Assembly: GCA_003169975.1 (NCBI GenBank)
Contig: PNAA01000035.1
Coordinates: forward strand, 577-64,576
Length of the DNA stretch: 64,000 bases
Origin: Spartobacteria bacterium
GTDB taxonomy: Bacteria; Verrucomicrobiota; Verrucomicrobiia; Chthoniobacterales; UBA10450
Direction: 5' to 3'
Part shown: positions 1 to 64,000 of the stretch, piece by piece
How positions within the stretch are numbered: position 1 is the first letter of the stretch
How the letters are laid out: each line of letters opens with the position of its first letter
Notes under the pieces: generated by a model
Seen by the model: only the letters and a program-made list of their open reading frames with translations
Told to the model about the DNA's origin: nothing
Databases searched by the model: none
Position numbers and translations under genes: made by a program

Positions 1-317
<317 letters not shown>

Positions 318-350
318 GCCGGACGGCCCTGCCGTCCGGCGTTTTTGTTT
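318..350 (+). terminator. Rho-independent terminator after 16S
   Basis: A perfect 10-bp inverted repeat, GCCGGACGGC at 318-327 and GCCGTCCGGC at 331-340, with a CCT loop, is followed by GTTTTTG. This is a textbook intrinsic terminator. It lies between 16S and tRNA-Ala, so the 16S transcript probably ends here. Confidence 0.88.
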
Positions 351-393
351 CTTGCATTCGGATTTCGACATTCGACATTCGGAATTCTGCTGC

Positions 394-466
394 GGGGGCA
401 TAGCTCAGTTGGTAGAGCGCCAGCTTTGCAAGCTGGATGTCAGGGGTTCGAATCCCCTTGCCTCCA
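394..466 (+). tRNA. tRNA-Ala (anticodon TGC)
   Basis: A cloverleaf of 73 nt: acceptor GGGGGCA pairs with TGCCTCC, D-arm AGCTCAGTTGGTAGAGC, anticodon loop TTTGCAA (TGC), T-arm GGTTCGAATCC, discriminator A; CCA is not encoded. It is the spacer tRNA usual for rRNA operons, but it sits after a terminator and is followed by a protein gene. Confidence 0.96.
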
Positions 467-565
467 ATTTCATTTCCTGTTTCGCTCCTGCCGAACCGCA
501 GCGTCGGCCGAGACCTGGCTTTAGGTCGAACCGATCGGGAACGGGCGCTGCCGCCAGCTGACTAA

Positions 566-1468
566 ATGAACCGTAAACTCGCTCGACGCCTGCCTTTGCT
601 GGGGAAATGGGTGCGCAAGCTGGACGTTCTGGAGGAAAAATATGCCAGGTTGAAAAGCCAACGCGATTCGTTGAAAAGACAGCGAGGTTACCTCAAGAGC
701 GAACTGGCGGAGGTCCGGGCGCCGCTGGAGGCGATTCAACGTGAAAAGGACGAGCGCCGTGCGCTTCGCCACAAACAGGAATCTCTGTTACCTATACCGC
801 CCGCGTCGCTGAGATTACGCGTCCACGGAACGGACGATGAGGTCGCCTTCTTGTCTGTCGGCGATACGATCGCGTCCCGGATCAGGGAAATAGTCAGGGC
901 GGAGGATCAGTCATTCGATGGAACGGAGAGAATCCTTGATTTTGGCTGCGGTTGCGGCCGGGTTCTTCGGTTTGTCGAAAATGGACCCCTGTCCGGCAAG
1001 TTTTTCGCGACAGATATCGACGAAGAAGCTATCTCCTGGTGTAGAAATAATCTCGCAAGCCTCGCGACCTTTAGCAGGAACGGCGATCAACCTCCGCTGG
1101 AATTTGGGCGCGATTCGTTTGACTTGATTCTGGCGATCTCAGTTTTCACCCATTTGCCCGAGGTCTTGGAGTTATCCTGGTTGAGCGAGCTTCAGCGAAT
1201 CGCCAAACCTGGCGCGATTCTGCTGCTAACTGTGCATGGAGAAGGGTTGTTCAGCACAGTGCCAAGCGGCTCTTATGATGAACTCAGTCGCCGCGGTTTC
1301 TGCTATGCTGCTTGCGGCCAGACCGCAGGGCTGCCTGACTATTACCAGACAAGTTTTCATAGCCCGGCGTACATTGAACGCTATTGGTCGGAGTTTTTTC
1401 ATGTTCGACGAATTGTAGCTCTGGGTGGGCAGGATGTTGTGGTCTGCGAGAAACGACAGGCGCCGTAA
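566..1468 (+). CDS. Class I SAM-dependent methyltransferase with N-terminal coiled coil
   Basis: A 300-residue protein. The first ~75 residues are rich in Lys, Arg, Glu and Leu and look like a coiled coil. They are followed by a Rossmann-type methyltransferase core: motif I reads ILDFGCGCGRVLRF (about residue 123), an acidic residue follows in FATDIDEEA, and a DLILAISVFTHL motif IV-like stretch comes later. The substrate is not evident; proteins of this layout are often found in surface-glycan loci, but no such genes lie beside it. It starts about 100 nt after tRNA-Ala on the same strand and is convergent with the threonine synthase gene. Confidence 0.8.
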   Translation: MNRKLARRLPLLGKWVRKLDVLEEKYARLKSQRDSLKRQRGYLKSELAEVRAPLEAIQREKDERRALRHKQESLLPIPPASLRLRVHGTDDEVAFLSVGDTIASRIREIVRAEDQSFDGTERILDFGCGCGRVLRFVENGPLSGKFFATDIDEEAISWCRNNLASLATFSRNGDQPPLEFGRDSFDLILAISVFTHLPEVLELSWLSELQRIAKPGAILLLTVHGEGLFSTVPSGSYDELSRRGFCYAACGQTAGLPDYYQTSFHSPAYIERYWSEFFHVRRIVALGGQDVVVCEKRQAP

Positions 1469-1528
1469 CCTGATTGGACCTGACTGTTCGCAACGATCCT
1501 GGACTGGGCGTGCTCTCACACGCTAGGG

Positions 1529-2713
1529 TCAAGGCTCGTAACATTCGAGATACTTGATCCCCGATCCGGTATTGAAAATAACGATCCGCTCCCCGGGCTT
1601 GATCTTCCCCTCCGTCGCAAGCGACTGCAGCGCCGCGAAACACGCCGCACCTTCCGGCGCGACAAAGATTCCTTCTTTCGCGCCGACCTCGCGCGTGGTG
1701 TGGATCATCGTTTCGTCATCTACCGTGACCGCGCCGCCGCGCGATTCGCGCAGAATCTTGAGCATCAGAAAATCCCCCACGGCCTTCGGGACGCGCAATC
1801 CCGATGCACAGGTACGGGCATCGAGAAATTCTACCGCGCTGCTTGCGCCGCTTGCGAAGGCCCGGGCGATAGGCGCGCAGCCGCTCGCCTGCACCGAGAA
1901 CATGCGCGGACGTTTCGCCCCGACCCAGTCCATCGCCTCCATCTCTTCGAACGCCTTCCACATTCCGATGAGCCCGGTCCCGCCGCCGGTCGGATAGAGA
2001 ATCGCGTCGGGCAGCTCCCAGTTGAATTGTTCGGCTAGTTCGTAGCCGAGCGTCTTTTTGCCCTCGACCCGATACGGCTCCTTCAGCGTGGAGAGATCGA
2101 ACCAGCCTTCCTTTTCCTTGCGCCGGGCGATCTCGGCGCCGCAATCGGTGATCAAGCCGGCAATCAGCGTGACGTGCGCGCCCAGTTCGCGGCACTCGAT
2201 GACGTTCGCGCGCGGCGTGTCGTTAGGCATGAAGATATGCGCCTCGAGACCCGCACGCGCGGCATAAGCGGCGAGAGCTCCACCGGCATTGCCCGCGGTC
2301 GGCACGGCCAGTTTAGTCGCCCCGAGATGCTTCGCCATAGAGACAGCCACCGCCATCCCGCGCGCCTTGAAACTCTGCGTTGGATTTTGCGCTTCGTCTT
2401 TGACCCAGAGATTCGGGAATCCGATCTCCGCGCCGAAGCACGCCGCTGGCAGCAATGGCGTTCCGCCTTCGCCTAACGAGATCGGCGCAATGTCCAGGGG
2501 CAACGGCAAGACTTCGCGATATCGCCAGAGGGATTTCTCGCGCCTGGCAAGCGCTTCTCGCTTCAGCGCGCGACCTGCCGCCCCCAGATCGTAAACTGCA
2601 AAAAGCGGCTTCTGACAGGCGGTGCAGAGGTTCTGCAAAGCCGACCATTCGTGCCGCAGGCCACACGAGGTGCAGCTGAGGTGAGTAAGAAACATCGTCG
2701 CAATGGAACGCAT
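1529..2713 (-). CDS. thrC: Threonine synthase (PLP-dependent)
   Basis: A 394-residue fold-type II PLP enzyme that would convert O-phosphohomoserine to threonine. An N-terminal zinc-ribbon-like segment (CTSC ... CTAC) precedes the core. The PLP lysine is in QSFKARG, the phosphate/substrate loop reads [14 protein letters not shown], and the glycine-rich PLP-phosphate loop is [10 protein letters not shown]. Length and zinc-ribbon N-terminus fit the bacterial short threonine synthase group. The start is uncertain: an internal ATG at 2695 begins MFLTHLSC, closer to the family N-terminus. A related PLP lyase is possible but less likely. Confidence 0.85.
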
Positions 2714-2758
2714 CCCGCGCCTTTTGAAAAGCCACCCCGCGAGTATATGCGCTGCCCT

Positions 2759-2863
2759 TGTAGCCGGGGTCGCTGCCCCCGACCGAGGGACGCCGAATGT
2801 TCCGAGGTTTTTAAAATCGCCCTGGGCGTTTGGACCGGCCGGGATCAGCGATCTCGGCTACAA
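2759..2863. repeat. Extragenic palindromic repeat, GTAGCCGGGGTC type
   Basis: The left arm starts TTGTAGCCGGGGTCGCTG and the right arm ends CAGCGATCTCGGCTACA, roughly its reverse complement. The element fills the divergent gap between thrC and the symporter gene. A second copy is at 10560-10698. Confidence 0.75.
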
Positions 2864-2930
2864 CACCGAACCATCGTTGCCGCGGGAAAAGCTTCTTATC
2901 CCTTTCATTTGTGTTAGTCCAAGACGCAGG

Positions 2931-4292
2931 ATGATCCCGGCCCGCGATTCGAAGAGCACCGCCCTGCCCCGGCCCTGGTACCGACCGTCGCTAACTATCC
3001 AGATTTTCATCGGCCTCATCGTCGGCGGATTCATCGGCTGGCTGCGTCCCGACTGGGGCAACGCGGTCTATTTTCTCCGCGATATTTTCCTTAACCTGAT
3101 CAAGTCGATCATCGCGCCGCTCGTCTTCTCGACTATCGTCGTCGGCATCGCGGGCGCGGGCGATTTGCGCAAGGTCGGGCGGATGGGGTTAAAAGCGATC
3201 GTCTACTTCGAGATCGCGACGACCGCGGCGCTCTTCATCGGTTTGGCGGTGGTGAATTTCACCAAACCCGGGGTCGGCGTGATGCTGGTGGCTGGGCCTA
3301 ACGACGTCGTCAACACGATCGCACATACCCACCCGAAGACCCTGCTCGAGACGATCGTTTACGCATTCCCGGCGAGCGTGATCGAGGCCATGGTGCGCGG
3401 CGACGTGCTCCAAATCGTCGCCTTCGCCGTTCTTTTCTCGATGGCCGTATCCGCCGTTGGTGAGAAGGGAAAACCGATCGTGCGCTTGATGGAGAGTCTC
3501 TCGCAGGTGATGTTCAAGTTCACCAATTACGTCATGATGTTCGCCCCGATCGGCGTGGGCGCAGCGATGGCCCACACTGTCGGCACGCAGGGTCTCGGCG
3601 TGCTGGTCCATCTCGGGAACCTCATTCTCACGCTCTACCTGGGTTTGATCATTTTCATCGTCGTGGTTTTTGGCTTCGTCATTTTCCTGGTCCGCGTGCC
3701 GCTCCGGCAATTCGTCCGCGCCGTGCGCGAGCCGGCCACGCTCGCCTTCGCGACGACGAGCAGCGAATCAGCGCTCCCCAAGGCGATGCAGGCCATGGAA
3801 CGGATCGGCGTCCCGCGGCACATCGTCGGCCTGGTCATGCCAACCGGTTACTCGTTCAATCTCGACGGCTCGACGCTTTATCTCGCGGTTGCTTCCGTCT
3901 TCGTCGCCCAGGCGGCCGAGACGACCACTGGTCATCACGTTGGGCTTGGTCAGCAGATCACGATCATGCTGGCGTTGATGATTACTTCCAAAGGCGTCGC
4001 CGCGGTCCCGCGGGCGTCGCTCGTCGTCCTGCTCGCGACGTTGAATAGCTTCCTCCCGGCGGGCCTCGGACCAATCGGCGTGGCGGTGATCTTCGGAGTC
4101 GATGAGTTAATGGACATGGGTCGCACTTGCGTGAACCTGGTGGGCAATTGCCTCGCCACGATCGTGGTCGCGCGCTGGGAAGGAGAATTCGATGATCATC
4201 GTGCGCGTGTTTTCGGGACAGCCGAAGAGGTTGAACTGGATCTTCGCTCGGGCGACCTGGCGTTCGCGGAGGCCGTCCAGCAAGGCGACTAA
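2931..4292 (+). CDS. Dicarboxylate/amino acid:cation symporter (DAACS family)
   Basis: A 453-residue inner-membrane carrier of the GltP/DctA family, taking up dicarboxylates or acidic amino acids with Na+ or H+. Family signatures are plain: the Ser-rich reentrant loop TTSSESALPKAM, the MPTGYSFNLDGSTLY segment that binds cation and substrate, and ITSKGVAAVPRAS in the second hairpin. About eight hydrophobic helices are visible. The frame is open upstream to 2703, but that part runs through a repeat; ATG 2931 sits just before the conserved N-terminus and has GCAGG just upstream. Whether it prefers glutamate, aspartate or C4-dicarboxylates cannot be read from this. Confidence 0.92.
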   Translation: MIPARDSKSTALPRPWYRPSLTIQIFIGLIVGGFIGWLRPDWGNAVYFLRDIFLNLIKSIIAPLVFSTIVVGIAGAGDLRKVGRMGLKAIVYFEIATTAALFIGLAVVNFTKPGVGVMLVAGPNDVVNTIAHTHPKTLLETIVYAFPASVIEAMVRGDVLQIVAFAVLFSMAVSAVGEKGKPIVRLMESLSQVMFKFTNYVMMFAPIGVGAAMAHTVGTQGLGVLVHLGNLILTLYLGLIIFIVVVFGFVIFLVRVPLRQFVRAVREPATLAFATTSSESALPKAMQAMERIGVPRHIVGLVMPTGYSFNLDGSTLYLAVASVFVAQAAETTTGHHVGLGQQITIMLALMITSKGVAAVPRASLVVLLATLNSFLPAGLGPIGVAVIFGVDELMDMGRTCVNLVGNCLATIVVARWEGEFDDHRARVFGTAEEVELDLRSGDLAFAEAVQQGD

Positions 4293-4341
4293 CGGTCGCT
4301 TTTTTCTGGAATAGAACGGCGCGGCGTGACTCAATCTTTCG

Positions 4342-5750
4342 GTGATCGCGCCGCCCGCTGTCGCTCCAAGTCACCGAAAGCCGTCTTTTTGGGGCGCTCG
4401 GTGGAGCGCTTTTCGTTTTCCGATTAACGGCGAGAAACAGGCGCTCCTTCGCGACCGCTGGAATTCGTTGCTGCCCGAACTGCGGACGCCGAACCAACTG
4501 GCCGGTCGCCATCTCACCCACTGCGGATTCACCACCGGCGCGAGCTATTGCTCGTTCCGTTGTACGCACTGCTATCTTCCGGACAACGCCAATGAGGTAC
4601 CGATTCCGTCGCTCGCCCGGATGCAGGAGCAGATCGACGCCAACCGTCGTTTCCAAGGTCCCGGTGGCGGATTGCAGATTACCGGCGGCGATGTGGCCGA
4701 TGCGTATTGGCGCACCGGGCGGCAGAGTGAACTGGTCGAAGTCGTGCGCTACGCCGTGGGCGTCGGACTCGTGCCCATGCTCATGGCGCACGGTCAAACG
4801 CTGCTCGAGCACCCGGAATTTCTTGAAGCTCTCGTGATCGATGGCGGCCTTCGCCAGGTCGCGGTCCACATCGATATGACGCAGGCCGGTCGTCACGGTT
4901 TTCTCATTGGCCGCATCAAAAGCGAAAGCGACCTGCACCCGATGCGCGAAGCGTTCACGCAACTGGCCCAGGATATTCGGGAACGCACCGGGGTGCCGCT
5001 GGAGCTGGCGCACAACTGCACCGTCACCGAGAGGAACATCGCTTCGGTCCCCGAGGTCGTGCGCTGGTTCCTGGCCGATCCCGCGCGATCGCGGATCTGG
5101 CGCATCCTGAGTTTCCAGCCGGAGGCAAATACCGGTCGGACGATTTTTTCTCGGAACCCGGTGACGCCCGTTGGTGTCTGGCAAAAGATTTGCGATGGCA
5201 TGGGGCTGAAACTGGATGGAAGCGCCTATCTCGGCGGTCATCCGGATTGCAATCAAGGCACGACGCTCCTGGTCGAGCGGAGGCGGGTCGTTACCTGCCG
5301 CTTTTGCCTAACGACGTAAAAACGAAGCGACTTTTTGCCGAGATCCTGGCCACGCTCGGAGCGATCTCCACCATGACGACCGACGCCGACGCGGGAGCAT
5401 CCTTGTTGCCCTATCGGGTGGCGGGCGCCTTCTCGCGTCATCCGCAGCTCGCCCTCCGCAGCCTGGCGCGCATCCTGGCGCTGGTCGCGTCCGGCCAAAT
5501 ACCATGGGTTTTTCTTTGCGCCCTCGTCACCGGCCGCGCGCAAACGATCAATATCGGCACGCACAATTTCATGGATGCGAGCCGGGTCGCGAATGCGCCT
5601 AACGATACCGTGACTCGGGCCCGCCTCGATGCCTGCGTCTTCAAGGGCGCGGTCAAGAATCGCGCGACCGGAGAATGGGAGGCGGTCCCAATGTGTTCGA
5701 TGAATCAAGCGCGCTGGAGTGAGCTCTACGCGGAGCGGCTGGCTGGGTAG
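4342..5750 (+). pseudogene. Radical SAM protein, interrupted by a -1 frameshift
   Basis: The first part (4342-5319) has a radical SAM cluster motif CSFRCTHC (CxxxCxxC) after HLTHCGFTTGASY, then a barrel-like stretch with LQITGGD. It runs into a stop at 5317-5319. The natural continuation, GRYLPLLPND and about 150 further residues, is in the next frame and ends at TAG 5748-5750. The total of 1409 nt is one short of a multiple of three, so one base appears to be missing near 5275-5290. No partner gene shows the substrate. It is either a real null allele or an assembly error. The stop codon lies in a palindromic repeat. Confidence 0.75.
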
Positions 5751-5893
5751 CGCACGCATCTTGCGTGCTGGCGACGGTGTTCCACCGTCGCGAACTTTCC
5801 GAAAAGGTCCGTCATCCCCGGATGGCTCGTGGCGAGAAAAGTCCGTCGCGGCGGGACGCCGCGACCAGCACGCGAGACGCGTGCGCTACCCAG
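5743..5893. repeat. Extragenic palindromic repeat, GGGTAGCGCACGC type
   Basis: About 150 bp with inverted arms of roughly 60 bp: the left begins CTGGGTAGCGCACGC, the right ends GCGTGCGCTACCCAG. The centre differs between the arms. It lies between convergent genes and its left end contains the TAG stop codon of the radical SAM gene. Confidence 0.85.
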
Positions 5894-5907
5894 GTCCCAC
5901 CGCGGCA

Positions 5908-7362
5908 CTATTTCACTTTCACCAGATCCGCGCGATTCAGGTCGAGATCTTTTTGCTCGATTACTTTGACGTCCGGGAAACCTTTTTTGAGCGCATCGAG
6001 GAAATCCGCGGCTTGGCCGACAACCACCAGGCTCGTCGGCGTCGCGAGAGATTTCCGGGCGAATTCGGTCACCGCCTCGCCGGTCACAGCATTGATCGCA
6101 GGAATGTACTTATCCAGCGTAGCGAGCGGTAAGTCGTAGGTCGCGAGATCGGAAATCTCGGAAACAAACCCCTGGTTCGTTTCGAGGCCGCGCGCGTAGC
6201 GACCGATCAGGACGGCCTGGCGCGATTTCAGTTCGTCGCCTTTTACCGGCTCGCTCACCAGCCGTTTCAGCTCCGCTTCAATCAATCCTGCAACTTCCGC
6301 CGCCGATTCGTTTTTCGTCTGCGCAGAAGCGCTGAACGGGCCCGCCTCGCGTCGGGGATCGAGCGAGCTGCCGGCGCCGTAACTGAGGCCGCGTTTGATC
6401 CGGATCTCGCGATTGAGGCGCGAGACAAAGCCGTTGCCAAGGGCGGCGTTGGCCACCAGCGCGGCATAATAATCCGGCGCCGTGCGCTGGATCGCCGGCT
6501 TGGCCACCGTGACGGCCGCCTGGCCCGCTTCGGGCATGTCAACCACGACATTTTCCGGCTTCCAATCCGACGCGCCGGAAGGACGCTGATCGTTAGGCGA
6601 AGCCGGGCCGGCTTTCCAATCGCCAAAGAATTTTTCAGCGAAAACCTTTCCTTGTTCGAGCGTCACATCGCCCGCGAGAATAAAAGCGGCGTTCTGCGGG
6701 ACGTAATATTTTTGGTAAAGCTGCACGATCTGGTTGCGGTCGATCGCCTGCAGCGTTTCCAGCGTGCCGCCCGCCGCGTGCCCGTAGGCGCCCGCTCCGT
6801 AGACGACCCGCTCGGTGACGAACCGCGCCAGCGACCCGGGTTGTTGCAATGCGACGCGCAGGCCATCGAGTCGCTGGCTCTTCAATCGATCGATCTCCTC
6901 CTGCTTGAAGGCCGGATGGCGCACTACGTCGGCCAGGATTTTCAGGGCCTCCTCGGCTTTGTCCGACATCACGGCCACGCTGGCCGCCGATGCGTCCCAG
7001 CCCACGCCGGAATCAATCGAGCCGCCTAACGATTCGATGGCGCGGGCAATTTCGGGAGCCGACATCGTTTCGGTTCCCTTGGTCAACAGCGAGCCGGTTA
7101 TGCTCGCCGTCCCGGCCAGACCATCGGGGTCGACCTCGGCGCCGGTGCGCACCACGACCTGCGCGGCGAGGAGCGGAAGGTCCGAGCGTTCCACCACGAT
7201 CACGCGCAATCCATTTTCCAGTCTCGTTTCCTTCGGCGTCGCGAACTTCGTCTCGTGCGTCGCGGAAGGCGCCGGCGCCGTGTCGACCCCGCCGATCGCC
7301 CAGGCGGATTGGAGAGTCGTCAGGCAGACTGTTGCCGCGAGCAAATTGACCGGGGCTTTCAT
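5908..7362 (-). CDS. M16 family zinc-peptidase homologue, non-catalytic partner
   Basis: A 484-residue protein with an N-terminal signal peptide (MKAPVNLLAATVCLTTLQSAWA), then two M16 domains: LENGLRVIVVERSDLPL near residue 50 and the C-terminal substrate-binding signature RGLSYGAGS. The catalytic HxxEH motif is missing; the equivalent place reads GTASITGSLLTKGT. Bacterial M16 pairs commonly have one catalytic and one non-catalytic chain forming a periplasmic heterodimer, and the upstream gene supplies the catalytic one. Start and stop overlap as TGATG at 7360-7364, so the two are translationally coupled. Confidence 0.88.
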   Translation of the reverse strand: MKAPVNLLAATVCLTTLQSAWAIGGVDTAPAPSATHETKFATPKETRLENGLRVIVVERSDLPLLAAQVVVRTGAEVDPDGLAGTASITGSLLTKGTETMSAPEIARAIESLGGSIDSGVGWDASAASVAVMSDKAEEALKILADVVRHPAFKQEEIDRLKSQRLDGLRVALQQPGSLARFVTERVVYGAGAYGHAAGGTLETLQAIDRNQIVQLYQKYYVPQNAAFILAGDVTLEQGKVFAEKFFGDWKAGPASPNDQRPSGASDWKPENVVVDMPEAGQAAVTVAKPAIQRTAPDYYAALVANAALGNGFVSRLNREIRIKRGLSYGAGSSLDPRREAGPFSASAQTKNESAAEVAGLIEAELKRLVSEPVKGDELKSRQAVLIGRYARGLETNQGFVSEISDLATYDLPLATLDKYIPAINAVTGEAVTEFARKSLATPTSLVVVGQAADFLDALKKGFPDVKVIEQKDLDLNRADLVKVK

Positions 7363-8771
7363 CAGGACTTCTTTGCCTCCTTCGCCGGTTTCGCGGCCTT
7401 CATCGATTCCGGGAGATATTCGAGCACGACTTTTTTCTTGCCGGACAGATATCGGCCCAGGACTTCCTTGATCTCTGGAGCGGTCACGGCCTGGAGCTTG
7501 GCCAGGTCGGTGTTCACGCGGTTCGGGTCACCGTAGATCACCGCCGCCTCGCCGAGCGCACTGGCCTTGCCATTATCGGTCTCGCGCTCCAGCAGCTTGC
7601 CGGTGAGGAACCGATTCTTCGCTTTTTCCAGTTCGGCCGCCGTGACGCCGGTTTGCAAAATCTTATCGATCTGCTCGTGCAGTGCTTTGAGGGCATCCGC
7701 GGGCGATTTTCCGCTCGCCAGGATCATCCGCAGTGTGAGCAGGCCGAGATCCTGGTTCAAATCCGCATCGAACGAGGCGCGTTGCGCGATCTGTTGCTCG
7801 TAAACGAGCGATTGATAAAGTCGGGATGACTCCCCGCCGGAAAGGATTTCATCCGCCAATTGCAGCGCCGGGGCGTCGGCGCTCCGGATCGAGGGCGCGA
7901 GATAAGTGACTGCAATCGCCGGGAGCGGTGCCTTCGGGCTGTATTCGACGATCTGCCTGTCTTCCTTGCGTGGCGGTTCTTTGGCGGTCACGCGCGGGAT
8001 TTTCCCGGCCGGTTTCTTGATCGCGCCGAAATATTTTTCCACCCAGCCGTGCAATTCGTTAGGCTGAAAATCGCCCACCACTACGAGGGTCGCATTGTCC
8101 GGCCGGTAAAACGTCGCATGAAAGGCGCGTACCTCGGGCAGTTTCGACGCGTCCAGCTCCGCGATATTGCCGATTCCCGGGCGCTTGTAGGGGTGCACCG
8201 TGTAGGAATTTTTGAGCGTGTTGAGATAAAATTCCCCGTACGGATTGGCCAGAATCCGCTGGCGATATTCCTCCTTCACCACGTCGCGCTCCGAATTGAA
8301 ATTGGCCTCGTTCAGCGCGAGGGACGACATCCGCTCGGCTTCCGCCCAAAGGATCGGTTGGAGATAATTCGAAGGCACGACTTCGTGATAAACCGTCACG
8401 TCCGCCGCGGTGTAGGCGTTGTTTTCCCCGCCGATATTCTCGGTCAGGTTGTCGAAGGTGTCGGGCGTCAGGTGCTCGTTCCCCTTGAACATCATATGCT
8501 CGAACAAGTGCGCGAACCCGCTGCGCTGCGCGGGATCGTCCTTCGAGCCGACGTGATACCACACCTGCACCGCCACCGTCGGGCTGGAATGATCTTCCAC
8601 CGAGTAAATCTCCAATCCGTTAGGCAACGTCTCGTGCTGGAACGGCAACGGCGGAACCGAAACCGCCGGTTTGGCCGCTTCCGGGTCAGCCGCCTGGACG
8701 AGGAGAACGGGCGCGCAGAGAAGCGTGCAGAGGGCGAGAGAAAATTTCACCACAGGTTCGACACCATACAT
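7362..8771 (-). CDS. M16 family zinc metallopeptidase, catalytic chain
   Basis: About 469 residues with a signal peptide ending near LLVQA. The inverted zinc motif HLFEH stands in GFAHLFEHMMFKG, and the downstream glutamate is in NAYTAADVTVYHE/ERDVVKEEY, as in pitrilysin/processing-peptidase-like enzymes. It probably degrades or processes peptides in the periplasm together with the next gene. The frame is open to 8825, but ATG 8771 puts the signal peptide close to the N-terminus. It is divergent from tRNA-Ile. Confidence 0.88.
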   Translation of the reverse strand: MYGVEPVVKFSLALCTLLCAPVLLVQAADPEAAKPAVSVPPLPFQHETLPNGLEIYSVEDHSSPTVAVQVWYHVGSKDDPAQRSGFAHLFEHMMFKGNEHLTPDTFDNLTENIGGENNAYTAADVTVYHEVVPSNYLQPILWAEAERMSSLALNEANFNSERDVVKEEYRQRILANPYGEFYLNTLKNSYTVHPYKRPGIGNIAELDASKLPEVRAFHATFYRPDNATLVVVGDFQPNELHGWVEKYFGAIKKPAGKIPRVTAKEPPRKEDRQIVEYSPKAPLPAIAVTYLAPSIRSADAPALQLADEILSGGESSRLYQSLVYEQQIAQRASFDADLNQDLGLLTLRMILASGKSPADALKALHEQIDKILQTGVTAAELEKAKNRFLTGKLLERETDNGKASALGEAAVIYGDPNRVNTDLAKLQAVTAPEIKEVLGRYLSGKKKVVLEYLPESMKAAKPAKEAKKS

Positions 8772-8847
8772 GACGCTTCGTTGAGAAGAAGTGGAATCGC
8801 GGTTGCGCGCGGGGTCACTTTCCATTAATAAAACGTTCCGTTTTCGC

Positions 8848-8921
8848 GGGCCTGTAGCTCAGTTGGTTAGAGCATGCGCTTGATAAGCGCAGGGTCACTG
8901 GTTCGAGCCCAGTCAGGCCCA
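8848..8921 (+). tRNA. tRNA-Ile (anticodon GAT)
   Basis: A 74-nt cloverleaf: acceptor GGGCCTG pairs with CAGGCCC, D-arm TAGCTCAGTTGGTTAGAGC, anticodon loop TTGATAA (GAT), T-arm GGTTCGAGCC, discriminator A, no encoded CCA. In linked rRNA operons this tRNA sits next to tRNA-Ala; here it is isolated 8.4 kb away on the same strand. Confidence 0.96.
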
Positions 8922-8955
8922 TCCTTCGCTTTGAGCGCAGCGAAAAGTGAAGGAT
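8921..8955. repeat. Hairpin abutting tRNA-Ile
   Basis: ATCCTTCGCTTT at 8921-8932 is nearly complementary to AAAGTGAAGGAT at 8944-8955. It starts at the last base of the tRNA gene. It lacks a T-run but could define the 3' end; the rest of the gap up to 9086 has repeat-like CCGCCAAGGC fragments and no gene. Confidence 0.5.
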
Positions 8956-9086
8956 GCCACGCCGGAGTAAAACGCAGGTGGGCCGTGTTGATTACAGGAT
9001 TTCTCGGCGCTCAAAGACTTTAGCCTCCGCCAAGGCTACGGCTTAACGAGACGGCTTGGCAGGCCAGCCTTCGCATGGCTTTCCGG

Positions 9087-9512
9087 TTATCGACCGCCGA
9101 TGCCCCAGCGCAGCGCCAATCCGAGCAGGGCCCCGCAACTGTCGATCATCACGTCGGCTGACGACGAGCTGCGCGACGGGACGTAGCCTTGATGATATTC
9201 ATCCGTCGCGGCAAAAATGATCGCGACCAGCAAGGCAAACCAGGCTTGTGGCCACACGCCGCGGCGAACGCCGACCCGCTCCATCCGAAAGCCGCGCCAG
9301 AGCAGCACGGCGAGGATCGCGTATTCGATTAGATGCGCGCCCTTGCGGATCAGGAAATGAACCTGGCCGATCGTCGCCCAGGAAATATCGGGCTTCAGCC
9401 AAAGGAGGAACGGAACCAGGAAGCGGGATGTGTGTTCGGCGGAGAACAGATCAGTCGACGCCGTAAAGACGAGCGCCATCCAAAGCAGCACCGCCAGCCA
9501 GTATTTAAGCAC
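9087..9512 (-). CDS. VanZ-like integral membrane protein
   Basis: About 141 residues with four hydrophobic segments. VanZ-family features are the opening MALVFTASTDLFS, the central RKGAHLIEYAILAVLLWR, and the terminal ATDEYHQGYVPSRSSSSADVMIDSCGA (two parts). Its biochemical role is not established in general. No ATG fits the N-terminus; GTG at 9512 giving VLKYWLAVLLW is the likely start. The frame is open much further upstream only because it runs antisense to manA. Confidence 0.82.
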   Translation of the reverse strand: MLKYWLAVLLWMALVFTASTDLFSAEHTSRFLVPFLLWLKPDISWATIGQVHFLIRKGAHLIEYAILAVLLWRGFRMERVGVRRGVWPQAWFALLVAIIFAATDEYHQGYVPSRSSSSADVMIDSCGALLGLALRWGIGGR

Positions 9513-9593
9513 ATCGGAGAAGCGCAAGCCGAAAGCGTAATCTGCGGAGGGCGTCTGACAAACCCGGCGTCCCGGGTTAATCTCGCCGCCGGA

Positions 9594-10547
9594 ATGAGAC
9601 CTGAATTCCCGCCTCCGTTGGTCTTCGAGCCGCTTTTCATGGAGCGGATGTGGGGTGGGCGGCGCTTGGAGAGCGTTCTTGGCAAAAAGCTGCCGCCCGG
9701 CCAGCGCATCGGCGAATCGTGGGAAATCGTCGATCGGCCCGAAGCGCAGAGTGTCGTTAGGCAAGGGCCGTGGCGCGGGCGGACGCTGCACGAACTGTGG
9801 CGCGATCATCGGGACGAAATCTTCGGCGCCGAAATGCCGGATGCGCCGCGTTTCCCGATCTTTGCCAAGCTCCTCGATGCCGAGGAGAAGCTCTCGTTGC
9901 AGGTGCATCCGGGCGCCGCAGTCGCCGGGGCTCTCGGCGGCGAGCCGAAAACCGAGATGTGGTATTTTGCAGCCGCCGATGCGGGCGCGGAGATTTACGC
10001 CGGCTTGCGGCGCGGCGTGGAGCGGAACCGCTTCGAGCGGGCCCTCCGTGACGGCGCGGCGGCTGAGCTCGTGCACCGGATCGCGGTCAAAACGGGAGAC
10101 GCCTTCTTCGTCCCGAGTGGTCGGCTGCACGCCATTGGCGCGGGCAACCTGCTCATCGAGATCCAGCAGAACAGCGACACCACTTTTCGTCTCTTCGATT
10201 GGAACCGCGGTGAGCGCGCTGCGGCGCAGCGCCCGTTGCAGATCGAAAAAGCGCTGCAGTCGATCGACTTCCACGACTTCGAGCCGGAGCTGATTCGTCC
10301 GACCGGCGAGCGACTCGTGCAATGCCCGCATTTCGAGGTCGAGAAGTGGGAGCTAGACCGCGCCCGCCGCGCATCCGGACGGAACGCGTTTGCGCTCTTC
10401 GTCTGTCTCAGCGGCGCGCTGGAGGCGAATGCGGTGCGCATCGCGCCCGGCGAGTTTTTCCTCGTCCCTGCGAGCGCGGCCGCAACCGAATTGCAGTCGG
10501 CTGCGCCGGCGACCAGCGTGTTGCGTATCACCTTGCCGGTTCGTTAG
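9594..10547 (+). CDS. manA: Mannose-6-phosphate isomerase, type I (cupin)
   Basis: A 317-residue zinc enzyme interconverting fructose-6-phosphate and mannose-6-phosphate, the entry to GDP-mannose and surface glycans. The family pattern is clear: FMERMWGGRRL at the N-terminus, the zinc ligands in SLQVHPGA and KTEMWYF, and a third histidine in SGRLHAIGAGNLLIEIQQNSD. The length matches the short bacterial ManA. ATG 9594 is chosen because homology starts immediately after it; the open frame upstream overlaps the divergent VanZ gene. Confidence 0.92.
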   Translation: MRPEFPPPLVFEPLFMERMWGGRRLESVLGKKLPPGQRIGESWEIVDRPEAQSVVRQGPWRGRTLHELWRDHRDEIFGAEMPDAPRFPIFAKLLDAEEKLSLQVHPGAAVAGALGGEPKTEMWYFAAADAGAEIYAGLRRGVERNRFERALRDGAAAELVHRIAVKTGDAFFVPSGRLHAIGAGNLLIEIQQNSDTTFRLFDWNRGERAAAQRPLQIEKALQSIDFHDFEPELIRPTGERLVQCPHFEVEKWELDRARRASGRNAFALFVCLSGALEANAVRIAPGEFFLVPASAAATELQSAAPATSVLRITLPVR

Positions 10548-10559
10548 GGGGATTGTTCG

Positions 10560-10698
10560 GTAGCCGGGGTCGTTGACCCCCGGTGGAGGATGGCTCTCAA
10601 GAGCAAGGGCGACTCTCCCGTTTATGGCGCAACATTACCGCGTCCACGGGTTAACCTCCGGACCCTGCAGACCGGCCGGGGTCGGTGCCCCGGCTACA
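10560..10698. repeat. Extragenic palindromic repeat, GTAGCCGGGGTC type
   Basis: The left end is GTAGCCGGGGTCGTTGACC, the right end GGGGTCGGTGCCCCGGCTACA, with a dissimilar centre. It is the same family as 2759-2863. The right end overlaps the last codons of the minus-strand gene at 10694 and provides its TAG stop. Confidence 0.8.
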
Positions 10699-11152
10699 GG
10701 CGCAGCCCCGGCAGGCGCCGGACCGGCTGCGGGCCCAGCGGCTGGACGCCATCGATTTTCCAGCCATCCGGCTCGGCGGTAAAACTGTAAAGAAAGCCGC
10801 GCACCATGCCGTCAGGCGCGGTGAGGAAAACCTGGACCAGGGCCGCCGCGCCCGCCACGCGAACGGCGCCGAATTCCACATGCTCCGCCTCGGTCATCGG
10901 CGAAAAATCGCGCCGAATCATGAGCTCAAACTGGGAGCGCGAAAATTTTTGCTGCACCCCGGTGGCGGCGTGTCGATAGGCGCTGTCGAAATCGGCCGCG
11001 CGCAAATCGGAGAGCTGGTGGTTGACCAGGGAAAAAAGATCCCTCGTGGCCGGCGGCGGAGTCCTCTCGCGGGCAAAATGGGTCGCTAGGATCGACGCGC
11101 CGCAGAGGGCGAAGAAAAACCCGAGGAGCGAAATCTTGACCAGTCGATTCAT
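10694..11152 (-). CDS. DUF4864-like exported or membrane-anchored protein
   Basis: A 152-residue protein with one N-terminal hydrophobic segment (ISLLGFFFALCGASILA). The body, with VNHQLSDLRAADFDSAYRHAA, RSQFELMIRRDFSPM and a C-terminal SFTAEPDGWKIDGVQPL, resembles the DUF4864 group of small NTF2-like proteins. Function is unknown. The start is two bases after the DUF971 stop, inside the shared word GCCTAACG, so the two genes are co-transcribed. Its TAG stop lies in a palindromic repeat, so the last few residues may have been fixed by that insertion. Confidence 0.65.
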   Translation of the reverse strand: MNRLVKISLLGFFFALCGASILATHFARERTPPPATRDLFSLVNHQLSDLRAADFDSAYRHAATGVQQKFSRSQFELMIRRDFSPMTEAEHVEFGAVRVAGAAALVQVFLTAPDGMVRGFLYSFTAEPDGWKIDGVQPLGPQPVRRLPGLRL

Positions 11153-11154
11153 CG

Positions 11155-11466
11155 TTAGGCGGCACGCGCCGGGTCGATCCGGCGCAGATACTGATAAGTG
11201 TAGAGACCGGTATTATGCCCGTCGCCCCAGGTGGGCTGGAGCGCATAACCGCCGACGAGACTCCAGCCGCGGAGCTCAAAACTTTGGTCGGTGTAACTGA
11301 CACTGGGCCGAACGACTTCACCCATCACGTCCGGCTCGCCTCCGCAGGCCGCGCAGGGGCAGGCCGTGCGCAGGAAGCGGAGGGGCAGAAACGTTTCGCT
11401 CCCGTCATTCCATTGAATGGCGAGTTCGCTCCCGATCTGTTCGATGGTGGCCGGCTCGAAGCGCAC
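11155..11466 (-). CDS. DUF971 domain protein
   Basis: A 103-residue single-domain protein of the DUF971 fold, which is also found at the N-terminus of gamma-butyrobetaine hydroxylases and beside Mrp/ApbC ATPases. Typical features are the WNDGSETFLPLRFLRTACPCAAC segment (CPCAACGG), possibly metal binding, and the end YALQPTWGDGHNTGLYTYQYLR. It lies in a run with yggS upstream and the DUF4864-like gene downstream. Its TAA stop is part of the repeated word GCCTAACG. Confidence 0.85.
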   Translation of the reverse strand: MRFEPATIEQIGSELAIQWNDGSETFLPLRFLRTACPCAACGGEPDVMGEVVRPSVSYTDQSFELRGWSLVGGYALQPTWGDGHNTGLYTYQYLRRIDPARAA

Positions 11467-11504
11467 GCCAAACCCTAACAGGGTTCTAAGGTGCAGGGCA
11501 ACTC

Positions 11505-12218
11505 TCAGTCGCGTTTCGGCCGCGAGCGTTCGCCGAAAATCGCGGTGCCGACCCGCACCAGCGTCGCCCCTTCCTCGATCGCGATCGCAAAATCGCCGCT
11601 CATTCCCATCGAGAGCTGCGGCAACCGAACGTTGAACTCTCTTTCCAGTTGGTCACGCAGTTCGCGGAGGGCAACGAAATAACGGCGCGACGCTTCCGCT
11701 TCCGGCGAGAGCGGCGGGATCGTCATCAAGCCTTCGATGGTGAGTCTGCCTAACGAGAGGGTCGTTTCCAGGTCGCGCCGCAGCGGCTCCGGCGAAAAGC
11801 CATGCTTGCTCGCCTCACCGGCCAGATTCACCTCGAGCAGAATGCGCGGCCGCATTCCTTCCTCCTCGGCGATGCGATCCATGTCCTGCGCCAGCGCAAG
11901 CGAATCGATCCCGTGAAACAACTCGAAGAGTGGCAGGGCGTGTCGAATTTTATTTTTTTGGAGGTGCCCGATGAAATGCCAGCGCAACCGCGAGGGCAGA
12001 AGTGGAATTTTCGCGCGCGCTTCCTGCACCCGGCTTTCGCCAAAGAGCAGCTGGCCAGCCTCGACCGCCGCCTGCACCTTCTCCGCCGCGTGCGTCTTCG
12101 AGACCGCGACCAACTCGATCTCGTCCGGCGAACGGCCACACTTTTGCGCCGCCTCCGCGATTCGCGTTGCGATTCGCGCGAGGTTGGCCGCAATTTCTTC
12201 CATCGGCGAATTATTCAT
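11505..12218 (-). CDS. yggS: YggS/PLPBP family PLP-binding protein
   Basis: About 237 residues, an alanine-racemase-like barrel that binds pyridoxal phosphate and helps PLP homeostasis. The PLP lysine is in ELVAVSKTH; further signatures are [28 protein letters not shown] and [28 protein letters not shown] (several blocks). The frame is open to 12251, but MNNSP at 12218 or MEEIAANL at 12203 are better starts. It heads the yggS-DUF971-DUF4864 run and is divergent from the cytochrome gene. Confidence 0.92.
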
Positions 12219-12316
12219 CGCCCGACGACGGCGGCAAGCAATCTCCCGCAACGGCGGCCTTACCTTACCAATCGATTGGGGTTGAAAACTGGCTTCGCGC
12301 CCGATAAATCGTTGCC

Positions 12317-13578
12317 ATGCGTCGCGCCGTTGGGGTGTGCAGCTTACTCCTGCTTGCCGCGTCAGCGGTTATGCTCGTGACCGGAGGCGCCGCGGCGACT
12401 CGGAAGCCCACGCCCTTATGGCGAGCGCAGGTTCCAACGTGGTCGCAGGACGATCTCAATTTTTTTCTGCACGGTTCGATGGGGACGGAGATTTTTCCGG
12501 AACCGGTCCTGCGCGCGTTTTTCAAAACGTATCCGGAACTCTTTCCGACGACGGACCTGAGTCATCTTGGTCTGATTCCAGATCACGACTTCGGTTGGCC
12601 GATTGGCTTCAGTCGCACGCCCGCGGTCAAACACCTTGGCAATCTGCCGGCGGTTGGAATCAACTGCGCATCGTGCCACGTTTCGCAGATCACCTCCACG
12701 GCGGGCGGCGCCCCGATCCGCATTCTGGGTACGACGAGCCACTTCAATGTTGAAGCCTTTTTCGGCTCGGTGCTCGCGGCCACCTTCAAGACCACCGAGC
12801 CGGCGAACATGAAGAAATTTCTCGGCGCTTATCTCGGCGCGAGCCGGCCGACGTTTGAGGCGGCGTGGAGCAGGCAGGAGGAAAAAATTACTGCGGCGAT
12901 GAAGGCCGATCCGTTGGGCGCAAATGACATCGCGCCCGGCGAATTGCACGCGATCGCAAACGCCGACCTCCAGCCGCCATTCGACGCCGACACCGATCTG
13001 GCGTCGCGCGCCCATGCGATGCTGCAACTTTTCCATAATATTCGCGCGGTACTGCATGTGCCGGACCAGCCGCCGGACAAACCGCCGCCCGCTTCCGGTC
13101 CGGGCCGAAACGACGCCTTTGGGTTGTTGTCCGCCGCGCTGCTCCATTCGCCGGCGTATGCGCCGATTAAGTTCGGTTTGGTTTGGAATGTGGATCGACG
13201 CACCTGGGTGCATTGGGACGGCAACACCCGCTCGCCGAGCTGGAGCTGAAAGGCTATACGCCGCCGCAGGAATTTGGCGTGCGGAGCACGGGAAAATATT
13301 TCGCCGCATCCCTCGGCGGCGTGTGGGCGCGCTCACCTTATTTGCACAACGGGTCGGTGCGCACGCTTCAGGAATTGCTCACCCCGCCGGCGCAACGTGC
13401 CAAGACTTTTCATCGCGGCTCGCGGCGCTTCGATCCCACGCAGATGGGCTTCACCGATGAAGGCGCCTATCTTCTCGACACCACCACGCCCGGCAACGCC
13501 AATTCCGGGCACGACTACGGGACGAGACTCTCCGCTGCGGAGAAAGCGGAACTCATCGAGTATCTGAAGACGCTGTAG
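12317..13578 (+). pseudogene. Cytochrome c peroxidase-like exported haem protein, frameshifted
   Basis: The N-terminus has a signal peptide (VCSLLLLAASAVMLVTGGAAA). A haem-binding CASCH follows in VGINCASCHVSQ. The reading frame stops at 13247-13249 after VHWDGNTRSP, and the expected continuation (ELELKGYTPPQEFGV, then SPYLHNGSVRTLQELL, the C-terminal signature of this family) is in the next frame, ending at TAG 13576-13578. The span of 1262 nt is one base short of whole codons. A base was probably lost near TCGCCGAG at about 13230-13240. It is a null allele or a sequencing error. It likely acted in periplasmic electron transfer. Confidence 0.78.
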
Positions 13579-13678
13579 ACGCTTCGCTCTGCGAAGCGTG
13601 GGCGGAAACCGCATTCGTTCTCAATCGCCCTTCCTTCACGGCGTCCATTCCCGCGCCGCCTAGAGGGCGGCGTCTACA
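13574..13678. repeat. Extragenic palindromic repeat, TGTAGACGC type
   Basis: The left end is TGTAGACGCTTCGC and the right end GGGCGGCGTCTACA. It fills the gap between two convergent genes. The TAG in each terminal TGTAG is the stop codon of the gene running into it: 13576-13578 on the plus strand and 13674-13676 on the minus strand. Confidence 0.85.
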
Positions 13679-14312
13679 ATTGCCGAATCTGCGGCACGTC
13701 GAGAATCCGGATTTGCTCGGGCGGATTTTCCACCGCCCAAACTAGCGCGCGCACCATTTGCTTGATCGTGATCAGCCCGAGGCGTTGCGCCGGCTCCCTC
13801 GTCTGCGGGATTCGTTCCAGGATCCAGTAAACCGGCAGAAGCGCGTAGGGCCACCAATGCCCGGGCCCGAGGACATACCATGGCCTAACGAACGTCGCCG
13901 GCACACCGCTGGCGCGAATCATCGCTTCGCCTTCCATGCGGACGGCGATGAACGCTTTCATCGCGCGCGCCGGATGGGCCACGCTCAGGTACACAAAATG
14001 CCGCACTCCGGCGTCACGCGCGGCCTTCGCCGCGACCACCACCGAAACCAGATCGATTTCCTGGAACTGCTTCGCCTTCGCCGGGCTTGGATGTGGCGTG
14101 CCGATCAAATGGACGAAGGTGTCGGCCGGGGAAATCTCTTTTGTGTAGGAATCCATCTGCAACGGATCACCCGACAATCGGCCCGCGCCGGGCGGCAGTT
14201 TGCCCTGCGATGGCTGCCGCACGAGCGCCTTCACCCGATGTCCCCGCGCGAGAAGCGCGGGAATTAAGCGCGATCCAATGTAGCCCGTGCCGCCGGTGAC
14301 AAAGACATTCAT
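13674..14312 (-). CDS. NAD(P)-binding Rossmann protein (atypical SDR, NmrA/NDUFA9-like)
   Basis: A 212-residue extended-SDR-like protein. The nucleotide motif GGTGYIGSRL (residues 7-16) and LVRQPSQGKLP suggest NADP binding; DTFVHLIGTPHPS and HFVYLSVAHPARAM follow. The usual YxxxK catalytic pair is not evident, as in atypical SDRs. Substrate unknown. The start overlaps the DUF72 stop by ATGA (14309-14312), so it is the last gene of the minus-strand run and ends in a palindromic repeat. Confidence 0.8.
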   Translation of the reverse strand: MNVFVTGGTGYIGSRLIPALLARGHRVKALVRQPSQGKLPPGAGRLSGDPLQMDSYTKEISPADTFVHLIGTPHPSPAKAKQFQEIDLVSVVVAAKAARDAGVRHFVYLSVAHPARAMKAFIAVRMEGEAMIRASGVPATFVRPWYVLGPGHWWPYALLPVYWILERIPQTREPAQRLGLITIKQMVRALVWAVENPPEQIRILDVPQIRQL

Positions 14313-15010
14313 TGCGCGAGTAACTCGATCATTTGCGCGGCCAGCTTCGGGCCGGTCCCGGCTTCTTCGTGTTTGAAATAGACGAAAACATCCTGCCAGT
14401 TCCCTTTCTTTTCCCTAACGAACTGCGTCCAGCGTGCGACGTCTGCCGCGCTGTAGTCTTCGCGCCGGAGCCGGAGATAGCCGTAATCCGCCGTCACCGC
14501 CGTGGGTGCGGCCCGCTTTTCCGTGTCCGCGAGGCAAAGCGCGACGTTGTGTTCGCGGAGGAGCGCGAAAATTTCCTCGTCGAGCCACGATTCGTGCCGG
14601 AACTCGAAAGCCGCGCGCATCGTCGGTAGCTCGCGCAGAAACGCGCTCAGCACTTCCGCGTTCTTTTTGAAATTCGGCGGAAGCTGAAACAGAATCGGCC
14701 CGAGCCGATCGCCGAGCGCGGAAACGACCCGGCAGAAGTAACCGAGCGTGTCCTGGCAATCGCGCAGCCTGGCGAAGTGGGTGATTTTCTGCGGCGCCTT
14801 GAGCGCGAAGCGAAAATTTGGCGGCGTCTGGGCGAGCCAGTTCTCGATCGTTTTCGGGGAGGGGATGCGATGAAAAGTGTAGTTGATCTCGGTTGTGGCC
14901 AGACGTTCCGCGAAGTAGGGAAGCATCTTGCTCGCCGGCAAATCCTCCGGGTAAAAGCTGCCCTTCCATTCCGCGTACTGGAAACCCGACGTGCCGATCC
15001 AGGTCTTCAT
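14309..15010 (-). CDS. DUF72 family protein (YecE-like)
   Basis: A 233-residue TIM-barrel protein of the DUF72 family. It opens with WIGTSGFQYAEWKGSFYP, the family hallmark, continues with INYTFHRIPSPKTIENWLAQTP and FRFALKAPQKITHF, and ends with VFVYFKHEEAGTGPKLAAQM. The function is unknown in general. ATG 15010 is the natural start; the long frame upstream is antisense shadow of the flavoprotein gene. It is translationally coupled to the SDR gene below it. Confidence 0.9.
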   Translation of the reverse strand: MKTWIGTSGFQYAEWKGSFYPEDLPASKMLPYFAERLATTEINYTFHRIPSPKTIENWLAQTPPNFRFALKAPQKITHFARLRDCQDTLGYFCRVVSALGDRLGPILFQLPPNFKKNAEVLSAFLRELPTMRAAFEFRHESWLDEEIFALLREHNVALCLADTEKRAAPTAVTADYGYLRLRREDYSAADVARWTQFVREKKGNWQDVFVYFKHEEAGTGPKLAAQMIELLAQ

Positions 15011-15063
15011 TCTTCCCCCGATCTTGCGCTGGCGGGGGCCGGTTGACAAATTCGTCTTGTTCG

Positions 15064-16233
15064 TTAGGCCACTTCGCCGGCGGCGTGGCCGCTGGCCCAG
15101 GCCCACTGGAAATTGTAGCCGCCCAGCCAGCCGGTCACATCGACCACTTCGCCGATGAAGTAGAGTCCCGGCACGCGCCGCGCCTCCATCGTCTTCGATG
15201 ACAACTCGCTCGTCTCGACGCCGCCGACGGTCACCTCGGCTTTCGAATAGCCTTCCGTGACCGCGGGTCGGATCGGCCAATGATGGACGAGCCGCGCGAG
15301 TTGTTCGAGGTCCGCGGTCCGCGTTTGTTGGAGCGATTTTTGCGGGGCGTAACGAGCGCACCAGGCTGCCGCGAAACGCGCAGGCCATTCGCGTTCGAGC
15401 AAATCCAGGGCAGTCATTTTCGACCCGCGTTGCCCGAGCAGCCAATCCGCTCCGGGATGTTGCGGCAGGAGATCGAGCGTCGCGTTTTCGCCTTCCCGCC
15501 AGTAGGACGAAATTTGCAGGATCGCCGGTCCGCTTAGTCCCCGGTGAGTGATCAGCATGGCCTCGGCAAAGGAGGCGCGGTTGGCGCGCGCGACTACCGG
15601 CAGCGACACGCCAGTTAAAGGTGCAAAGGTCTCGCGCTCGCTTTCGTCGAAGGTGAGGGGAACGAGACCGGGCCGCGTGGCCGTCAACTTGAGACCGAAT
15701 TGCTCCGCGACCCGATAACCGAAATCGGAAGCGCCCAGCCTGGCGAAGGACAACCCGCCCGTCGCGATGACGAGCGAATCGCATTCCAGCGTCCCGCGAT
15801 TCGTGCCTAACGAAAAGCGTTCCGGTCTTTCGACCGACTCGACCTGGCAACCGCACTGCACCTCCACTTCCGCGATGGCGCACTCCGCGAGCAGCATCTC
15901 GATGATCTGGCGCGAGCTGAAATCGCAGAAGAGCTGCCCCAGTTTTTTCTCGTGAAACGGAATCCGATGTTTCTCGACCAGAGCGATGAAATCCTGCGGC
16001 GTGTAGCGGGCGAGGGCTGACGCGCAGAAACGCGGGTTACCAGAAATGTAGTTTTCTGGCGCGGCGAAGAGGTTCGTAAAATTGCAGCGTCCGCCGCCGG
16101 AGATCGCGATCTTTAACCCGACGCGCCCGTTGTGCTCGAGCAGGGCGACGCGCCGGGAGCGCTGCCCGGCGGTCAACGCGCACATCAGGCCGGCGCCGCC
16201 GCCGCCGATCACGATGACATCGTAACGCTGCAA
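15064..16233 (-). CDS. NAD(P)/FAD-dependent oxidoreductase, HI0933/YhiN family
   Basis: A 389-residue flavoprotein. The FAD dinucleotide motif is VIGGGGAGLMCALTAG at the N-terminus, followed by the family signature KIAISGGGRCNFTN and, at the C-terminus, YFIGEVVDVTGWLGGYNFQWAWASG (in two blocks), which closes the FAD site. The physiological substrate is not known. The start is TTG at 16231-16233, directly after the TAA of the upstream gene with no gap. The TAA stop is embedded in GCCTAACG. Confidence 0.9.
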   Translation of the reverse strand: MQRYDVIVIGGGGAGLMCALTAGQRSRRVALLEHNGRVGLKIAISGGGRCNFTNLFAAPENYISGNPRFCASALARYTPQDFIALVEKHRIPFHEKKLGQLFCDFSSRQIIEMLLAECAIAEVEVQCGCQVESVERPERFSLGTNRGTLECDSLVIATGGLSFARLGASDFGYRVAEQFGLKLTATRPGLVPLTFDESERETFAPLTGVSLPVVARANRASFAEAMLITHRGLSGPAILQISSYWREGENATLDLLPQHPGADWLLGQRGSKMTALDLLEREWPARFAAAWCARYAPQKSLQQTRTADLEQLARLVHHWPIRPAVTEGYSKAEVTVGGVETSELSSKTMEARRVPGLYFIGEVVDVTGWLGGYNFQWAWASGHAAGEVA

Positions 16234-17076
16234 TTATTCCAGTGGCTCGCCGCTCTCGCGCCCGGCTTTCGGCTCGTCCAATTCCCAGAGCAGCCAGTCG
16301 TCGTTAGGCACGTATTTCTTCAGACGGTCGTCCCAGCGCTGCGGCAGTTCGTGCGTCAGCCGCTCGAGGAAGGGCAGGAGCGGGTTTTGCGGTGGTTGCA
16401 ATCGCTCCCGCTCGTCCATCGCGATGTCGGTCCAACTGAATCTTTCCCGATAATCGGCGAAGCCGAACCCATCGAAGAAATTTCCGCTCCCGACCAGCGG
16501 CATATACCAAAGGCTTGGGATCGCCCGCGGATTCGGCTTGATCGGCACATCCGAAACCAGCCGGTCCAGGAGTTGCAAAGCGTGCGCGTCCTTGCCCTGC
16601 TCGAGATGCGCGCGCAGGAGTTCGAGGGCGGGGAAGGTGACCGGTGGACTAACGAAAAGCACCGGCTTCCATTGCAGGCGGGAGAGCACGATCTCGTGCA
16701 CCGTGCCGACGCTGTAAATATTCGTCGGCACAAAGGCGATCGTGAAATCACTCGTGTCCACCATCCGCAGATCGATGTGGAGCGTCTCCCAAAACTTCGC
16801 GGCGCACCGGGAGCGCTTTTCGTCGCCCGCCTGGCCCGGCGCAAAGGTCCACTCCTCGCGCACATCGACCGTGTGGCTGTCTTCCAGCCCGTATTGTTGC
16901 GCGCCGCGCACCCCCGGCTTGAACCACGGATCGAAAACAATCGCGCCGTGCGCGCGCAGAAAATCGCCGGTCCGGTTGCGCCAGCCGAGTTTCTTCTCGT
17001 CGGCGCGCGAAGCGACAAAATCCATCGGGCCGGAAAGATAAACGCGCGCGCCGCGCAGGAAGTGGTGCTGCTTCAT
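16234..17076 (-). CDS. Nucleoside 2-deoxyribosyltransferase-like protein
   Basis: About 280 residues. The N-terminus YLSGPMDF and the later SVGTVHEIVLSRLQWKPVLFV resemble the nucleoside 2-deoxyribosyltransferase fold (SGP at the phosphate/ribose site; a glutamate after GT as the nucleophile). The C-terminal ~100 residues have no recognised domain. It could act on nucleosides or nucleotide derivatives, but this is only inferred. ATG 17076 begins MKQHHFLRGARVYLSGP; the longer open frame overlaps the SCO gene. It is immediately upstream of the HI0933 gene. Confidence 0.6.
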   Translation of the reverse strand: MKQHHFLRGARVYLSGPMDFVASRADEKKLGWRNRTGDFLRAHGAIVFDPWFKPGVRGAQQYGLEDSHTVDVREEWTFAPGQAGDEKRSRCAAKFWETLHIDLRMVDTSDFTIAFVPTNIYSVGTVHEIVLSRLQWKPVLFVSPPVTFPALELLRAHLEQGKDAHALQLLDRLVSDVPIKPNPRAIPSLWYMPLVGSGNFFDGFGFADYRERFSWTDIAMDERERLQPPQNPLLPFLERLTHELPQRWDDRLKKYVPNDDWLLWELDEPKAGRESGEPLE

Positions 17077-17141
17077 CGCGCGAGCATAGTGCGTCGGAAA
17101 GAGATTTGAAGTGGTGGATTCACGCCGTGTCAACGCGCGCG

Positions 17142-17849
17142 CTACAGTTGACTTGCGGCAGGACTCCGGCTCGCGCGTCGCAGGGCGATGAGTTGCAGCA
17201 CATAAAAGCAAAGAACGACGCAGAGGATCGAGGCCGCAAAAAGTAAAAGAGCATAAAGCACATCGGAATGCCGGCCGATCCAGTCGCTCTCGCCTTTGGC
17301 GACTCCTAAAGCCGCATCGAGGTCTCGACCGGAATACAGGTCTCCGTAGATCCATTTGGCGACGCGGAGATTAGTGTCCAGGAACACCAAGACATTCGGG
17401 TGCGTGAATTCTTTTCCCGCCTGCCCATATTGAAATCCGATCGATTCGAGCAGCGCTTCCGTATCCTTGGTGGAACCCGTGCCTAGCGACCAGCCAAGCG
17501 GGATTTTCTCACTCGCGCGATAGGCGGCCAGGACGGCGGGAGTGTCGGTCGGATCGAATGAGAACAGCAGGATGCGGAACTGGGTGGGATCGGCCGATGC
17601 CTCAGAGAGCGCCTCCTGCAAGTGCCCGACATTCGTCACACAAGCCGTCCGGCAACGCGTATAGATCGGCAGCAGAATGACGGGATAGCCGGCGAAGTCT
17701 GAGAGCCGATGGATGCTCCCGCTCTCATCGGTCCAGCTGACTGGCGGGACGGCTGTTCCAGCTTGCGGCGCGACATCCTTGATGACCCCGGCCCAGAGAT
17801 CGCCCGCAAGGACGAGGATTAAAGTGAAAGCAGAAAAGAAGCGCCTCAC
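17142..17849 (-). CDS. SCO1/SenC-type copper chaperone
   Basis: A 235-residue thioredoxin-fold protein with an N-terminal signal peptide and a C-terminal membrane helix (LYALLLFAASILCVVLCFYV). The copper-binding CxxxC is CRTAC, and the third ligand His is in KEFTHPN; both are intact. SCO proteins deliver copper to the CuA centre of oxidase subunit II. The gene lies 7 nt after subunit I in the same operon. An extra C-terminal helix is less usual and would anchor it at both ends unless the signal is cleaved. Confidence 0.9.
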   Translation of the reverse strand: MRRFFSAFTLILVLAGDLWAGVIKDVAPQAGTAVPPVSWTDESGSIHRLSDFAGYPVILLPIYTRCRTACVTNVGHLQEALSEASADPTQFRILLFSFDPTDTPAVLAAYRASEKIPLGWSLGTGSTKDTEALLESIGFQYGQAGKEFTHPNVLVFLDTNLRVAKWIYGDLYSGRDLDAALGVAKGESDWIGRHSDVLYALLLFAASILCVVLCFYVLQLIALRRASRSPAASQL

Positions 17850-17856
17850 AGTAACC

Positions 17857-19563
17857 TCACGGACCTGGCCCGACGCTCAGCGGGACCGGCCGGTGCGGAG
17901 AGTAAGGCGGTGCTCCGGGAAAGTGGCTCCGAATTGTCTGAGTAATCGGCGGCGCGTAGGCAATCACCAGCAAAAGCGCGGCCCCAATCAGCCAGGGAGT
18001 GAAACTTTGCACCGCCGGAACACGCTCATCATGGTAGGGCTCGGAAACAATCAACTCCAGCGCGCCTTGTCTTACCGGCTTACCGAAGAGCGTGCCGAAG
18101 AAAACAATAAAGAACATGAGCGCGGCGATCGTCATGATGATCCCGCCGACGCCGGTGAATATCCCGCTCATCGCCCACTCAGGCTGATAGAGCGGCGATT
18201 GCGGATTGCCATAGGTCAGCCCGAGGTTGGTGCGTCGCGGCTCACCTCCCGCACCGGAGACAAATCCGCCCGACGAAAAAATCATGATCCCAAGCGTCCA
18301 AAGGTACGGCACCCAGACGTTCCAGGTCGGGAGCTTGATTCTCTTGCCGGTCAGTTTTGCGACCAGGAAAAGACTCATGCCGATAAAGGAAAGAAAGACC
18401 GGGCCAGCCACGGTTTGATGGAAGTGGGCGGGCAGCCACGTCGTGTTATGGACGACGTTGTTCAGGTTATAAGAGGCATTAACGATTCCGGTGATTCCGC
18501 CGAAGATGAAGATGACCAGACCGGCAAAGAGATAGGAGAAGAGCCAGCGATCCTTGTCGAGATAAGGAAGCTTGCTCCACCAACCGAGCAGACCGTGTCC
18601 TCCATTCTGACGCGCGCCGTATTCCATCGAAGCCGCCATGGTGAAGGCGGTGACAAAGCTGGGAACGGCGACCAGCATGGTAAAGAAGGCGTGCACGAAT
18701 TTCCAAGTGTCACTGATCCCGGGTTCCGTGAACTGGTGATGAATCCCAACCGGAGCGGAATAGAGCACCAGCCAGAGGAAAGTAAGGCGACCGGCAAAAT
18801 CGGAATAGAGCTTCCCGCCCGCCAGCTTCGGCAACATCGTGTAATACATGACGTAGGCCGGCAGCAGCCAGAAATAGACAAGCGGATGGCCAAAGAACCA
18901 GAAGAGCATCCGCGCAAGCGGCACATTGATCGTCGGCACCCAGCCCATCGACCAAGGGATGAGCATGAAAATGATTTCGATCGCCACCGGAATGGTCGCG
19001 ATCACCCAGACGATGAAAGTGGCAAAAATGCCAACCACCGCGAGCGGGATTTTCTCGCCGGGGTGGTCGCGTTTCCAGGCGAAGTAAGGTGGTAGCCAGC
19101 TAAAGAAGGCAATCCACGAGCCAATCACCACCAGCGCGAGACCGAGATAGAAGGACGGATGAGCGCGCAGTGGCGGATAGAAGGTATAGAGGACAGTCGC
19201 CTGCCCGGAAAGAATGGCGGCAGCGGCGAGAAGCGTGCCGATAACCATCAGCGCAAAGGAAAGCCACGCCACTTTCATATTCAGGGGTCGTCCCAGATGG
19301 TAGCGAATCACGGCATAGCCGAAGGCGACCGCGAAAAAGGTGGTGAAAACGATTGCATTCACCACGCCGTGCAGAGTTAGGCCCTGGAAATATTCGAGGC
19401 CGAGAAATTCCCGGCTGTGAATGAACCCCGAGCGATAGAGTGCCTGCATGAGGCCGTGATAGATGCCGAGGATCAGCAGAACCATCGGGAAAATGATCTC
19501 GATCAGGATCATTCGCCTGAGCCCGGGCTCGATCTCGATCGCGCGTTCGTTGGTAAGTTCCAT
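17857..19563 (-). CDS. Cytochrome c oxidase subunit I, B-family (ba3-type)
   Basis: A 568-residue haem-copper oxidase with about 13 membrane helices. Visible ligands: low-spin haem His in TLHGVVNA, the CuB His and cross-linked Tyr in GHPLVYFWLLPAY, the CuB pair in PVGIHHQF, and the two haem ligands in WLPAHFHQTV. The GHPLVYFW form is that of ba3 (B-family) oxidases and not of aa3 enzymes (GHPEVY). It would be the terminal reductase of O2, probably with high affinity, in the inner membrane. It lies in an operon with subunits IIa and II upstream and SCO downstream. Confidence 0.93.
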   Translation of the reverse strand: MELTNERAIEIEPGLRRMILIEIIFPMVLLILGIYHGLMQALYRSGFIHSREFLGLEYFQGLTLHGVVNAIVFTTFFAVAFGYAVIRYHLGRPLNMKVAWLSFALMVIGTLLAAAAILSGQATVLYTFYPPLRAHPSFYLGLALVVIGSWIAFFSWLPPYFAWKRDHPGEKIPLAVVGIFATFIVWVIATIPVAIEIIFMLIPWSMGWVPTINVPLARMLFWFFGHPLVYFWLLPAYVMYYTMLPKLAGGKLYSDFAGRLTFLWLVLYSAPVGIHHQFTEPGISDTWKFVHAFFTMLVAVPSFVTAFTMAASMEYGARQNGGHGLLGWWSKLPYLDKDRWLFSYLFAGLVIFIFGGITGIVNASYNLNNVVHNTTWLPAHFHQTVAGPVFLSFIGMSLFLVAKLTGKRIKLPTWNVWVPYLWTLGIMIFSSGGFVSGAGGEPRRTNLGLTYGNPQSPLYQPEWAMSGIFTGVGGIIMTIAALMFFIVFFGTLFGKPVRQGALELIVSEPYHDERVPAVQSFTPWLIGAALLLVIAYAPPITQTIRSHFPGAPPYSPHRPVPLSVGPGP

Positions 19564-19569
19564 CGGCGG

Positions 19570-20352
19570 TTACTTGATCGTTTTCAGATACGCAATGATT
19601 TCGTTCACTTCCTCATCGGTGAGAGTGGGCGCCGGCATGACGTCATCAAACCCCTCCACCACCTTGGCGTCGGGATGAAGAATGGACTCACGAAGATAAA
19701 CGTCATCCGCAATCACGGTTGAGCCGTCGGCCAGCTTGCGCGTGCGGCCATAGAGGCCCTTGAAGCTGGGACCGATGTCGTCCACGCCATTGAGCGAGTG
19801 GCAGGAAAAACATTCGTTCTTGATAAGCAGGCGGGAGCGCGGGTCGGCCGGCGTCGCCGCTGCGGACGGAGTGGCCGGTTTCGTCGCGCGAAAGGTCGCC
19901 GCGTCCACCACGCGCAGGCTGGCGGCCATGCGATCATGACCCGTCCCGCAATACTCGTGGCAAATCACCGGATAGACGCGCGGCTGGTCGAATTTGACGC
20001 GCGCATAATTCACCACCCCGGGCACGGCCATGAGATTGAGATCGGTCCCGACGAGGATGAGCCCGTGCGTGACATCGATCGTGCTCAGGTAGACATCCAC
20101 GATCGAACCGGCCGGCACGGTGACTTCTTCCGGTTCGAATTTCCACATCCGGGCCACGTAATGCAGCTCGTAATGCGTTGGCGAATGCGCGATCAGCTCG
20201 CCCTTTTGGAACGGCTTCACACTCGTCAGGCAGGTCGGCAGGCCGACGTGAAAGACATTGACCGCGAGCGCTGCGAACCCGAAGAGCAGCATGACGAAAG
20301 CGACCGCCACCGCAAAAATTCGTTTTTCCAGCTGGGTAATCGTCATCGCCAT
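19570..20352 (-). CDS. Cytochrome c oxidase subunit II with fused cytochrome c domain
   Basis: About 260 residues: one N-terminal membrane helix, a cupredoxin domain with the CuA set (His in DVTHGLI, then CHEYCGTGHDRM), and a C-terminal class I cytochrome c with CFSCH and an axial Met in DDVMPAP. This caa3-like fusion brings the electron donor onto the enzyme. Start ATG 20352 overlaps the stop of the small upstream gene as TGATG, which decides the start over the longer open frame to 20391. Confidence 0.92.
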   Translation of the reverse strand: MAMTITQLEKRIFAVAVAFVMLLFGFAALAVNVFHVGLPTCLTSVKPFQKGELIAHSPTHYELHYVARMWKFEPEEVTVPAGSIVDVYLSTIDVTHGLILVGTDLNLMAVPGVVNYARVKFDQPRVYPVICHEYCGTGHDRMAASLRVVDAATFRATKPATPSAAATPADPRSRLLIKNECFSCHSLNGVDDIGPSFKGLYGRTRKLADGSTVIADDVYLRESILHPDAKVVEGFDDVMPAPTLTDEEVNEIIAYLKTIK

Positions 20353-20486
20353 CAGCTCCGCGCGATCATGATCCAGTAGATCAAAAACCAAATTGCGGCA
20401 TAAAACAGAAGCAGCAAAACAAAGAAAAAGATCGCGCCGCTCGGGAAAAACCGCTTTTCGTTTTCTGGTTCGTTCGAGGGTGTCAT
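20352..20486 (-). CDS. Small single-helix oxidase subunit (subunit IIa-like)
   Basis: A 44-residue protein: polar N-terminus MTPSNEPENEKRFFPSG, then one hydrophobic helix IFFFVLLLLFYAAIWFLIYW. In ba3 oxidases a single-helix subunit IIa supplies the helix missing from the short subunit II, and this gene is first in the operon and translationally coupled to subunit II. Assignment rests on position and helix, not on a sequence motif. Confidence 0.7.
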   Translation of the reverse strand: MTPSNEPENEKRFFPSGAIFFFVLLLLFYAAIWFLIYWIMIARS

Positions 20487-20662
20487 CCTAGCAATTGTTA
20501 CGGGGAAGCATGTCAATTTCACTGCTTGGGAAAAAGGAAAAAATGCAACGCGCGAAGATTGCATCGTGGCCGGCTGCGCCCGGCGCCGGCCTCCTTTATT
20601 AGGCGGGACGACCCGCTTTCGGTTTGTTTTGAGAAAGTTCTCTGCGGAAAGCTCAGCGCCGC

Positions 20663-21334
20663 CTAACAGGCGAGATCGTAGCGCCGGCAAACTCCGGAGA
20701 GCAGTTCCCAGAGCGCGTTCAGCACGCGATCGGCGGCGGTCGCAACGGCATCCGCATTGTCCGGTCGAACGTGCGTTGCGAGGAGGGCTCTCTCCATGGC
20801 GGCGTGTTCGCGGTCGGCGTCGATGTGGACGGTGAAATAGCGGTAGCTTTCCGGATCGTCGAAATAGTAGTGCCTGATAAGCCCGTCGATCTTCGACTCC
20901 GAGACGGCCGGGATCTGGCTTTCATAGGCGTAAAGCGCGGCGAGACCAGCCGCGATGTCGCCCTTGCCGCAAACGGAACGAAAGGTCGCGATCAACTCCG
21001 CGGTTTCCGGCCAGGCCGCTGTGTCGTCGAGTTCGTTAGGCGAGACGCCGAGGGTGGCAGCGAAGTTCCGCCAGAGCTGCGGATGATTCGGGTCGCCCGC
21101 TTCTTCGTCGATCAGGTTGGCGAGCAACTGGCGGCGGGTCGGTTGATCGTCGCAGCGCGCGTGGATGGCGGAGAGGTAGGTCGGGAAAGCGGCGACGTGC
21201 CGGTAATACTGGCAGGCGTAATCCGCCAGCGTTGCCTTGTGCAATTCACCCCGCGTCCAAGCGAGGTAAAACGGATGGGTCAAGAGGTGGCGGGCGGCGA
21301 TTTGTTCGTCGAGGCGATCAAGATAGGCGTTCAT
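20663..21334 (-). CDS. CADD-family protein, putative self-sacrificing pABA synthase
   Basis: A 223-residue haem-oxygenase-like diiron protein related to Chlamydia CADD. The metal ligands are all present with CADD spacing: E and H in DEEAGDPNH, E in AYESQIP, and H-x3-D-x2-H in HIDADREH. Tyr23 (HPFYLAW) and the Lys ten residues after the ligand Glu (SESK) match the tyrosine and lysine that CADD consumes to make p-aminobenzoate. It would thus give an alternative pABA supply for folate. Its only near neighbour on the strand is the oxidase operon; no folate gene is adjacent. Confidence 0.85.
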   Translation of the reverse strand: MNAYLDRLDEQIAARHLLTHPFYLAWTRGELHKATLADYACQYYRHVAAFPTYLSAIHARCDDQPTRRQLLANLIDEEAGDPNHPQLWRNFAATLGVSPNELDDTAAWPETAELIATFRSVCGKGDIAAGLAALYAYESQIPAVSESKIDGLIRHYYFDDPESYRYFTVHIDADREHAAMERALLATHVRPDNADAVATAADRVLNALWELLSGVCRRYDLAC

Positions 21335-21491
21335 GAGTTTACAAAGCTTTTAGACGATCATCGCGCAGTTGGCAAAGCTGATTCGGATCTCGTCCCAACA
21401 AATATTGCCGGGTCCGAAGCAGATCGTGCCAAGTCGTGCGGAGCGGCCTTAGCCACCGGAATGATGACCGAGGTTGCAGGATGGTTGGGCC

Positions 21492-22160
21492 TCAATGCCC
21501 CAGCGGCGTGGTCACGTTCGTGCGTGGCGGCGGGGTGAACTCAAAGGTCGAGGGATCGATCGCGGCGCGCGATTCGTTCGCATAAACGGTGACGATGTGA
21601 TCGCCATTGGGCTGCGCCATCTCCGTGCGCTGCACCTGCAGGTCGGCGTTCAGCTCGATGGTGAACGTCTGGAGGAGACGCTTGAGCGACGGATTGCGCG
21701 GGGCGAGCTGGAGCTGGTAGCCGTTCGCCGTCGTGCTCCCCGTGATGTGGTAGCTGTTCTCGACGTTTTGCAGGTTGAGCGCCGCGGTCAGGGCGGCGAC
21801 GCCGGCATCGAGCGGGGAATGTTTGCCTAACGAGTAGTGTTCCGCCGATTGGAATTTCGGGTAGTAAATCCAGAGCTGTTTCCCGTCGCTCACCGTCAGG
21901 CTGGGCGAGTTGCCTTTGACCTCGCGGCGAAAATTGTCCGGGGCGGCGAACCAGACCTTGCCCGAGCTGTTGATCGGTTTGTTCATGAGGTGGACGGCTT
22001 TTTCCTCCTGGAAATCGGCCTGCACCTGGGGCGCGGCGGCGCGTTTCACCCGGATGCGGTCAAGGAGCGCTTTCGTATCGGCGGGCGTGAGCGGAGCCGC
22101 CTGCGCGGTGGCGAAAGCGATCAGGAGCGATAAGGAAAGCAAAGAGAGTTTGGAGACCAT
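21492..22160 (-). CDS. LolA-like periplasmic lipoprotein carrier
   Basis: A 222-residue protein with a signal peptide (LSLLSLSLLIAFATAQA). It has the LolA pattern: QVQADFQEEK near the mature N-terminus, SSGKVWFAAPDNFRRE, DGKQLWIYYP, and a C-terminal QRTEMAQPNGDHIVTVY. It would shuttle lipids or lipoproteins across the periplasm. Located downstream of an MMPL exporter and a lipoprotein gene, it is more likely a pathway-specific LolA homologue than the housekeeping one. Confidence 0.85.
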   Translation of the reverse strand: MVSKLSLLSLSLLIAFATAQAAPLTPADTKALLDRIRVKRAAAPQVQADFQEEKAVHLMNKPINSSGKVWFAAPDNFRREVKGNSPSLTVSDGKQLWIYYPKFQSAEHYSLGKHSPLDAGVAALTAALNLQNVENSYHITGSTTANGYQLQLAPRNPSLKRLLQTFTIELNADLQVQRTEMAQPNGDHIVTVYANESRAAIDPSTFEFTPPPRTNVTTPLGH

Positions 22161-22206
22161 GTTTCTTTAGCCGGACTTCCGTCGCGCTGAGCTATTCGGA
22201 AAGAAT

Positions 22207-22293
22207 GAATCAGGAAAGCAGGAAAAGGAATCGGACATTCGTCATCCAAGTTCACGGCTGCAAGTTCTTCCTGCTTTCCTGCTTTCCTGATTC
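22207..22293. repeat. Inverted repeat overlapping the MMPL gene 3' end
   Basis: A perfect 17-bp inverted repeat: GAATCAGGAAAGCAGGA at 22207-22223 and its complement at 22277-22293. The right arm has an extra CAGGAAAG tandem unit and encodes part of the last dozen residues of the MMPL protein (ESGKQESRKN). Confidence 0.85.
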
Positions 22294-24780
22294 AACGGTT
22301 TTCGGTTTGGCCGCTGCGGCGGCGGGCAGAGTGAAGAAGATGGTGGCGAACAAGCTCCAGGCGAGGCCGATCGCGCAGGCGATGCCGAGGCCGCTCAAGG
22401 TCGGATTATTGGCAAAGCCTAACGAGCCGAAGCCGGCAATCGCGGTCAGGCCGGCAAGCGCGACCGGTTTCAGGACGCCGGCCACATCGTGCTCGATCTC
22501 GCGCGCCTTTTGCCAGACGAGCAGAACGTAAATGCCGTAATCGACCCCGATCGCGAGCACCAGCCGGAAGGCGAGAACGTTGAGCAAGTTGAGCGGGATG
22601 TGCGCGAGTTTCATGGTCGCGATCATCGCGCCGATGGCGAGCGCGAGGGTGATGACCTGGATCAGCCAGAGCCGCCAGTCGCGATAGAGGAAGGCGAGGA
22701 GCGAGGCGTCGAAGAAGGCCATCAGGATGCTGATCAGGATCAATTGGCGATGCGACCACGGGATCAGGTCGGTGAGGGTGAAGCTCCAGCCGGAGAGAAT
22801 CAGCGGCACGCCCGCGACCGGCAGCTCGCGCTCCAGCATTTCCTTCTGTTCGTGCGTCTCGACCGGCTGGGTCGTGGTCACGAAGCCGACCGTGAGCAAC
22901 GGATCGTGCGCGAAATAGCGATCGACCAGGAACCACCAACTGGAGCTTGCCGGAAGTTGCTTCCGCCAAGCGGGAATCGGCCGCGTGCCGCGCCCGACCG
23001 CTTCCAGTTGATCGAGCAGGGCAAAGCCGGCGGCAAAAGTTGCGCGGCTGAATCCTTCCTGCGCGATCGCTTTTTCCAGAGACTGGCGGGTTGCCGGGAA
23101 ATCGATCATGCGCAGCCGGAGACGATTTTGCTCGATCAGGCGGGGCGAAAGGGCGAGCGCCGCCGGGGTCGAGAAGCTCTTGATCGCCCCGGTCTTTTGC
23201 AGGTCGCGCCAATGGGCCTCGATCTTTTGCCAATCGTCGTGCAGTTGCTCCTCGTTAGGCGCGCGGACGATCCCGATGACCGGCTCCCAGCGGATCGGCA
23301 TCTTCGCCATGATCGTCTTGAGTGCATAGCCGGCGTCGCTCGACTTCGGCTCCATAGAATGGGCGCTGGCGTCGAAGATCAGCGGCGGATTCGGCGCGAC
23401 CGCGACCGCGAAGAGGAGGAGCAAAATCGGCAGCGCGATCCAAAGAATTAAACCCGGCGCGCGCAGCATGCGGCGAACGAAGAGCTTAACGAGGGAGAGG
23501 ATCCAATCATGCCGCGGAGGGACCGAGCGTTGCCCGATGAAGAGAAAAAAAACGCTCGTCATGAAAAGGCCGGCCACCAGGATGCCGACCGCGATCAAGA
23601 CGCCGAGCTGGGTAAAGCCGCCCGAGCCGGCGAGGAGGAGTGCGAGGAAACCGACCGCGGTGGTGAGGGCGCCGAAGAAAATGGCGCGGCCAAGTTTCGC
23701 GACCGCTTCCTCGATCGCTGCCGGATGCGTGCTGCCTTCAATCCGGGCCTGTTGGTAGCGGCCGAAAATCAGGATCGCAAAATCGACCCCGAGCCCGATC
23801 AGGATCGCGCACATCCCGATCGTCACCATGTTGAGCTCGCCGAAAATGAGGAGCCCGACGGCGAGCGCGACGAGGCAACAGAGAAAAAGCGAAAATCCCA
23901 TCCCGACGAGCGGGAGCCAGCGGCGGAAGCCGACAAAAAAAACGCCGCCGACGAGCAGGATCGAACCGAGGAGCGTGACCACGATGTCGTGCCGCATGCT
24001 GAGTGAAATCTCCGCGACGTAGGCCGAACGGCCGGTGACCAGCACCTGGAGCGGCGCTTCGCCCTCCCAGCCCTGGCTGGCCGTGGCGCGGAACGCGTTC
24101 ACTTTTTTCATCAATGCCTGGCAATCGAAGGCGCTGATCGACGGCTGGTCGGTGACCGCGAGAAAGATGCGCGTGGTCCGGTCGGGCGAGGTGAGAGGTT
24201 GCCCCTCCTGCAGGGTGTCGTTGCCCGCGAACGGCTTGAGCGCGGGGGCGACGATGCCTAACGGATCGAGGGAAAGCTCGAAATCCGTCCGGGGCGAGCC
24301 GGCCTCGATCTCCTGGTGTAGGCGGCTGAGCCGCGCCTGCATTTTGGCCGGTTGGAGAACGGCAACGGTCTCATCGAAAGCGCGCGGTTCGAGATTGAGA
24401 AGCAGGGGAACGGCGAGGCCCTGGAGGTCGTGAACGCCTTCCGGCGTCTCGATCGGCGAGCCGCTCAAGACGCGCGTGCTCCAAGGCTGCTGGCGCAGAC
24501 GTTCGGCGAAAATGGGCGCGAACTCCTCCAGCCGGTCGACGTCGTTAGGCTGACTAACGAGCGCGAAAGTCAGCTCGCGGGTCTGCGCGAAATCGCCGTT
24601 GTAAACCTTGAGTCCCTGGACCGATTCGAATTTCCCAGGGAGCAGATTGAGGACTTCTGTGTCAAGCGTCAGCCGGGTGATGAGAATGAAAAGACTGACG
24701 GCCGCGAGGAGCGCGACCGCGAGCCAGACGAGGCCACGATGGTGTGTGACGAGGCGGGCGATGAACTTCGAATACGACAT
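22252..24780 (-). CDS. MMPL/RND-family lipid exporter
   Basis: An 842-residue inner-membrane transporter with the RND/MMPL duplicated layout: one helix, a large periplasmic domain, a block of helices, then a repeat of this plan. The conserved block GVDFAILIFGRYQ (first half) and GVDYGIYVLLVWQKARE (second half) carry the charged helix-4 residues. Members move lipids or pigments to the outer leaflet or to a carrier. The LolA gene follows and a lipoprotein gene precedes, as in export modules of aryl-polyene-type loci. The C-terminal tail is encoded by an inverted repeat. Confidence 0.88.
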   Translation of the reverse strand: MSYSKFIARLVTHHRGLVWLAVALLAAVSLFILITRLTLDTEVLNLLPGKFESVQGLKVYNGDFAQTRELTFALVSQPNDVDRLEEFAPIFAERLRQQPWSTRVLSGSPIETPEGVHDLQGLAVPLLLNLEPRAFDETVAVLQPAKMQARLSRLHQEIEAGSPRTDFELSLDPLGIVAPALKPFAGNDTLQEGQPLTSPDRTTRIFLAVTDQPSISAFDCQALMKKVNAFRATASQGWEGEAPLQVLVTGRSAYVAEISLSMRHDIVVTLLGSILLVGGVFFVGFRRWLPLVGMGFSLFLCCLVALAVGLLIFGELNMVTIGMCAILIGLGVDFAILIFGRYQQARIEGSTHPAAIEEAVAKLGRAIFFGALTTAVGFLALLLAGSGGFTQLGVLIAVGILVAGLFMTSVFFLFIGQRSVPPRHDWILSLVKLFVRRMLRAPGLILWIALPILLLLFAVAVAPNPPLIFDASAHSMEPKSSDAGYALKTIMAKMPIRWEPVIGIVRAPNEEQLHDDWQKIEAHWRDLQKTGAIKSFSTPAALALSPRLIEQNRLRLRMIDFPATRQSLEKAIAQEGFSRATFAAGFALLDQLEAVGRGTRPIPAWRKQLPASSSWWFLVDRYFAHDPLLTVGFVTTTQPVETHEQKEMLERELPVAGVPLILSGWSFTLTDLIPWSHRQLILISILMAFFDASLLAFLYRDWRLWLIQVITLALAIGAMIATMKLAHIPLNLLNVLAFRLVLAIGVDYGIYVLLVWQKAREIEHDVAGVLKPVALAGLTAIAGFGSLGFANNPTLSGLGIACAIGLAWSLFATIFFTLPAAAAAKPKTVESGKQESRKNLQP

Positions 24781-24795
24781 CAGCGACCGCGACGG

Positions 24796-25287
24796 TCAGA
24801 AGGCAAAGGTAAAGCGGTCGGGGCCGACTATCTGGCGGATGAGCGGCTGGTTTTTCGCGCGGCGCAGCAGTTCGCGGAGCGAGACCCAGCCGCGGAGGCG
24901 GGCGGGTGTTTCCGACGGCGGGCCCGACCACGAGCCGCGGGCGAGGGGACCGCTCACGCGCACGAACTTGTCGTCCTGGTGCACGGTCAAAAGCGTGACG
25001 CCGGGACCTTTGCTGAAAGTCAATTCAAAGTCGCCCCTGGTGGAATAACGAACTAGGACGTCGCCGATGAGCGACGTCTTCGGCCCGCGATACTGGAGCT
25101 GGCCGATCTTCGCCTGCCAATCCGGCTCCGGCTGGACGAACTGGTGGCGCAGTGTCTGGCAGCTCGTTAGGCAGAGGAACGCGAGACCGACAAGAAAATA
25201 TGGGAGGGGCCTTTGTGCCCCGAGGAGGTGGCGGGTCGCCGCCCCAAGGCGCCTCCCACATTGGCTTTCGCGGATGCGCGGATCCAT
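24796..25287 (-). CDS. Putative outer-membrane lipoprotein (LolB/DUF3261-like by context)
   Basis: Up to 163 residues. A hydrophobic stretch YFLVGLAFLCLTSC ends in a lipobox cysteine, so the protein is probably a lipoprotein. The rest (IGDVLVRYSTRGDFELTFSKGPG, then DKFVRVSGPLARG) suggests a beta-rich lipid-binding fold, but there is no firm family match. Position between an MMPL exporter and a flavoprotein suggests a LolB- or DUF3261-type partner. The only in-frame ATG is 25287, which gives a 30-residue leader encoded by a palindromic repeat; a non-ATG start nearer the signal peptide is possible. Confidence 0.6.
   Translation of the reverse strand: MDPRIRESQCGRRLGAATRHLLGAQRPLPYFLVGLAFLCLTSCQTLRHQFVQPEPDWQAKIGQLQYRGPKTSLIGDVLVRYSTRGDFELTFSKGPGVTLLTVHQDDKFVRVSGPLARGSWSGPPSETPARLRGWVSLRELLRRAKNQPLIRQIVGPDRFTFAF
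25201..25259. repeat. Extragenic-type palindrome inside a 5' coding end
   Basis: TGGGAGGGGCCTTTGTGCC on the left is matched by GGCGCCTCCCA on the right, with a GC-rich core. It lies where the lipoprotein gene's translation start should be. Confidence 0.75.
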
Positions 25288-25293
25288 CGTTCG

Positions 25294-26592
25294 TTAGGCC
25301 GCCGAGCGCAGCGCCGGTTCCGGCGTGGTTTTGGGTGCCACCAAAGTGCGCCGCGGACAGAGCGGCAGATACCGCTGCAGCCAGACGATGAAATAGAAGG
25401 CCGACATCCGCCAGCGGATCGCGAAACTGCCGCTGATGTTGCCGCCGAGGACGGCGTTCACCGCGGGCGGGATTTGGAGCACGTCCTGCGGATACAGAAA
25501 CACTTCGATGAATTCCTTCGAGTACCAGGCGTTAACGAAGCGGAGATAGCCTTTCATCGCGCGCCGGAGCAGCCGCTCGTATTGCGCGAAAAGGCGCGGC
25601 GCTCTCCGCGGATGATCGAGCACGATATCGAGGGTGTCGGCGCATTGCTCGCCCGCGAGAAGCGCGAGGAAAACGCCGCTGCTGAAAACCGGGTCGATGA
25701 AACCGGCAGCGTCACCGGCGAGCATCCAGCGGTCGCCTGTGAGGCGGCTTTGGCGATAAGAAAAATCGGCGCTCGCGTAGGCGGGCGTGACGCGCCGGGC
25801 GTTTGTCATGCGGCGGGCTAGAAACGGCTGTTCGGCGAGCGCTTCCTCGAGAAATTCCTCCGGCGATTTCTTCGCCTGCTTGAAGAGCGCGGTGTCGAGC
25901 ACGACGCCGATGCTCGCGCGATCCTGCGGGAGCGGGATATACCAGAACCAGCGATCGGAGGCGCGCAGTTGGCGGGTCAGCGTGCCGTCGCGCCCTTCGT
26001 CCGCCTGCACGCCTTCGTAGTGGGCGAAGATCGAGATCTTCTGGAGGTGCGCGTAAGTTTCCTTGAGCTTGAAATGATTCCCGAGCACGGAGTGGCGCCC
26101 GCTCGCGTCGATCACATAACGGGCGCTGATTTTTTCCGGCGCTGCATCCTTGCGCTGCACCTCGAGATCGGCGCGGTCGGCGAAAAACTCGATTCCTTTG
26201 ACTGACGTTTGCTCGCGCACTTCGGCGCCGTTTTCCGCGGCGTGATCGAGCAGCACCTGATCGAACTCCGCCCGCGGCACTTGGTAAGAAGTTTCGGTTT
26301 GCGAGCGGTAGCCGTCCTTGAAATAAAATTTTACTCCTTCATCAGAACAGGCGCTCGCCATTTCGCCGCCGTATTTCCGCATGAAGCCGGCCTGCGCGAA
26401 TTTCTCGTGCACGCCGAGGCGGGTAAAGGTCTTCATGCTGATCGGGAGGAGTGATTCGCCGATGTGGAAGCGGGGAAATTTTTCCCGCTCGAAAACGAAC
26501 ACGCGCCGGCCGGCTCGGGCAAGGAGGGTCGCCGCGGTGCTCCCGGCGGGTCCACCGCCGATGATCGCGACGTCGTAGGTTGCGTCAGACAT
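25294..26592 (-). CDS. FAD-dependent oxidoreductase of the tryptophan-halogenase-like group
   Basis: A 432-residue flavoprotein. The N-terminal FAD motif is VAIIGGGPAGSTAATLLAR, followed by PRFHIGESLLP, and the second FAD motif is WMLAGDAAGFIDPVFSSG. These are shared by flavin-dependent halogenases and geranylgeranyl-reductase-like enzymes. The halogenase WxWxIP motif is present only in the altered form WFWYIPL, so halogenation cannot be assumed. Such flavoproteins accompany LolA and MMPL genes in aryl-polyene and flexirubin clusters. ATG 26592 is preferred to the longer frame. Its TAA stop is in GCCTAACG. Confidence 0.82.
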   Translation of the reverse strand: MSDATYDVAIIGGGPAGSTAATLLARAGRRVFVFEREKFPRFHIGESLLPISMKTFTRLGVHEKFAQAGFMRKYGGEMASACSDEGVKFYFKDGYRSQTETSYQVPRAEFDQVLLDHAAENGAEVREQTSVKGIEFFADRADLEVQRKDAAPEKISARYVIDASGRHSVLGNHFKLKETYAHLQKISIFAHYEGVQADEGRDGTLTRQLRASDRWFWYIPLPQDRASIGVVLDTALFKQAKKSPEEFLEEALAEQPFLARRMTNARRVTPAYASADFSYRQSRLTGDRWMLAGDAAGFIDPVFSSGVFLALLAGEQCADTLDIVLDHPRRAPRLFAQYERLLRRAMKGYLRFVNAWYSKEFIEVFLYPQDVLQIPPAVNAVLGGNISGSFAIRWRMSAFYFIVWLQRYLPLCPRRTLVAPKTTPEPALRSAA

Positions 26593-26647
26593 TCGGCGAC
26601 AAGTTAGCAAGCTTGCGCCGGAAGCAAACTCCGACGGGGCGGTCCTT

Positions 26648-26727
26648 CGGCGGACGTGCTTCCGCACGTCCGAATTTGTCATTGCCGGCTGCTCTTTGGA
26701 TCGGGGACGTGCGGAAGCACTTCCCTC
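26648..26727. repeat. Extragenic palindromic repeat, GGACGTGCGGAAGC type
   Basis: The left part GGACGTGCTTCCGCACGTCC is itself a hairpin, and the right part GGGACGTGCGGAAGCAC is its inverted near-copy. It fills the gap between two minus-strand genes. Confidence 0.75.
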
Positions 26728-26730
26728 CGA

Positions 26731-28512
26731 TTACTGATTGGAAATGGTCGCGGTCGTGCCGTCGATTTTCGTCAGGTTAATGGTGAACGGTTCGGCGTAG
26801 GTCGCCGCCCGATCCTGTAGCATGCTGATGGCCACGGCTTCGCCCAGTTGGATGGAGGAGGAGGTGTCAGTGCGCCAGTGGATGCCGGCGTGAATTCCGT
26901 GGGCGAATGAGATATTGTTGGCGAGCTTATTCAGCTCCCCGTTGACCGTGAGCTGGCCGGCATCGCCGCCCGTGTAGGGGAGGAGCGAAAGTCCATCGTT
27001 GGCTGGGACCACTGGGTTGGGGATGACGAAATTGCCATCAAAGAAGAACTTTAGAACAGTGATGCAGGCGCCGGCTACCGAGCCGTGTCCGGTGGGATAG
27101 GCCGGATGAGTGGGCGAGCCTTCGGGGAAAGGCTGCGAAAGAAAGTAATCGCCATACTTGCTGAAGCTGCTCTGCACCGCCTGGGAGTTGAGCACGTTGT
27201 TATTGACATGACCCTGGATGGTGCCGCCGAAACCGCTCAAGATTTGGCGCACAATGGCGCCGCCCGACTCGGGACGGTGACGGAGGTGAATCCACCATTT
27301 TTGATACCAAACGCTATTCAACGCATGGCGAGCAGCAGCCCCGAGAGTGGCTGCGTAATCCGGACCGCCGAAGGTGCCAAAGCCGTTTTGCTTGGTTGAG
27401 CCGACGTAGGGATTACCCGGGTTCCGAGGCGCTCCAATCGAGCTGAGGAGCAACAGAGCCGTAAAGTACGCCTGATAGAGCACGTCGACATGGGTGTATG
27501 AGCAAAGACCCCGGCCATCGTGGAGGAAGCGCGGTTGCGGATCAAACTGGAGTTGGGCTCCGGTAGGAATGCCATTCTGGACCAGTTGGTACGTCGTCGG
27601 ATCGGTCATGAAATCAATATTCGGCACGAATGTGATCAACTGCTGGCTCATTGGCTGAGCGCCCAGGAATGTGGGCTGGAGACAGAGCTGAGAGAGATAA
27701 GGTCCAAGGGTGTCGCCGGGATAAGTTCCGCGGAAGAGGAGATCCGGCGTGACATTGCCGAAGCTGTCCCTCGGTCCGAGGTAATCTGGCATGGTCGTCA
27801 GCTCGGCGGCGGCTTGAATGGCGGTAGAATTGGAGGCGTAGTCAGTGAAGGCGACATCCCGCAGGAGCGAAGCCCAATACAATTCGACCAGTTCAGTGCC
27901 GTAGGTTGGACCGGCGAGCGCGGGTGCGGGCGGGACCACGACCTGGTTTATTTGATTGGCCGGCGATGATGCATTCCCGAACTGCACATCGTCGCTCCCT
28001 TCCAAGGCGAAGGCGCGTCCTCCCAGCGGGCCATTCTGTGGTCGCGGGCCGCCCGTAATCACATTCTCGAAGTCTTCAAACTTACCGGTATTGATGGCGT
28101 GTCGGAAAGTCTGGAAAGCGGCCAAGTTCACCAGTCCGATCCCAACTTGCAGAATACCTTTGGTATAGGTGCCTGACTTGTCGGAATAGCGCTGTTCGTC
28201 GCCATTCGTGGTATGCGGCGGAATCGGGATGAGCGCTTCTTTCGTCGCTGCGCCAACTCGAATCGCGAAGGACTGAGCGACTCTCTTATCCGACACACCG
28301 GCGGGTGCGGGAATGCCATCCCCAATCGCGGGATTGTAATTTTGGCCGGAGGCAGACACGACTTTGCCGAGCACCGCGCCGCCAGCAAGTGCCGCGCCGA
28401 CCTGGCTCAGAAATCTACGCCGACTGGTTCCGTGATTGGACGTGTTGTCCTTCCCAGGCAGGTCTCTCTCTGGCTGTATTGATTTGGAAGGAACTGCGTC
28501 ATTATGATTCAT
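26731..28512 (-). CDS. Tat-exported vanadium-haloperoxidase/PAP2-like protein
   Basis: A 593-residue protein with a twin-arginine signal (TSRRRFLSQVGAALAGGAVLG). The three PAP2/haloperoxidase blocks are recognisable: KWWIHLRHRPE, YPTGHGSVAGACITVLK and HAGIHWRTDTSSSIQLGEA. In the family, block 2 usually reads PSGH and block 3 has an Arg six residues before the His; here they are PTGH and Gly. The axial His is kept. It could be a haloperoxidase, an acid phosphatase, or neither. AGGAG lies about 10 nt before the ATG. Its base composition looks less GC-rich than its neighbours, and it lacks the common nonamer. Confidence 0.82.
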   Translation of the reverse strand: MNHNDAVPSKSIQPERDLPGKDNTSNHGTSRRRFLSQVGAALAGGAVLGKVVSASGQNYNPAIGDGIPAPAGVSDKRVAQSFAIRVGAATKEALIPIPPHTTNGDEQRYSDKSGTYTKGILQVGIGLVNLAAFQTFRHAINTGKFEDFENVITGGPRPQNGPLGGRAFALEGSDDVQFGNASSPANQINQVVVPPAPALAGPTYGTELVELYWASLLRDVAFTDYASNSTAIQAAAELTTMPDYLGPRDSFGNVTPDLLFRGTYPGDTLGPYLSQLCLQPTFLGAQPMSQQLITFVPNIDFMTDPTTYQLVQNGIPTGAQLQFDPQPRFLHDGRGLCSYTHVDVLYQAYFTALLLLSSIGAPRNPGNPYVGSTKQNGFGTFGGPDYAATLGAAARHALNSVWYQKWWIHLRHRPESGGAIVRQILSGFGGTIQGHVNNNVLNSQAVQSSFSKYGDYFLSQPFPEGSPTHPAYPTGHGSVAGACITVLKFFFDGNFVIPNPVVPANDGLSLLPYTGGDAGQLTVNGELNKLANNISFAHGIHAGIHWRTDTSSSIQLGEAVAISMLQDRAATYAEPFTINLTKIDGTTATISNQ

Positions 28513-28775
28513 ATTGTGAGTACTCCTAATTAACCGGACGCGGTTATATTTCGGTTACAATTCCCATGTCAATCCATTTTTTTGGAATTTTTCTGGAAAT
28601 TTCTTCTCTTAGCGGTTTTCTGAAGATTCTGAGAACCTGACGAGGCAATTTTCGCGCGCCCGTCTGCCAAGACGTTCATTTCCGCCGTCGAGTGGAAGAA
28701 CGGCGGCCCAAGACCCGATCGGCCATTGACAAGCGGCGGAGTGAGCGGGATGGAACCACGCCGGAACAGGCTGCC
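28513..28775. promoter_or_regulatory. Divergent intergenic region
   Basis: 263 bp between the haloperoxidase-like gene (minus) and the LptF/G gene (plus). It includes an AT-rich stretch at about 28545-28615 unlike the surroundings, which is the likely place for promoters in both directions. No clear -35/-10 pair is claimed. Confidence 0.4.
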
Positions 28776-29885
28776 ATGAAACTGATCGACCGCTTCGTCG
28801 GCCGCGAGCTGATCGTCAACGTGCTCTTCGCGATCGCGGTGCTCAGCCTCGTGCTCGTGGTCGGCAATATTTTTCGCAAACTCCTCCCGCTCCTCGTGAA
28901 TCACGATGTGCCGATCGAGTTCCTCATCACCTTCATCGCCTACGTCCTGCCTTTCTCGCTCATCTTCACCATCCCGTGGGGCTTGCTCACCGCCATCCTG
29001 CTCGTCTTCGGCCGCCTCTCGGCGGATAACGAATTGATCGCCCTCCGCTCCAACGGCGTGAGCGTGACGCGCGTCTGCGTGCCGCTCGCCGTCCTCGCCG
29101 TGGTCTGCACCGCCATTTGTTTGTGGCTGAACGTCGATGTCGCTCCAGCCGCGCAGGAAAAATTGCGCAGCAGCATCTTCGATCTTGCGACGCAAAATCC
29201 GATCGCGCTTTTTGGCGGCGACCAGGTGATCGATCAATTCCCCGGCCGCAAAATCTACGTCGGGAAGAAGGAAGGCAACAAACTGGAGAACATCATCGTC
29301 TTCCAGATGGACGAACACGCGCTCCCCGTGCGGGTGACACATGCCCGCACCGGGTTGCTGGAAACGGATCTGACTAACAAACGCCTCCTTTTGCATCTTT
29401 ACGATGCGCGTTACCAGGAACGCGACGCGAAAGATCCCTACGACCTGCGCAAGATTCGCGACGGCATCAGCCTGGCGGAAGGGACGCTGCCGATCAGCTT
29501 GGAGGAACTTTACGAGAAAGAGAAAAAGCGGCCGACGCGCTCCGCTCTCTCTCTTTCGCAGTTGTTGGAGCAATTGAAGTCGGGTACGGGTCGCTCAGAT
29601 CGGAGCGCGACCCGGACCGAAATTAATAAGCGTTTCTCCTTTCCCTTTGCCTGCATCGCCTTCGCCCTCATCGGCGTGCCGTTAGGCATCACCACGCATC
29701 GGCGCGAAACCTCGGTCGGCTTCGCCACCGGCCTGATCGTGGCGATCTTTTATTTTCTCTTCATCATCATCGCCGACACCATGCGCGGCAATGCCAAGAT
29801 CCACCCCGAGCTGCTCGTCTGGTTTCCCAACGTGCTCTTCATCGTCATCGGCGCCTATCTCTTCCGGCGGCTGAGCAAACAGTAA
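28776..29885 (+). CDS. LptF/LptG family permease
   Basis: A 369-residue permease with the LptF/G plan: three N-terminal helices, a periplasmic beta-jellyroll domain (about residues 100-270), and three C-terminal helices. The opening MKLIDRFVGRELIVNVLFAI and the coupling-helix region LSADNELIALRSNGVSV are typical. With its partner and the LptB ATPase it would extract lipopolysaccharide from the inner membrane. Only one LptF/G gene is here; the partner and LptB must be elsewhere. The start is set by ATG 28776 before the first helix. Confidence 0.9.
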   Translation: MKLIDRFVGRELIVNVLFAIAVLSLVLVVGNIFRKLLPLLVNHDVPIEFLITFIAYVLPFSLIFTIPWGLLTAILLVFGRLSADNELIALRSNGVSVTRVCVPLAVLAVVCTAICLWLNVDVAPAAQEKLRSSIFDLATQNPIALFGGDQVIDQFPGRKIYVGKKEGNKLENIIVFQMDEHALPVRVTHARTGLLETDLTNKRLLLHLYDARYQERDAKDPYDLRKIRDGISLAEGTLPISLEELYEKEKKRPTRSALSLSQLLEQLKSGTGRSDRSATRTEINKRFSFPFACIAFALIGVPLGITTHRRETSVGFATGLIVAIFYFLFIIIADTMRGNAKIHPELLVWFPNVLFIVIGAYLFRRLSKQ

Positions 29886-29923
29886 GCGCTCCCTCGAACG
29901 GGCCACCGGAACCCGATCCTCCC

Positions 29924-30655
29924 CTAGCCGAGATCCGTCTTGCGCAAAACGACGACGAACTCCTGCCCATTCTTAAGGACCGCCTCGATTTCAATCGGCC
30001 AATGGAAATCGCGCCGTAGGTTTAAGACCAATTCGATGAACTCGCGCTGTGTCCAGACGTGGAAGTGGATATCGCCCGCGGCCGCCTCGATTTGTTTGGC
30101 TCTCCGCTCCGCCTCGGATGCATCCGTGACTTTTCCGACGCTTGTTATCCAGTCGAGGTAATGCTCTGCCTCCGACCACTCTGGCGATTCCAAATAGTCG
30201 CGCTTGAGATGCTCGTAGGAAGTGACCGCGCGCGCGGCGTCGAAAGTGAAGCGTTTGTCCGGCAGCGCCAGGTAGAGTATTCCGCTTAGCTTGAGCACCC
30301 GGAACATATTTTCGATCGCCCCAATCGGATTGCGGACGTGTTCGATGACGTGATTGGCAATGACAAAGTCGCAGCTTGCGTCGGCGATGGAGGCGAGCTT
30401 TTCGCCGTCGTCGACTTGGTCGAGGGCGACCAGGGGCTGACCTGCAATTTCCGGATAGGCGACGCGCAATTTGTCAGTCGGGAGCCGATCAACGTAACGG
30501 ACCTTGGCTCCGTGAAACGTCTGCAGCGGGTCGTTCAAGGCGCCGATCTCGATGCCGTGACCGCGGATGTAGCGATAGGCGGCGAAGGGGCGCACCTTGG
30601 TCGCGATCACGCGCCAGCGCCCGCTCCACGATTGTGCCCAACGAAGGAATCCCAT
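29924..30655 (-). CDS. SAM-dependent methyltransferase (class I)
   Basis: A 243-residue protein. GHGIEIGALNDPL is a weak motif I, VRYVDRL supplies the acidic ribose contact, and DFVIANHVIEHVRNPIGAIENMFRVLKLSGILYLALP (in blocks) is the typical methyltransferase type 11/23 core. The C-terminus has HFHVWTQREFIELV, common in glycan-associated methyltransferases. The substrate is not known. It follows the transglutaminase-like gene with 29 nt between them, which contains a GCCTAACG word. Confidence 0.78.
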   Translation of the reverse strand: MGFLRWAQSWSGRWRVIATKVRPFAAYRYIRGHGIEIGALNDPLQTFHGAKVRYVDRLPTDKLRVAYPEIAGQPLVALDQVDDGEKLASIADASCDFVIANHVIEHVRNPIGAIENMFRVLKLSGILYLALPDKRFTFDAARAVTSYEHLKRDYLESPEWSEAEHYLDWITSVGKVTDASEAERRAKQIEAAAGDIHFHVWTQREFIELVLNLRRDFHWPIEIEAVLKNGQEFVVVLRKTDLG

Positions 30656-30684
30656 GGCGTCCCCGTCCGCCTAACGGCGCTCGG

Positions 30685-31500
30685 TCATGCGGCGGAAGCG
30701 CTGACCTCGTCGCTGATGACGAAGAACTTCTTCAACGTCGCGCTCCCGAAGTTCGTCGTGAGGGCAACATCCGCGGCGTCGCGCCCGACCGCCATTACGA
30801 TGCGGCCGATCCGCGGCACGTTGTGGCGGGCGTCGAAGGTGTGCCAGCGATCGCCGAGATAAACTTCGAACCAGCCGCTGAAATCCATCGGCAACACCAC
30901 CGGCACCCCGATGTCGCCCATGTATCCGGTCACGTAGCGCGCCGGGATGTTCAGGCAGCGGCAAAAGGTGAGCGCGAGATGACTGAAATCGCGGCAAACG
31001 CCCTCGCCGCTCTGGTAAACGTCGAAGGCCGATTTCGACGGATCGGCGAAATGATAACCAAAGGTGATGTGCTGGTTCACCCAGGTGCAGATCGCCTGCA
31101 CCCGCGGCCAGCCGGGCGGCGTCTCGCCAAAAAGTTTCCAGGCGACAGCGGAAAGCCTGTCCACCTCGCAGTAACGGCTCGGCATGAGAAAGGCCAGCGT
31201 CTCGTTAGGCAAATTTTCGATCTTGTGCTGGATCGCATCCGACGACTGCGGATCGGGTTCGCCGCTGTCTTCGATTAGCGTCTCGAGCGCGAGGCGGAGA
31301 TTGCCCGGCGGCGCGAGGAGCCGCGCACAGCGGTTGCCGAAGAGATCGCTGTAATGCGTTACGGGAAGCGCCGGCTCGACCTGTAGTTCCTGCGGACCGC
31401 GCAAATCGCTTTCCCGCGAAGGATGCACGAAAAGCATCAGCACCATCGGCGTCGGGCCGCGGAGCTCAAACCCAATGTCGAATCCGATCTTGATCAGCAT
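30685..31500 (-). CDS. Transglutaminase-like cysteine protease family protein
   Basis: A 271-residue cytoplasmic protein (no signal seen). The catalytic triad of the transglutaminase core is visible: Cys in GEGVCRDFSHLAL, His in DRWHTFDARHN, and Asp in the same block. The N-terminal region is beta-rich, as in the bacterial transglutaminase N-terminal domain. Members can be peptidases or amide-forming enzymes; the substrate cannot be deduced. It starts 3 nt downstream of a GCCTAACG word and ends just ahead of a methyltransferase gene. Confidence 0.85.
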   Translation of the reverse strand: MLIKIGFDIGFELRGPTPMVLMLFVHPSRESDLRGPQELQVEPALPVTHYSDLFGNRCARLLAPPGNLRLALETLIEDSGEPDPQSSDAIQHKIENLPNETLAFLMPSRYCEVDRLSAVAWKLFGETPPGWPRVQAICTWVNQHITFGYHFADPSKSAFDVYQSGEGVCRDFSHLALTFCRCLNIPARYVTGYMGDIGVPVVLPMDFSGWFEVYLGDRWHTFDARHNVPRIGRIVMAVGRDAADVALTTNFGSATLKKFFVISDEVSASAA

Positions 31501-31583
31501 GTCGTTAGGCTGGGCCGAAGTTGGCCGCCTGCTTTCAGGCGTCCGACACTGTCACCTTGCGCTGGTGAAGTCGCATTATTTTT

Positions 31584-31615
31584 GTCGTTCCGAGCGGAGC
31601 GCAGCGCAGTCGAAA
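31584..31615. repeat. Half of a GTCATCCCGAGCG-type repeat
   Basis: GTCGTTCCGAGCGGAGCGCAGCGCAGTCGA matches the left arm of the full palindrome at 33195-33286. No second arm is present here, so this is a solo or decayed copy. Confidence 0.65.
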
Positions 31616-33148
31616 TTATCCGAACCGCTGGAAACCCTTCCAAAATTCCGGCCACGATTTTTTGAAATCGCGGCAGACAAAGATATCCGGGTGATCCTTC
31701 GTTTCTTCGTTTAGCACGCCGAAGCGATTCGTCACATGCCCCGCCAGCTCGACTCGGTTCGCGAAACGTTCCGCTGACTCGCGCGAAAATCCGACCAGGA
31801 TGACCACCTCCGGCGGTTGCGCGCCGTAACCGCGCCACCAATATGTGTTGGTGCCGCAGATGACCTCCGGGAGGCGATACGCGCGGCCATAGAGATTGAT
31901 CGCGCCCGCCTCGCCGGAGTTGCCAGCCAGGATCGCGGCCTGCAGTTTCTCTCCCTCAGGCAGCGCCGCGTAGATGCCGGCGATGGTTTGAGCCAGCTCC
32001 GGCCAGCCGATCTGCTCCGTGAAATCATCTTGCACCTTGCTCGTTAGGCGCCAGAGCGGGGAATTGATCGGCGCGAGCGGGAGCGTGAAGATGGCGCCGA
32101 GAATCGCGCCCGCTCCCAGTGCGGCCCAGGTCCAGGCCCGGCTGACCCGCGCCGCGGTCGCGCTCCGCGCTGCGAGCCAATCTTCCCAGACCACCGTGCC
32201 CGCGGCGAAAAGCATCGGGTAAGCCGCCGCCAGGTAATAGGATCGTCCCCGCGCCAGCAGGAACAAAACGAGAGGGACGACGAACATCCACCCGAGCGCG
32301 CGATAGCGTCGCCCCGCGGGCGAAATGAGATAGAAATAAAGGCCCGCCACCCATAAAGGCAGCGTGAAGAGATTCGCGCAGTCCGTCAGTTGGCCCGCCA
32401 GGAAACCATCGGTCCGGCCAATCCGGACGTCGCGCGCGTGGATGTGATTCAGGAAGGTGAGGGAAATGAAATGGTGCTGCGTTTGCCAAATGAGATTCGG
32501 CAGAACGATCACGACCGAAAGCGCCGCACCCGCCCAGAGCCACGGACTTTTCAGGTAACGCCGGGCCGGCGTGAGGACGACCCCGGCGCCGAGGCCCGCA
32601 ATGAAAAAGATCATCGTGTATTTGGTCATCATCCCGAGGCCGAGGACCGCGCCGATCGCGAGCCACCAGCGCGGATTATCTTCGCGCAACAGGCGGATGA
32701 GGAAATACGCCGCGGTCACCCACCAAAGAAAGTCGAGGGAGACGTATTGGAAGAGCGTCCCCATGGAAATTGCGACCGGCGAAGTCGCCGCCGCTAGCGC
32801 GGCGATCACCTGCGCCCGGCGTCGTCCGCCCAGTTCCCTTGCCATCAGGCCGATCAAGACCATCGCGATGCTCTGCGCCAGCGCGGCGAAGAAGCGCAGC
32901 CCGACGAGCGACGGCCCGAATAGTGTCAGCGCGATGCGCGCGACGAACGGCGTAAATGGTGGATACGAGACATAGCCCCAGTCGAGATAACGAGCGTCAT
33001 CGAGCACGCCTAGTTCGTCGCGATGAAATCCATATTGCCAATTGGTGGCGCAATGCAGGGCTAGCCGAGCCACAGCCAGCGCCAACAAGATCGCGAGAGC
33101 GCTTGGACCTCGCCCCCTGGGCGAAGCGATGGCCGTTGCCGTTTCCAT
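31616..33148 (-). CDS. Glycosyltransferase family 39-type membrane protein
   Basis: About 510 residues with some ten membrane helices. The N-terminal loop YGFHRDELGVLDDARYLDWGYVSYPP carries the conserved Asp-Glu of the first periplasmic loop seen in ArnT/PMT-like enzymes, which transfer sugars from polyprenyl phosphate donors on the periplasmic side. GARELGG-like and WWLAIGAVLGLGMMTKYTM blocks also fit. Acceptor unknown. ATG 33148 is preferred over 33199 as it gives a short basic N-terminus before helix 1. Confidence 0.85.
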   Translation of the reverse strand: METATAIASPRGRGPSALAILLALAVARLALHCATNWQYGFHRDELGVLDDARYLDWGYVSYPPFTPFVARIALTLFGPSLVGLRFFAALAQSIAMVLIGLMARELGGRRRAQVIAALAAATSPVAISMGTLFQYVSLDFLWWVTAAYFLIRLLREDNPRWWLAIGAVLGLGMMTKYTMIFFIAGLGAGVVLTPARRYLKSPWLWAGAALSVVIVLPNLIWQTQHHFISLTFLNHIHARDVRIGRTDGFLAGQLTDCANLFTLPLWVAGLYFYLISPAGRRYRALGWMFVVPLVLFLLARGRSYYLAAAYPMLFAAGTVVWEDWLAARSATAARVSRAWTWAALGAGAILGAIFTLPLAPINSPLWRLTSKVQDDFTEQIGWPELAQTIAGIYAALPEGEKLQAAILAGNSGEAGAINLYGRAYRLPEVICGTNTYWWRGYGAQPPEVVILVGFSRESAERFANRVELAGHVTNRFGVLNEETKDHPDIFVCRDFKKSWPEFWKGFQRFG

Positions 33149-33194
33149 TCGTCGGGATAGCAGACTAACGAATCGGCGCGAGTCACGCAACGAT

Positions 33195-33286
33195 GTCATC
33201 CCGAGCGGGAGCGCAGCGCAGTCGAGGGATCCCGTCGCGAAGCCTTAGGTAACTCCACGGGATCCCTCGACTGCGCTCGGGATGAC
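33195..33286. repeat. Extragenic palindromic repeat, GTCATCCCGAGCG type
   Basis: GTCATCCCGAGCG...CAGTCGAGGGATCCCGT on the left is mirrored by ACGGGATCCCTCGACTG...CGGGATGAC on the right. A near-perfect stem of about 40 bp is possible. It lies between two minus-strand genes. Confidence 0.88.
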
Positions 33287-33294
33287 CGCGGTCG

Positions 33295-34095
33295 TTAGGC
33301 AACTCGCCCAAACTGCGCCGTCACCCGCAGCTCGCGGTCCGCGGCGATCCGCACTTCACGCAACCTCACTTCGCCTAACGGCAGCGCCATGAGCGAAAAT
33401 TCGCGCCCGTTGAACCGCTGCAGGTGCGGCGCGATAAAACCGCAGGCCAGCGTCCCGAGCGTTCCTTCCCCCGCGCATTCGAGACCGGAGAGCCGCGCAT
33501 TCAGTTGCTCATCGATCGCCACGCTGCCGCTGATCCGCACCGCCGCGTTGAGAAAAAGCTTCTTCGCGCGCACCTCTACTACCACGTCGAGTGCCCGCTC
33601 CGAGCGCGACCGCAGCTCGATCCGCACATCTTCCACCGTCACGCCATGCTTCGCGGCCTCCGCCTTCGCGCCCGCGAGCACGAGCGCCTCGAGATCGGCC
33701 AGCGCGATCGAGGCCTCCACGTTCCCATCCGTCGCATCCTGCAAAAGCAGAAGCACCCTGCCATCCTGGTCGCGTCCCTGGCCGATCCACACGTCCCGCG
33801 CGGTGCACGATAGTTTGACCTTTGCCTGCTGCACTAGGATCGGCCGCCCGCTGATCTCGAAATGCGCCACCCGCAACGCCGGCTCGACCGCCCCAACCGG
33901 CGGCAAAGGCCGCGGCGGCTCCCCGGCATCCGCGCCATCGAGGGATACCCGGATCACCGCGAGGTCCGGATACTGTTTTTCCTCCACCGTCACCATCGGT
34001 CCCGTCGGCCTAACGACCCGACGCAGACTCTGCTCCAGCGCTGCGCGGAGCGCCTCAGCGTTTGGCGGCAGCGAATTGGTTTGGATCGGAAACAT
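33295..34095 (-). CDS. DUF2993-like protein of unknown function
   Basis: A 266-residue soluble protein. Features such as SIALADLEALVLAGAKAEAAKHGVTVEDVRIEL (in blocks) and VRISGSVAIDEQLNARLSGLECAGEGTLGTLACGFIAP recall the DUF2993/LmeA-like lipid-binding fold, though no signal peptide is visible. The match is by general pattern only. The TAA stop lies in a GCCTAACG word, and two more copies are within the gene (33373, 34008). Confidence 0.5.
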   Translation of the reverse strand: MFPIQTNSLPPNAEALRAALEQSLRRVVRPTGPMVTVEEKQYPDLAVIRVSLDGADAGEPPRPLPPVGAVEPALRVAHFEISGRPILVQQAKVKLSCTARDVWIGQGRDQDGRVLLLLQDATDGNVEASIALADLEALVLAGAKAEAAKHGVTVEDVRIELRSRSERALDVVVEVRAKKLFLNAAVRISGSVAIDEQLNARLSGLECAGEGTLGTLACGFIAPHLQRFNGREFSLMALPLGEVRLREVRIAADRELRVTAQFGRVA

Positions 34096-34191
34096 CCTGC
34101 CAACCTACGCAGTTTGGCTGCCGAGCGAACGCTTTCAATCGCGTCGACCGTTTCGCCAGGCACACGCCTTGCCGGCGCGTTGGGCGCTGAT

Positions 34192-34728
34192 TCAATTCCG
34201 TCGCCGGGTCGCCTCAAACAAGAACCACGTCCGGCGTTCGGTCTCGTCGATCCACACCTCGATCAAGCTCGCGGTCGCGACGTCGCGATGTTCGTCGCAG
34301 ACATTGTGCGTCTCGCGCAAGCGCGCCGCCAACGTCTGGTTGTCGTCCGCTAGTTCCGCAAGCATGTCGAGGGGCTCAACGTAATCGGCATTGTTATCGA
34401 CCACGCGCTGCGTGCGAGAGATGTGGCCGATCGATTTGAGCGTCGGTCCGCCTATCTTGCGGACTCGCTCTGCGACCGGATCGGTCATCGCGAAAAGCTG
34501 ATCGGCTTGTTCGTCGAGCAGCAGGTGGTAGTCGCGGAAATGCGGGCCGCTCATATGCCAGTGGAAATTTTTCGTTTTCAGGTAAAGCGCGAACACGTCA
34601 GCCAGAATCGCGTTCATCGCCCCCGCGATGTCCTTGGTGGCGGCAGGCGTGAGATCGGTGCGGGTGGCAAGCGGCGCGTTGCGCCTCCTCACGAGTTCCA
34701 GGGTCTTCTTGGAATTGTTTTTCTTCAT
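34192..34728 (-). CDS. dps: Dps-family DNA-protecting ferritin
   Basis: A 178-residue member of the Dps group, which stores iron and shields DNA under stress. The ferroxidase ligands lie in NFHWHMSGPHFRDYHLLLDEQADQLF (blocks HWHMSG and DEQAD). The N-terminal tail is Lys/Arg-rich (MKKNNSKKTLELVRRRN), as in Dps proteins that bind DNA. ATG 34728 matches the family start. A 56-bp element about 160 nt upstream is shared with the DUF4404 gene, suggesting common stress control. Confidence 0.93.
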   Translation of the reverse strand: MKKNNSKKTLELVRRRNAPLATRTDLTPAATKDIAGAMNAILADVFALYLKTKNFHWHMSGPHFRDYHLLLDEQADQLFAMTDPVAERVRKIGGPTLKSIGHISRTQRVVDNNADYVEPLDMLAELADDNQTLAARLRETHNVCDEHRDVATASLIEVWIDETERRTWFLFEATRRRN

Positions 34729-34886
34729 AATTTTTGTCTTCCTGTGTTGATTATTTCGGTCCTGACTCACGACGGCGAGCGGAATGTAAAGACTGATTCG
34801 CCGATGCTCTGCCTACCGGATGCCGCCCCGAGCCCGCTTCCCTCTTGCGCAGCCTTGCGGCGCGTTCCTGCGGATCGCCGGTGATC

Positions 34887-34942
34887 TTCCATTATCCTGT
34901 TATTACCAGCGGTCGCCGGAACGCGTCAACGCAGGAATGATC
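34887..34942 (-). promoter_or_regulatory. 56-bp element shared with the DUF4404 gene, copy 1
   Basis: These 56 bases match 36561-36616 at about 46 positions without gaps. On the minus strand both contain GATCATTCC, then CGTTGACG and, 18 nt later, TAATAA here (AAGTAA in copy 2), followed by CAGGAT. TTGACG with TAATAA resembles a sigma70-type promoter. It points towards dps. Confidence 0.5.
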
Positions 34943-35026
34943 TGCGTAACGTTACTGCTCGCGGGGAGCGCGCGCAGTGCAGCGCCTATGTGCAGCAAAA
35001 CCGCGGTCGGGGGCGTCACCGCATGG

Positions 35027-35617
35027 TCAGGTGTTCTTCGTGGGCGGCCCTGTCTGGAAAGTAGAGTTGTACTCTTCGACGGTGTAACGAGGAACGATAT
35101 GCTGCTGGCAGTTCCAGTCGAAGGCGCGAATCTGAAACTGAAAGGCTCGCGCGACCTTGCCGGGATAGCCTGCCACCTGCAAGCGGGCGATGAGGTCGGC
35201 GTCTTCCGAGATAGTGGCATCCGCCCAAATCTTCAGACGCAGCCGGTTGGGATAAGCCATCAGGAACAGGCAGGCATGATGAGTGGAGATGACATTGCCC
35301 GTGCTGATGTATTGGCAATTCCCCTTGAAATCGGCAAAGCCCAGCGTTTGCTCGTCGGTCACCCGGAGGAAGCCTTTCGGTCCGCCCCGATATTGGACAT
35401 AAGGCCAGCCGGTTTCACCCACGGTCGCGAGGTAAAACGAATCTCTCTGCGCGACAAACTCGACCTCCTCCGCGGTCAACCTGATGCGACGCTCGATCTG
35501 CTCCAGGCGCGCATAAGTCTTGCGTGAGCCAAGAGCCTCCTGGACGGCTTTTACTCCCGGCGTGAAAGCGATGTCTCCAAAGTTCTTAGTCGTAGGGCAA
35601 ATGATAAAGACCTGCAT
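35027..35617 (-). CDS. Pyridoxamine 5'-phosphate oxidase-family flavoprotein
   Basis: About 196 residues with an FMN-binding split-barrel. QRDSFYLATVGETGWPYVQYRGGPKGFLRV (in blocks) is the typical strand pair, and LGFADFKGNCQYISTGN places the FMN contacts. The substrate is unknown; such proteins often reduce quinones, haem or coenzymes. ATG 35617 begins MQVFIICPTTKNFGDIAF and is preferred to 35656. It lies in the stress/repair group. Confidence 0.85.
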   Translation of the reverse strand: MQVFIICPTTKNFGDIAFTPGVKAVQEALGSRKTYARLEQIERRIRLTAEEVEFVAQRDSFYLATVGETGWPYVQYRGGPKGFLRVTDEQTLGFADFKGNCQYISTGNVISTHHACLFLMAYPNRLRLKIWADATISEDADLIARLQVAGYPGKVARAFQFQIRAFDWNCQQHIVPRYTVEEYNSTFQTGPPTKNT

Positions 35618-35724
35618 AGCAGCGGCGGAGCCCGGGACTCGGACAGGTCGACTCAATCACGATGCGGTTTTGGCAGATTCGCGGGGCTGCAGCAAGCGGA
35701 AAAGCGCATGATCGGATCTTCGGG

Positions 35725-35809
35725 GCGCGGGTTACTAACCGCAGAGAGAACACAGAGTCTAGTCAAGGGCCTCAACTACAGCCTTCGATCTCTGCGCACT
35801 CTGCGACCC
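35725..35809. repeat. Direct repeat flanking the zinc-ribbon gene, copy 1
   Basis: GGGCGCGGGTTACTAACCGCAGAG at the left and CAGCCTTCGATCTCTGCG at the right correspond to the ends of 36147-36217. The outer parts are similar and the centre differs. Confidence 0.6.
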
Positions 35810-35817
35810 TCACCGAA

Positions 35818-36123
35818 TCACCCGCGCGCTGCATAGAGATAGATCGCGACAAAAACGACGATCACAAGGATGGCCGTCACCCACCAGACCATCTTGATGG
35901 CGGCTGGTTTGGATGATGATCCGAACTCTTGCTCGACAAACTCATCGTAGTTGAATTCGTCGTCCGGCATGCCCACGCCGTCGTAACTCCCGGCGTCTTC
36001 CCGCCAGCCGGAATGGTGATCCGCGCCACACTCGGGACAAGCGACCGCACTGCGCGGCACATCCTCGCCGCAGACCGGGCACACTTGGGGCGCTCTCAGT
36101 GGAGTCGGTTTCTTTTTCCCCAT
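35818..36123 (-). CDS. Small zinc-ribbon protein with a C-terminal membrane helix
   Basis: A 101-residue protein. The N-terminal half has a four-cysteine ribbon, CPVCGEDVPRSAVACPECG, followed by HH. An acidic linker (DDEFNYDEFVEQEF) leads to a single helix MVWWVTAILVIVVFVAIYLY and a short tail. It is probably tail-anchored in the inner membrane with the ribbon in the cytoplasm. Function unknown. ATG 36123 is preferred to the longer frame. Similar repeats flank it on both sides. Confidence 0.75.
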   Translation of the reverse strand: MGKKKPTPLRAPQVCPVCGEDVPRSAVACPECGADHHSGWREDAGSYDGVGMPDDEFNYDEFVEQEFGSSSKPAAIKMVWWVTAILVIVVFVAIYLYAARG

Positions 36124-36146
36124 GGTCAAAATTCGATCGGCTGTTT

Positions 36147-36217
36147 GGGGGCGGGTTATTACGCAGAGGCAGGCCAAAATTTCAGATTCAGCTTTCGATC
36201 TCTGCGACCGCTGCGCT
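36147..36217. repeat. Direct repeat flanking the zinc-ribbon gene, copy 2
   Basis: GGGGGCGGGTTATTACGCAGAGG and CAGCTTTCGATCTCTGCG match the ends of copy 1 (35725-35809) in the same orientation. Confidence 0.6.
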
Positions 36218-36236
36218 TAAATATCAGCCAGCCCGG

Positions 36237-36569
36237 CTAGAGCCCCATGTTTGCCAGGACGACCGACGCCTGGTTAACCGTCGCAAAGAGACGCGGGTGC
36301 GAGCTTTCGAAATTTTCAACCGACGCGGTTAGTCCATTCCGGGCGGCCTCGAGCAGCTTGGGCTGCTTTTCCGTCCGGCTGGCTTCATGGGTCGAGGCAT
36401 CGAGAAAATGCGCAATGCTGCGCGCGTCCTCCTCGTGGCTCCGGGCGAGGGCGTCGACCTCCTCGCGCAGGGTCGCGACCAGTTGCAAAAGCTTCTCCCG
36501 CTCGGGTTCGGGCAGACCGGGCGCCCGCTGGATCCGCGCCTCAATCTTCCGCATGCGTTCTTCCATCAT
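36237..36569 (-). CDS. DUF4404-like small helical protein
   Basis: A 110-residue, almost wholly alpha-helical protein: LPEPEREKLLQLVATLREEVDAL is followed by a second long helix and ends SHPRLFATVNQASVVLANMGL, a pattern like the DUF4404 family. Function unknown. The start ATGATG directly abuts the 56-bp element shared with the dps upstream region, so it is probably co-regulated with dps. Confidence 0.65.
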   Translation of the reverse strand: MMEERMRKIEARIQRAPGLPEPEREKLLQLVATLREEVDALARSHEEDARSIAHFLDASTHEASRTEKQPKLLEAARNGLTASVENFESSHPRLFATVNQASVVLANMGL

Positions 36570-36616
36570 CCTGTTACTTCCGGCGGCGGTCGGGAGGCGT
36601 CAACGAAGGAATGATC
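36561..36616 (-). promoter_or_regulatory. 56-bp element shared with the dps upstream region, copy 2
   Basis: The partner of 34887-34942. On the minus strand it has CGTTGACG followed 18 nt later by AAGTAACAGG and then ATGATG of the DUF4404 gene. If it is a promoter, the transcript would begin at or very near the start codon. Confidence 0.5.
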
Positions 36617-36878
36617 CCGACGCTCTTCTGCTCGCTGGCGAGATGCCAAGACGCAGTAAATGAATCAAGCGCTACCCCGCTTTCCTCAAACGCGCCTTCT
36701 GCGTCTTCCTGCTGATCATGGCAAGGCCGCAGGTGGATGATGATCATTCCGAGCGCTACTTCATGAAGCCCCGTACAAGCTGCGCCGCTGGCTCACTCCA
36801 GCCGCCGCTGCCAACGGACGAATTCGCCGTAGCAGGTCATTTGTTAGTTTCTTTGAAATCGCGAGATTCTAGCTCGCC
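36617..36878. other. Intergenic region, no gene seen
   Basis: It separates the minus-strand DUF4404 gene from the plus-strand DUF1697 gene. A GACGCAG/CTGCGTC pair (36650s and 36700s) can form a weak stem. No coding signal, tRNA or terminator is visible. Confidence 0.5.
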
Positions 36879-37403
36879 ATGCCTTCGGTCGTATTTCTCC
36901 GTGCCGCGAACGTAGGCAAACACAATCGATTTCAACCGGCGATTCTCGCCCGGAAGTTAGCCCGGTTCGGGGTTGTTAGCATTGGCGCGGTCGGGACGTT
37001 CGTCGTCCGCGAGGATATAAGCGAGACCGCTTTGCGGGCCGCGCTCGTTCGCGAGCTGCCGTTTAAATGCGAGATCATGATCTGTCCCCCGCGCGACATC
37101 AGCAAGCTTGCCTCAAAGGATCCATTCTCACGACAACCCTCGGGCCCGGACATCGTCCGGTTCGTGAGCGTGTTAGCAAAACGACTTCGCGCGTTGCCCC
37201 CTCTTCCTCTCAGTCTGCCCTCGGACGACGACTGGCTGGTGAAGATCATCGCGATCCAAGGCCGATTCGTCCTGGGTCTGTATCGTCGGCAGATGAAGGC
37301 GATCAGCTACCTTAGCAAGATCGAGAAGCTCCTCGGTGTCCCGGTTACCAATCGCAGCTGGAACACCATGGAAAAAATCGCGAAAATTCTTCACCACGGG
37401 TAG
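36879..37403 (+). CDS. DUF1697 family protein
   Basis: A 174-residue protein. It starts with the family pattern VVFLRAANVGKHNRFQP, followed by GVVSIGAVGTFVVRE and a C-terminal LGVPVTNRSWNTMEKIAKIL, which is strongly typical (the family ends with VTTRNWNTVxKL). Members are small alpha/beta proteins of unknown function, common in soil bacteria. ATG 36879 coincides with the family start. It is followed by tag on the same strand. Confidence 0.88.
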   Translation: MPSVVFLRAANVGKHNRFQPAILARKLARFGVVSIGAVGTFVVREDISETALRAALVRELPFKCEIMICPPRDISKLASKDPFSRQPSGPDIVRFVSVLAKRLRALPPLPLSLPSDDDWLVKIIAIQGRFVLGLYRRQMKAISYLSKIEKLLGVPVTNRSWNTMEKIAKILHHG

Positions 37404-37502
37404 CGAACCGGTCTTCTTTGTTCTTTGCCTTTCGTCCTCTGATTTGATGATGATTCACCTTCTTGCTTGTTCAGTGCGGTGATCACGGGGCATGCTCGGC
37501 GA

Positions 37503-38078
37503 ATGCCGCGTTGTCCTTGGGCTACGAGCGAGCCAAACATCACTTATCACGATGACGAATGGGGCGTGCCGGTGCATGATGATCGGAAGCTGTTTGAATT
37601 TTTGATTCTTGAAGGCGCGCAGGCGGGGTTGAGCTGGAGCACGATCCTTAAGAAACGCGAGAATTATCGAAAGGCATTCGACCGATTTCGCCCGGAAAAG
37701 ATTGCCTGCTACGGCGCACGCGATGTGAAACGGCTGCTCAACGATCCCGGCATTGTGCGTAACCGGTTGAAAATCGCCGCGACAATGCAGAACGCGAAAA
37801 TCTTTGGTCTCGTACGCAAAGAATTCGGCAGCTTCGACACCTATCTCTGGAGTTTCGTTGGCGGCAAGCCAATCCAGAATCGCTGGCGCAGAATGGCCGA
37901 CGTGCCCGCGCGCACGCCCGAATCCGATGCCATGAGTCGTGACCTGCTGAAGCGTGGATGCAAGTTCGTCGGCTCAACCATTTGCTACGCGCTGATGCAA
38001 GCGACCGGCATGGTCAACGATCACCTGGTCACCTGTCCGCGCCACGCCCAACTCGGCGGCCTGCCGCGGGGCAAGTAA
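37503..38078 (+). CDS. tag: DNA-3-methyladenine glycosylase I
   Basis: A 191-residue base-excision repair enzyme that removes 3-methyladenine. The zinc site is complete: Cys4 in PRCPWA, His in YHDDEWGVP, and His and Cys in NDHLVTCPRH. The catalytic/recognition part LFEFLILEGAQAGLSWSTIL and KFVGSTICYALMQATGMVNDH is canonical. The frame is open to 37467, but ATG 37503 puts Cys4 in its place. Confidence 0.95.
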   Translation: MPRCPWATSEPNITYHDDEWGVPVHDDRKLFEFLILEGAQAGLSWSTILKKRENYRKAFDRFRPEKIACYGARDVKRLLNDPGIVRNRLKIAATMQNAKIFGLVRKEFGSFDTYLWSFVGGKPIQNRWRRMADVPARTPESDAMSRDLLKRGCKFVGSTICYALMQATGMVNDHLVTCPRHAQLGGLPRGK

Positions 38079-38089
38079 TACGTCGCCGC

Positions 38090-38107
38090 GACGCCGAAGT
38101 CGGCGTC
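38090..38107 (+). terminator. Short perfect hairpin after tag
   Basis: GACGCCGA, AG, TCGGCGTC form a perfect stem 12 nt after the tag stop codon. There is no T-run, so it is at best a weak intrinsic terminator. Confidence 0.4.
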
Positions 38108-38649
38108 GGTTGGCTGATATGGCTGGATTTTGGCATGGGCATTCGATGTGACGATCTGGTTTACTGTTTGTTGCGGAGAAAAATGGCGTGCATTGGGACG
38201 ATTTACCGGTGCGTCGGGTAGATTTATCGGTGCGCTGGAATGGTTTATCGGCGCGTTGGGACGATTTATCGGTACGCCGGAATGATTTGGCCGCACGTCG
38301 GAATGATCCCGCGGTGGGCTGGAATGGGCGCCGCGCACATCGGAACGGTTGCGACGCGCGGAAGAATCGTCCCGGCGCACGCGGGAAGAGGCGCCGCGCG
38401 ACAAAAAGTCCGCGAAGTGAGCCGTGAGAGCCTGCGGGGCGTGACGTTTGCAAAGGTCGTGCCCACAATCAACGCCCGGCGCTCAGTGCGAATCCATGGA
38501 AGCGCTGACCAAGGGGGTCGCCCGCGGAACCGGGACCAAGGGCGACGTCCCCAACGGCCCCGGCGGTCCGCCTGATTGATGCGCGGTTGCGTTTTAGGTG
38601 TTCAGGGCGATTTAGTGCCGGTAAATTGACCGGCCGTGGCAAATCTCGC
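38108..38649. other. Gene-free region with minisatellite
   Basis: About 540 bp between tag and the cyclase array. The central part is the 21-bp repeat tract (38188-38397). The rest is GC-rich with no recognisable gene. It probably holds the array promoter, but no clear promoter is seen. Confidence 0.5.
38188..38397 (+). repeat. 21-bp tandem repeat (about ten units)
   Basis: Ten consecutive 21-bp units with shared core GGRAYGATTTATCG, best conserved in units 1-5 and decaying towards the right end. The period is a multiple of three and all reading frames are open through the best part. In the plus frame from GTG 38188 it reads as heptapeptides like VRWDDLS, VRRNDLA, ARWDDLS and ends at 38427. 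No known family is recognised, and there is no clear ribosome-binding site. Confidence 0.85.
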
Positions 38650-38748
38650 ATGAATGCGCGTCGTATTTTCGCCAAGCTGAAGCGACGTCATGTCTGCGAA
38701 GTCGTGGTTGCTGATGCGGTGGCCGGCAGGAGCATGAATGGCGGCTGA
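38650..38748 (+). other. Short leader frame, relic of a FFAELKRR N-terminus
   Basis: ATG 38650 opens a 32-codon frame reading RRIFAKLKRRHVCEVVVAD, clearly related to the FFAELKRRNVYKVAVAY opening of another TolB/TPR protein family. It ends in TGA 38746-38748, overlapping the start of cyclase gene 1 in another frame. It may be a coupling leader or a decayed 5' end. Confidence 0.6.
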
Positions 38749-41203
38749 ATCGGAGGACAATCTTCGGTTCGAGATCGGGCACGTTTTGTTCATCGATCTG
38801 GTGGGCTACTCCAAGCTCTTGATCGAAGAACAGAAAGAGCGGCTGCGCCAGCTCACCGAAATCGTGGTGGCGACCTCGCAAGTGGCGAAGTCGACCAATG
38901 AGCAACTTGTGCGGCTGCCGACGGGCGATGGGATGGCGCTGGTCTTTCGCAACAGCTCGGAGGAACCGGCGCGCTGTGCGCTCGAGATTGCGCAAGCGCT
39001 TAAGAAACATCCGGAGATTCCGGTACGAATGGGGATACACAGTGGACCAGTTAGTGATGTGATCGATGTAAGCGGCCGCACCAACATCGCCGGAGCTGGG
39101 ATCAATCTGGCGCAACGGGTGATGGATTGCGGCGATGCCGGCCACATCCTTCTTTCCCAACACGTGGCGGATGATCTCGCGCAATATCGGCAATGGGCGC
39201 CGCGCCTGCATGACCTAGGCGAGTGCGAGGTAAAGCACGGTCTTCGGCTGCATCTGGTTAATCTCTACGCCGAGGAGCTCGGCAATTCCGCGCTCCCGGA
39301 AAAATTCCGGCAGAGTGAAAGGAAACCGGTGGCCCCAGCCGCGCCATCGCCGCCCCGGAGCAAGTGGCTGCTATTTGCTCTCGCCGTTCTTATCTTCCTG
39401 CTGCTCGGGCTCGCAATTGTCGCCATTATTTTCACGCCCGCGGCTATCAAGGTCTTGTCTCATCAGCGCGCTCCGGCACCGCCGCCGGCTCCCGTCTTCT
39501 CCGTGTCGCCCCCAGTAATCGCTCCGGTCGTTCCTGAGAAATCGATCGCCGTATTGCCATTCGAGAACCTCAGCTCCGACAAGGAGAACGCCTATTTTGC
39601 GGAAGGCATCCAGGATGAGATTCTGACCAAGCTCGCCAGCATCGCCGACCTTAAAGTTATCTCTCGCACTTCCACCGAAAAGTATAAGAGCAAGCCGGAA
39701 GACTTGAAGACGGTCTCGCAACAACTTGGAGTCGCGAACGTTCTGGAGGGCACTGTGCAAAGAGCCGGCGACAAAGTACGCATCAACGTGCAGCTCATCG
39801 ATGCGCGTGCGGATGCGCACCTCTGGGCCAAGTCTTACGACCGCGATATCAAGGATGTTTTTGCCGTCGAGAGCGAAGTCTCGCAGGAGATCGCCGATGC
39901 GCTGCAAGCCAAGCTTTCGCCTAACGAAGCCAATACTCTTGCTACCGCGCCGACCAAGGATCCGGAAGCGTACGACTCATACTTGAAAGGCGAATACGAG
40001 GAGCGCGAGGCAGAGGGCTCGCTCAAAGCTGAGCGATTCGATCGCGCGGCCGCCTTCTACCAGGAGGCCTTGAATCGTGACCCGAATTTTGCCTTGGCCG
40101 CCGCGCGTCTCGCCGATAGCCGGATGCTTCGACACTGGTTCGTGACGAGACTGAGCGAAGCTGAACTAGCCGAAGTAAAGAGGGTTGCGGACCGCGCTCT
40201 GGCTCTCGCGCCGAATCTTGCCGAAGCGCATCTCGCCATGGGCCGCTTCTACTATTATAACAAACGGCAGTATGACGATGCTTTGAAGGAATTTCGGAAG
40301 GCCCTAGAACTGCAACCAAACAACGCGAACGCGCTGCAAGCCTCCGCCTACATTTATCGTCGTCAGGGGCAATGGGCGCGTTCCCTTTCTGAATTAACCA
40401 AGTGCGAAGAAGGAAACCCGCGTGACGCATCGTTGGCAGCCAACATTGGAGCTTCGTATTGGAATCTGCGCATGTGGGACGACGCGCCACGCGCCGGGGC
40501 GCGGGCCTTGACCCTCGACCCGCACAATTTGCTCGGTATGCGCGACGTATTTTTCAGTTACCTTTTTGGGAAAGGCGATATCGACGCGGCCAAGCGGGCG
40601 TTGGCAACGTTTCCACCCGACACACGGTTCGTTTACTTCGCGGCAATCGGCAACAGCGGCATGGAATTCTATCTTCACGTCGTCGAGCGTGACTTCACTG
40701 CCGCTTTGAAGACCTGCGAAACGGAAACAGGCTACGCCGATGAAGACCGAGCGCGGCTTGCGGCACAGGCCGCGGTTCGCGTTCTCGATGGCAACATGGA
40801 GGGTGCGCAAGATGAACTCGAGAAAGCGCGTGGATTACTTGAGGCACGGGTGCGCGAACGGCCGGAAGATGAGTTCGCCCCAATCCAGCTGAGTTGGGTC
40901 TACCTTGCTCTCAAGCGCAATGCCGACGCGCTTCGTCTCGCGCACCAGGCGGTGGACTTAACTCCGATAGAGAAAGACGCTCTCACTGGTTCCGCTTTGC
41001 TGGCCGCGCTCGCGGAAATTCAGGCGCGCGCAGGCGAAACCGGCGAGGCCGTCAAGACGCTCCGGCGATTGCTCTCGATCCCGGCCGGCAATTGGATTTC
41101 TCTTCAGCAGCTTAAGATCGATCCGGTTTGGGATCCGATCCGCAAAGATCCGCGTTTCCAAAAACTCCTCGCCGACCCGGAGCTGATCGGGCCTCCGAAG
41201 TAA
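38738..41203 (+). CDS. Cyclase-TolB-TPR paralogue 1
   Basis: 821 residues. A class III nucleotidyl cyclase domain covers ~9-185: metal Asp20 (LFIDLVGYS) and Asp64 (PTGDGMALVF), 44 apart as usual, and transition-state Asn123/Arg127 (GINLAQR). The two base-selecting positions are Leu60 and Asn116 in place of Lys/Asp. One membrane helix (~211-232) follows, then a Pro/Ala linker, a TolB-like domain starting SIAVLPFENLSSDKENAYFAEGIQDE (in blocks), and TPR helices to the end (KIDPVWDPIRKDPRFQKLL). The cyclase should be cytoplasmic and the C-terminal part periplasmic. It is closest to paralogue 9. Overlapped at its start by a short leader frame. Confidence 0.88.
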   Translation: MAAESEDNLRFEIGHVLFIDLVGYSKLLIEEQKERLRQLTEIVVATSQVAKSTNEQLVRLPTGDGMALVFRNSSEEPARCALEIAQALKKHPEIPVRMGIHSGPVSDVIDVSGRTNIAGAGINLAQRVMDCGDAGHILLSQHVADDLAQYRQWAPRLHDLGECEVKHGLRLHLVNLYAEELGNSALPEKFRQSERKPVAPAAPSPPRSKWLLFALAVLIFLLLGLAIVAIIFTPAAIKVLSHQRAPAPPPAPVFSVSPPVIAPVVPEKSIAVLPFENLSSDKENAYFAEGIQDEILTKLASIADLKVISRTSTEKYKSKPEDLKTVSQQLGVANVLEGTVQRAGDKVRINVQLIDARADAHLWAKSYDRDIKDVFAVESEVSQEIADALQAKLSPNEANTLATAPTKDPEAYDSYLKGEYEEREAEGSLKAERFDRAAAFYQEALNRDPNFALAAARLADSRMLRHWFVTRLSEAELAEVKRVADRALALAPNLAEAHLAMGRFYYYNKRQYDDALKEFRKALELQPNNANALQASAYIYRRQGQWARSLSELTKCEEGNPRDASLAANIGASYWNLRMWDDAPRAGARALTLDPHNLLGMRDVFFSYLFGKGDIDAAKRALATFPPDTRFVYFAAIGNSGMEFYLHVVERDFTAALKTCETETGYADEDRARLAAQAAVRVLDGNMEGAQDELEKARGLLEARVRERPEDEFAPIQLSWVYLALKRNADALRLAHQAVDLTPIEKDALTGSALLAALAEIQARAGETGEAVKTLRRLLSIPAGNWISLQQLKIDPVWDPIRKDPRFQKLLADPELIGPPK

Positions 41204-41217
41204 GGAGCTTGCAAGTC

Positions 41218-41274
41218 GTGAGCCTGCATCATTTTTTCGCTGAGCTGAAACGGGGCTCAATCTATGGCGGCTGA
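41218..41274 (+). other. Leader frame before paralogue 2 (FFAELKR relic)
   Basis: GTG 41218, ten nt after AAGGAG, opens a frame VSLHHFFAELKRGSIYGG ending in TGA 41272-41274, which overlaps the ATG (41264) of paralogue 2. It matches the conserved FFAELKRRNVY start of the related family and is followed by nothing of the rest. Confidence 0.6.
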
Positions 41275-43681
41275 ATCCGAGAGCGATCTGCGGTTCGAGA
41301 TCGGGCACGTTTTGTTCATTGATCTGGTGGGCTATTCGAAGCTGTTGATCGAAGAGCAGAAGGAGCGACTACGCCAGCTGACCGGCGTCGTGCTCGCAAC
41401 TTCGCAGGTCGCGAAGTCAACCAATGAGCAACTCGTTAGGCTACCCACCGGCGATGGGATGGCGCTGGTCTTTCGCAACAGCTCGGAGGAACCGGCGCGC
41501 TGTGCGCTCGAGATCGCGCAGGCGCTCAAGGCGCACCCGGAGATCGCAGTGCGGATGGGAGTCCATAGCGGCCCGGTCAGCGAAGTGAGCGATGTGAGCG
41601 GGCGGACCAACATTGCCGGTGCCGGCATTAACATGGCGCAACGCGTGATGGACTGTGGCGATGCCGGTCACATCCTTCTTTCGCAACGGGTGGCGGACGA
41701 TCTCGCGCAATATCGGCAATGGGCGCCACAGCTGCATGACCTGGGGGCGTGCGAAGTGAAACATGGTGTCCATCTCCATCTGGTTAATCTCTACACCGAG
41801 GACTTGGGTAATCCGGCGGTTCCGGGAAAGCTGCAAAGCCTGACGGCCGCAGAGAAAGTGGGACGAACTACCGGTAAACCGAGTGGTCAAGAGGTGGCGC
41901 TGCGCTGGGTCGGGCTCGCTACGGTCATCCTTCTTGTAGCCGGGATTGCTTTTTGGCTCCTTCGCTCCAGATCATCGCCCGATCAGTCTCAGAAAAAGGC
42001 CGCTGCCTCTCCGTCCAGCACGGCGCCGACAATGATCGTTTCGGGAAAATCGATCGCGGTCCTGCCTTTCGAAAACTTGAGCAGTGACAAAGAAAACGCT
42101 TACTTCGCCGAAGGCATCCAGGACGAAATTCTCACCCGCCTGGCAAAAATCGGTGCGCTCAAGGTCATCTCACGCACCTCGACGGCACATTACACGAGTA
42201 GTCCGGAGAACCTTCCCGAGATTGCGCGAGAATTGGGGGTGGCAAACATCCTCGAAGGCAGTGTGCAGAAAGCCGGCCAGCAGGTGCATATTAACGTCCA
42301 GTTGATCAAAGCTGCCACCGACGATCATCTCTGGGCGGAGAGTTACAATCGCAAACTGGATGACATCTTCGGAGTCGAAGCGGAAGTAGCACAAAGCATC
42401 GCGTCGGCTCTCAACGCCAAGCTCACCGGTTCCGAAGAACAGGCTCTGGCGCAGAAGCCTACGAACAATCCCGCCGCCTACGAAGCTTATCTGCGAGGTA
42501 AGGCGCTTATGTGGGAGGGAAACGAAGACGCCTTACGCGCGGCGGTCCCTTCTTTCGAAGAAGCAGTCCGTCTCGATCCACAGTTCGCTCTCGCCTGGGC
42601 CGGTCTTTCCAATGCCCACTCCGTCAGTTTCTATTACGCCGATGTCACGCCAGCTGGACGTGTGGCGGCCGAACAAGCCCTGGCCAAAGCGGAAGAACTG
42701 CAACCGCAACTTCCCGAAACGCAATTGGCTCGCGCCGACTTTGGCTATTTTGTCCTGGGCGACAACAAAGGCGTGCGCGACGTGCTGCAACAACTGCATC
42801 TGATTTGGCCGAGCAACGCGGACGTTATCCAACTACTCGCGTTCACTTACGAACGAATGGGAGAATGGCAAAAAGCGATCGATTGCCTGGACCAGGTCGT
42901 CGTCTTAAATCCGCGTTATCTTTTCGTGCGAAAGGTCGCCGCTTACATGCGTTGCGATGTGCGCGACTTCGATGCTGCCCTCCGGGTGGTCAATGAAGCC
43001 CTGAAGATCTGGCCAGATGATATTAACTTGTTAGGAATTAAAGCCCAGATCTTCCACGCTCGCGGTCAGCTCGATCAAGCTCAGCTCATCGTAGACAGAA
43101 TAACGCCGGGTCGAGTGGATTACGATGCGGTCGGTGCGGTCTGGTATCAGGCCAAGCTGCGGCGCAATCCGAAGAGCGCGCTCAAGTTATTCGAAGCTTT
43201 TGCGCAGCGGACGACTTCAGGTTTTGAGTGGCTGCGAGACGCACAAATCCTGGGCGAGCTGCAGGAGCTAGCCGGGGATAAGCGATCGGCGCGCGCGACA
43301 TTTACCACCGTTCGCGAAAACACAGAGGCAGGCTTACGGGAGCAGCCCGATAATATCCACTTCATCTATCTGCGCGCCTCGGCTCTGGCCGGACTGGGAG
43401 AACGCGATCCAGCTTTGCAAGCGATTGATAAAGCCATCGCGCTGCGCGCAGGTGACGCGCGCGCCGGGCTGTCCTACGAGGAAAATCGTGCACGAATCTT
43501 AGCGCGCTTCGGTGACAAGGATGCGGCTCTGACCATCGTCCAGCATTTGCTGCAAGTCCCCTATGAAGGCGGCCTGTTCGGTCCGCCTCTCACGCCCGCG
43601 CTGCTCCGCCTCGATCCCGACTGGGACAACCTTCGCGGCGATCCGCGCTTCGAGAAGCTTTGTCAGGACAACGCCAAATGA
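41264..43681 (+). CDS. Cyclase-TolB-TPR paralogue 2
   Basis: 805 residues, same plan as paralogue 1. The cyclase part starts LRFEIGHVLFIDLVGYS and keeps both Asp residues and the Asn/Arg pair in GINMAQR. The membrane helix is WVGLATVILLVAGIAFWLL. The TolB-like part reads SIAVLPFENLSSDKENAYFAEG, with VISRTSTAHYTSSPE after it. TPR units are spread over ~400-790, ending LDPDWDNLRGDPRFEKL. The TPR region differs from all other copies, so it has diverged for a different ligand or partner. Its TGA overlaps the ATG of paralogue 3 (ATGA 43678-43681). Confidence 0.88.
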   Translation: MAAESESDLRFEIGHVLFIDLVGYSKLLIEEQKERLRQLTGVVLATSQVAKSTNEQLVRLPTGDGMALVFRNSSEEPARCALEIAQALKAHPEIAVRMGVHSGPVSEVSDVSGRTNIAGAGINMAQRVMDCGDAGHILLSQRVADDLAQYRQWAPQLHDLGACEVKHGVHLHLVNLYTEDLGNPAVPGKLQSLTAAEKVGRTTGKPSGQEVALRWVGLATVILLVAGIAFWLLRSRSSPDQSQKKAAASPSSTAPTMIVSGKSIAVLPFENLSSDKENAYFAEGIQDEILTRLAKIGALKVISRTSTAHYTSSPENLPEIARELGVANILEGSVQKAGQQVHINVQLIKAATDDHLWAESYNRKLDDIFGVEAEVAQSIASALNAKLTGSEEQALAQKPTNNPAAYEAYLRGKALMWEGNEDALRAAVPSFEEAVRLDPQFALAWAGLSNAHSVSFYYADVTPAGRVAAEQALAKAEELQPQLPETQLARADFGYFVLGDNKGVRDVLQQLHLIWPSNADVIQLLAFTYERMGEWQKAIDCLDQVVVLNPRYLFVRKVAAYMRCDVRDFDAALRVVNEALKIWPDDINLLGIKAQIFHARGQLDQAQLIVDRITPGRVDYDAVGAVWYQAKLRRNPKSALKLFEAFAQRTTSGFEWLRDAQILGELQELAGDKRSARATFTTVRENTEAGLREQPDNIHFIYLRASALAGLGERDPALQAIDKAIALRAGDARAGLSYEENRARILARFGDKDAALTIVQHLLQVPYEGGLFGPPLTPALLRLDPDWDNLRGDPRFEKLCQDNAK

Positions 43682-46209
43682 GCGACGAGTCGCCCAAACG
43701 TCCCTCCGACGTGAAGTTTGAGATCGGCCATGTCCTGTTCATCGACATCGTCGGTTACTCGAAGTTGCTCATCAACGAGCAAAGCGAGCAGATTCAACGG
43801 TTAACGGAGATCGTGCGCGGAACCGAGCAGGTCCGCCTGGCTGAAGCGGAAGGCAAGCTGCTGCGCTTGCCAACTGGCGACGGCGGCGCACTCGTTTTTC
43901 GCAGCAGCCCGGAAGCGCCGGTTTTGTGCGCCCTAGAAATTGCCAAGGCGCTAAAGAATCATCCCGAACTTCGGGTCCGAATGGGAATCCACAGCGGCCC
44001 GGTGAATGAAATCACTGATCTCAACGCGCAAGCCAACATCGCCGGTGCTGGAATCAACATTGCGCAGCGCGTGATGGATTGTGGCGATGCCGGTCACATT
44101 CTTCTTTCGCGGCACGTGGCCGAAGATTTGGAACACTATCCGCATTGGAAGCCTTACTTGCACGAGCTAGGCGAATGCGAAGTAAAACACGGTCACAAAG
44201 TATCTCTCGTTAACTTCCACGACGATGAAATTGGGAACCGAGAGACGCCGCAGAAATTCCGCCAGGCGAAACTGGCTCGAGTAACCAAGCTCTGGAGGAT
44301 CGCCGTCGCCGCTCTGGTCGTGATCTTAATAGTAGCGGGCGGATTTTATTACTATTCCCGTCAAAGCAACGCGCTGACCGACAAGGACACAATCGTTCTC
44401 GCCGATTTCACGAACACGACCGGTGATCCGGTCTTCGACGGCACGCTTCGGCAAGGATTGTCGTCTCAGCTCGAGCAAACACCATTTTTGAGCCTGGTCT
44501 CAGACTCCAGCATTGCCCAAACCCTGACGCTGATGTCGAAGCCCAAGACCGAACGCCTCGTGCCCGACCTGGCCCGGGAAGTCGGTCAACGGCTTGGCAG
44601 CGCCGCCGTGATCGAAGGCTCCATTTCCGCGCTGGGAACGCAGTACGTTCTGTCGCTGAAGGCGGTGAACTGTCGAAGTGGAAATTTGCTGGCCCAAGAA
44701 CAGGAGACAGCCACCGGAAAGGAGCAGGTCCTAAAGGCGCTTGGTCAGGCGGCAACGAAGCTACGAAAAAGGCTGGGTGAATCGCTGGCGTCGGTTCAGA
44801 AGTACGACGCATTGCCCGAAGACACGACCACTTCTTCGCTGGAGGCGCTGCAGGCCTATGCCTTGGGCAACAAAGCCATCGATATCGCGAATGATTATCT
44901 CGCGGCGATACCGTTCTTTCAGCGCGCTGTCGCCCTCGATCGGAATTTCGCCATGGCCTACCTCATGTTAGGCGAATGCTACCAACCTGAGGGAGAGCTC
45001 CGGCTTGCGGCAGAAAACACCGCGAAGGCTTACGAGTTGCGCGAGCGAACAAGTGACCACGAAAAACTCAGCATCAGCGCGTTTTACGAATACGTCGTTC
45101 ACGGAAACCTTGATGCTGCCCGCCGGTCCTACGAATTACTTGCGCAAACCTACCCTCGCGATGAGAACGCCGAGGTGTCTCTTTGGCTTATCCATATCGC
45201 ATTCGGCGATTATGCGAAGGCGGACGCGGCGGCGCAACAAGCCTTCAAGATCAACCCGGACAGTTCGAACAATTACGTCAGTCTGATCTACTGCGACCAG
45301 TGGCTGAACCGACTGGATCAAGCGAAGGTCACGATCGACCAGGCTCGCAACAAGAAACTCGAATCACCGTGGGTGCCGCTCATCCTTTACGTCATCGACT
45401 TTCTCAAGAACGACCCTGCTGGGATGGAGCAACAAGCGGCTGCGACGGTCGGGACACCCGGGCTCGAGGATCAAATGTTCTTTCTGGAATCAGAAACGGC
45501 AGCGTACAACGGCCAGTTAGGCAAAGCACGTGATCTCACGCGCCGGGCCGCCGATTCAGCACAACGGGCGCAGGAAAAGGAAACTGCCGCCGAGTATCAG
45601 GGGCATAATTCGCTCAGAGAAGCGTTGGTCGGAAAGGAAACTTGGGCGAAAGAGGACGCACAGTCTGCCCTGGCCGAAATCAAGGGCAAACACGGGGAGG
45701 GATTTTCCGCCATTGCCTGCGCGCTGGCCGGCGATTCCGCAAACGCCAATCGCCTGCTCGACGACCTAACGAAACGCTTTTCACAAGACACGGTTGTTCA
45801 AACTCAGTACCTGCCCATGGCTCGAGCCGCTCTCGCCCTCAACAGCGGAAACGCGCAAGGAGCGGTGGAGGCGCTGTCCACCGCGGCCCCTTACGAACTC
45901 GGACACACGAACGACGATTTCACCTTTGCGCTCTATCCCGCCTATTTCCGCGGCCAAGCCTATCTGGGAGAAAAAAACGGCGCCGCCGCGGCCAGCGAAT
46001 TCCAGAAAATTTTCGACCATGCGAGCATCGTCGGGAATGAGCCAATCGGCGCGCTGGCACATTTAGGAATTGCACGTGCCTATTCCCTATCGGGGGACAC
46101 CGCCAAAGCGAAAAGTGGGTATCAGAGCTTCTTCACTCTCTGGAAAGACGCTGACTCGGACGTCCCTCTTCTGATTCAGGCAAAAGCGGAGTACGCCAAA
46201 CTGCCTTGA
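43678..46209 (+). CDS. Cyclase-TPR paralogue 3 (variant sensor)
   Basis: 843 residues from ATG 43678, which overlaps the previous stop. The cyclase domain (LFIDIVGYSKLLINEQ, PTGDGGALVF, GINIAQR) keeps metal and transition-state residues. After the helix (IAVAALVVILIVAGGFYYY) the middle domain differs from the others: TIVLADFTNTTGDPVFDGTLRQ and the FLSLVSDSSIAQTLTLM block, as in a TPR module that accompanies Ser/Thr kinases in Acidobacteria-like proteins. TPRs follow. It pairs with paralogue 4. Its TGA overlaps the TTG start of paralogue 4. Confidence 0.86.
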   Translation: MSDESPKRPSDVKFEIGHVLFIDIVGYSKLLINEQSEQIQRLTEIVRGTEQVRLAEAEGKLLRLPTGDGGALVFRSSPEAPVLCALEIAKALKNHPELRVRMGIHSGPVNEITDLNAQANIAGAGINIAQRVMDCGDAGHILLSRHVAEDLEHYPHWKPYLHELGECEVKHGHKVSLVNFHDDEIGNRETPQKFRQAKLARVTKLWRIAVAALVVILIVAGGFYYYSRQSNALTDKDTIVLADFTNTTGDPVFDGTLRQGLSSQLEQTPFLSLVSDSSIAQTLTLMSKPKTERLVPDLAREVGQRLGSAAVIEGSISALGTQYVLSLKAVNCRSGNLLAQEQETATGKEQVLKALGQAATKLRKRLGESLASVQKYDALPEDTTTSSLEALQAYALGNKAIDIANDYLAAIPFFQRAVALDRNFAMAYLMLGECYQPEGELRLAAENTAKAYELRERTSDHEKLSISAFYEYVVHGNLDAARRSYELLAQTYPRDENAEVSLWLIHIAFGDYAKADAAAQQAFKINPDSSNNYVSLIYCDQWLNRLDQAKVTIDQARNKKLESPWVPLILYVIDFLKNDPAGMEQQAAATVGTPGLEDQMFFLESETAAYNGQLGKARDLTRRAADSAQRAQEKETAAEYQGHNSLREALVGKETWAKEDAQSALAEIKGKHGEGFSAIACALAGDSANANRLLDDLTKRFSQDTVVQTQYLPMARAALALNSGNAQGAVEALSTAAPYELGHTNDDFTFALYPAYFRGQAYLGEKNGAAAASEFQKIFDHASIVGNEPIGALAHLGIARAYSLSGDTAKAKSGYQSFFTLWKDADSDVPLLIQAKAEYAKLP

Positions 46210-48734
46210 ATCCAACGTCCTCTCAATCGGCCGACCTGAAATTCGAAATCGGCCACGTCTTGTTCATCGACATCGTCGGCTATTCGAAACTTCTGATCAA
46301 CGTGCAGAGCGAGCAAATTCAAAAACTAAAACAGATTGTGCGCGGCACGGAGCAGGTCAGGCTCGCGGAAGCGGAAGGCAAACTCCTGCTGTTACCAACG
46401 GGCGATGGTGGCGCGCTTGTTTTTCGGAACAGTCAGGAAGCACCAGTGCTATGCGCCATGGAAATCGCGAAGGCTCTGAAAGAGCATCCCGCAGTTCGCG
46501 TTCGCATGGGAGTTCACAGTGGTCCGGTCAACGAAGTCACTGATCTAAACGAGCAAGCCAACATCGCCGGCGCGGGAATTAACATCGCGCAGCGCGTGAT
46601 GGATTGCGGCGACGCCGGTCACATCCTGCTGTCGAAGCACGTGGCCGATGACTTGGAACACTATCCGCGTTGGAAGCCTTACTTGCACGAGCTAGGCGAA
46701 TGCGAAGTGAAACACGGTCACAAAGTATCTCTCGTTAACTTCTACGACGATGAAATTGGTAACCGAGAAGTCCCGCGAAAATTCCGCCAGGAGAAAGTGG
46801 CTCGAACCACCAGGCTCTGGAAGATCGCGGCTGCCGCTCTACTCGTTATCTTAATAATAGGGGGCGGAGGTTATTACCGTTTGCGTCAAGGCAAGCCCCT
46901 GACCGATAAAGACACGATCGTCCTGGCGGATTTTACAAATACCACCGGTGATCCCGTGTTCGACGGCACTTTGCGGCAAGGGCTCGCTTCGCAGCTGGAG
47001 CAATCGCCGTTTCTAAGTTTTATTTCGGATCAGCGGATCGCGCAGACTCTCGCGCTGATGTCACAGCCTAAAGACGCCCGGCTTACGCCGGAGCTCGCGC
47101 GCCAGGTTGGTCAACGCATTGGAAGCGCCGCCAGTATCGAAGGTTCGATTTCGATGTTGGGCAGCGAGTATGTCGTCGGTTTGAAAGCGGTAAACTGCCG
47201 CACTGGCGATCCGCTGGCGCAAGAACAAGTCACCGCCAACGGGAAAGAGCAAGTGCTGAAAGCGCTCGGTCAGGCGGCAAGCAGCTTGCGTCGAAAATTG
47301 GGCGAATCATTGGCGTCAATCCAGAAATACGAAGCGTTACCCGAAGACGTGACCACTCCGTCGCTGGAGGCACTGCAAGCGTATTCACTTGGTATAAAGG
47401 CTTCTGATGTGACTAACGATTACGTCGCCGCCATACCGTTTTTTCAAAGGGCCTCCACCCTGGATCCAGACTTTGCCATGGCTTATCTGCGCCTGGCTGA
47501 ATGTTACCAACCCCAAGGCGAACTCACCGTCGCAGCTGAAAACGCACGCAAAGCGTACCAGTTGCGTGATCGAACAAGTGATCGGGAGAAGCTACACATT
47601 TCTGCGTTTTACGAATATGTGGTGACTGGAAATCTGGAGGCTGCTCGCAAAGCCTGCGACTTGTTTGCGCAGACTTATTCTCGCGATGAAGACGCTCGAG
47701 TGTATCTGTGGGTTGTCTACACCGGTTTCGGAGATTACGAGAAAACTCATCGGGCGGCGCAGGATGCGTTCAGGATCAACCCTGCAAGTGGCAATAATCT
47801 CGTGAGTCTGATGTACGCCGACCAGTGGCTCAACCGCGTCGCTGAGGCCAAGTCCACTCTCCAGGACGCGCGTGTCCATAATGTCGACTCCCCTTGGGTC
47901 GCTGTCGTCGTTTATATGCTGGATTTCGTGCAACACGATGCCGTCGGCATGGAACAACAGGCCTCGGCGGCAATGGGAATACCCGGTGTCGAGGATCAAA
48001 TGCTGTTTCTCGAATCCGAAACTGCCGCTTGCGGCGGGGAATTCACCAAGGCTCGCGAGCTGACTCGACATGCAGTGGATTCTGCGCGACGAGCACAGGA
48101 AAAGGAAACGGCCGCGGAATATCTGGGACACAATGCCGTGAGGGAAGCAATCGTTGGCCGTTCCGCTGTCGCCAAGGAAGACGCCCAGTCTGCTATTGCC
48201 GAAACAAACGGAAAGAATGCGGAGGGATTTTCAACGATCGCATTCGCACTCACGGGTGATGCCGCAAACGCCAATCGTTTGATCGATGACCTGGGAAAGC
48301 GGTTCTCTCAAGACACCTTTGTGCAGTTCGACTATCTGCCAATGGCGCGAGCTGGCCTTGCGCTGACGACCGGCAATGCCGCAAACGCAGTCGCAGCGCT
48401 AACGGTTTCTTCTCCTTATGAGTTGGGACACACGAACAACGACTTCACGTTTGCGCTCTACCCGGTTTATCTGCGCGGTGAAAGCTATCTGGCGGCAAAA
48501 AACGGATCGGCGGCGATCACCGAGTTTCAGAAAATTCTCGATCATTCAGGAGTGGTCGGAAATGAACCAATCGGCGCGCTGGCACATTTAGGAATTGCAC
48601 GTGCCTATTCCCTATCCGGGAACGCCGCCAAAGCGAAAGGTGCTTATGACGATTTCTTCGCCCTGTGGAAAAACGCCGACCCCGATGTTCCAATTCTCAA
48701 GGAGGCAAGGGCGGAGTACGCGAAACTGCCGTGA
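46206..48734 (+). CDS. Cyclase-TPR paralogue 4 (variant sensor)
   Basis: 842 residues. The start is TTG 46206 in TTGA, overlapping the stop of paralogue 3; no ATG fits. Cyclase signatures are LFIDIVGYSKLLINVQ, PTGDGGALVFRN and GINIAQRVMDCGDAGH. The middle domain is the same variant as in paralogue 3 (TIVLADFTNTTGDPVFDGTLRQ). Long stretches agree with paralogue 3 even at silent positions (50 identical bases at 46042 and 48567), a sign of gene conversion. Its stop overlaps the GTG start of paralogue 5 (GTGA 48731-48734). Confidence 0.86.
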   Translation: MNPTSSQSADLKFEIGHVLFIDIVGYSKLLINVQSEQIQKLKQIVRGTEQVRLAEAEGKLLLLPTGDGGALVFRNSQEAPVLCAMEIAKALKEHPAVRVRMGVHSGPVNEVTDLNEQANIAGAGINIAQRVMDCGDAGHILLSKHVADDLEHYPRWKPYLHELGECEVKHGHKVSLVNFYDDEIGNREVPRKFRQEKVARTTRLWKIAAAALLVILIIGGGGYYRLRQGKPLTDKDTIVLADFTNTTGDPVFDGTLRQGLASQLEQSPFLSFISDQRIAQTLALMSQPKDARLTPELARQVGQRIGSAASIEGSISMLGSEYVVGLKAVNCRTGDPLAQEQVTANGKEQVLKALGQAASSLRRKLGESLASIQKYEALPEDVTTPSLEALQAYSLGIKASDVTNDYVAAIPFFQRASTLDPDFAMAYLRLAECYQPQGELTVAAENARKAYQLRDRTSDREKLHISAFYEYVVTGNLEAARKACDLFAQTYSRDEDARVYLWVVYTGFGDYEKTHRAAQDAFRINPASGNNLVSLMYADQWLNRVAEAKSTLQDARVHNVDSPWVAVVVYMLDFVQHDAVGMEQQASAAMGIPGVEDQMLFLESETAACGGEFTKARELTRHAVDSARRAQEKETAAEYLGHNAVREAIVGRSAVAKEDAQSAIAETNGKNAEGFSTIAFALTGDAANANRLIDDLGKRFSQDTFVQFDYLPMARAGLALTTGNAANAVAALTVSSPYELGHTNNDFTFALYPVYLRGESYLAAKNGSAAITEFQKILDHSGVVGNEPIGALAHLGIARAYSLSGNAAKAKGAYDDFFALWKNADPDVPILKEARAEYAKLP

Positions 48735-50880
48735 ATCCTCCATCGACTCAATCACCAGAACTGAAGTTTGAGATCGGGCACGTGTTGTTCATTGACGTTG
48801 TCGATTATTCCAAGCTCTTGATCGAAGAACAGAAGGAGCGGCTGCGCCAGCTCACCGAGATCGTACTGGCGACTTCGCAGGTGCATGAAGCGACCACGAG
48901 CAACTGTTGCGATTGCCGACCGGCGATGGGATGGCGCTGGTCTTTCGCAACAGTTCCGAGGAACCGGCGCGCGGCGCGCTCGAGATTGCGCACGCGCTCA
49001 AAGCGCATCCGGAGATTGCAGTGCGAATGGGAATCCACAGCGGCCCGGTGAGCGAAGTGAGCGATGTGAGCGGGCGCACCAACATTGCCGGGGCCGGGAT
49101 CAACATGGCGCAACGGGTGATGGATTGCGGCGATGCCGGACACATCCTGCTCTCGAAACGTGTCGCGGAGGATTTGGAGCAGTACCGGCAATGGTCGTCG
49201 AACCTGCACGATTTGGGCGAATGCGAAGTAAAGCATGGTGTTCGGCTCCAAATCGTCAATCTCTACACCGGTGAACTGGGCAATCCCGCTCTGCCGAAAA
49301 AGTTCAAGCAGCCTAACGAGCTAAAGCTGTCCGCCCCGGCGGCGGGTGCGATCAGGAAGCGGAGCCGCACTGGTTTGATCGCCGCCGTTTTAGTAATGTC
49401 CACCGCATTCCTCGCGGCCGCCATCGGTTGGTGGCTGATGTATCAACGCGGCGCGACGCCGGCTTCGCCATCACGCATCACGTCGCTCGCCGTGCTCCCG
49501 TTCAAGAACTACTCGGGCGAGACCAATCAGGAATATCTTGCCGATGGGATGACCGACCTGTTGACGACGGAACTGAGCGGGATCGGCGCGCTCACGGTGA
49601 AATCTCACCAATCGGCACTGAAGTTCCAAGGTTCGGCGAAATCGATGCCGGAGATCGGAAAGGAGCTGCACGCCGACGGCATCGTGGAAGGTTCAGTGCT
49701 GCGCGACGGCAATCACATTACCGTGAATGTGCAGTTGATCGAGGCTGCGACCGACCGGCACCTTTGGGCGAAAAAGTTCGAAGGAGAAGTGACTAACATT
49801 TTCAAAATGCGCGATCAGGTGGTGGATGACATCGCGCGTGAGATCAAGGGGACACTTTCGACTGAGCAATCTCCGCGACCGAGCAGCGCGAAGGCGGTCA
49901 ACCCAGCCGCCTTGCAGGAATATCTTCTGGGCCGTCACAGCTGGAACCGGCAAACGGAGAAGAGTGTCGCGGAGGCGCTAGAGCACTTCACCCGCGCCAA
50001 GGACATCGATCCGGGCTTCGCCCTCGCCTGGGCCGGAATAGCGGACGTTTACTGGAATACTGCGGATGCCGATATTGACGCGATCCAAGCCGGGGTGAAG
50101 GCGAAAGCCGCGGCGCATCGGGCGCTGGAGTTGGATGATTCGTTAGCCGAAGCCCACACCGCCCTGGCGGCGGTGGCGGCTGGGATCGACTTCGATTGGG
50201 CAGAATCGGAAAGGGAGTTCCGGAGCGCGATCCAACTCAATTCGAACTACGTCGTTGCGCACTGGCAATATGGATGGCTGCTGATCTTTCTCGGACGCAC
50301 GGATGAAGCGCTGAAGGAAATGGAACGCGCAGCCGAGCTGGATCCGCTTTCGCCGATCATCACCATAGACCTGGGTGCGCCTTACCAGATGAGAGCATGG
50401 AGATCCTCCGGCGCGGAAGCGAAAGCGGATTACGACAAGGCAAACGCACAGTGCCAAAAAGCCATGGAGCTTGACCCGAGTTTTTATCTGCCGCACACGG
50501 TTTTGGGAATAAATGAAATGCATCGCGGAAACTACGCCAAAGCGATCGAGGAAATTAGTTTGGCAGAGAAGATGCAACCGGAGCCAATTGTGACTGCCTT
50601 GCTTGGCTACGTTTATGGCATGGATGGACAAAAAGACAAAGCGCTGGAAATACTCGACAAACTGTATCAGGCGGCAGGACACCACTGGGTTAGTCCCTAT
50701 TGTCAGGCGCTGGTCTATCTGGGCTTGCATGAAGATAACCAAGCGATCGACTGGCTGGAGAAAGCTTACGAACAACGGTCGGTGTGGCTAGATTGGCTGA
50801 AAGTGGAGCCGATATTTGATCCGTTGCGTTCCGATCCGCGCTTCCATGCGCTCTACCAGAAAATGAACTTTCCGCCTTGA
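48731..50880 (+). pseudogene. Cyclase-TolB-TPR paralogue 5, frameshifted in the cyclase domain
   Basis: The start is GTG 48731. The frame reads LKFEIGHVLFIDVVDYSKLLIEEQ as in the other copies, then breaks near 48896: CGACCACGAGC stands where the others have ACCAACGAGC, so one A is missing. The remaining 650 codons (LRLPTGDGMALVF onward) are intact in the next frame to 50880. The TolB-like part is distinct: SLAVLPFKNYSGETNQEYLADGMTDLL. If the base is truly missing, only the C-terminal part could be made from an internal start. Also note VDYS for VGYS next to the metal Asp. Its TGA overlaps a TTG-started relic frame. Confidence 0.8.
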
Positions 50881-50984
50881 ATGCCAAGACCGACCAATTC
50901 GCCGAGCTGAAGTGGCGGAATCTCTCCAAGGTCGCGGCTGCCCGTTTACCGGCCGCCAGGAGGACGAATGCCGCCCGAATCTGA
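50877..50984 (+). other. Leader frame before paralogue 6 (FAELKWRN relic)
   Basis: TTG 50877 overlaps the stop of paralogue 5 as TTGA. The 35-residue frame reads DQFAELKWRNLSKVAAARLPA, the best-preserved relic of FFAELKRRNVYKVAVAYAV, and ends in TGA 50982-50984, overlapping the ATG of paralogue 6 in another frame. Confidence 0.65.
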
Positions 50985-53322
50985 GAGCAACCTTCGGCTC
51001 GAGATCGGGCATGTCTTGTTCATCGATCTGGTGGGTTATTCCAAGCTCTTGATCGAAGAACAGAAGGGGCGACTGCGCCAGCTGACCGAGATCGTGCTCG
51101 CGACCGCGCAGGTGCGCGAAGCGCCTAACGAACAACTGGTGCGATTGCCGACCGGCGATGGGATGGCGCTAGTGTTCCGCAACAGCTCGGAGGAACCAGT
51201 CCGCTGTGCGCTGGAAGTCGCCCACGCGCTCAAAGCGCATCCGGAGATTGCAGTGCGAATGGGAATCCACAGCGGCCCAGTGAGCGAAGTGAGCGATGTG
51301 AGCGGGCGCACCAATATTGCCGGCGCCGGGATTAACATGGCGCAACGGGTGATGGATTGCGGCGATGCCGGTCACATTTTGCTCTCCAAACATGTGGCGG
51401 AAGATTTGGAGCAATACGGCCATTGGCGAGCGCAACTGCACGACCTGGGCGACTGCGAAGTGAAACACGGCGTGCGGCTGGGCGTGGTCAACCTCTACAG
51501 CGATGGCATCGGCAATCCGCAACTGCCGAAAAAGTTCCAAGCCCTGAAGAAGCACAGAGCACGCATGCGCTGGGCGGCCACGACGGCAGCGTTGCTCGCC
51601 CTTGCGGCAATCGTCGCTGGTTTCGCAATGTTTTCCCGTTATCGTGGCCAATCGACGCTGTCTGCACCGGGAAAAAGTATCGCCGTCCTGCCCTTCGAAA
51701 ACTTGAGTGATGAAAAGCAGAACGCTTACTTCGCCGATGGGGTGCAGGACGAAATCCTGACCGATCTGGCGAAAATCGCGGACTTGAAGGTGATCAGCCG
51801 CACTTCGGTAATGCAATATAAGACTGGCGCGCCGCGCAATCTGCGCAGGATCGGAGAAGAGCTTGGCGTAGCCCATTTGCTCGAAGGCAGCGTGCAGCGA
51901 GCCGCCAATCGTGTCCGTGTCAATGCTCAGCTGATCGACGCTCGCTCCGACGTGCATCTCTGGGCCGAGCACTACGACCGTGACCTGGCGGATGTGTTCG
52001 CCATCCAGAGCGAGATCGCGCAGAAAATCGCGGATCAGCTCAGCGCCAAAATTTCACCGGCCGAGCAAGCGGCCATTGCACGCGCACCTACCACGAATCT
52101 TGCCGCCAACGCACTTTACGTTGAAGCCAAGCAACTCGAATTCAGGGCGCCTGAGCAGCAGAATCTTCTGCAGGCGGTGCATCTTCTTGAGGAAGCGGTC
52201 GAGCGCGATCCGCATTTTACGCTCGCTTATTGCTTGCTCGGCCGGGTGCACATCAAAATCTACTGGGGTGGTTACGACCACACACCCGCCCGCCGTGAGC
52301 TTGCCAACACGGCGATCCAGCATGCAGTTCAGCTCCAGCCAGATGCCGGCGAAGTGCACCTGGCCTTGGCCGTCTACGCCTACCAGGGTTTTCGCGACTA
52401 TGACCGTTCTCGCGCTGAACTGGATCTCGCCCGGCGCACACTCCCGAACAATGCCGACATCTACTTTGTCACGGCTCTCATTGACCGTCGTCAGGGTCGC
52501 TGGACAGAGGCGACCAGGAACCTGGAGCGCGCGGTTGAGTTAGACCCACGTAACTTTGAGATCCTCATGGAAGCGGCATCTACTGACAGCATCTTGCGCC
52601 GCTACTCCGAGGCGGCGCGGCTGGCCGAGCGTGCGAGCGTTGTCTCGCCGCGCGACTACTTCGCTCGGATCGCGAGCACCTTGCAGCCGCTCCTCGAACG
52701 AGCCGATAGCAGACCCTTGCGGAAGGAGCTCTCTGCGATTCTGGCAGAAGAACCGGGAGCCGCGGAAAACATCGCCGATGTTCTGTTCCTTTGCGCGCTG
52801 GACGAGCGCGACTCTGCCGAAGCCAATCGCGCCTTGGCCGCCATCCCGGCCGAGGGGATCTCGCCGGGCAGCAACTTTATCTTCCCACGCGAATGGTTTG
52901 CCGGCGTTGCGGCTCGCACCTTTGGGGATGCGGCCGCCGCGCGCACCTCCTTTAGTGCCGCCCGCGCGCTTATGGAAAAAGTCACACGCGATCAATCCGA
53001 TAACGCGGCGGCATGGGGACTTCTTGGCCGAATCGACGCGGCTCTCGGGCGAAAGGAGGACGCAGTGCGTGAAGGACGCCGTGCTCAGCAGTTGTTGCCA
53101 TTGTCCAAGGACGCGTTGGCCGGCGCGGGAGTGATTAACACTTTCGCAGTCATTTACGCTTGGATCGGTGAGGAGGATCTTGCTCTCGAACAACTGGCAA
53201 TCTCCGAGCAAATCCCGGGGGGCGTGACCTTTGGCGGACTTAAACGGGATCCGCAATGGGACCCGCTGCGCGGCGACCCGCGCTTCGAGAAAATTGTCGC
53301 TGATCTCGCGCCGAAAGAATAG
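50968..53322 (+). CDS. Cyclase-TolB-TPR paralogue 6
   Basis: 784 residues. AGGAGG lies 6 nt before the ATG. Cyclase residues are intact (LFIDLVGYS, PTGDGMALVF, GINMAQRVMDC). The membrane helix is ATTAALLALAAIVAGFAMF. The TolB-like domain opens SIAVLPFENLSDEKQNAYFADGVQDE, given here in one family form, followed by VISRTSVMQY. The TPR half is unlike other copies and rich in Ala and Arg. The 5' 200 bases are nearly identical to paralogue 8, including the APNEQLVRLPTGDG segment, probably by conversion. Confidence 0.88.
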   Translation: MPPESESNLRLEIGHVLFIDLVGYSKLLIEEQKGRLRQLTEIVLATAQVREAPNEQLVRLPTGDGMALVFRNSSEEPVRCALEVAHALKAHPEIAVRMGIHSGPVSEVSDVSGRTNIAGAGINMAQRVMDCGDAGHILLSKHVAEDLEQYGHWRAQLHDLGDCEVKHGVRLGVVNLYSDGIGNPQLPKKFQALKKHRARMRWAATTAALLALAAIVAGFAMFSRYRGQSTLSAPGKSIAVLPFENLSDEKQNAYFADGVQDEILTDLAKIADLKVISRTSVMQYKTGAPRNLRRIGEELGVAHLLEGSVQRAANRVRVNAQLIDARSDVHLWAEHYDRDLADVFAIQSEIAQKIADQLSAKISPAEQAAIARAPTTNLAANALYVEAKQLEFRAPEQQNLLQAVHLLEEAVERDPHFTLAYCLLGRVHIKIYWGGYDHTPARRELANTAIQHAVQLQPDAGEVHLALAVYAYQGFRDYDRSRAELDLARRTLPNNADIYFVTALIDRRQGRWTEATRNLERAVELDPRNFEILMEAASTDSILRRYSEAARLAERASVVSPRDYFARIASTLQPLLERADSRPLRKELSAILAEEPGAAENIADVLFLCALDERDSAEANRALAAIPAEGISPGSNFIFPREWFAGVAARTFGDAAAARTSFSAARALMEKVTRDQSDNAAAWGLLGRIDAALGRKEDAVREGRRAQQLLPLSKDALAGAGVINTFAVIYAWIGEEDLALEQLAISEQIPGGVTFGGLKRDPQWDPLRGDPRFEKIVADLAPKE

Positions 53323-53332
53323 CGGGTTGCGT

Positions 53333-55693
53333 ATGCCTGCCGAACAAGCCCTCAAATTCGAGATTGGGCATGTCTTGTTCATCGATCTGGTCGGTTATTC
53401 CAAGCTCTTGATCGAAGAACAGAAGGAGCGGCTGCGCCAGCTCACCGAGATCGTGCTGGCTACGTCCCAAGTCGCGAAGTCGACCAATGAGAGCCTTGTG
53501 CGATTGCCAACAGGCGACGGGATGGCGCTTGTCTTTCGCAACAGCGCCGAGGAACCAGTCCGCTGCGCGCTCGAAATTTCGCAAGCGCTCAAGGCGCATC
53601 CGGAACTCCCGGTGCGAATGGGAATTCACAGCGGGCCGGTGAGCGAAGTGACGGATGTTAGCGGGCGGACCAATGTCGCCGGCGCGGGAATAAACATCGC
53701 GCAGCGCGTGATGGATTGCGGCGATGCCGGACACATCTTGCTCTCCAAGCATGTGGCGGAAGACTTGGAACAATACGGCCATTGGCAGCTGCTCCTGCAC
53801 GACCTCGGGACGTGCGAAGTGAAGCACGGAGTGCGTCTGGGCGTAGTCAATCTCTATGGAGATGGAGTTGGCAATCCGCAGCTGCCAAAAAGATTCCAGG
53901 CTCTTAAGAAACAACGGACCCGAATTCGTTGGGCCGGCCTAACAACCGCACTCCTTCTTCTCGCGGCCATCATCGCCGCGTTCCTGATCATTCTGCGGAA
54001 GCCGATGCAATCGACATCAACTGCTTCGGAAAAATCAATCGCTGTCTTACCCTTCGAAAACCGGAGCGAAGACAAAGAGAACGCTTACTTTGCCGACGGC
54101 ATCCAGGATGAGATTCTCACCCGCTTATCCAAGATCGCCGATCTGAAGGTGATCTCGCGCACATCCACACAGCATTACAAGAGCGCGCCGGAAAACTTGC
54201 CCGAAATAGCGAAGCAACTTGGCGTCGCGAACATCGTGGAAGGAAGCGTGCAAAAGGTCGGCGACGCGGTGCGCGTCAACGTGCAGCTAATCAAGGCAGC
54301 TAGTGATTCTCATCTCTGGGCCGATACCTTTGATCGCAAACTAACCGACATCTTTTCGGTCGAGAGCGAAGTGGCCAAAGCCATCGCCGACCAGTTGCGA
54401 GCGCACCTCACCGGCCAGGAAGAGCAAGTCATTGCCGCGAAACCGACAGACAATCCGGAGGCGTACGATGCCTACCTGCGCGGCATGGCTTACACTCTGA
54501 AATCAGAAATTACACCGGCCAACGCCCTGGGCGCACAAAAATATTTGCGAGAAGCGGCGCGGTTGGATCCGAAGTTCGCCATGGCCTGGGCCGAGTTGTC
54601 CTCGGCAGAGAGTTTTGGCTACTACACCCTGACTCTTCAACCAACCGCTGCCTTGCGCGCGGAAGCCGGGCGGGCAGCCGACACCGCCATCGCTCTTCAA
54701 CCCAATCTCGGTGAGGCCGTATTGGCACAGGGGCGTTACTATTCCTCCATCTTGAAGGATGAGGACACGGCGGAGCGCTACTTTGAGCGAGCACGCCAGC
54801 TCCTGCCTAATAACAGTAAGGTTCTTTTGCAGCTGGGTCGGGTCGCAAGCCACCGAGGCCGCTGGGACCAAAGCGAGTCGTATTTCAACGAGGCGGAGCG
54901 GCTCGATCCGCGCAACGTTGCCCTTCTTACGCAACGCGCCTTTGTCTATATCGGACGTCGTCTATTCCCCGAAGCGCTGCGAAAACTTGATCAGGTCTTA
55001 GATGTCGCGCCAGATGACCCCTACGCGCTGGCATTGGAGGCGGGTGTTGCCTTAATGAAAGGCGACCTTCCGAGGGCCGCGGCACTCCTCGCGCCGTTGC
55101 ATCCGAATGCCGATCAGACCCAGGTGTTAGAGATACAGATTTACCAGGCGATCCTGGCGCGTCGCCCGGCACCAATCATAGCTCGACTGAAAGATGTGTT
55201 GGCCCAACCGGACCCGGCTTTGGGTTACTTAAACGGCGAACTGCGATTCTGTTTAGGCTGGGCGCAAGAAGTCGCCGGCGACCATGCCGCTGCCCAGGAA
55301 ACCTGGCGAGAGGCGCGCAGCGAACTGGAATCGTTCCTCAAAGACCAGCCGGACAATTATAGCCTGAAGGGCGATCTCGCGCTGACCGATATGGGTCTTG
55401 GTGACAAAGCCGCCGCGCTGGCGCTAGCCGAACGCGTCATTGCCGAGAACCCGATCGAAAAGGATCCGAATATTGGTGTCAGGCCGATCGAGATTCTCGC
55501 CCGGGTGGCCGCTCAGGCAGGCGAGCCCGACCGCGCCATCGGCGCTTTACAAAAACTGCTCTCAATATCGTACGGAGCCAGATTCAGGATTCCTCTGCCG
55601 CTGACTCCCGCGCTGCTCCGGCTCGATCCCATGTTCGATCCGCTGCGGAATGATCCGCGCTTCCAAAAACTTTGTGAAGAGAAGCAGCCATGA
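53333..55693 (+). CDS. Cyclase-TolB-TPR paralogue 7
   Basis: 786 residues from ATG 53333; an open frame extends upstream into paralogue 6 but the family start (PAEQALKFEIGHVLF) is here. Cyclase motifs are intact (LFIDLVGYS, PTGDGMALVF, GINIAQR). The helix is LTTALLLLAAIIAAFLII. The TolB-like domain reads SIAVLPFENRSEDKENAYFADG and VISRTSTQHYKSAPENLPE. TPRs continue to LDPMFDPLRNDPRFQKL. It is a close sister of paralogue 8 over its whole length. The gap to paralogue 6 is only 10 nt. Confidence 0.88.
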   Translation: MPAEQALKFEIGHVLFIDLVGYSKLLIEEQKERLRQLTEIVLATSQVAKSTNESLVRLPTGDGMALVFRNSAEEPVRCALEISQALKAHPELPVRMGIHSGPVSEVTDVSGRTNVAGAGINIAQRVMDCGDAGHILLSKHVAEDLEQYGHWQLLLHDLGTCEVKHGVRLGVVNLYGDGVGNPQLPKRFQALKKQRTRIRWAGLTTALLLLAAIIAAFLIILRKPMQSTSTASEKSIAVLPFENRSEDKENAYFADGIQDEILTRLSKIADLKVISRTSTQHYKSAPENLPEIAKQLGVANIVEGSVQKVGDAVRVNVQLIKAASDSHLWADTFDRKLTDIFSVESEVAKAIADQLRAHLTGQEEQVIAAKPTDNPEAYDAYLRGMAYTLKSEITPANALGAQKYLREAARLDPKFAMAWAELSSAESFGYYTLTLQPTAALRAEAGRAADTAIALQPNLGEAVLAQGRYYSSILKDEDTAERYFERARQLLPNNSKVLLQLGRVASHRGRWDQSESYFNEAERLDPRNVALLTQRAFVYIGRRLFPEALRKLDQVLDVAPDDPYALALEAGVALMKGDLPRAAALLAPLHPNADQTQVLEIQIYQAILARRPAPIIARLKDVLAQPDPALGYLNGELRFCLGWAQEVAGDHAAAQETWREARSELESFLKDQPDNYSLKGDLALTDMGLGDKAAALALAERVIAENPIEKDPNIGVRPIEILARVAAQAGEPDRAIGALQKLLSISYGARFRIPLPLTPALLRLDPMFDPLRNDPRFQKLCEEKQP

Positions 55694-55707
55694 AGGCAGG
55701 AGGATGA

Positions 55708-58071
55708 ATGGCGCCTGAATCTGAGAACAACCTGCGGCTCGAGATTGGGCATGTCTTGTTCATCGATCTGGTGGGTTATTCGAAACTCTTGATCGAAGAA
55801 CAGAAGGAGCGGCTGCGCCAGCTCACCGAGATCGTGCTCGCGACCGCGCAGGTGCGCGAAGCGCCTAACGAGCAACTGGTGCGATTGCCGACCGGCGATG
55901 GGATGGCGCTTGTCTTTCGCAACAGCGCCGAGGAACCAGTCCGCTGCGCGCTCGAAATTTCGCAAGCACTCAAGCAGCATCCTGAGATTGCGGTGCGAAT
56001 GGGCGTTCACAGCGGCCCGGTGAGCGGGATGGTCGATGTGAGCGGCAAAGCGAACGTGGCTGGGGCCGGCATTAACATGGCGCAGCGGGTGATGGATTGC
56101 GGCGATGCCGGTCACATCTTGCTCTCCAAGCATGTGGCGGAAGATTTGGAGCATTTCGGACATTGGAAAGCGCAGTTGCACGACCTGGGCGAATGCGAAG
56201 TAAAGCACGGCGTGCGTCTCGGCGTGGTCAATCTCTACGGGGATGGCGTGGGTAATCCGCAGCTGCCAAGAAAGTTTCGAGCGAGCAAGCAGCACCGGAC
56301 CCGAATGCGTTGGTCCGGGATCGCCGCGGCCCTCCTGCTTTTGGCGGCGATCCTGGCAGCGTTTCTGTTCGTCCTGCGGAAACCAGCGCAATCGACATCC
56401 CATGTTTCGGAGAAATCGATTGCCGTCTTGCCCTTCGAAAACCTGAGCAGCGATAAAGAGAACGCCTATTTCGCGGACGGGATTCAGGACGAAATCCTGA
56501 CCCGCTTATCCAAGATCGCTGATTTAAAGGTGATCTCGCGCACATCCACGCAGCATTACAAGAGCGCGCCCGAAAACCTGTCGGAGATCGCAAAGCAACT
56601 GGGGGTGGCCCACATCCTGGAAGGCAGCGTGCAGAAGAGCGGCGAGGCCGTGCGGGTGAACGTGCAGTTGATCAAAGCGGCTAATGATTCGCATCTTTGG
56701 GCTGATACCTACGATCGCAAACTAACCGACATCTTTTCGGTCGAGAGCGAAGTGGCCAAGGCGATCGCCGAACAATTGCAGGCAAACCTGACGGGTCGGG
56801 AAGCGGAAGTCATCGCGGCCAAACTGACGGACAATCCTGAGGCCTATGATGCCTACCTGCGCGGTCTGGCTTATACACTCAAGGCTGGCATACGCGCTGA
56901 CGCCCTTGGCGCACAGAAATATCTGAGAGAAGCGGTGCGGTTGGACCCGAAGTTCGCCCTTGGTTGGGCGCACCTGTCAATCGTTGATGCGAGCGGCTAC
57001 ATCTCAGGAAGTTTTCAACCAACGGTCGCCCTGCGTGAAGAGGCGCGGCAGGCCGCCGAAACCGCGCTCACACTTCAGCCCAATCTCGGCGAAGCCGTAT
57101 TGGCCAAGGGATCTTACTCCTACGGCTGTCTGAGAGATTACGACACGGCGGTGCGTTACTTTGAGCAAGCACGCCAGCTTCTGCCGAATAGTAGTCGGAT
57201 TCCTGAGTCGCTGGCCTATGTCGCGCGGAGGCGGGGTCAGTGGGACCTGAGTGAGACCTACTTCAACGAAGCCGAACGGCTCGATCCGCGCAACGTTGGC
57301 CTGCTCACCCAGCACGCATTTTACTATGCCATGCTTCGTCGTTTCCCCGAAGCACTGCGAAAGTTCGATCAGGTTCTCAACATCATACCGGATGACGTGG
57401 ATACCCTCTTGAGAAAGGCGCGTGTTGCACAAGCGGAGGGCGATCTTCCGCGGGCCGCTGCGCTCCTTGCTCCGCTGCATCCGAATCCCGAAAACGTCGG
57501 AAACTTTTGGGACGTGCAAGTTTACCAAGCGATCCTGGAGCGCCGCCCTGCGACGGTCATTCCTCGGCTACAAGAGATGATTGCCAAGTCTGATCCGGCG
57601 TTGGGTCAAGTTGGCGAGCTGCGCGTTTCGTTGGGCTGGGCCCAAGCAGTCGCCGGCGATCATGCCGCCGCGCAGGAAAGTTGGCGACAGGCGCGCAGCG
57701 AACTGGAATCCTACCTCAAAAAAGAGCCGGAAAACTATGTTTTGCTTGGCGACCTCGCGCTGACCAATATGGGGCTCGGTGACAAGGCCGCCGCATTGAC
57801 TCTGGCCGAACGCGCCATGGCAGCGAATCCGATCGAGAAAGACGCGGCCGAGGGTCCCCGGCCGATCGAGATCTTCGCCCGGGTGGCGGCGCAAATGGGC
57901 GAACCCGACCGCGCCATCGCCGCTTTACAGAAACTACTCTCGATACCGTGTCCTGGCTTCATGGCTTTGGCCCGGCCGCTTACTCCCGCGCTGCTCCGGC
58001 TCGATCCGATGTTTGATCCGTTGCGCAACGATCCGCGCTTCCAGAAACTTTGTGAAGATAAGCAGCCATGA
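55708..58071 (+). CDS. Cyclase-TolB-TPR paralogue 8
   Basis: 787 residues. GGCAGGAGGATGA precedes the ATG and belongs to a 5-codon frame (MKAGG) overlapping the previous stop as ATGA. Cyclase motifs are intact (LFIDLVGYS, PTGDGMALVF), with GKANVAGAGINMAQR in place of GRTNIAG. The helix is IAAALLLLAAILAAFLFV. TolB-like (SIAVLPFENLSSDKENAYFADG) and TPR parts are close to paralogue 7. It represents the latest whole-gene duplication with paralogue 7, while its cyclase end resembles paralogue 6. Confidence 0.88.
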   Translation: MAPESENNLRLEIGHVLFIDLVGYSKLLIEEQKERLRQLTEIVLATAQVREAPNEQLVRLPTGDGMALVFRNSAEEPVRCALEISQALKQHPEIAVRMGVHSGPVSGMVDVSGKANVAGAGINMAQRVMDCGDAGHILLSKHVAEDLEHFGHWKAQLHDLGECEVKHGVRLGVVNLYGDGVGNPQLPRKFRASKQHRTRMRWSGIAAALLLLAAILAAFLFVLRKPAQSTSHVSEKSIAVLPFENLSSDKENAYFADGIQDEILTRLSKIADLKVISRTSTQHYKSAPENLSEIAKQLGVAHILEGSVQKSGEAVRVNVQLIKAANDSHLWADTYDRKLTDIFSVESEVAKAIAEQLQANLTGREAEVIAAKLTDNPEAYDAYLRGLAYTLKAGIRADALGAQKYLREAVRLDPKFALGWAHLSIVDASGYISGSFQPTVALREEARQAAETALTLQPNLGEAVLAKGSYSYGCLRDYDTAVRYFEQARQLLPNSSRIPESLAYVARRRGQWDLSETYFNEAERLDPRNVGLLTQHAFYYAMLRRFPEALRKFDQVLNIIPDDVDTLLRKARVAQAEGDLPRAAALLAPLHPNPENVGNFWDVQVYQAILERRPATVIPRLQEMIAKSDPALGQVGELRVSLGWAQAVAGDHAAAQESWRQARSELESYLKKEPENYVLLGDLALTNMGLGDKAAALTLAERAMAANPIEKDAAEGPRPIEIFARVAAQMGEPDRAIAALQKLLSIPCPGFMALARPLTPALLRLDPMFDPLRNDPRFQKLCEDKQP

Positions 58072-58085
58072 GGGCAGGAGGATGA

Positions 58086-60557
58086 ATGGCGCCTGAAGCT
58101 GAGAACAACCTTCGGCTCGAGATCGGGCACGTCCTCTTCATCGACATTGTCGGTTATTCCAAACTGTTAATTGAAGAACAGAAGGAGCGGCTGCGCCAGC
58201 TCACCGACATCGTGCTGGCAACGGCGCAGGTGCGTGAGGCGAGCAACGAGCAGCTCGTGCGGCTGCCTACTGGAGACGGGATGGCACTGGTCTTTCGGAA
58301 CAGTTCGGAGGAACCAGCCAAATGCGCGCTCGAGATTGCGCAAGCACTCAAGGCGCACCCGGAGATTGCGGTGCGAATGGGTATTCGCAGCGGGCCGGTG
58401 AGCGAAGTAACCGATGTGAGCGGGCGCACCAACATTGCCGGTGCCGGGATCAACATGGCCCAGCGGGTAATGGATTGCGGCGATGCCGGGCACATTTTGC
58501 TCTCCAATCGGGTGGCGGGAGATTTGGAGCAATATCGGCAATGGTCGGCGTGCCTGCACGACCTCGGCGAATGCGAAGTGAAACATGGGGTTCGTCTTCA
58601 CCTGGTCAATCTCTGCACCGAGGAGTTTGGCAATCCGGCGCCGCCGGAAAGATGTGCCCAATCAAAAGCGGAGGAGAAATCAGCGGTCGCGCCGCCTGCG
58701 CCCGCGCGCCGCAAATCGCGGATCATCGCTCTGGCGGTTGTGTTCTGCGCGCTGATCGGTCTGGCCATTACCGCGGTGATTTTCGCGCCGGCCGCCGTGA
58801 AATTCTTCGCTCATCCACGTCCCGCAGCTCCACCTACCTCCGCAACGCCCGCGGCCGTCGGCCCAACCGTTCCGGACAAGTCGGTTGCCGTTCTGCCATT
58901 TGAAAATCTGAGCGACGATAAAGCCAACGCGTATTTTGCCGAAGGGATTCAGGACGAAATTCTGACCAAGCTGGCCAGCATCGGCGATCTCAAGGTCATC
59001 TCGCGAACTTCTACGGCCAAGTACCAGAGCAAACCGGACGATCTGAAGACGGTGGCCCGAGAACTGGGCGTGGCCAATGTCGTGGAAGGGACGGTGCAGC
59101 GAGCGGCGGACCAGGTGCGGGTCAATGTGCAGTTGATCGATGCGGGCGCCGACACGCATCTTTGGGCGAAGACTTATGATCGCGAAGCGAAAGACGTCTT
59201 TGCGGTCGAAAGCGAAGTCTCGCAGGGAATCGCGGATGCGCTTCAAGCGAAGCTGTCGCCTAACGAGGCTAATACGATAGGGGCCGCGCCGACAAAAGAT
59301 CCCGAGGCTTACGATATGTTCCTGAAAGGTGAATACGCCGAACGCGAGGCCGAGGCTTCCCGCAAGCCCGAAGACTACCAACAGGCCGCTTCTTGGTATC
59401 AACAGGCGATCGCGCGTGATCCTCAATTCGCTCTGGCCATGGCAGATTTGGCGGAGAATGAGATGTGGCAGCACTGGTATTTCAAGCGCTTGAGCGAGCC
59501 ACAGCTTGAAGAAGTTAAGAGCAGAGCCAATCGCGGCCTGCGGTTGGCGCCGGACCTGGCGGAGAGGCATATCGCGCTGGGCTTATATTATTACCTTGGC
59601 CATTGGCAATACGATCAGGCTCTGGCGGAATTCCAGCGTGCCCTAGAGTTGCAACCTAACAATGTGCGGGCGCTGGATTACGCCGCGCACGTCCATCGGC
59701 GTCAAGGTCGATGGAAGCAGCATTTGTCTGAGCTGGCCAAGTGCGAGGAGTTGGATCCGCGGGATAGTACCATCCCGGCGCAGATTGGCGCGTCTTACTG
59801 CAGGCTACGAATGTGGGACGAGGCAAACCGCGCCGGATTACGCTCGCTCGCGCTCGATCCGCACAACCTGGCCGGGATGGTGAATGTTATCCTAAGCTGC
59901 CTCAATGGAACCGGCGATATCGAAAAGGCCGCGCGAATGCTGGCCGCTTTCCCGGCGGATTCACTCGTTGCCAGCTCCGACAAATTTGCCGGAGATATCT
60001 CCGGTATCATCGGCCCGTGGACTTATGTGGATGTGATCAAGCGAGATTACGGAGCTGCCTTGAAAGTCTGGGACAAGGAAGAGACCAACCCGCTCGAGAA
60101 TCGCGACCGCCTTTCCGCCAGAGCCGCGATTCATCTGCTGACCGGTAATGCGACGAGTGCGCGCGACGAAATCGAGAGCGGACGCGCCTTGGTCGAAGCG
60201 AGGCTGCGCGAGCAGCCCGATGATCGTTATGCGCTGACCCAGCTGAGTTGGATCGACACGGCGCTGGGACGCAACGCCGAGGCTCTGACGGCCACCCGCC
60301 AGACGGCGGAGCTAATATCGCCGGAAAAGGACGACGTCGAGGGTCCGGAAGTTCTGGCCGGCCTGGCAGAAATCGAAGCGCGCACCGGCCAGACAGCCGA
60401 CGCAGTCAAGACGCTCCGGCGTGTACTTTTGCTTCCCGCGGGCATGGTCGTATCGATCCAGCGACTGAAAATCGATCCGGTCTGGGACCCAATCCGCAAG
60501 GATCCTGGTTTCCAGCAACTCCTCACCGGCCCGGAGCTTATCGGGCCTGAGAAGTGA
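58086..60557 (+). CDS. Cyclase-TolB-TPR paralogue 9
   Basis: 823 residues. The same GGCAGGAGGATGA ribosome-binding and micro-frame arrangement precedes ATG 58086. Cyclase motifs are intact (LFIDIVGYS, PTGDGMALVF, GINMAQR), but HSG of the GIHSGPV block is RSG. The helix is IIALAVVFCALIGLAITAVIF. The TolB-like and TPR parts, including DALQAKLSPNEANT and the tail KIDPVWDPIRKDP, are nearest to paralogue 1, so the two end copies are sisters. Its TGA overlaps a GTG-started relic frame. Confidence 0.88.
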   Translation: MAPEAENNLRLEIGHVLFIDIVGYSKLLIEEQKERLRQLTDIVLATAQVREASNEQLVRLPTGDGMALVFRNSSEEPAKCALEIAQALKAHPEIAVRMGIRSGPVSEVTDVSGRTNIAGAGINMAQRVMDCGDAGHILLSNRVAGDLEQYRQWSACLHDLGECEVKHGVRLHLVNLCTEEFGNPAPPERCAQSKAEEKSAVAPPAPARRKSRIIALAVVFCALIGLAITAVIFAPAAVKFFAHPRPAAPPTSATPAAVGPTVPDKSVAVLPFENLSDDKANAYFAEGIQDEILTKLASIGDLKVISRTSTAKYQSKPDDLKTVARELGVANVVEGTVQRAADQVRVNVQLIDAGADTHLWAKTYDREAKDVFAVESEVSQGIADALQAKLSPNEANTIGAAPTKDPEAYDMFLKGEYAEREAEASRKPEDYQQAASWYQQAIARDPQFALAMADLAENEMWQHWYFKRLSEPQLEEVKSRANRGLRLAPDLAERHIALGLYYYLGHWQYDQALAEFQRALELQPNNVRALDYAAHVHRRQGRWKQHLSELAKCEELDPRDSTIPAQIGASYCRLRMWDEANRAGLRSLALDPHNLAGMVNVILSCLNGTGDIEKAARMLAAFPADSLVASSDKFAGDISGIIGPWTYVDVIKRDYGAALKVWDKEETNPLENRDRLSARAAIHLLTGNATSARDEIESGRALVEARLREQPDDRYALTQLSWIDTALGRNAEALTATRQTAELISPEKDDVEGPEVLAGLAEIEARTGQTADAVKTLRRVLLLPAGMVVSIQRLKIDPVWDPIRKDPGFQQLLTGPELIGPEK

Positions 60558-60772
60558 GGGGTTCCGAGGTCGGGAACCCGCCTAACTTCTTCGCCGAACT
60601 GAACCGGCGTCTGGTAACAAACGGGCGATCACTGATTGCGCGAGAGGTTTTGGGTGGGAGCAATGCGCGCTCCCCGGCCATGTTTGGGACGACACGGCGG
60701 TCGTTCTTCAGAGGTGAGAGGGAACAAAATCAGTTGCGCGGTGGGGTTTTCCCGCTAACTTCCGCGTTCCTT
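60554..60772 (+). other. Relic frame after paralogue 9 (NFFAELNRR)
   Basis: GTG 60554 overlaps the last stop of the array as GTGA. The frame reads VGNPPNFFAELNRRLV and then loses similarity. It stays open and runs in frame into rpsN. It is best read as the 5' stump of a tenth family member; the rpsN promoter must also lie in this 215-bp stretch. Confidence 0.55.
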
Positions 60773-61042
60773 ATGGCGAAGACTTCGTGGATCAATCGCA
60801 ACGAGCGCAAGCGCAAGACGGTGGCGAAATACGCCGCCCTGCGTGCTGAGCTCAAGGCGAAAAAGGATTACATCGGCCTCTCGCAGCTCCCGCGCGACGC
60901 CAGCCCCACCCGCGTGGTCAATCGCTGTCAGGTGACCGGCCGCCGCCGCGCCTTCATTCGCCGCTTCAAGATTTCCCGCCTGACGTTTCGCGAGCTCGCT
61001 TCCGCCGGTCTCATTCCCGGTGTGACGAAGTCGAGCTGGTAG
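60773..61042 (+). CDS. rpsN: 30S ribosomal protein S14, zinc-independent form
   Basis: An 89-residue protein: MAKTSWINRNERKRKTVAKY, LPRDASPTRVVNRCQVTGRRRA and the end GLIPGVTKSSW are typical of bacterial S14. The zinc-binding CxxC pairs are missing, so it is the long C-minus type of about 89-101 residues. It is outside a ribosomal operon. An upstream in-frame extension from the array is judged not to be part of S14. Confidence 0.95.
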   Translation: MAKTSWINRNERKRKTVAKYAALRAELKAKKDYIGLSQLPRDASPTRVVNRCQVTGRRRAFIRRFKISRLTFRELASAGLIPGVTKSSW

Positions 61043-61090
61043 CTTGGCCCACGCTGGGCCCCGCGGGGCGCGACGGTTTGCGCCCGCCCG

Positions 61091-62476
61091 ATGACCTTCA
61101 TTTTTCATTTTTTTGCTTTCGCCGTGGTCGCCGAAGGCGTCTCCACGCAATGGGATTCGCCCGGCGTGTTGCTTGGCAAGTTGGCGACCATCGCCGCGCT
61201 CGTGGCCCTGAACGGCTTTTTCGTTGCCGCGGAGTATTCCATCATCAAAGTGCGGAGCAGCCAGCTCGACACGTTGATCGGCGAGGGCGAGCGGCGAGCC
61301 ATTCTTGCGCGGCACATTCGCGCTCATCTCGATTCCTATCTTTCCGCGACGCAGCTCGGCGTGACGCTGGCCAGCCTTGGCCTGGGCTGGGCGGGCGAAC
61401 AATTCCTTGCGTCGATCCTGCAACCGGCCTTCGGGTTGATCCACATTCATTCCCCGGCAATCGTAACGACGGTCTCCGTGGTGCTCGCCTTTCTCGGGAT
61501 AACCTTTCTGCACATCGTCTTCGGGGAGCTGGCGCCGAAATATGTCGCGATCACGAATCCGCTGCCTGTTTCGCTCCGGCTCGTCCGGACGTTGACGATG
61601 TTTCACCTGATCTTTCGGCCGTTCATCTGGCTGCTGAATAAATCGTCCAATTTTTTCCTGCAAAAGATGCTGCGCCTCAAGCCGGTGAGCGGCGCCGAGC
61701 TGGCGCATAGCGAGGAGGAACTGCGCCTGATTCTCGACCAGAGCGAAAAGTCCGACGAAGTTTCCTCGATCGGCCGCGACATTCTCGTCAACGCGCTCGA
61801 TATGCGCCGCCGCGTGGTGCGCGATATCATGACGCCGCGCGGCGAAGTGGTCTATCTCGATCTCGAAGAGAGCTTCGACGAAAACGTGAAGAAGGCGCTG
61901 GAATCAAGGCACACCCGCTTCCCGCTCTGCCGCGGGCATCTCGACAACACGATCGGCCTGATTCACATCAAGGAACTGGTGCCCTTGATGCGGGACCCGC
62001 AGCCAGACCTGACGCGGATCAAGCGCGAGCTGATCCCGGTGCCGGAGATGATGTCGCTCGAGAAGTTGCTCAACTTCTTTCTCGTTAGGCACGCGCATCT
62101 CGCGGTGGTGGTGGACGAGTATGGCGGCACGGTGGGGATCGTGACGATGGAGAACGTGCTCGAGGAATTAGTGGGCGATATCCAGGACGAATTCGACATG
62201 GAGAAGGCGGAGTTTCGCAAGATTAACGATCACGAGTTCATGGTCGACGGCGGCGTCGGTCTCTACGAGTTGCGGGACCTGGCGAATATCGAGCTGGAAA
62301 ACTCCGATGTCAGCACGGTCGGCGGTTATGTCACACATTTGCTGGGCCATCTCCCGAAGCAGGGCGAGCAGGTCCCGATTGAGGATTACATTGTCACCGT
62401 CTCACAAACCGACGGACGCCGGGTCGGCCAGCTGCATTTCAAGAAGATGGCGGACGACGACGGCCAGACGGAGTAG
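61091..62476 (+). CDS. CorC/HlyC-type membrane protein (CNNM, CBS pair)
   Basis: A 461-residue protein: a DUF21/CNNM membrane domain of four helices ([19 protein letters not shown] is its hallmark), a CBS-domain pair ([19 protein letters not shown], then [29 protein letters not shown], in blocks) and a C-terminal CorC/HlyC domain ([12 protein letters not shown]). The family is linked to Mg2+ export or homeostasis; the name haemolysin is historical. It starts 48 nt after rpsN on the same strand. Confidence 0.9.
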
Positions 62477-62493
62477 GTGTCGGCCGGTTCGCG

Positions 62494-63330
62494 CTAAAAC
62501 TGGTCGAAATCCGCGACGACGTTGATCGTGCCTGACGCGGGCTTCGCATTTTCGTAGGCGGGAGTGAACTGCGCGCTCTTCAAGGCATTTTCGAGCAAGG
62601 TGCCGAGGCCGCTGCCCTTGGGACTCTCGGAGATTTTCGAAGTGGCCGTGAGTGCGCCGTGCTCATCGATCGTCACCATGACCTCGGCCTTGCCGGACAC
62701 GTCGTTGTTGTCAGGTGGGAGTGAGCTGATCGCTCGCTCCATCATGGGGCGCAGCCCACCGATTAATTGCGGCTGAATGTAGTTTGTCATCCTGCGCACT
62801 CGATCGCGATCCGTCGTGAGCGAGACGACGATGACCTCTTCCCCATTTTCATGCAGGAAAAGAACGGTCCCGCCGAGATAAACCGGGACCGACTTTTGGT
62901 CGATCGTCGCCGGCGTGAAGCGCCCCCAATCGAGCGCCGTTTGCACGGCGTTCCGGAACGCATCGGTGCTGCCGATCAGGGCCTGGGTTGCCGTGACCGT
63001 TCCCTCCTCGGTGATGTCGCAGTAGAACTGCACGGCCCCGTTGGCCAACGCCGACTCCGGATCCTTCGGGAAATGGAGATATTGCGTGATGGAATCGGCT
63101 CCCTGGCTGACGAGTGCAGGCGTCACCGGACCGGTGATCGGCGGAGGGACGGCAGCACTGTAGGCACTGGAGGCACCGGGAGTATCTGCTGCGGGCGTCG
63201 CCTTGGCGGGAGTGGGAGATGCCGGCGCAGCCGCCGTTTCAGTTTTCTTTTGGCAGGCAGCGAAGACACCAAGCAAAACGGCGAGAGCGAGGAGCAGATT
63301 CGCCAATCGGCGGACGGAGATGTTTTCCAT
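62494..63330 (-). CDS. Lipoprotein with TonB C-terminal-like domains
   Basis: About 278 residues. The N-terminus [21 protein letters not shown] is a lipoprotein signal with Cys near residue 26. A Pro/Ala/Thr linker follows. Two segments look like TonB-C/AgmX-type repeats: [25 protein letters not shown] and [22 protein letters not shown], each followed by an A-x-x-ALxxGxFTPA/SAQFTPA strand. It probably works in the periplasm, but its partner is unknown. ATG 63330 is chosen over 63336. Confidence 0.65.
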
Positions 63331-63446
63331 GGTCAAACTCGGTGGAAGTAACCTCTGCGGTTCGCTTGCGCAAGTCAGCGCGCCCGCGCCGCGCGCGAAA
63401 AAAAAGCACTACCCAACTGCGCCAAGCGGCCCGAGAATTAAGCCTT

Positions 63447-64000
63447 ATGGCATACGAATTACCAAAATTACCCTACCCCAACGACGCGCTCGAGCCGCAC
63501 ATCGATGCGAAGACGATGGAGATCCATCACGACAAGCATCACCAGGCGTACATCACTAACCTGAACAAGGCGCTCGAAGGCAAACCCGACCTCGCCGGCA
63601 AATCGATCGAAGACCTCATCGGCAACCTCAGCGCCGTCCCCGAAGACATCCGCACTGCGGTGCGGAACAACGGCGGCGGCCACGCCAATCACTCGTTTTT
63701 CTGGCAAATCATGGGCCCGAACGGCGGCGGCGAACCGACCGGGAAGCTGGCCGACGATATCAAAGCCACCTTCGGCAGCTTCGACGCTTTCAAGGAAAAA
63801 TTGGCCGATGCCGGGGTGAAACGATTCGGCAGCGGCTGGGCCTGGCTGATCAAGAACAAGAGCGGCAAACTGGAAATCATCTCAACGGCGAACCAGGACA
63901 GCCCGCTGATGGACGGCAACACGCCCGTGCTCGGCGTCGATGTCTGGGAACACGCTTATTATCTGAATTACCAAAACCGCCGGCCGGATTATCTCAAGGC
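63447..64000 (+). CDS. Fe/Mn superoxide dismutase, cut by the window end
   Basis: 184 codons of an Fe/Mn-type superoxide dismutase, which dismutates superoxide to O2 and H2O2. The N-terminus [20 protein letters not shown] has the typical first block; metal ligands are His in [12 protein letters not shown], His in [10 protein letters not shown], and Asp and His in [11 protein letters not shown]. The frame runs to the last base; the final ~15 residues are outside. Iron or manganese preference cannot be fixed from this. It is divergent from the lipoprotein gene. Confidence 0.96.

What the first reader, a model, noticed from the sequence alone, without database searches (positions are those of the whole stretch)
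5743..13678. Palindromic repeats supply the stop codons of four genes
The TAG in the terminal (T)GTAG of a palindrome is the stop codon at 5748-5750 (radical SAM), 10694-10696 (DUF4864-like), 13576-13578 (cytochrome) and 13674-13676 (SDR). At 13574-13678 both ends of one element end two convergent genes. This is not chance placement: either elements insert at stop codons, or selection keeps those whose end terminates the frame, perhaps as bidirectional terminators.
Basis: seen in the sequence. Interest (0 to 1): 0.58.

Follow-up and report, generated by a model that had tools for sequence, protein, structure and literature searches.

The report
Mobile palindromes that double as stop codons
Short mobile DNA palindromes in a soil-type bacterium very often sit exactly at the end of a gene so that their own first letters serve as the gene's stop signal; this was already noted in print, but here it is counted, shown not to be chance, and found missing in a sample of E. 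coli.

Summary
The TAG of a GTAG-tagged palindrome is the stop codon at all four places named, and one element ends two convergent genes. The elements are REP/REPIN repeats (GTAG tag plus hairpin, mostly head-to-head pairs). The genome holds REP-type Y1 transposases (RAYTs) flanked by two of the REP families.

In 2.02 of 4.47 Mb, 44 of 47 genes that read into a tag use its TAG in frame (one third expected; p about 5e-18). In related species it is 13 of 13.

Purifying selection explains much of this. The other frames would mostly add tails of about 50 codons; the three out-of-frame cases are all in family C, and two of them stop within the REP after four codons.

Selection does not explain everything. 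Most stop-supplying elements sit where relatives also end the gene, roughly 15-fold more often than at nearby downstream sites. The cause (targeting or retention) is open. Terminator function is unsupported. E. coli K-12 shows none in 85 units.

That GTAG REPs "often provide" the TAG stop was published in 2013 (PMC3733652). Known kind, new member; the counts and the excess at the stop are new.

The parts
5747..5889 (.). Family-B REPIN (head-to-head GTAG REP pair); left tag TAG 5748-5750 is the stop of ORF 5190-5750
   Evidence: RNA fold z -8.3; ends match the RAYT-bearing element in recG
5748..5750 (+). stop codon of radical-SAM-type gene (C-terminal ORF), supplied by the REP tag; protein 9-14 residues shorter than in its four closest relatives
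10560..10697 (.). Family-C-type REPIN; minus-strand tag is a stop, plus-strand tag lies 16 nt past the stop of the ORF ending at 10547
10694..10696 (-). stop codon of DUF4864 gene (10694-11152, -) supplied by the REP tag; same C-terminal length as in most relatives
13575..13677 (.). Family-A REPIN whose two tags end two convergent genes
13576..13578 (+). stop codon of RoxA-like cytochrome c gene (C-terminal ORF 13183-13578); C-terminus YLKTL same length in relatives
13674..13676 (-). stop codon of NAD(P)-binding SDR/epimerase-like gene 13674-14312 (-); same length as closest relative
2759..2863 (.). fourth REPIN of the window (family-C type), between divergent genes, not a stop: counter-example

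Best explanation
These are GTAG-tagged REP palindromes, mostly as head-to-head pairs (REPINs), of at least five sequence families, presumably spread by the genome's RAYT (Y1, HuH) transposases. The tag GTAG is needed by such transposases (known for other RAYTs), so every copy begins, read from either side, with an amber codon. When a copy lands at the very end of a gene, only the frame in which TAG is read leaves the protein intact or slightly shortened. The other two frames usually run through the element and add about 50 or more foreign residues, so those insertions are purged. The result is that nearly every gene that reads into an element stops at its tag, and a pair between convergent genes can stop both. 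Shown: identity as GTAG REPs, RAYTs flanked by families A and B, the in-frame excess, the long alternative tails, the near-absence of out-of-frame cases. Inferred: RAYT mobility, and selection as the filter. Unresolved: why copies sit exactly on the pre-existing stop position much more often than on nearby downstream sites.
For: REP units by family: A 101, B 36, C 56, D 12, E 14 in 2.02 Mb; scrambled bodies 0. Whole genome: 66 matches to the family-B pattern and 139 to a family-A pattern, reversed-pattern control 0. D = stop position minus tag T: 44 at D=0, 3 at 1..60, 1 at 61..250, 1 at -5..-1, 40 at -30..-6. Other species: 13 at D=0, none at D 1 to 250, of 84 units. Out-of-frame tails in median codons: A 50 and 53, B 57.5 and 95.5, C 54.5 and 4, D 67 and 4, E 48 and 54.5. 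The three read-throughs are all family C, two of them stopping at D=13 in the four-codon frame; C 3 of 7 against A 0 of 32, p 0.004. RAYTs: NF047646 103.2 bits (cut-off 80) between family-A REPs next to thyA; 75.4 bits (below cut-off) between family-B tags inside recG; the recG element shares its ends with the window's family-B REPIN.
Against: Purifying selection alone predicts about 1.3 zero-length cases at the ancestral stop, where about 18-22 are inferred. If random in-frame insertion were the rule, truncations should dominate; only 5 of 15 stop-supplying genes are shorter than their best relative. No empty site at single-base resolution was obtained. No RAYT was tied to families C, D or E. 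E. coli REPs carry the same tag but show no stop use in 500 kb, so the tag by itself is not sufficient.
Confidence: 0.72

Rival explanations
1. Targeted insertion: the transposase prefers the sequence or state at stop codons (for example a pyrimidine-T in the last codon followed by the stop), so copies land exactly there and the host's coding sequence is untouched.
For: 8 of 15 stop-supplying genes end at the same residue as their best relative, as ordinary genes do (115 of 220). The density at the last codon is roughly 15 times that at downstream pyrimidine-T sites. In ten zero-length cases the relative's last codon is NTN in seven, against 264 of 1556 genes (relatives read; background; p 0.0003).
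Against: If pre-existing GTAG were the target, the ratio of D=0 to D -30..-6 should resemble that of other GTAGs (147:30); it is 44:40. No remnant of the old stop appears in the first nine bases right of 30 paired elements, apart from one at offset 5. It does not explain the 5 truncated cases or the lack of out-of-frame cases.
Confidence: 0.2
2. Retention: insertions at and near stops are equally frequent, but a copy that supplies the stop cannot be deleted without losing it, so those copies outlive the others (lock-in).
For: Stop-supplying REPs recur at the same gene in relatives (NifS-like L201; L447 and own C13; L403 and L434). Family-A units at D=0 are slightly more diverged (mean 2.03 mismatches against 1.74 near and 1.44 far).
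Against: The divergence difference is not significant (p 0.21), nor is the pairing difference (30 of 44 against 120 of 162, p 0.45).
Confidence: 0.25
3. The elements act as bidirectional transcription terminators and are selected at gene ends for that.
For: Strong hairpins (z -2.4 to -8.3) and an excess between convergent genes: 29 of 75 REPINs against 154 of 963 intergenic gaps of 60 nt or more.
Against: Terminator-like sites 14 against 15.0 expected, none with a T-run after an element end. The spike is exactly at D=0, with no rise from -30 to -6, which a terminator would not need. The convergent excess also follows from insertion tolerance.
Confidence: 0.07
4. Chance placement.
For: None after counting.
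Against: 44 of 47 against one third, p 5e-18; 13 of 13 in other species, p 6e-7.
Confidence: 0.01

Closest known systems
GTAG REP superfamily (Di Nocera et al. 2013, PMC3733652; abstract and sections 5 and 15 read, passages elsewhere)
   Same: GTAG tag, 6-9 bp stems, head-to-head dimers, location at 3' ends and between convergent genes, REPs inside uvrA; [quoted passage not shown] it is amber). Verrucomicrobia (O. terrae) are named as rich in GTAG repeats.
   Different: That paper gives no frame count, no orthologue comparison and no rate at the stop in the parts read; its supplements were not read.
REPINs of Pseudomonas (Bertels and Rainey 2011, PMC3116915; passages seen)
   Same: inverted REP pair as the mobile unit, associated with a RAYT
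   Different: different sequences; the term 'stop codon' does not occur in its main text
TnpA-REP / REPtrons of E. coli, S. maltophilia and Marinomonas (PMC8266576; passages seen)
   Same: GTAG needed for processing; cleavage at CT next to the REP. Here a T precedes the tag in 173 of 219 units, as CT or TT in 161.
   Different: biochemistry not tested here
E. coli REPs within 15 nt of stops (Liang et al.; seen only as described in passages of PMC12306157)
   Same: stop-proximal REP hairpins that may reduce translation
   Different: in 500 kb of E. coli K-12 none of 85 units supplies the stop

Membership tests
GTAG REP superfamily | short palindrome with unpaired GTAG at one end | tested here: met
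   GTAG exact in 219 units, 23 further units with a degenerate tag
GTAG REP superfamily | high copy number, dispersed in the genome | tested here: met
   219 units in 2.02 Mb; 66 and 139 genome-wide matches for two patterns, control 0
GTAG REP superfamily | head-to-head dimers | tested here: met
   31 HH against 2 TT in the first sample; 70 HH dimers in the larger one
REPIN/RAYT system | RAYT gene (Y1 HuH transposase) in the same genome, flanked by the same REPs | tested here: met
   family A: NF047646 103.2 bits, flanked by A REPs; family B: 75.4 bits (below cut-off 80) between B tags
REPIN/RAYT system | a cognate RAYT for families C, D and E | tested here: inconclusive
   11 Y1_Tnp matches in the genome; seven of the eleven loci showed no GTAG hairpin nearby, and C, D or E was matched to none
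REPIN/RAYT system | transposition or cleavage activity | not testable with these tools
   needs an assay
intrinsic terminator | hairpin followed by a T-run | tested here: not met
   14 sites, 15.0 expected; none follows an element end

The most novel reading that the evidence does not exclude
In this verrucomicrobial lineage the RAYT/REPIN system inserts preferentially into the last codon of genes, so that its tag replaces the host stop codon without altering the protein: a mobile element that uses stop codons as its landing site and replaces them with its own.
Probability: 0.2. Interest if true: 0.7.

Novelty: new member of a known kind. Interest (0 to 1): 0.42.

Why it matters
It turns a one-sentence remark in the REP literature into numbers: 44 of 519 TAG stops in the sampled genome are supplied by a recognisable mobile element. 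It gives a clean natural filter for insertion frame, a possible lock-in route by which a selfish repeat becomes indispensable, and a quantitative excess at the stop that a RAYT assay could explain. It also means that removing REPs in silico or at the bench would remove stop codons.

Tried and rejected
Chance, terminators and pre-existing GTAG as the sole target were tested and rejected or weakened. Stop remnants right of the element were looked for and not found, apart from one. Age (divergence from consensus) and loss of the partner REP as signs of retention: no significant difference. Empty sites at base resolution: the nearest relatives are too diverged downstream of the stop. Rfam found only rRNA and tRNA in the window. 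Literature: seven searches; beyond PMC3733652 no paper on REP tags as stops appeared in the listings, which is no proof of absence since most subscription papers are not held.

Rows dropped: 23 REP units with a degenerate tag were left out of the 219 (seven lie near a gene end, none at D=0). The tag at 10697 missed the family seeds and is not among the 44. One unit at D=203 was left out of the 47. Of 109 stretches reported, loci L374-L453 (80) were used. could compare 15 of 44 stop-supplying genes; eight of these 15 were queries of my own choice, so the set is not random. The seven-of-ten NTN count was compiled by hand and mixes the window's genome with other species.
Full report
WHAT IS THERE. 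Each is the TAG of GTAG at the foot of a hairpin. The hairpins pair head-to-head: 5747-5889, 10560-10697, 13575-13677 and a fourth at 2759-2863 that supplies no stop. A plain scan for GTAG plus palindrome gave ten hits in the window against 1 to 4 in five shuffles; six of the ten are the ends of the first three pairs. In 829 kb the units fell into sequence families, here called A to E, in 31 head-to-head and 2 tail-to-tail pairs. Whole-genome pattern searches gave 66 family-B and 139 family-A matches, reversed patterns 0.

TRANSPOSASES. The genome has 11 matches to Y1_Tnp. One HuH gene between family-A REPs, just downstream of a thyA whose stop is itself a REP tag, scores 103.2 bits with NCBIfam NF047646 (REP-associated tyrosine transposase, cut-off 80). 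A second sits between family-B tags inside the recG frame (gene name from its sequence, recalled) and scores 75.4 bits, below the cut-off. The ends of that second element align with the window's family-B REPIN over about 50 bases on each side, so family-B REPINs look like its internally deleted relatives (inference).

IS IT MORE THAN CHANCE. Gene ends were called with a codon model that knows nothing of REPs. D is the position of the stop codon's first base minus that of the T of the tag. Of 219 units with an exact tag in 2,020,182 bases: 44 at D=0, 3 at 1..60, 1 at 61..250, 9 deeper in genes, 1 at -5..-1, 40 at -30..-6, 16 at -80..-31, 105 with no gene end nearby on that strand. Among genes that read into the tag, 44 of 47 have it in frame (p 5e-18 against one third). 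In 84 family-A units from other Verrucomicrobia records (titles: Spartobacteria, Chthoniobacterales, Candidatus Udaeobacter and others), 13 are at D=0, none at 1..250, 27 at -30..-6. Four of 70 head-to-head pairs end a gene on both sides, the window's 13575-13677 among them. I infer that the window's own genome, which is unnamed, belongs to this group.

WHY IN FRAME. Read in the other two frames, families A, B and E give tails of about 50 to 95 codons (medians); C and D give about 54 to 67 in one frame and 4 in the other. The three out-of-frame cases are all family C, two of them in the four-codon frame (D=13). At the density of downstream pyrimidine-T sites, about 28 out-of-frame cases would be expected if tolerated, and 3 are seen; in-frame shortening of 2-15 codons would give about 24, and about 11 are inferred. 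This fits purging of long foreign tails.

WHAT SELECTION DOES NOT EXPLAIN. Fifteen of the 44 stop-supplying genes had a relative at 58-97% identity among the fetched loci. Eight end at the same residue, two are one residue longer, five are 1 to 14 residues shorter; ordinary genes give 33 of 67 (TAG) and 82 of 153 (other stops) at the same residue. Two of the eight relatives themselves end in GTAG plus a hairpin. ThyA ends at the same residue in all 30 loci compared; the cytochrome ends in YLKT plus one residue in eight of the nine loci listed; the window's radical-SAM protein is 9-14 residues shorter than its four closest relatives. So the element usually sits on the old stop. The expected number of such zero-length cases at the downstream rate is 1.3, against about 18 to 22 inferred (33 units with pyrimidine-T before the tag, times 8/15 to 10/15). 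This estimate rests on small numbers and on treating today's unoccupied genes as the ancestral state. Pre-existing GTAG as sole target fails on the ratio test (44:40 against 147:30). Retention is possible but its two tests were not significant.

HOW GENERAL. In 500 kb of E. coli K-12, 85 REP units gave no stop use and 9 at -30..-6, against 44:40 here (p 0.003). E. coli rarely uses TAG (20 of 416 genes, against 519 of 1666 here), which may be cause or consequence. In relatives of this genome, stop-supplying REPs of other sequence occur at other genes, for example at Lnt (L179), RluB (L228), a NifS-like gene (L201) and a radical-SAM gene (L365) (gene names are my own reading of the sequences).

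WHAT IS KNOWN. Di Nocera et al. 2013 (PMC3733652) described the GTAG superfamily, its head-to-head dimers, its location at 3' ends and between convergent genes, its presence in Verrucomicrobia and inside uvrA, and stated that GTAG termini often provide the TAG stop. The tag's role in RAYT cleavage at CT is in PMC8266576. So the phenomenon is known. What I did not find in print in searches is the frame count, the tail-length explanation, the orthologue comparison or the excess at the stop.

VERDICT. Real, strongly non-random, a new member of a known kind. The remaining puzzle, the excess exactly at the old stop, is testable.

Noticed in passing
L009 (own genome, C5 about 349116-349727): A RAYT-type transposase flanked by family-B REP tags lies inside recG in one uninterrupted 899-codon frame, so RecG would carry a transposase as an insert.
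   Followed up: partly
own genome C18:20433-26319 (-): A 1961-residue UvrA-like ORF contains two inserts that read like translated family-B REPINs, like the REP-bearing uvrA genes reported for O. terrae.
   Followed up: no
window 4342-5750 and 12317-13578: Two of the four REP-ended genes are split by a frameshift upstream of the element, while relatives have a single frame: pseudogenes or assembly errors.
   Followed up: partly
L356, L365, L371 and window 5747: One radical-SAM gene family has stop-supplying palindromes of different sequence in several species and, in degenerate form, in a paralogue of this genome.
   Followed up: partly
window 26652-26724: Another near-perfect palindrome family (GGACGTGCTTCCGCACGTCC type) without a GTAG tag; similar sequence lies between the convergent genes of relative L143/L344.
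   Followed up: no
window 33215-33277: A 21-nt perfect inverted repeat containing GTCGAGGGATCCC; similar letters appear downstream of genes in relatives such as L117.
   Followed up: no
window 1-123, 394-466, 8848-8921: 3' end of a 16S rRNA gene at the window's start and two tRNA genes.
   Followed up: no
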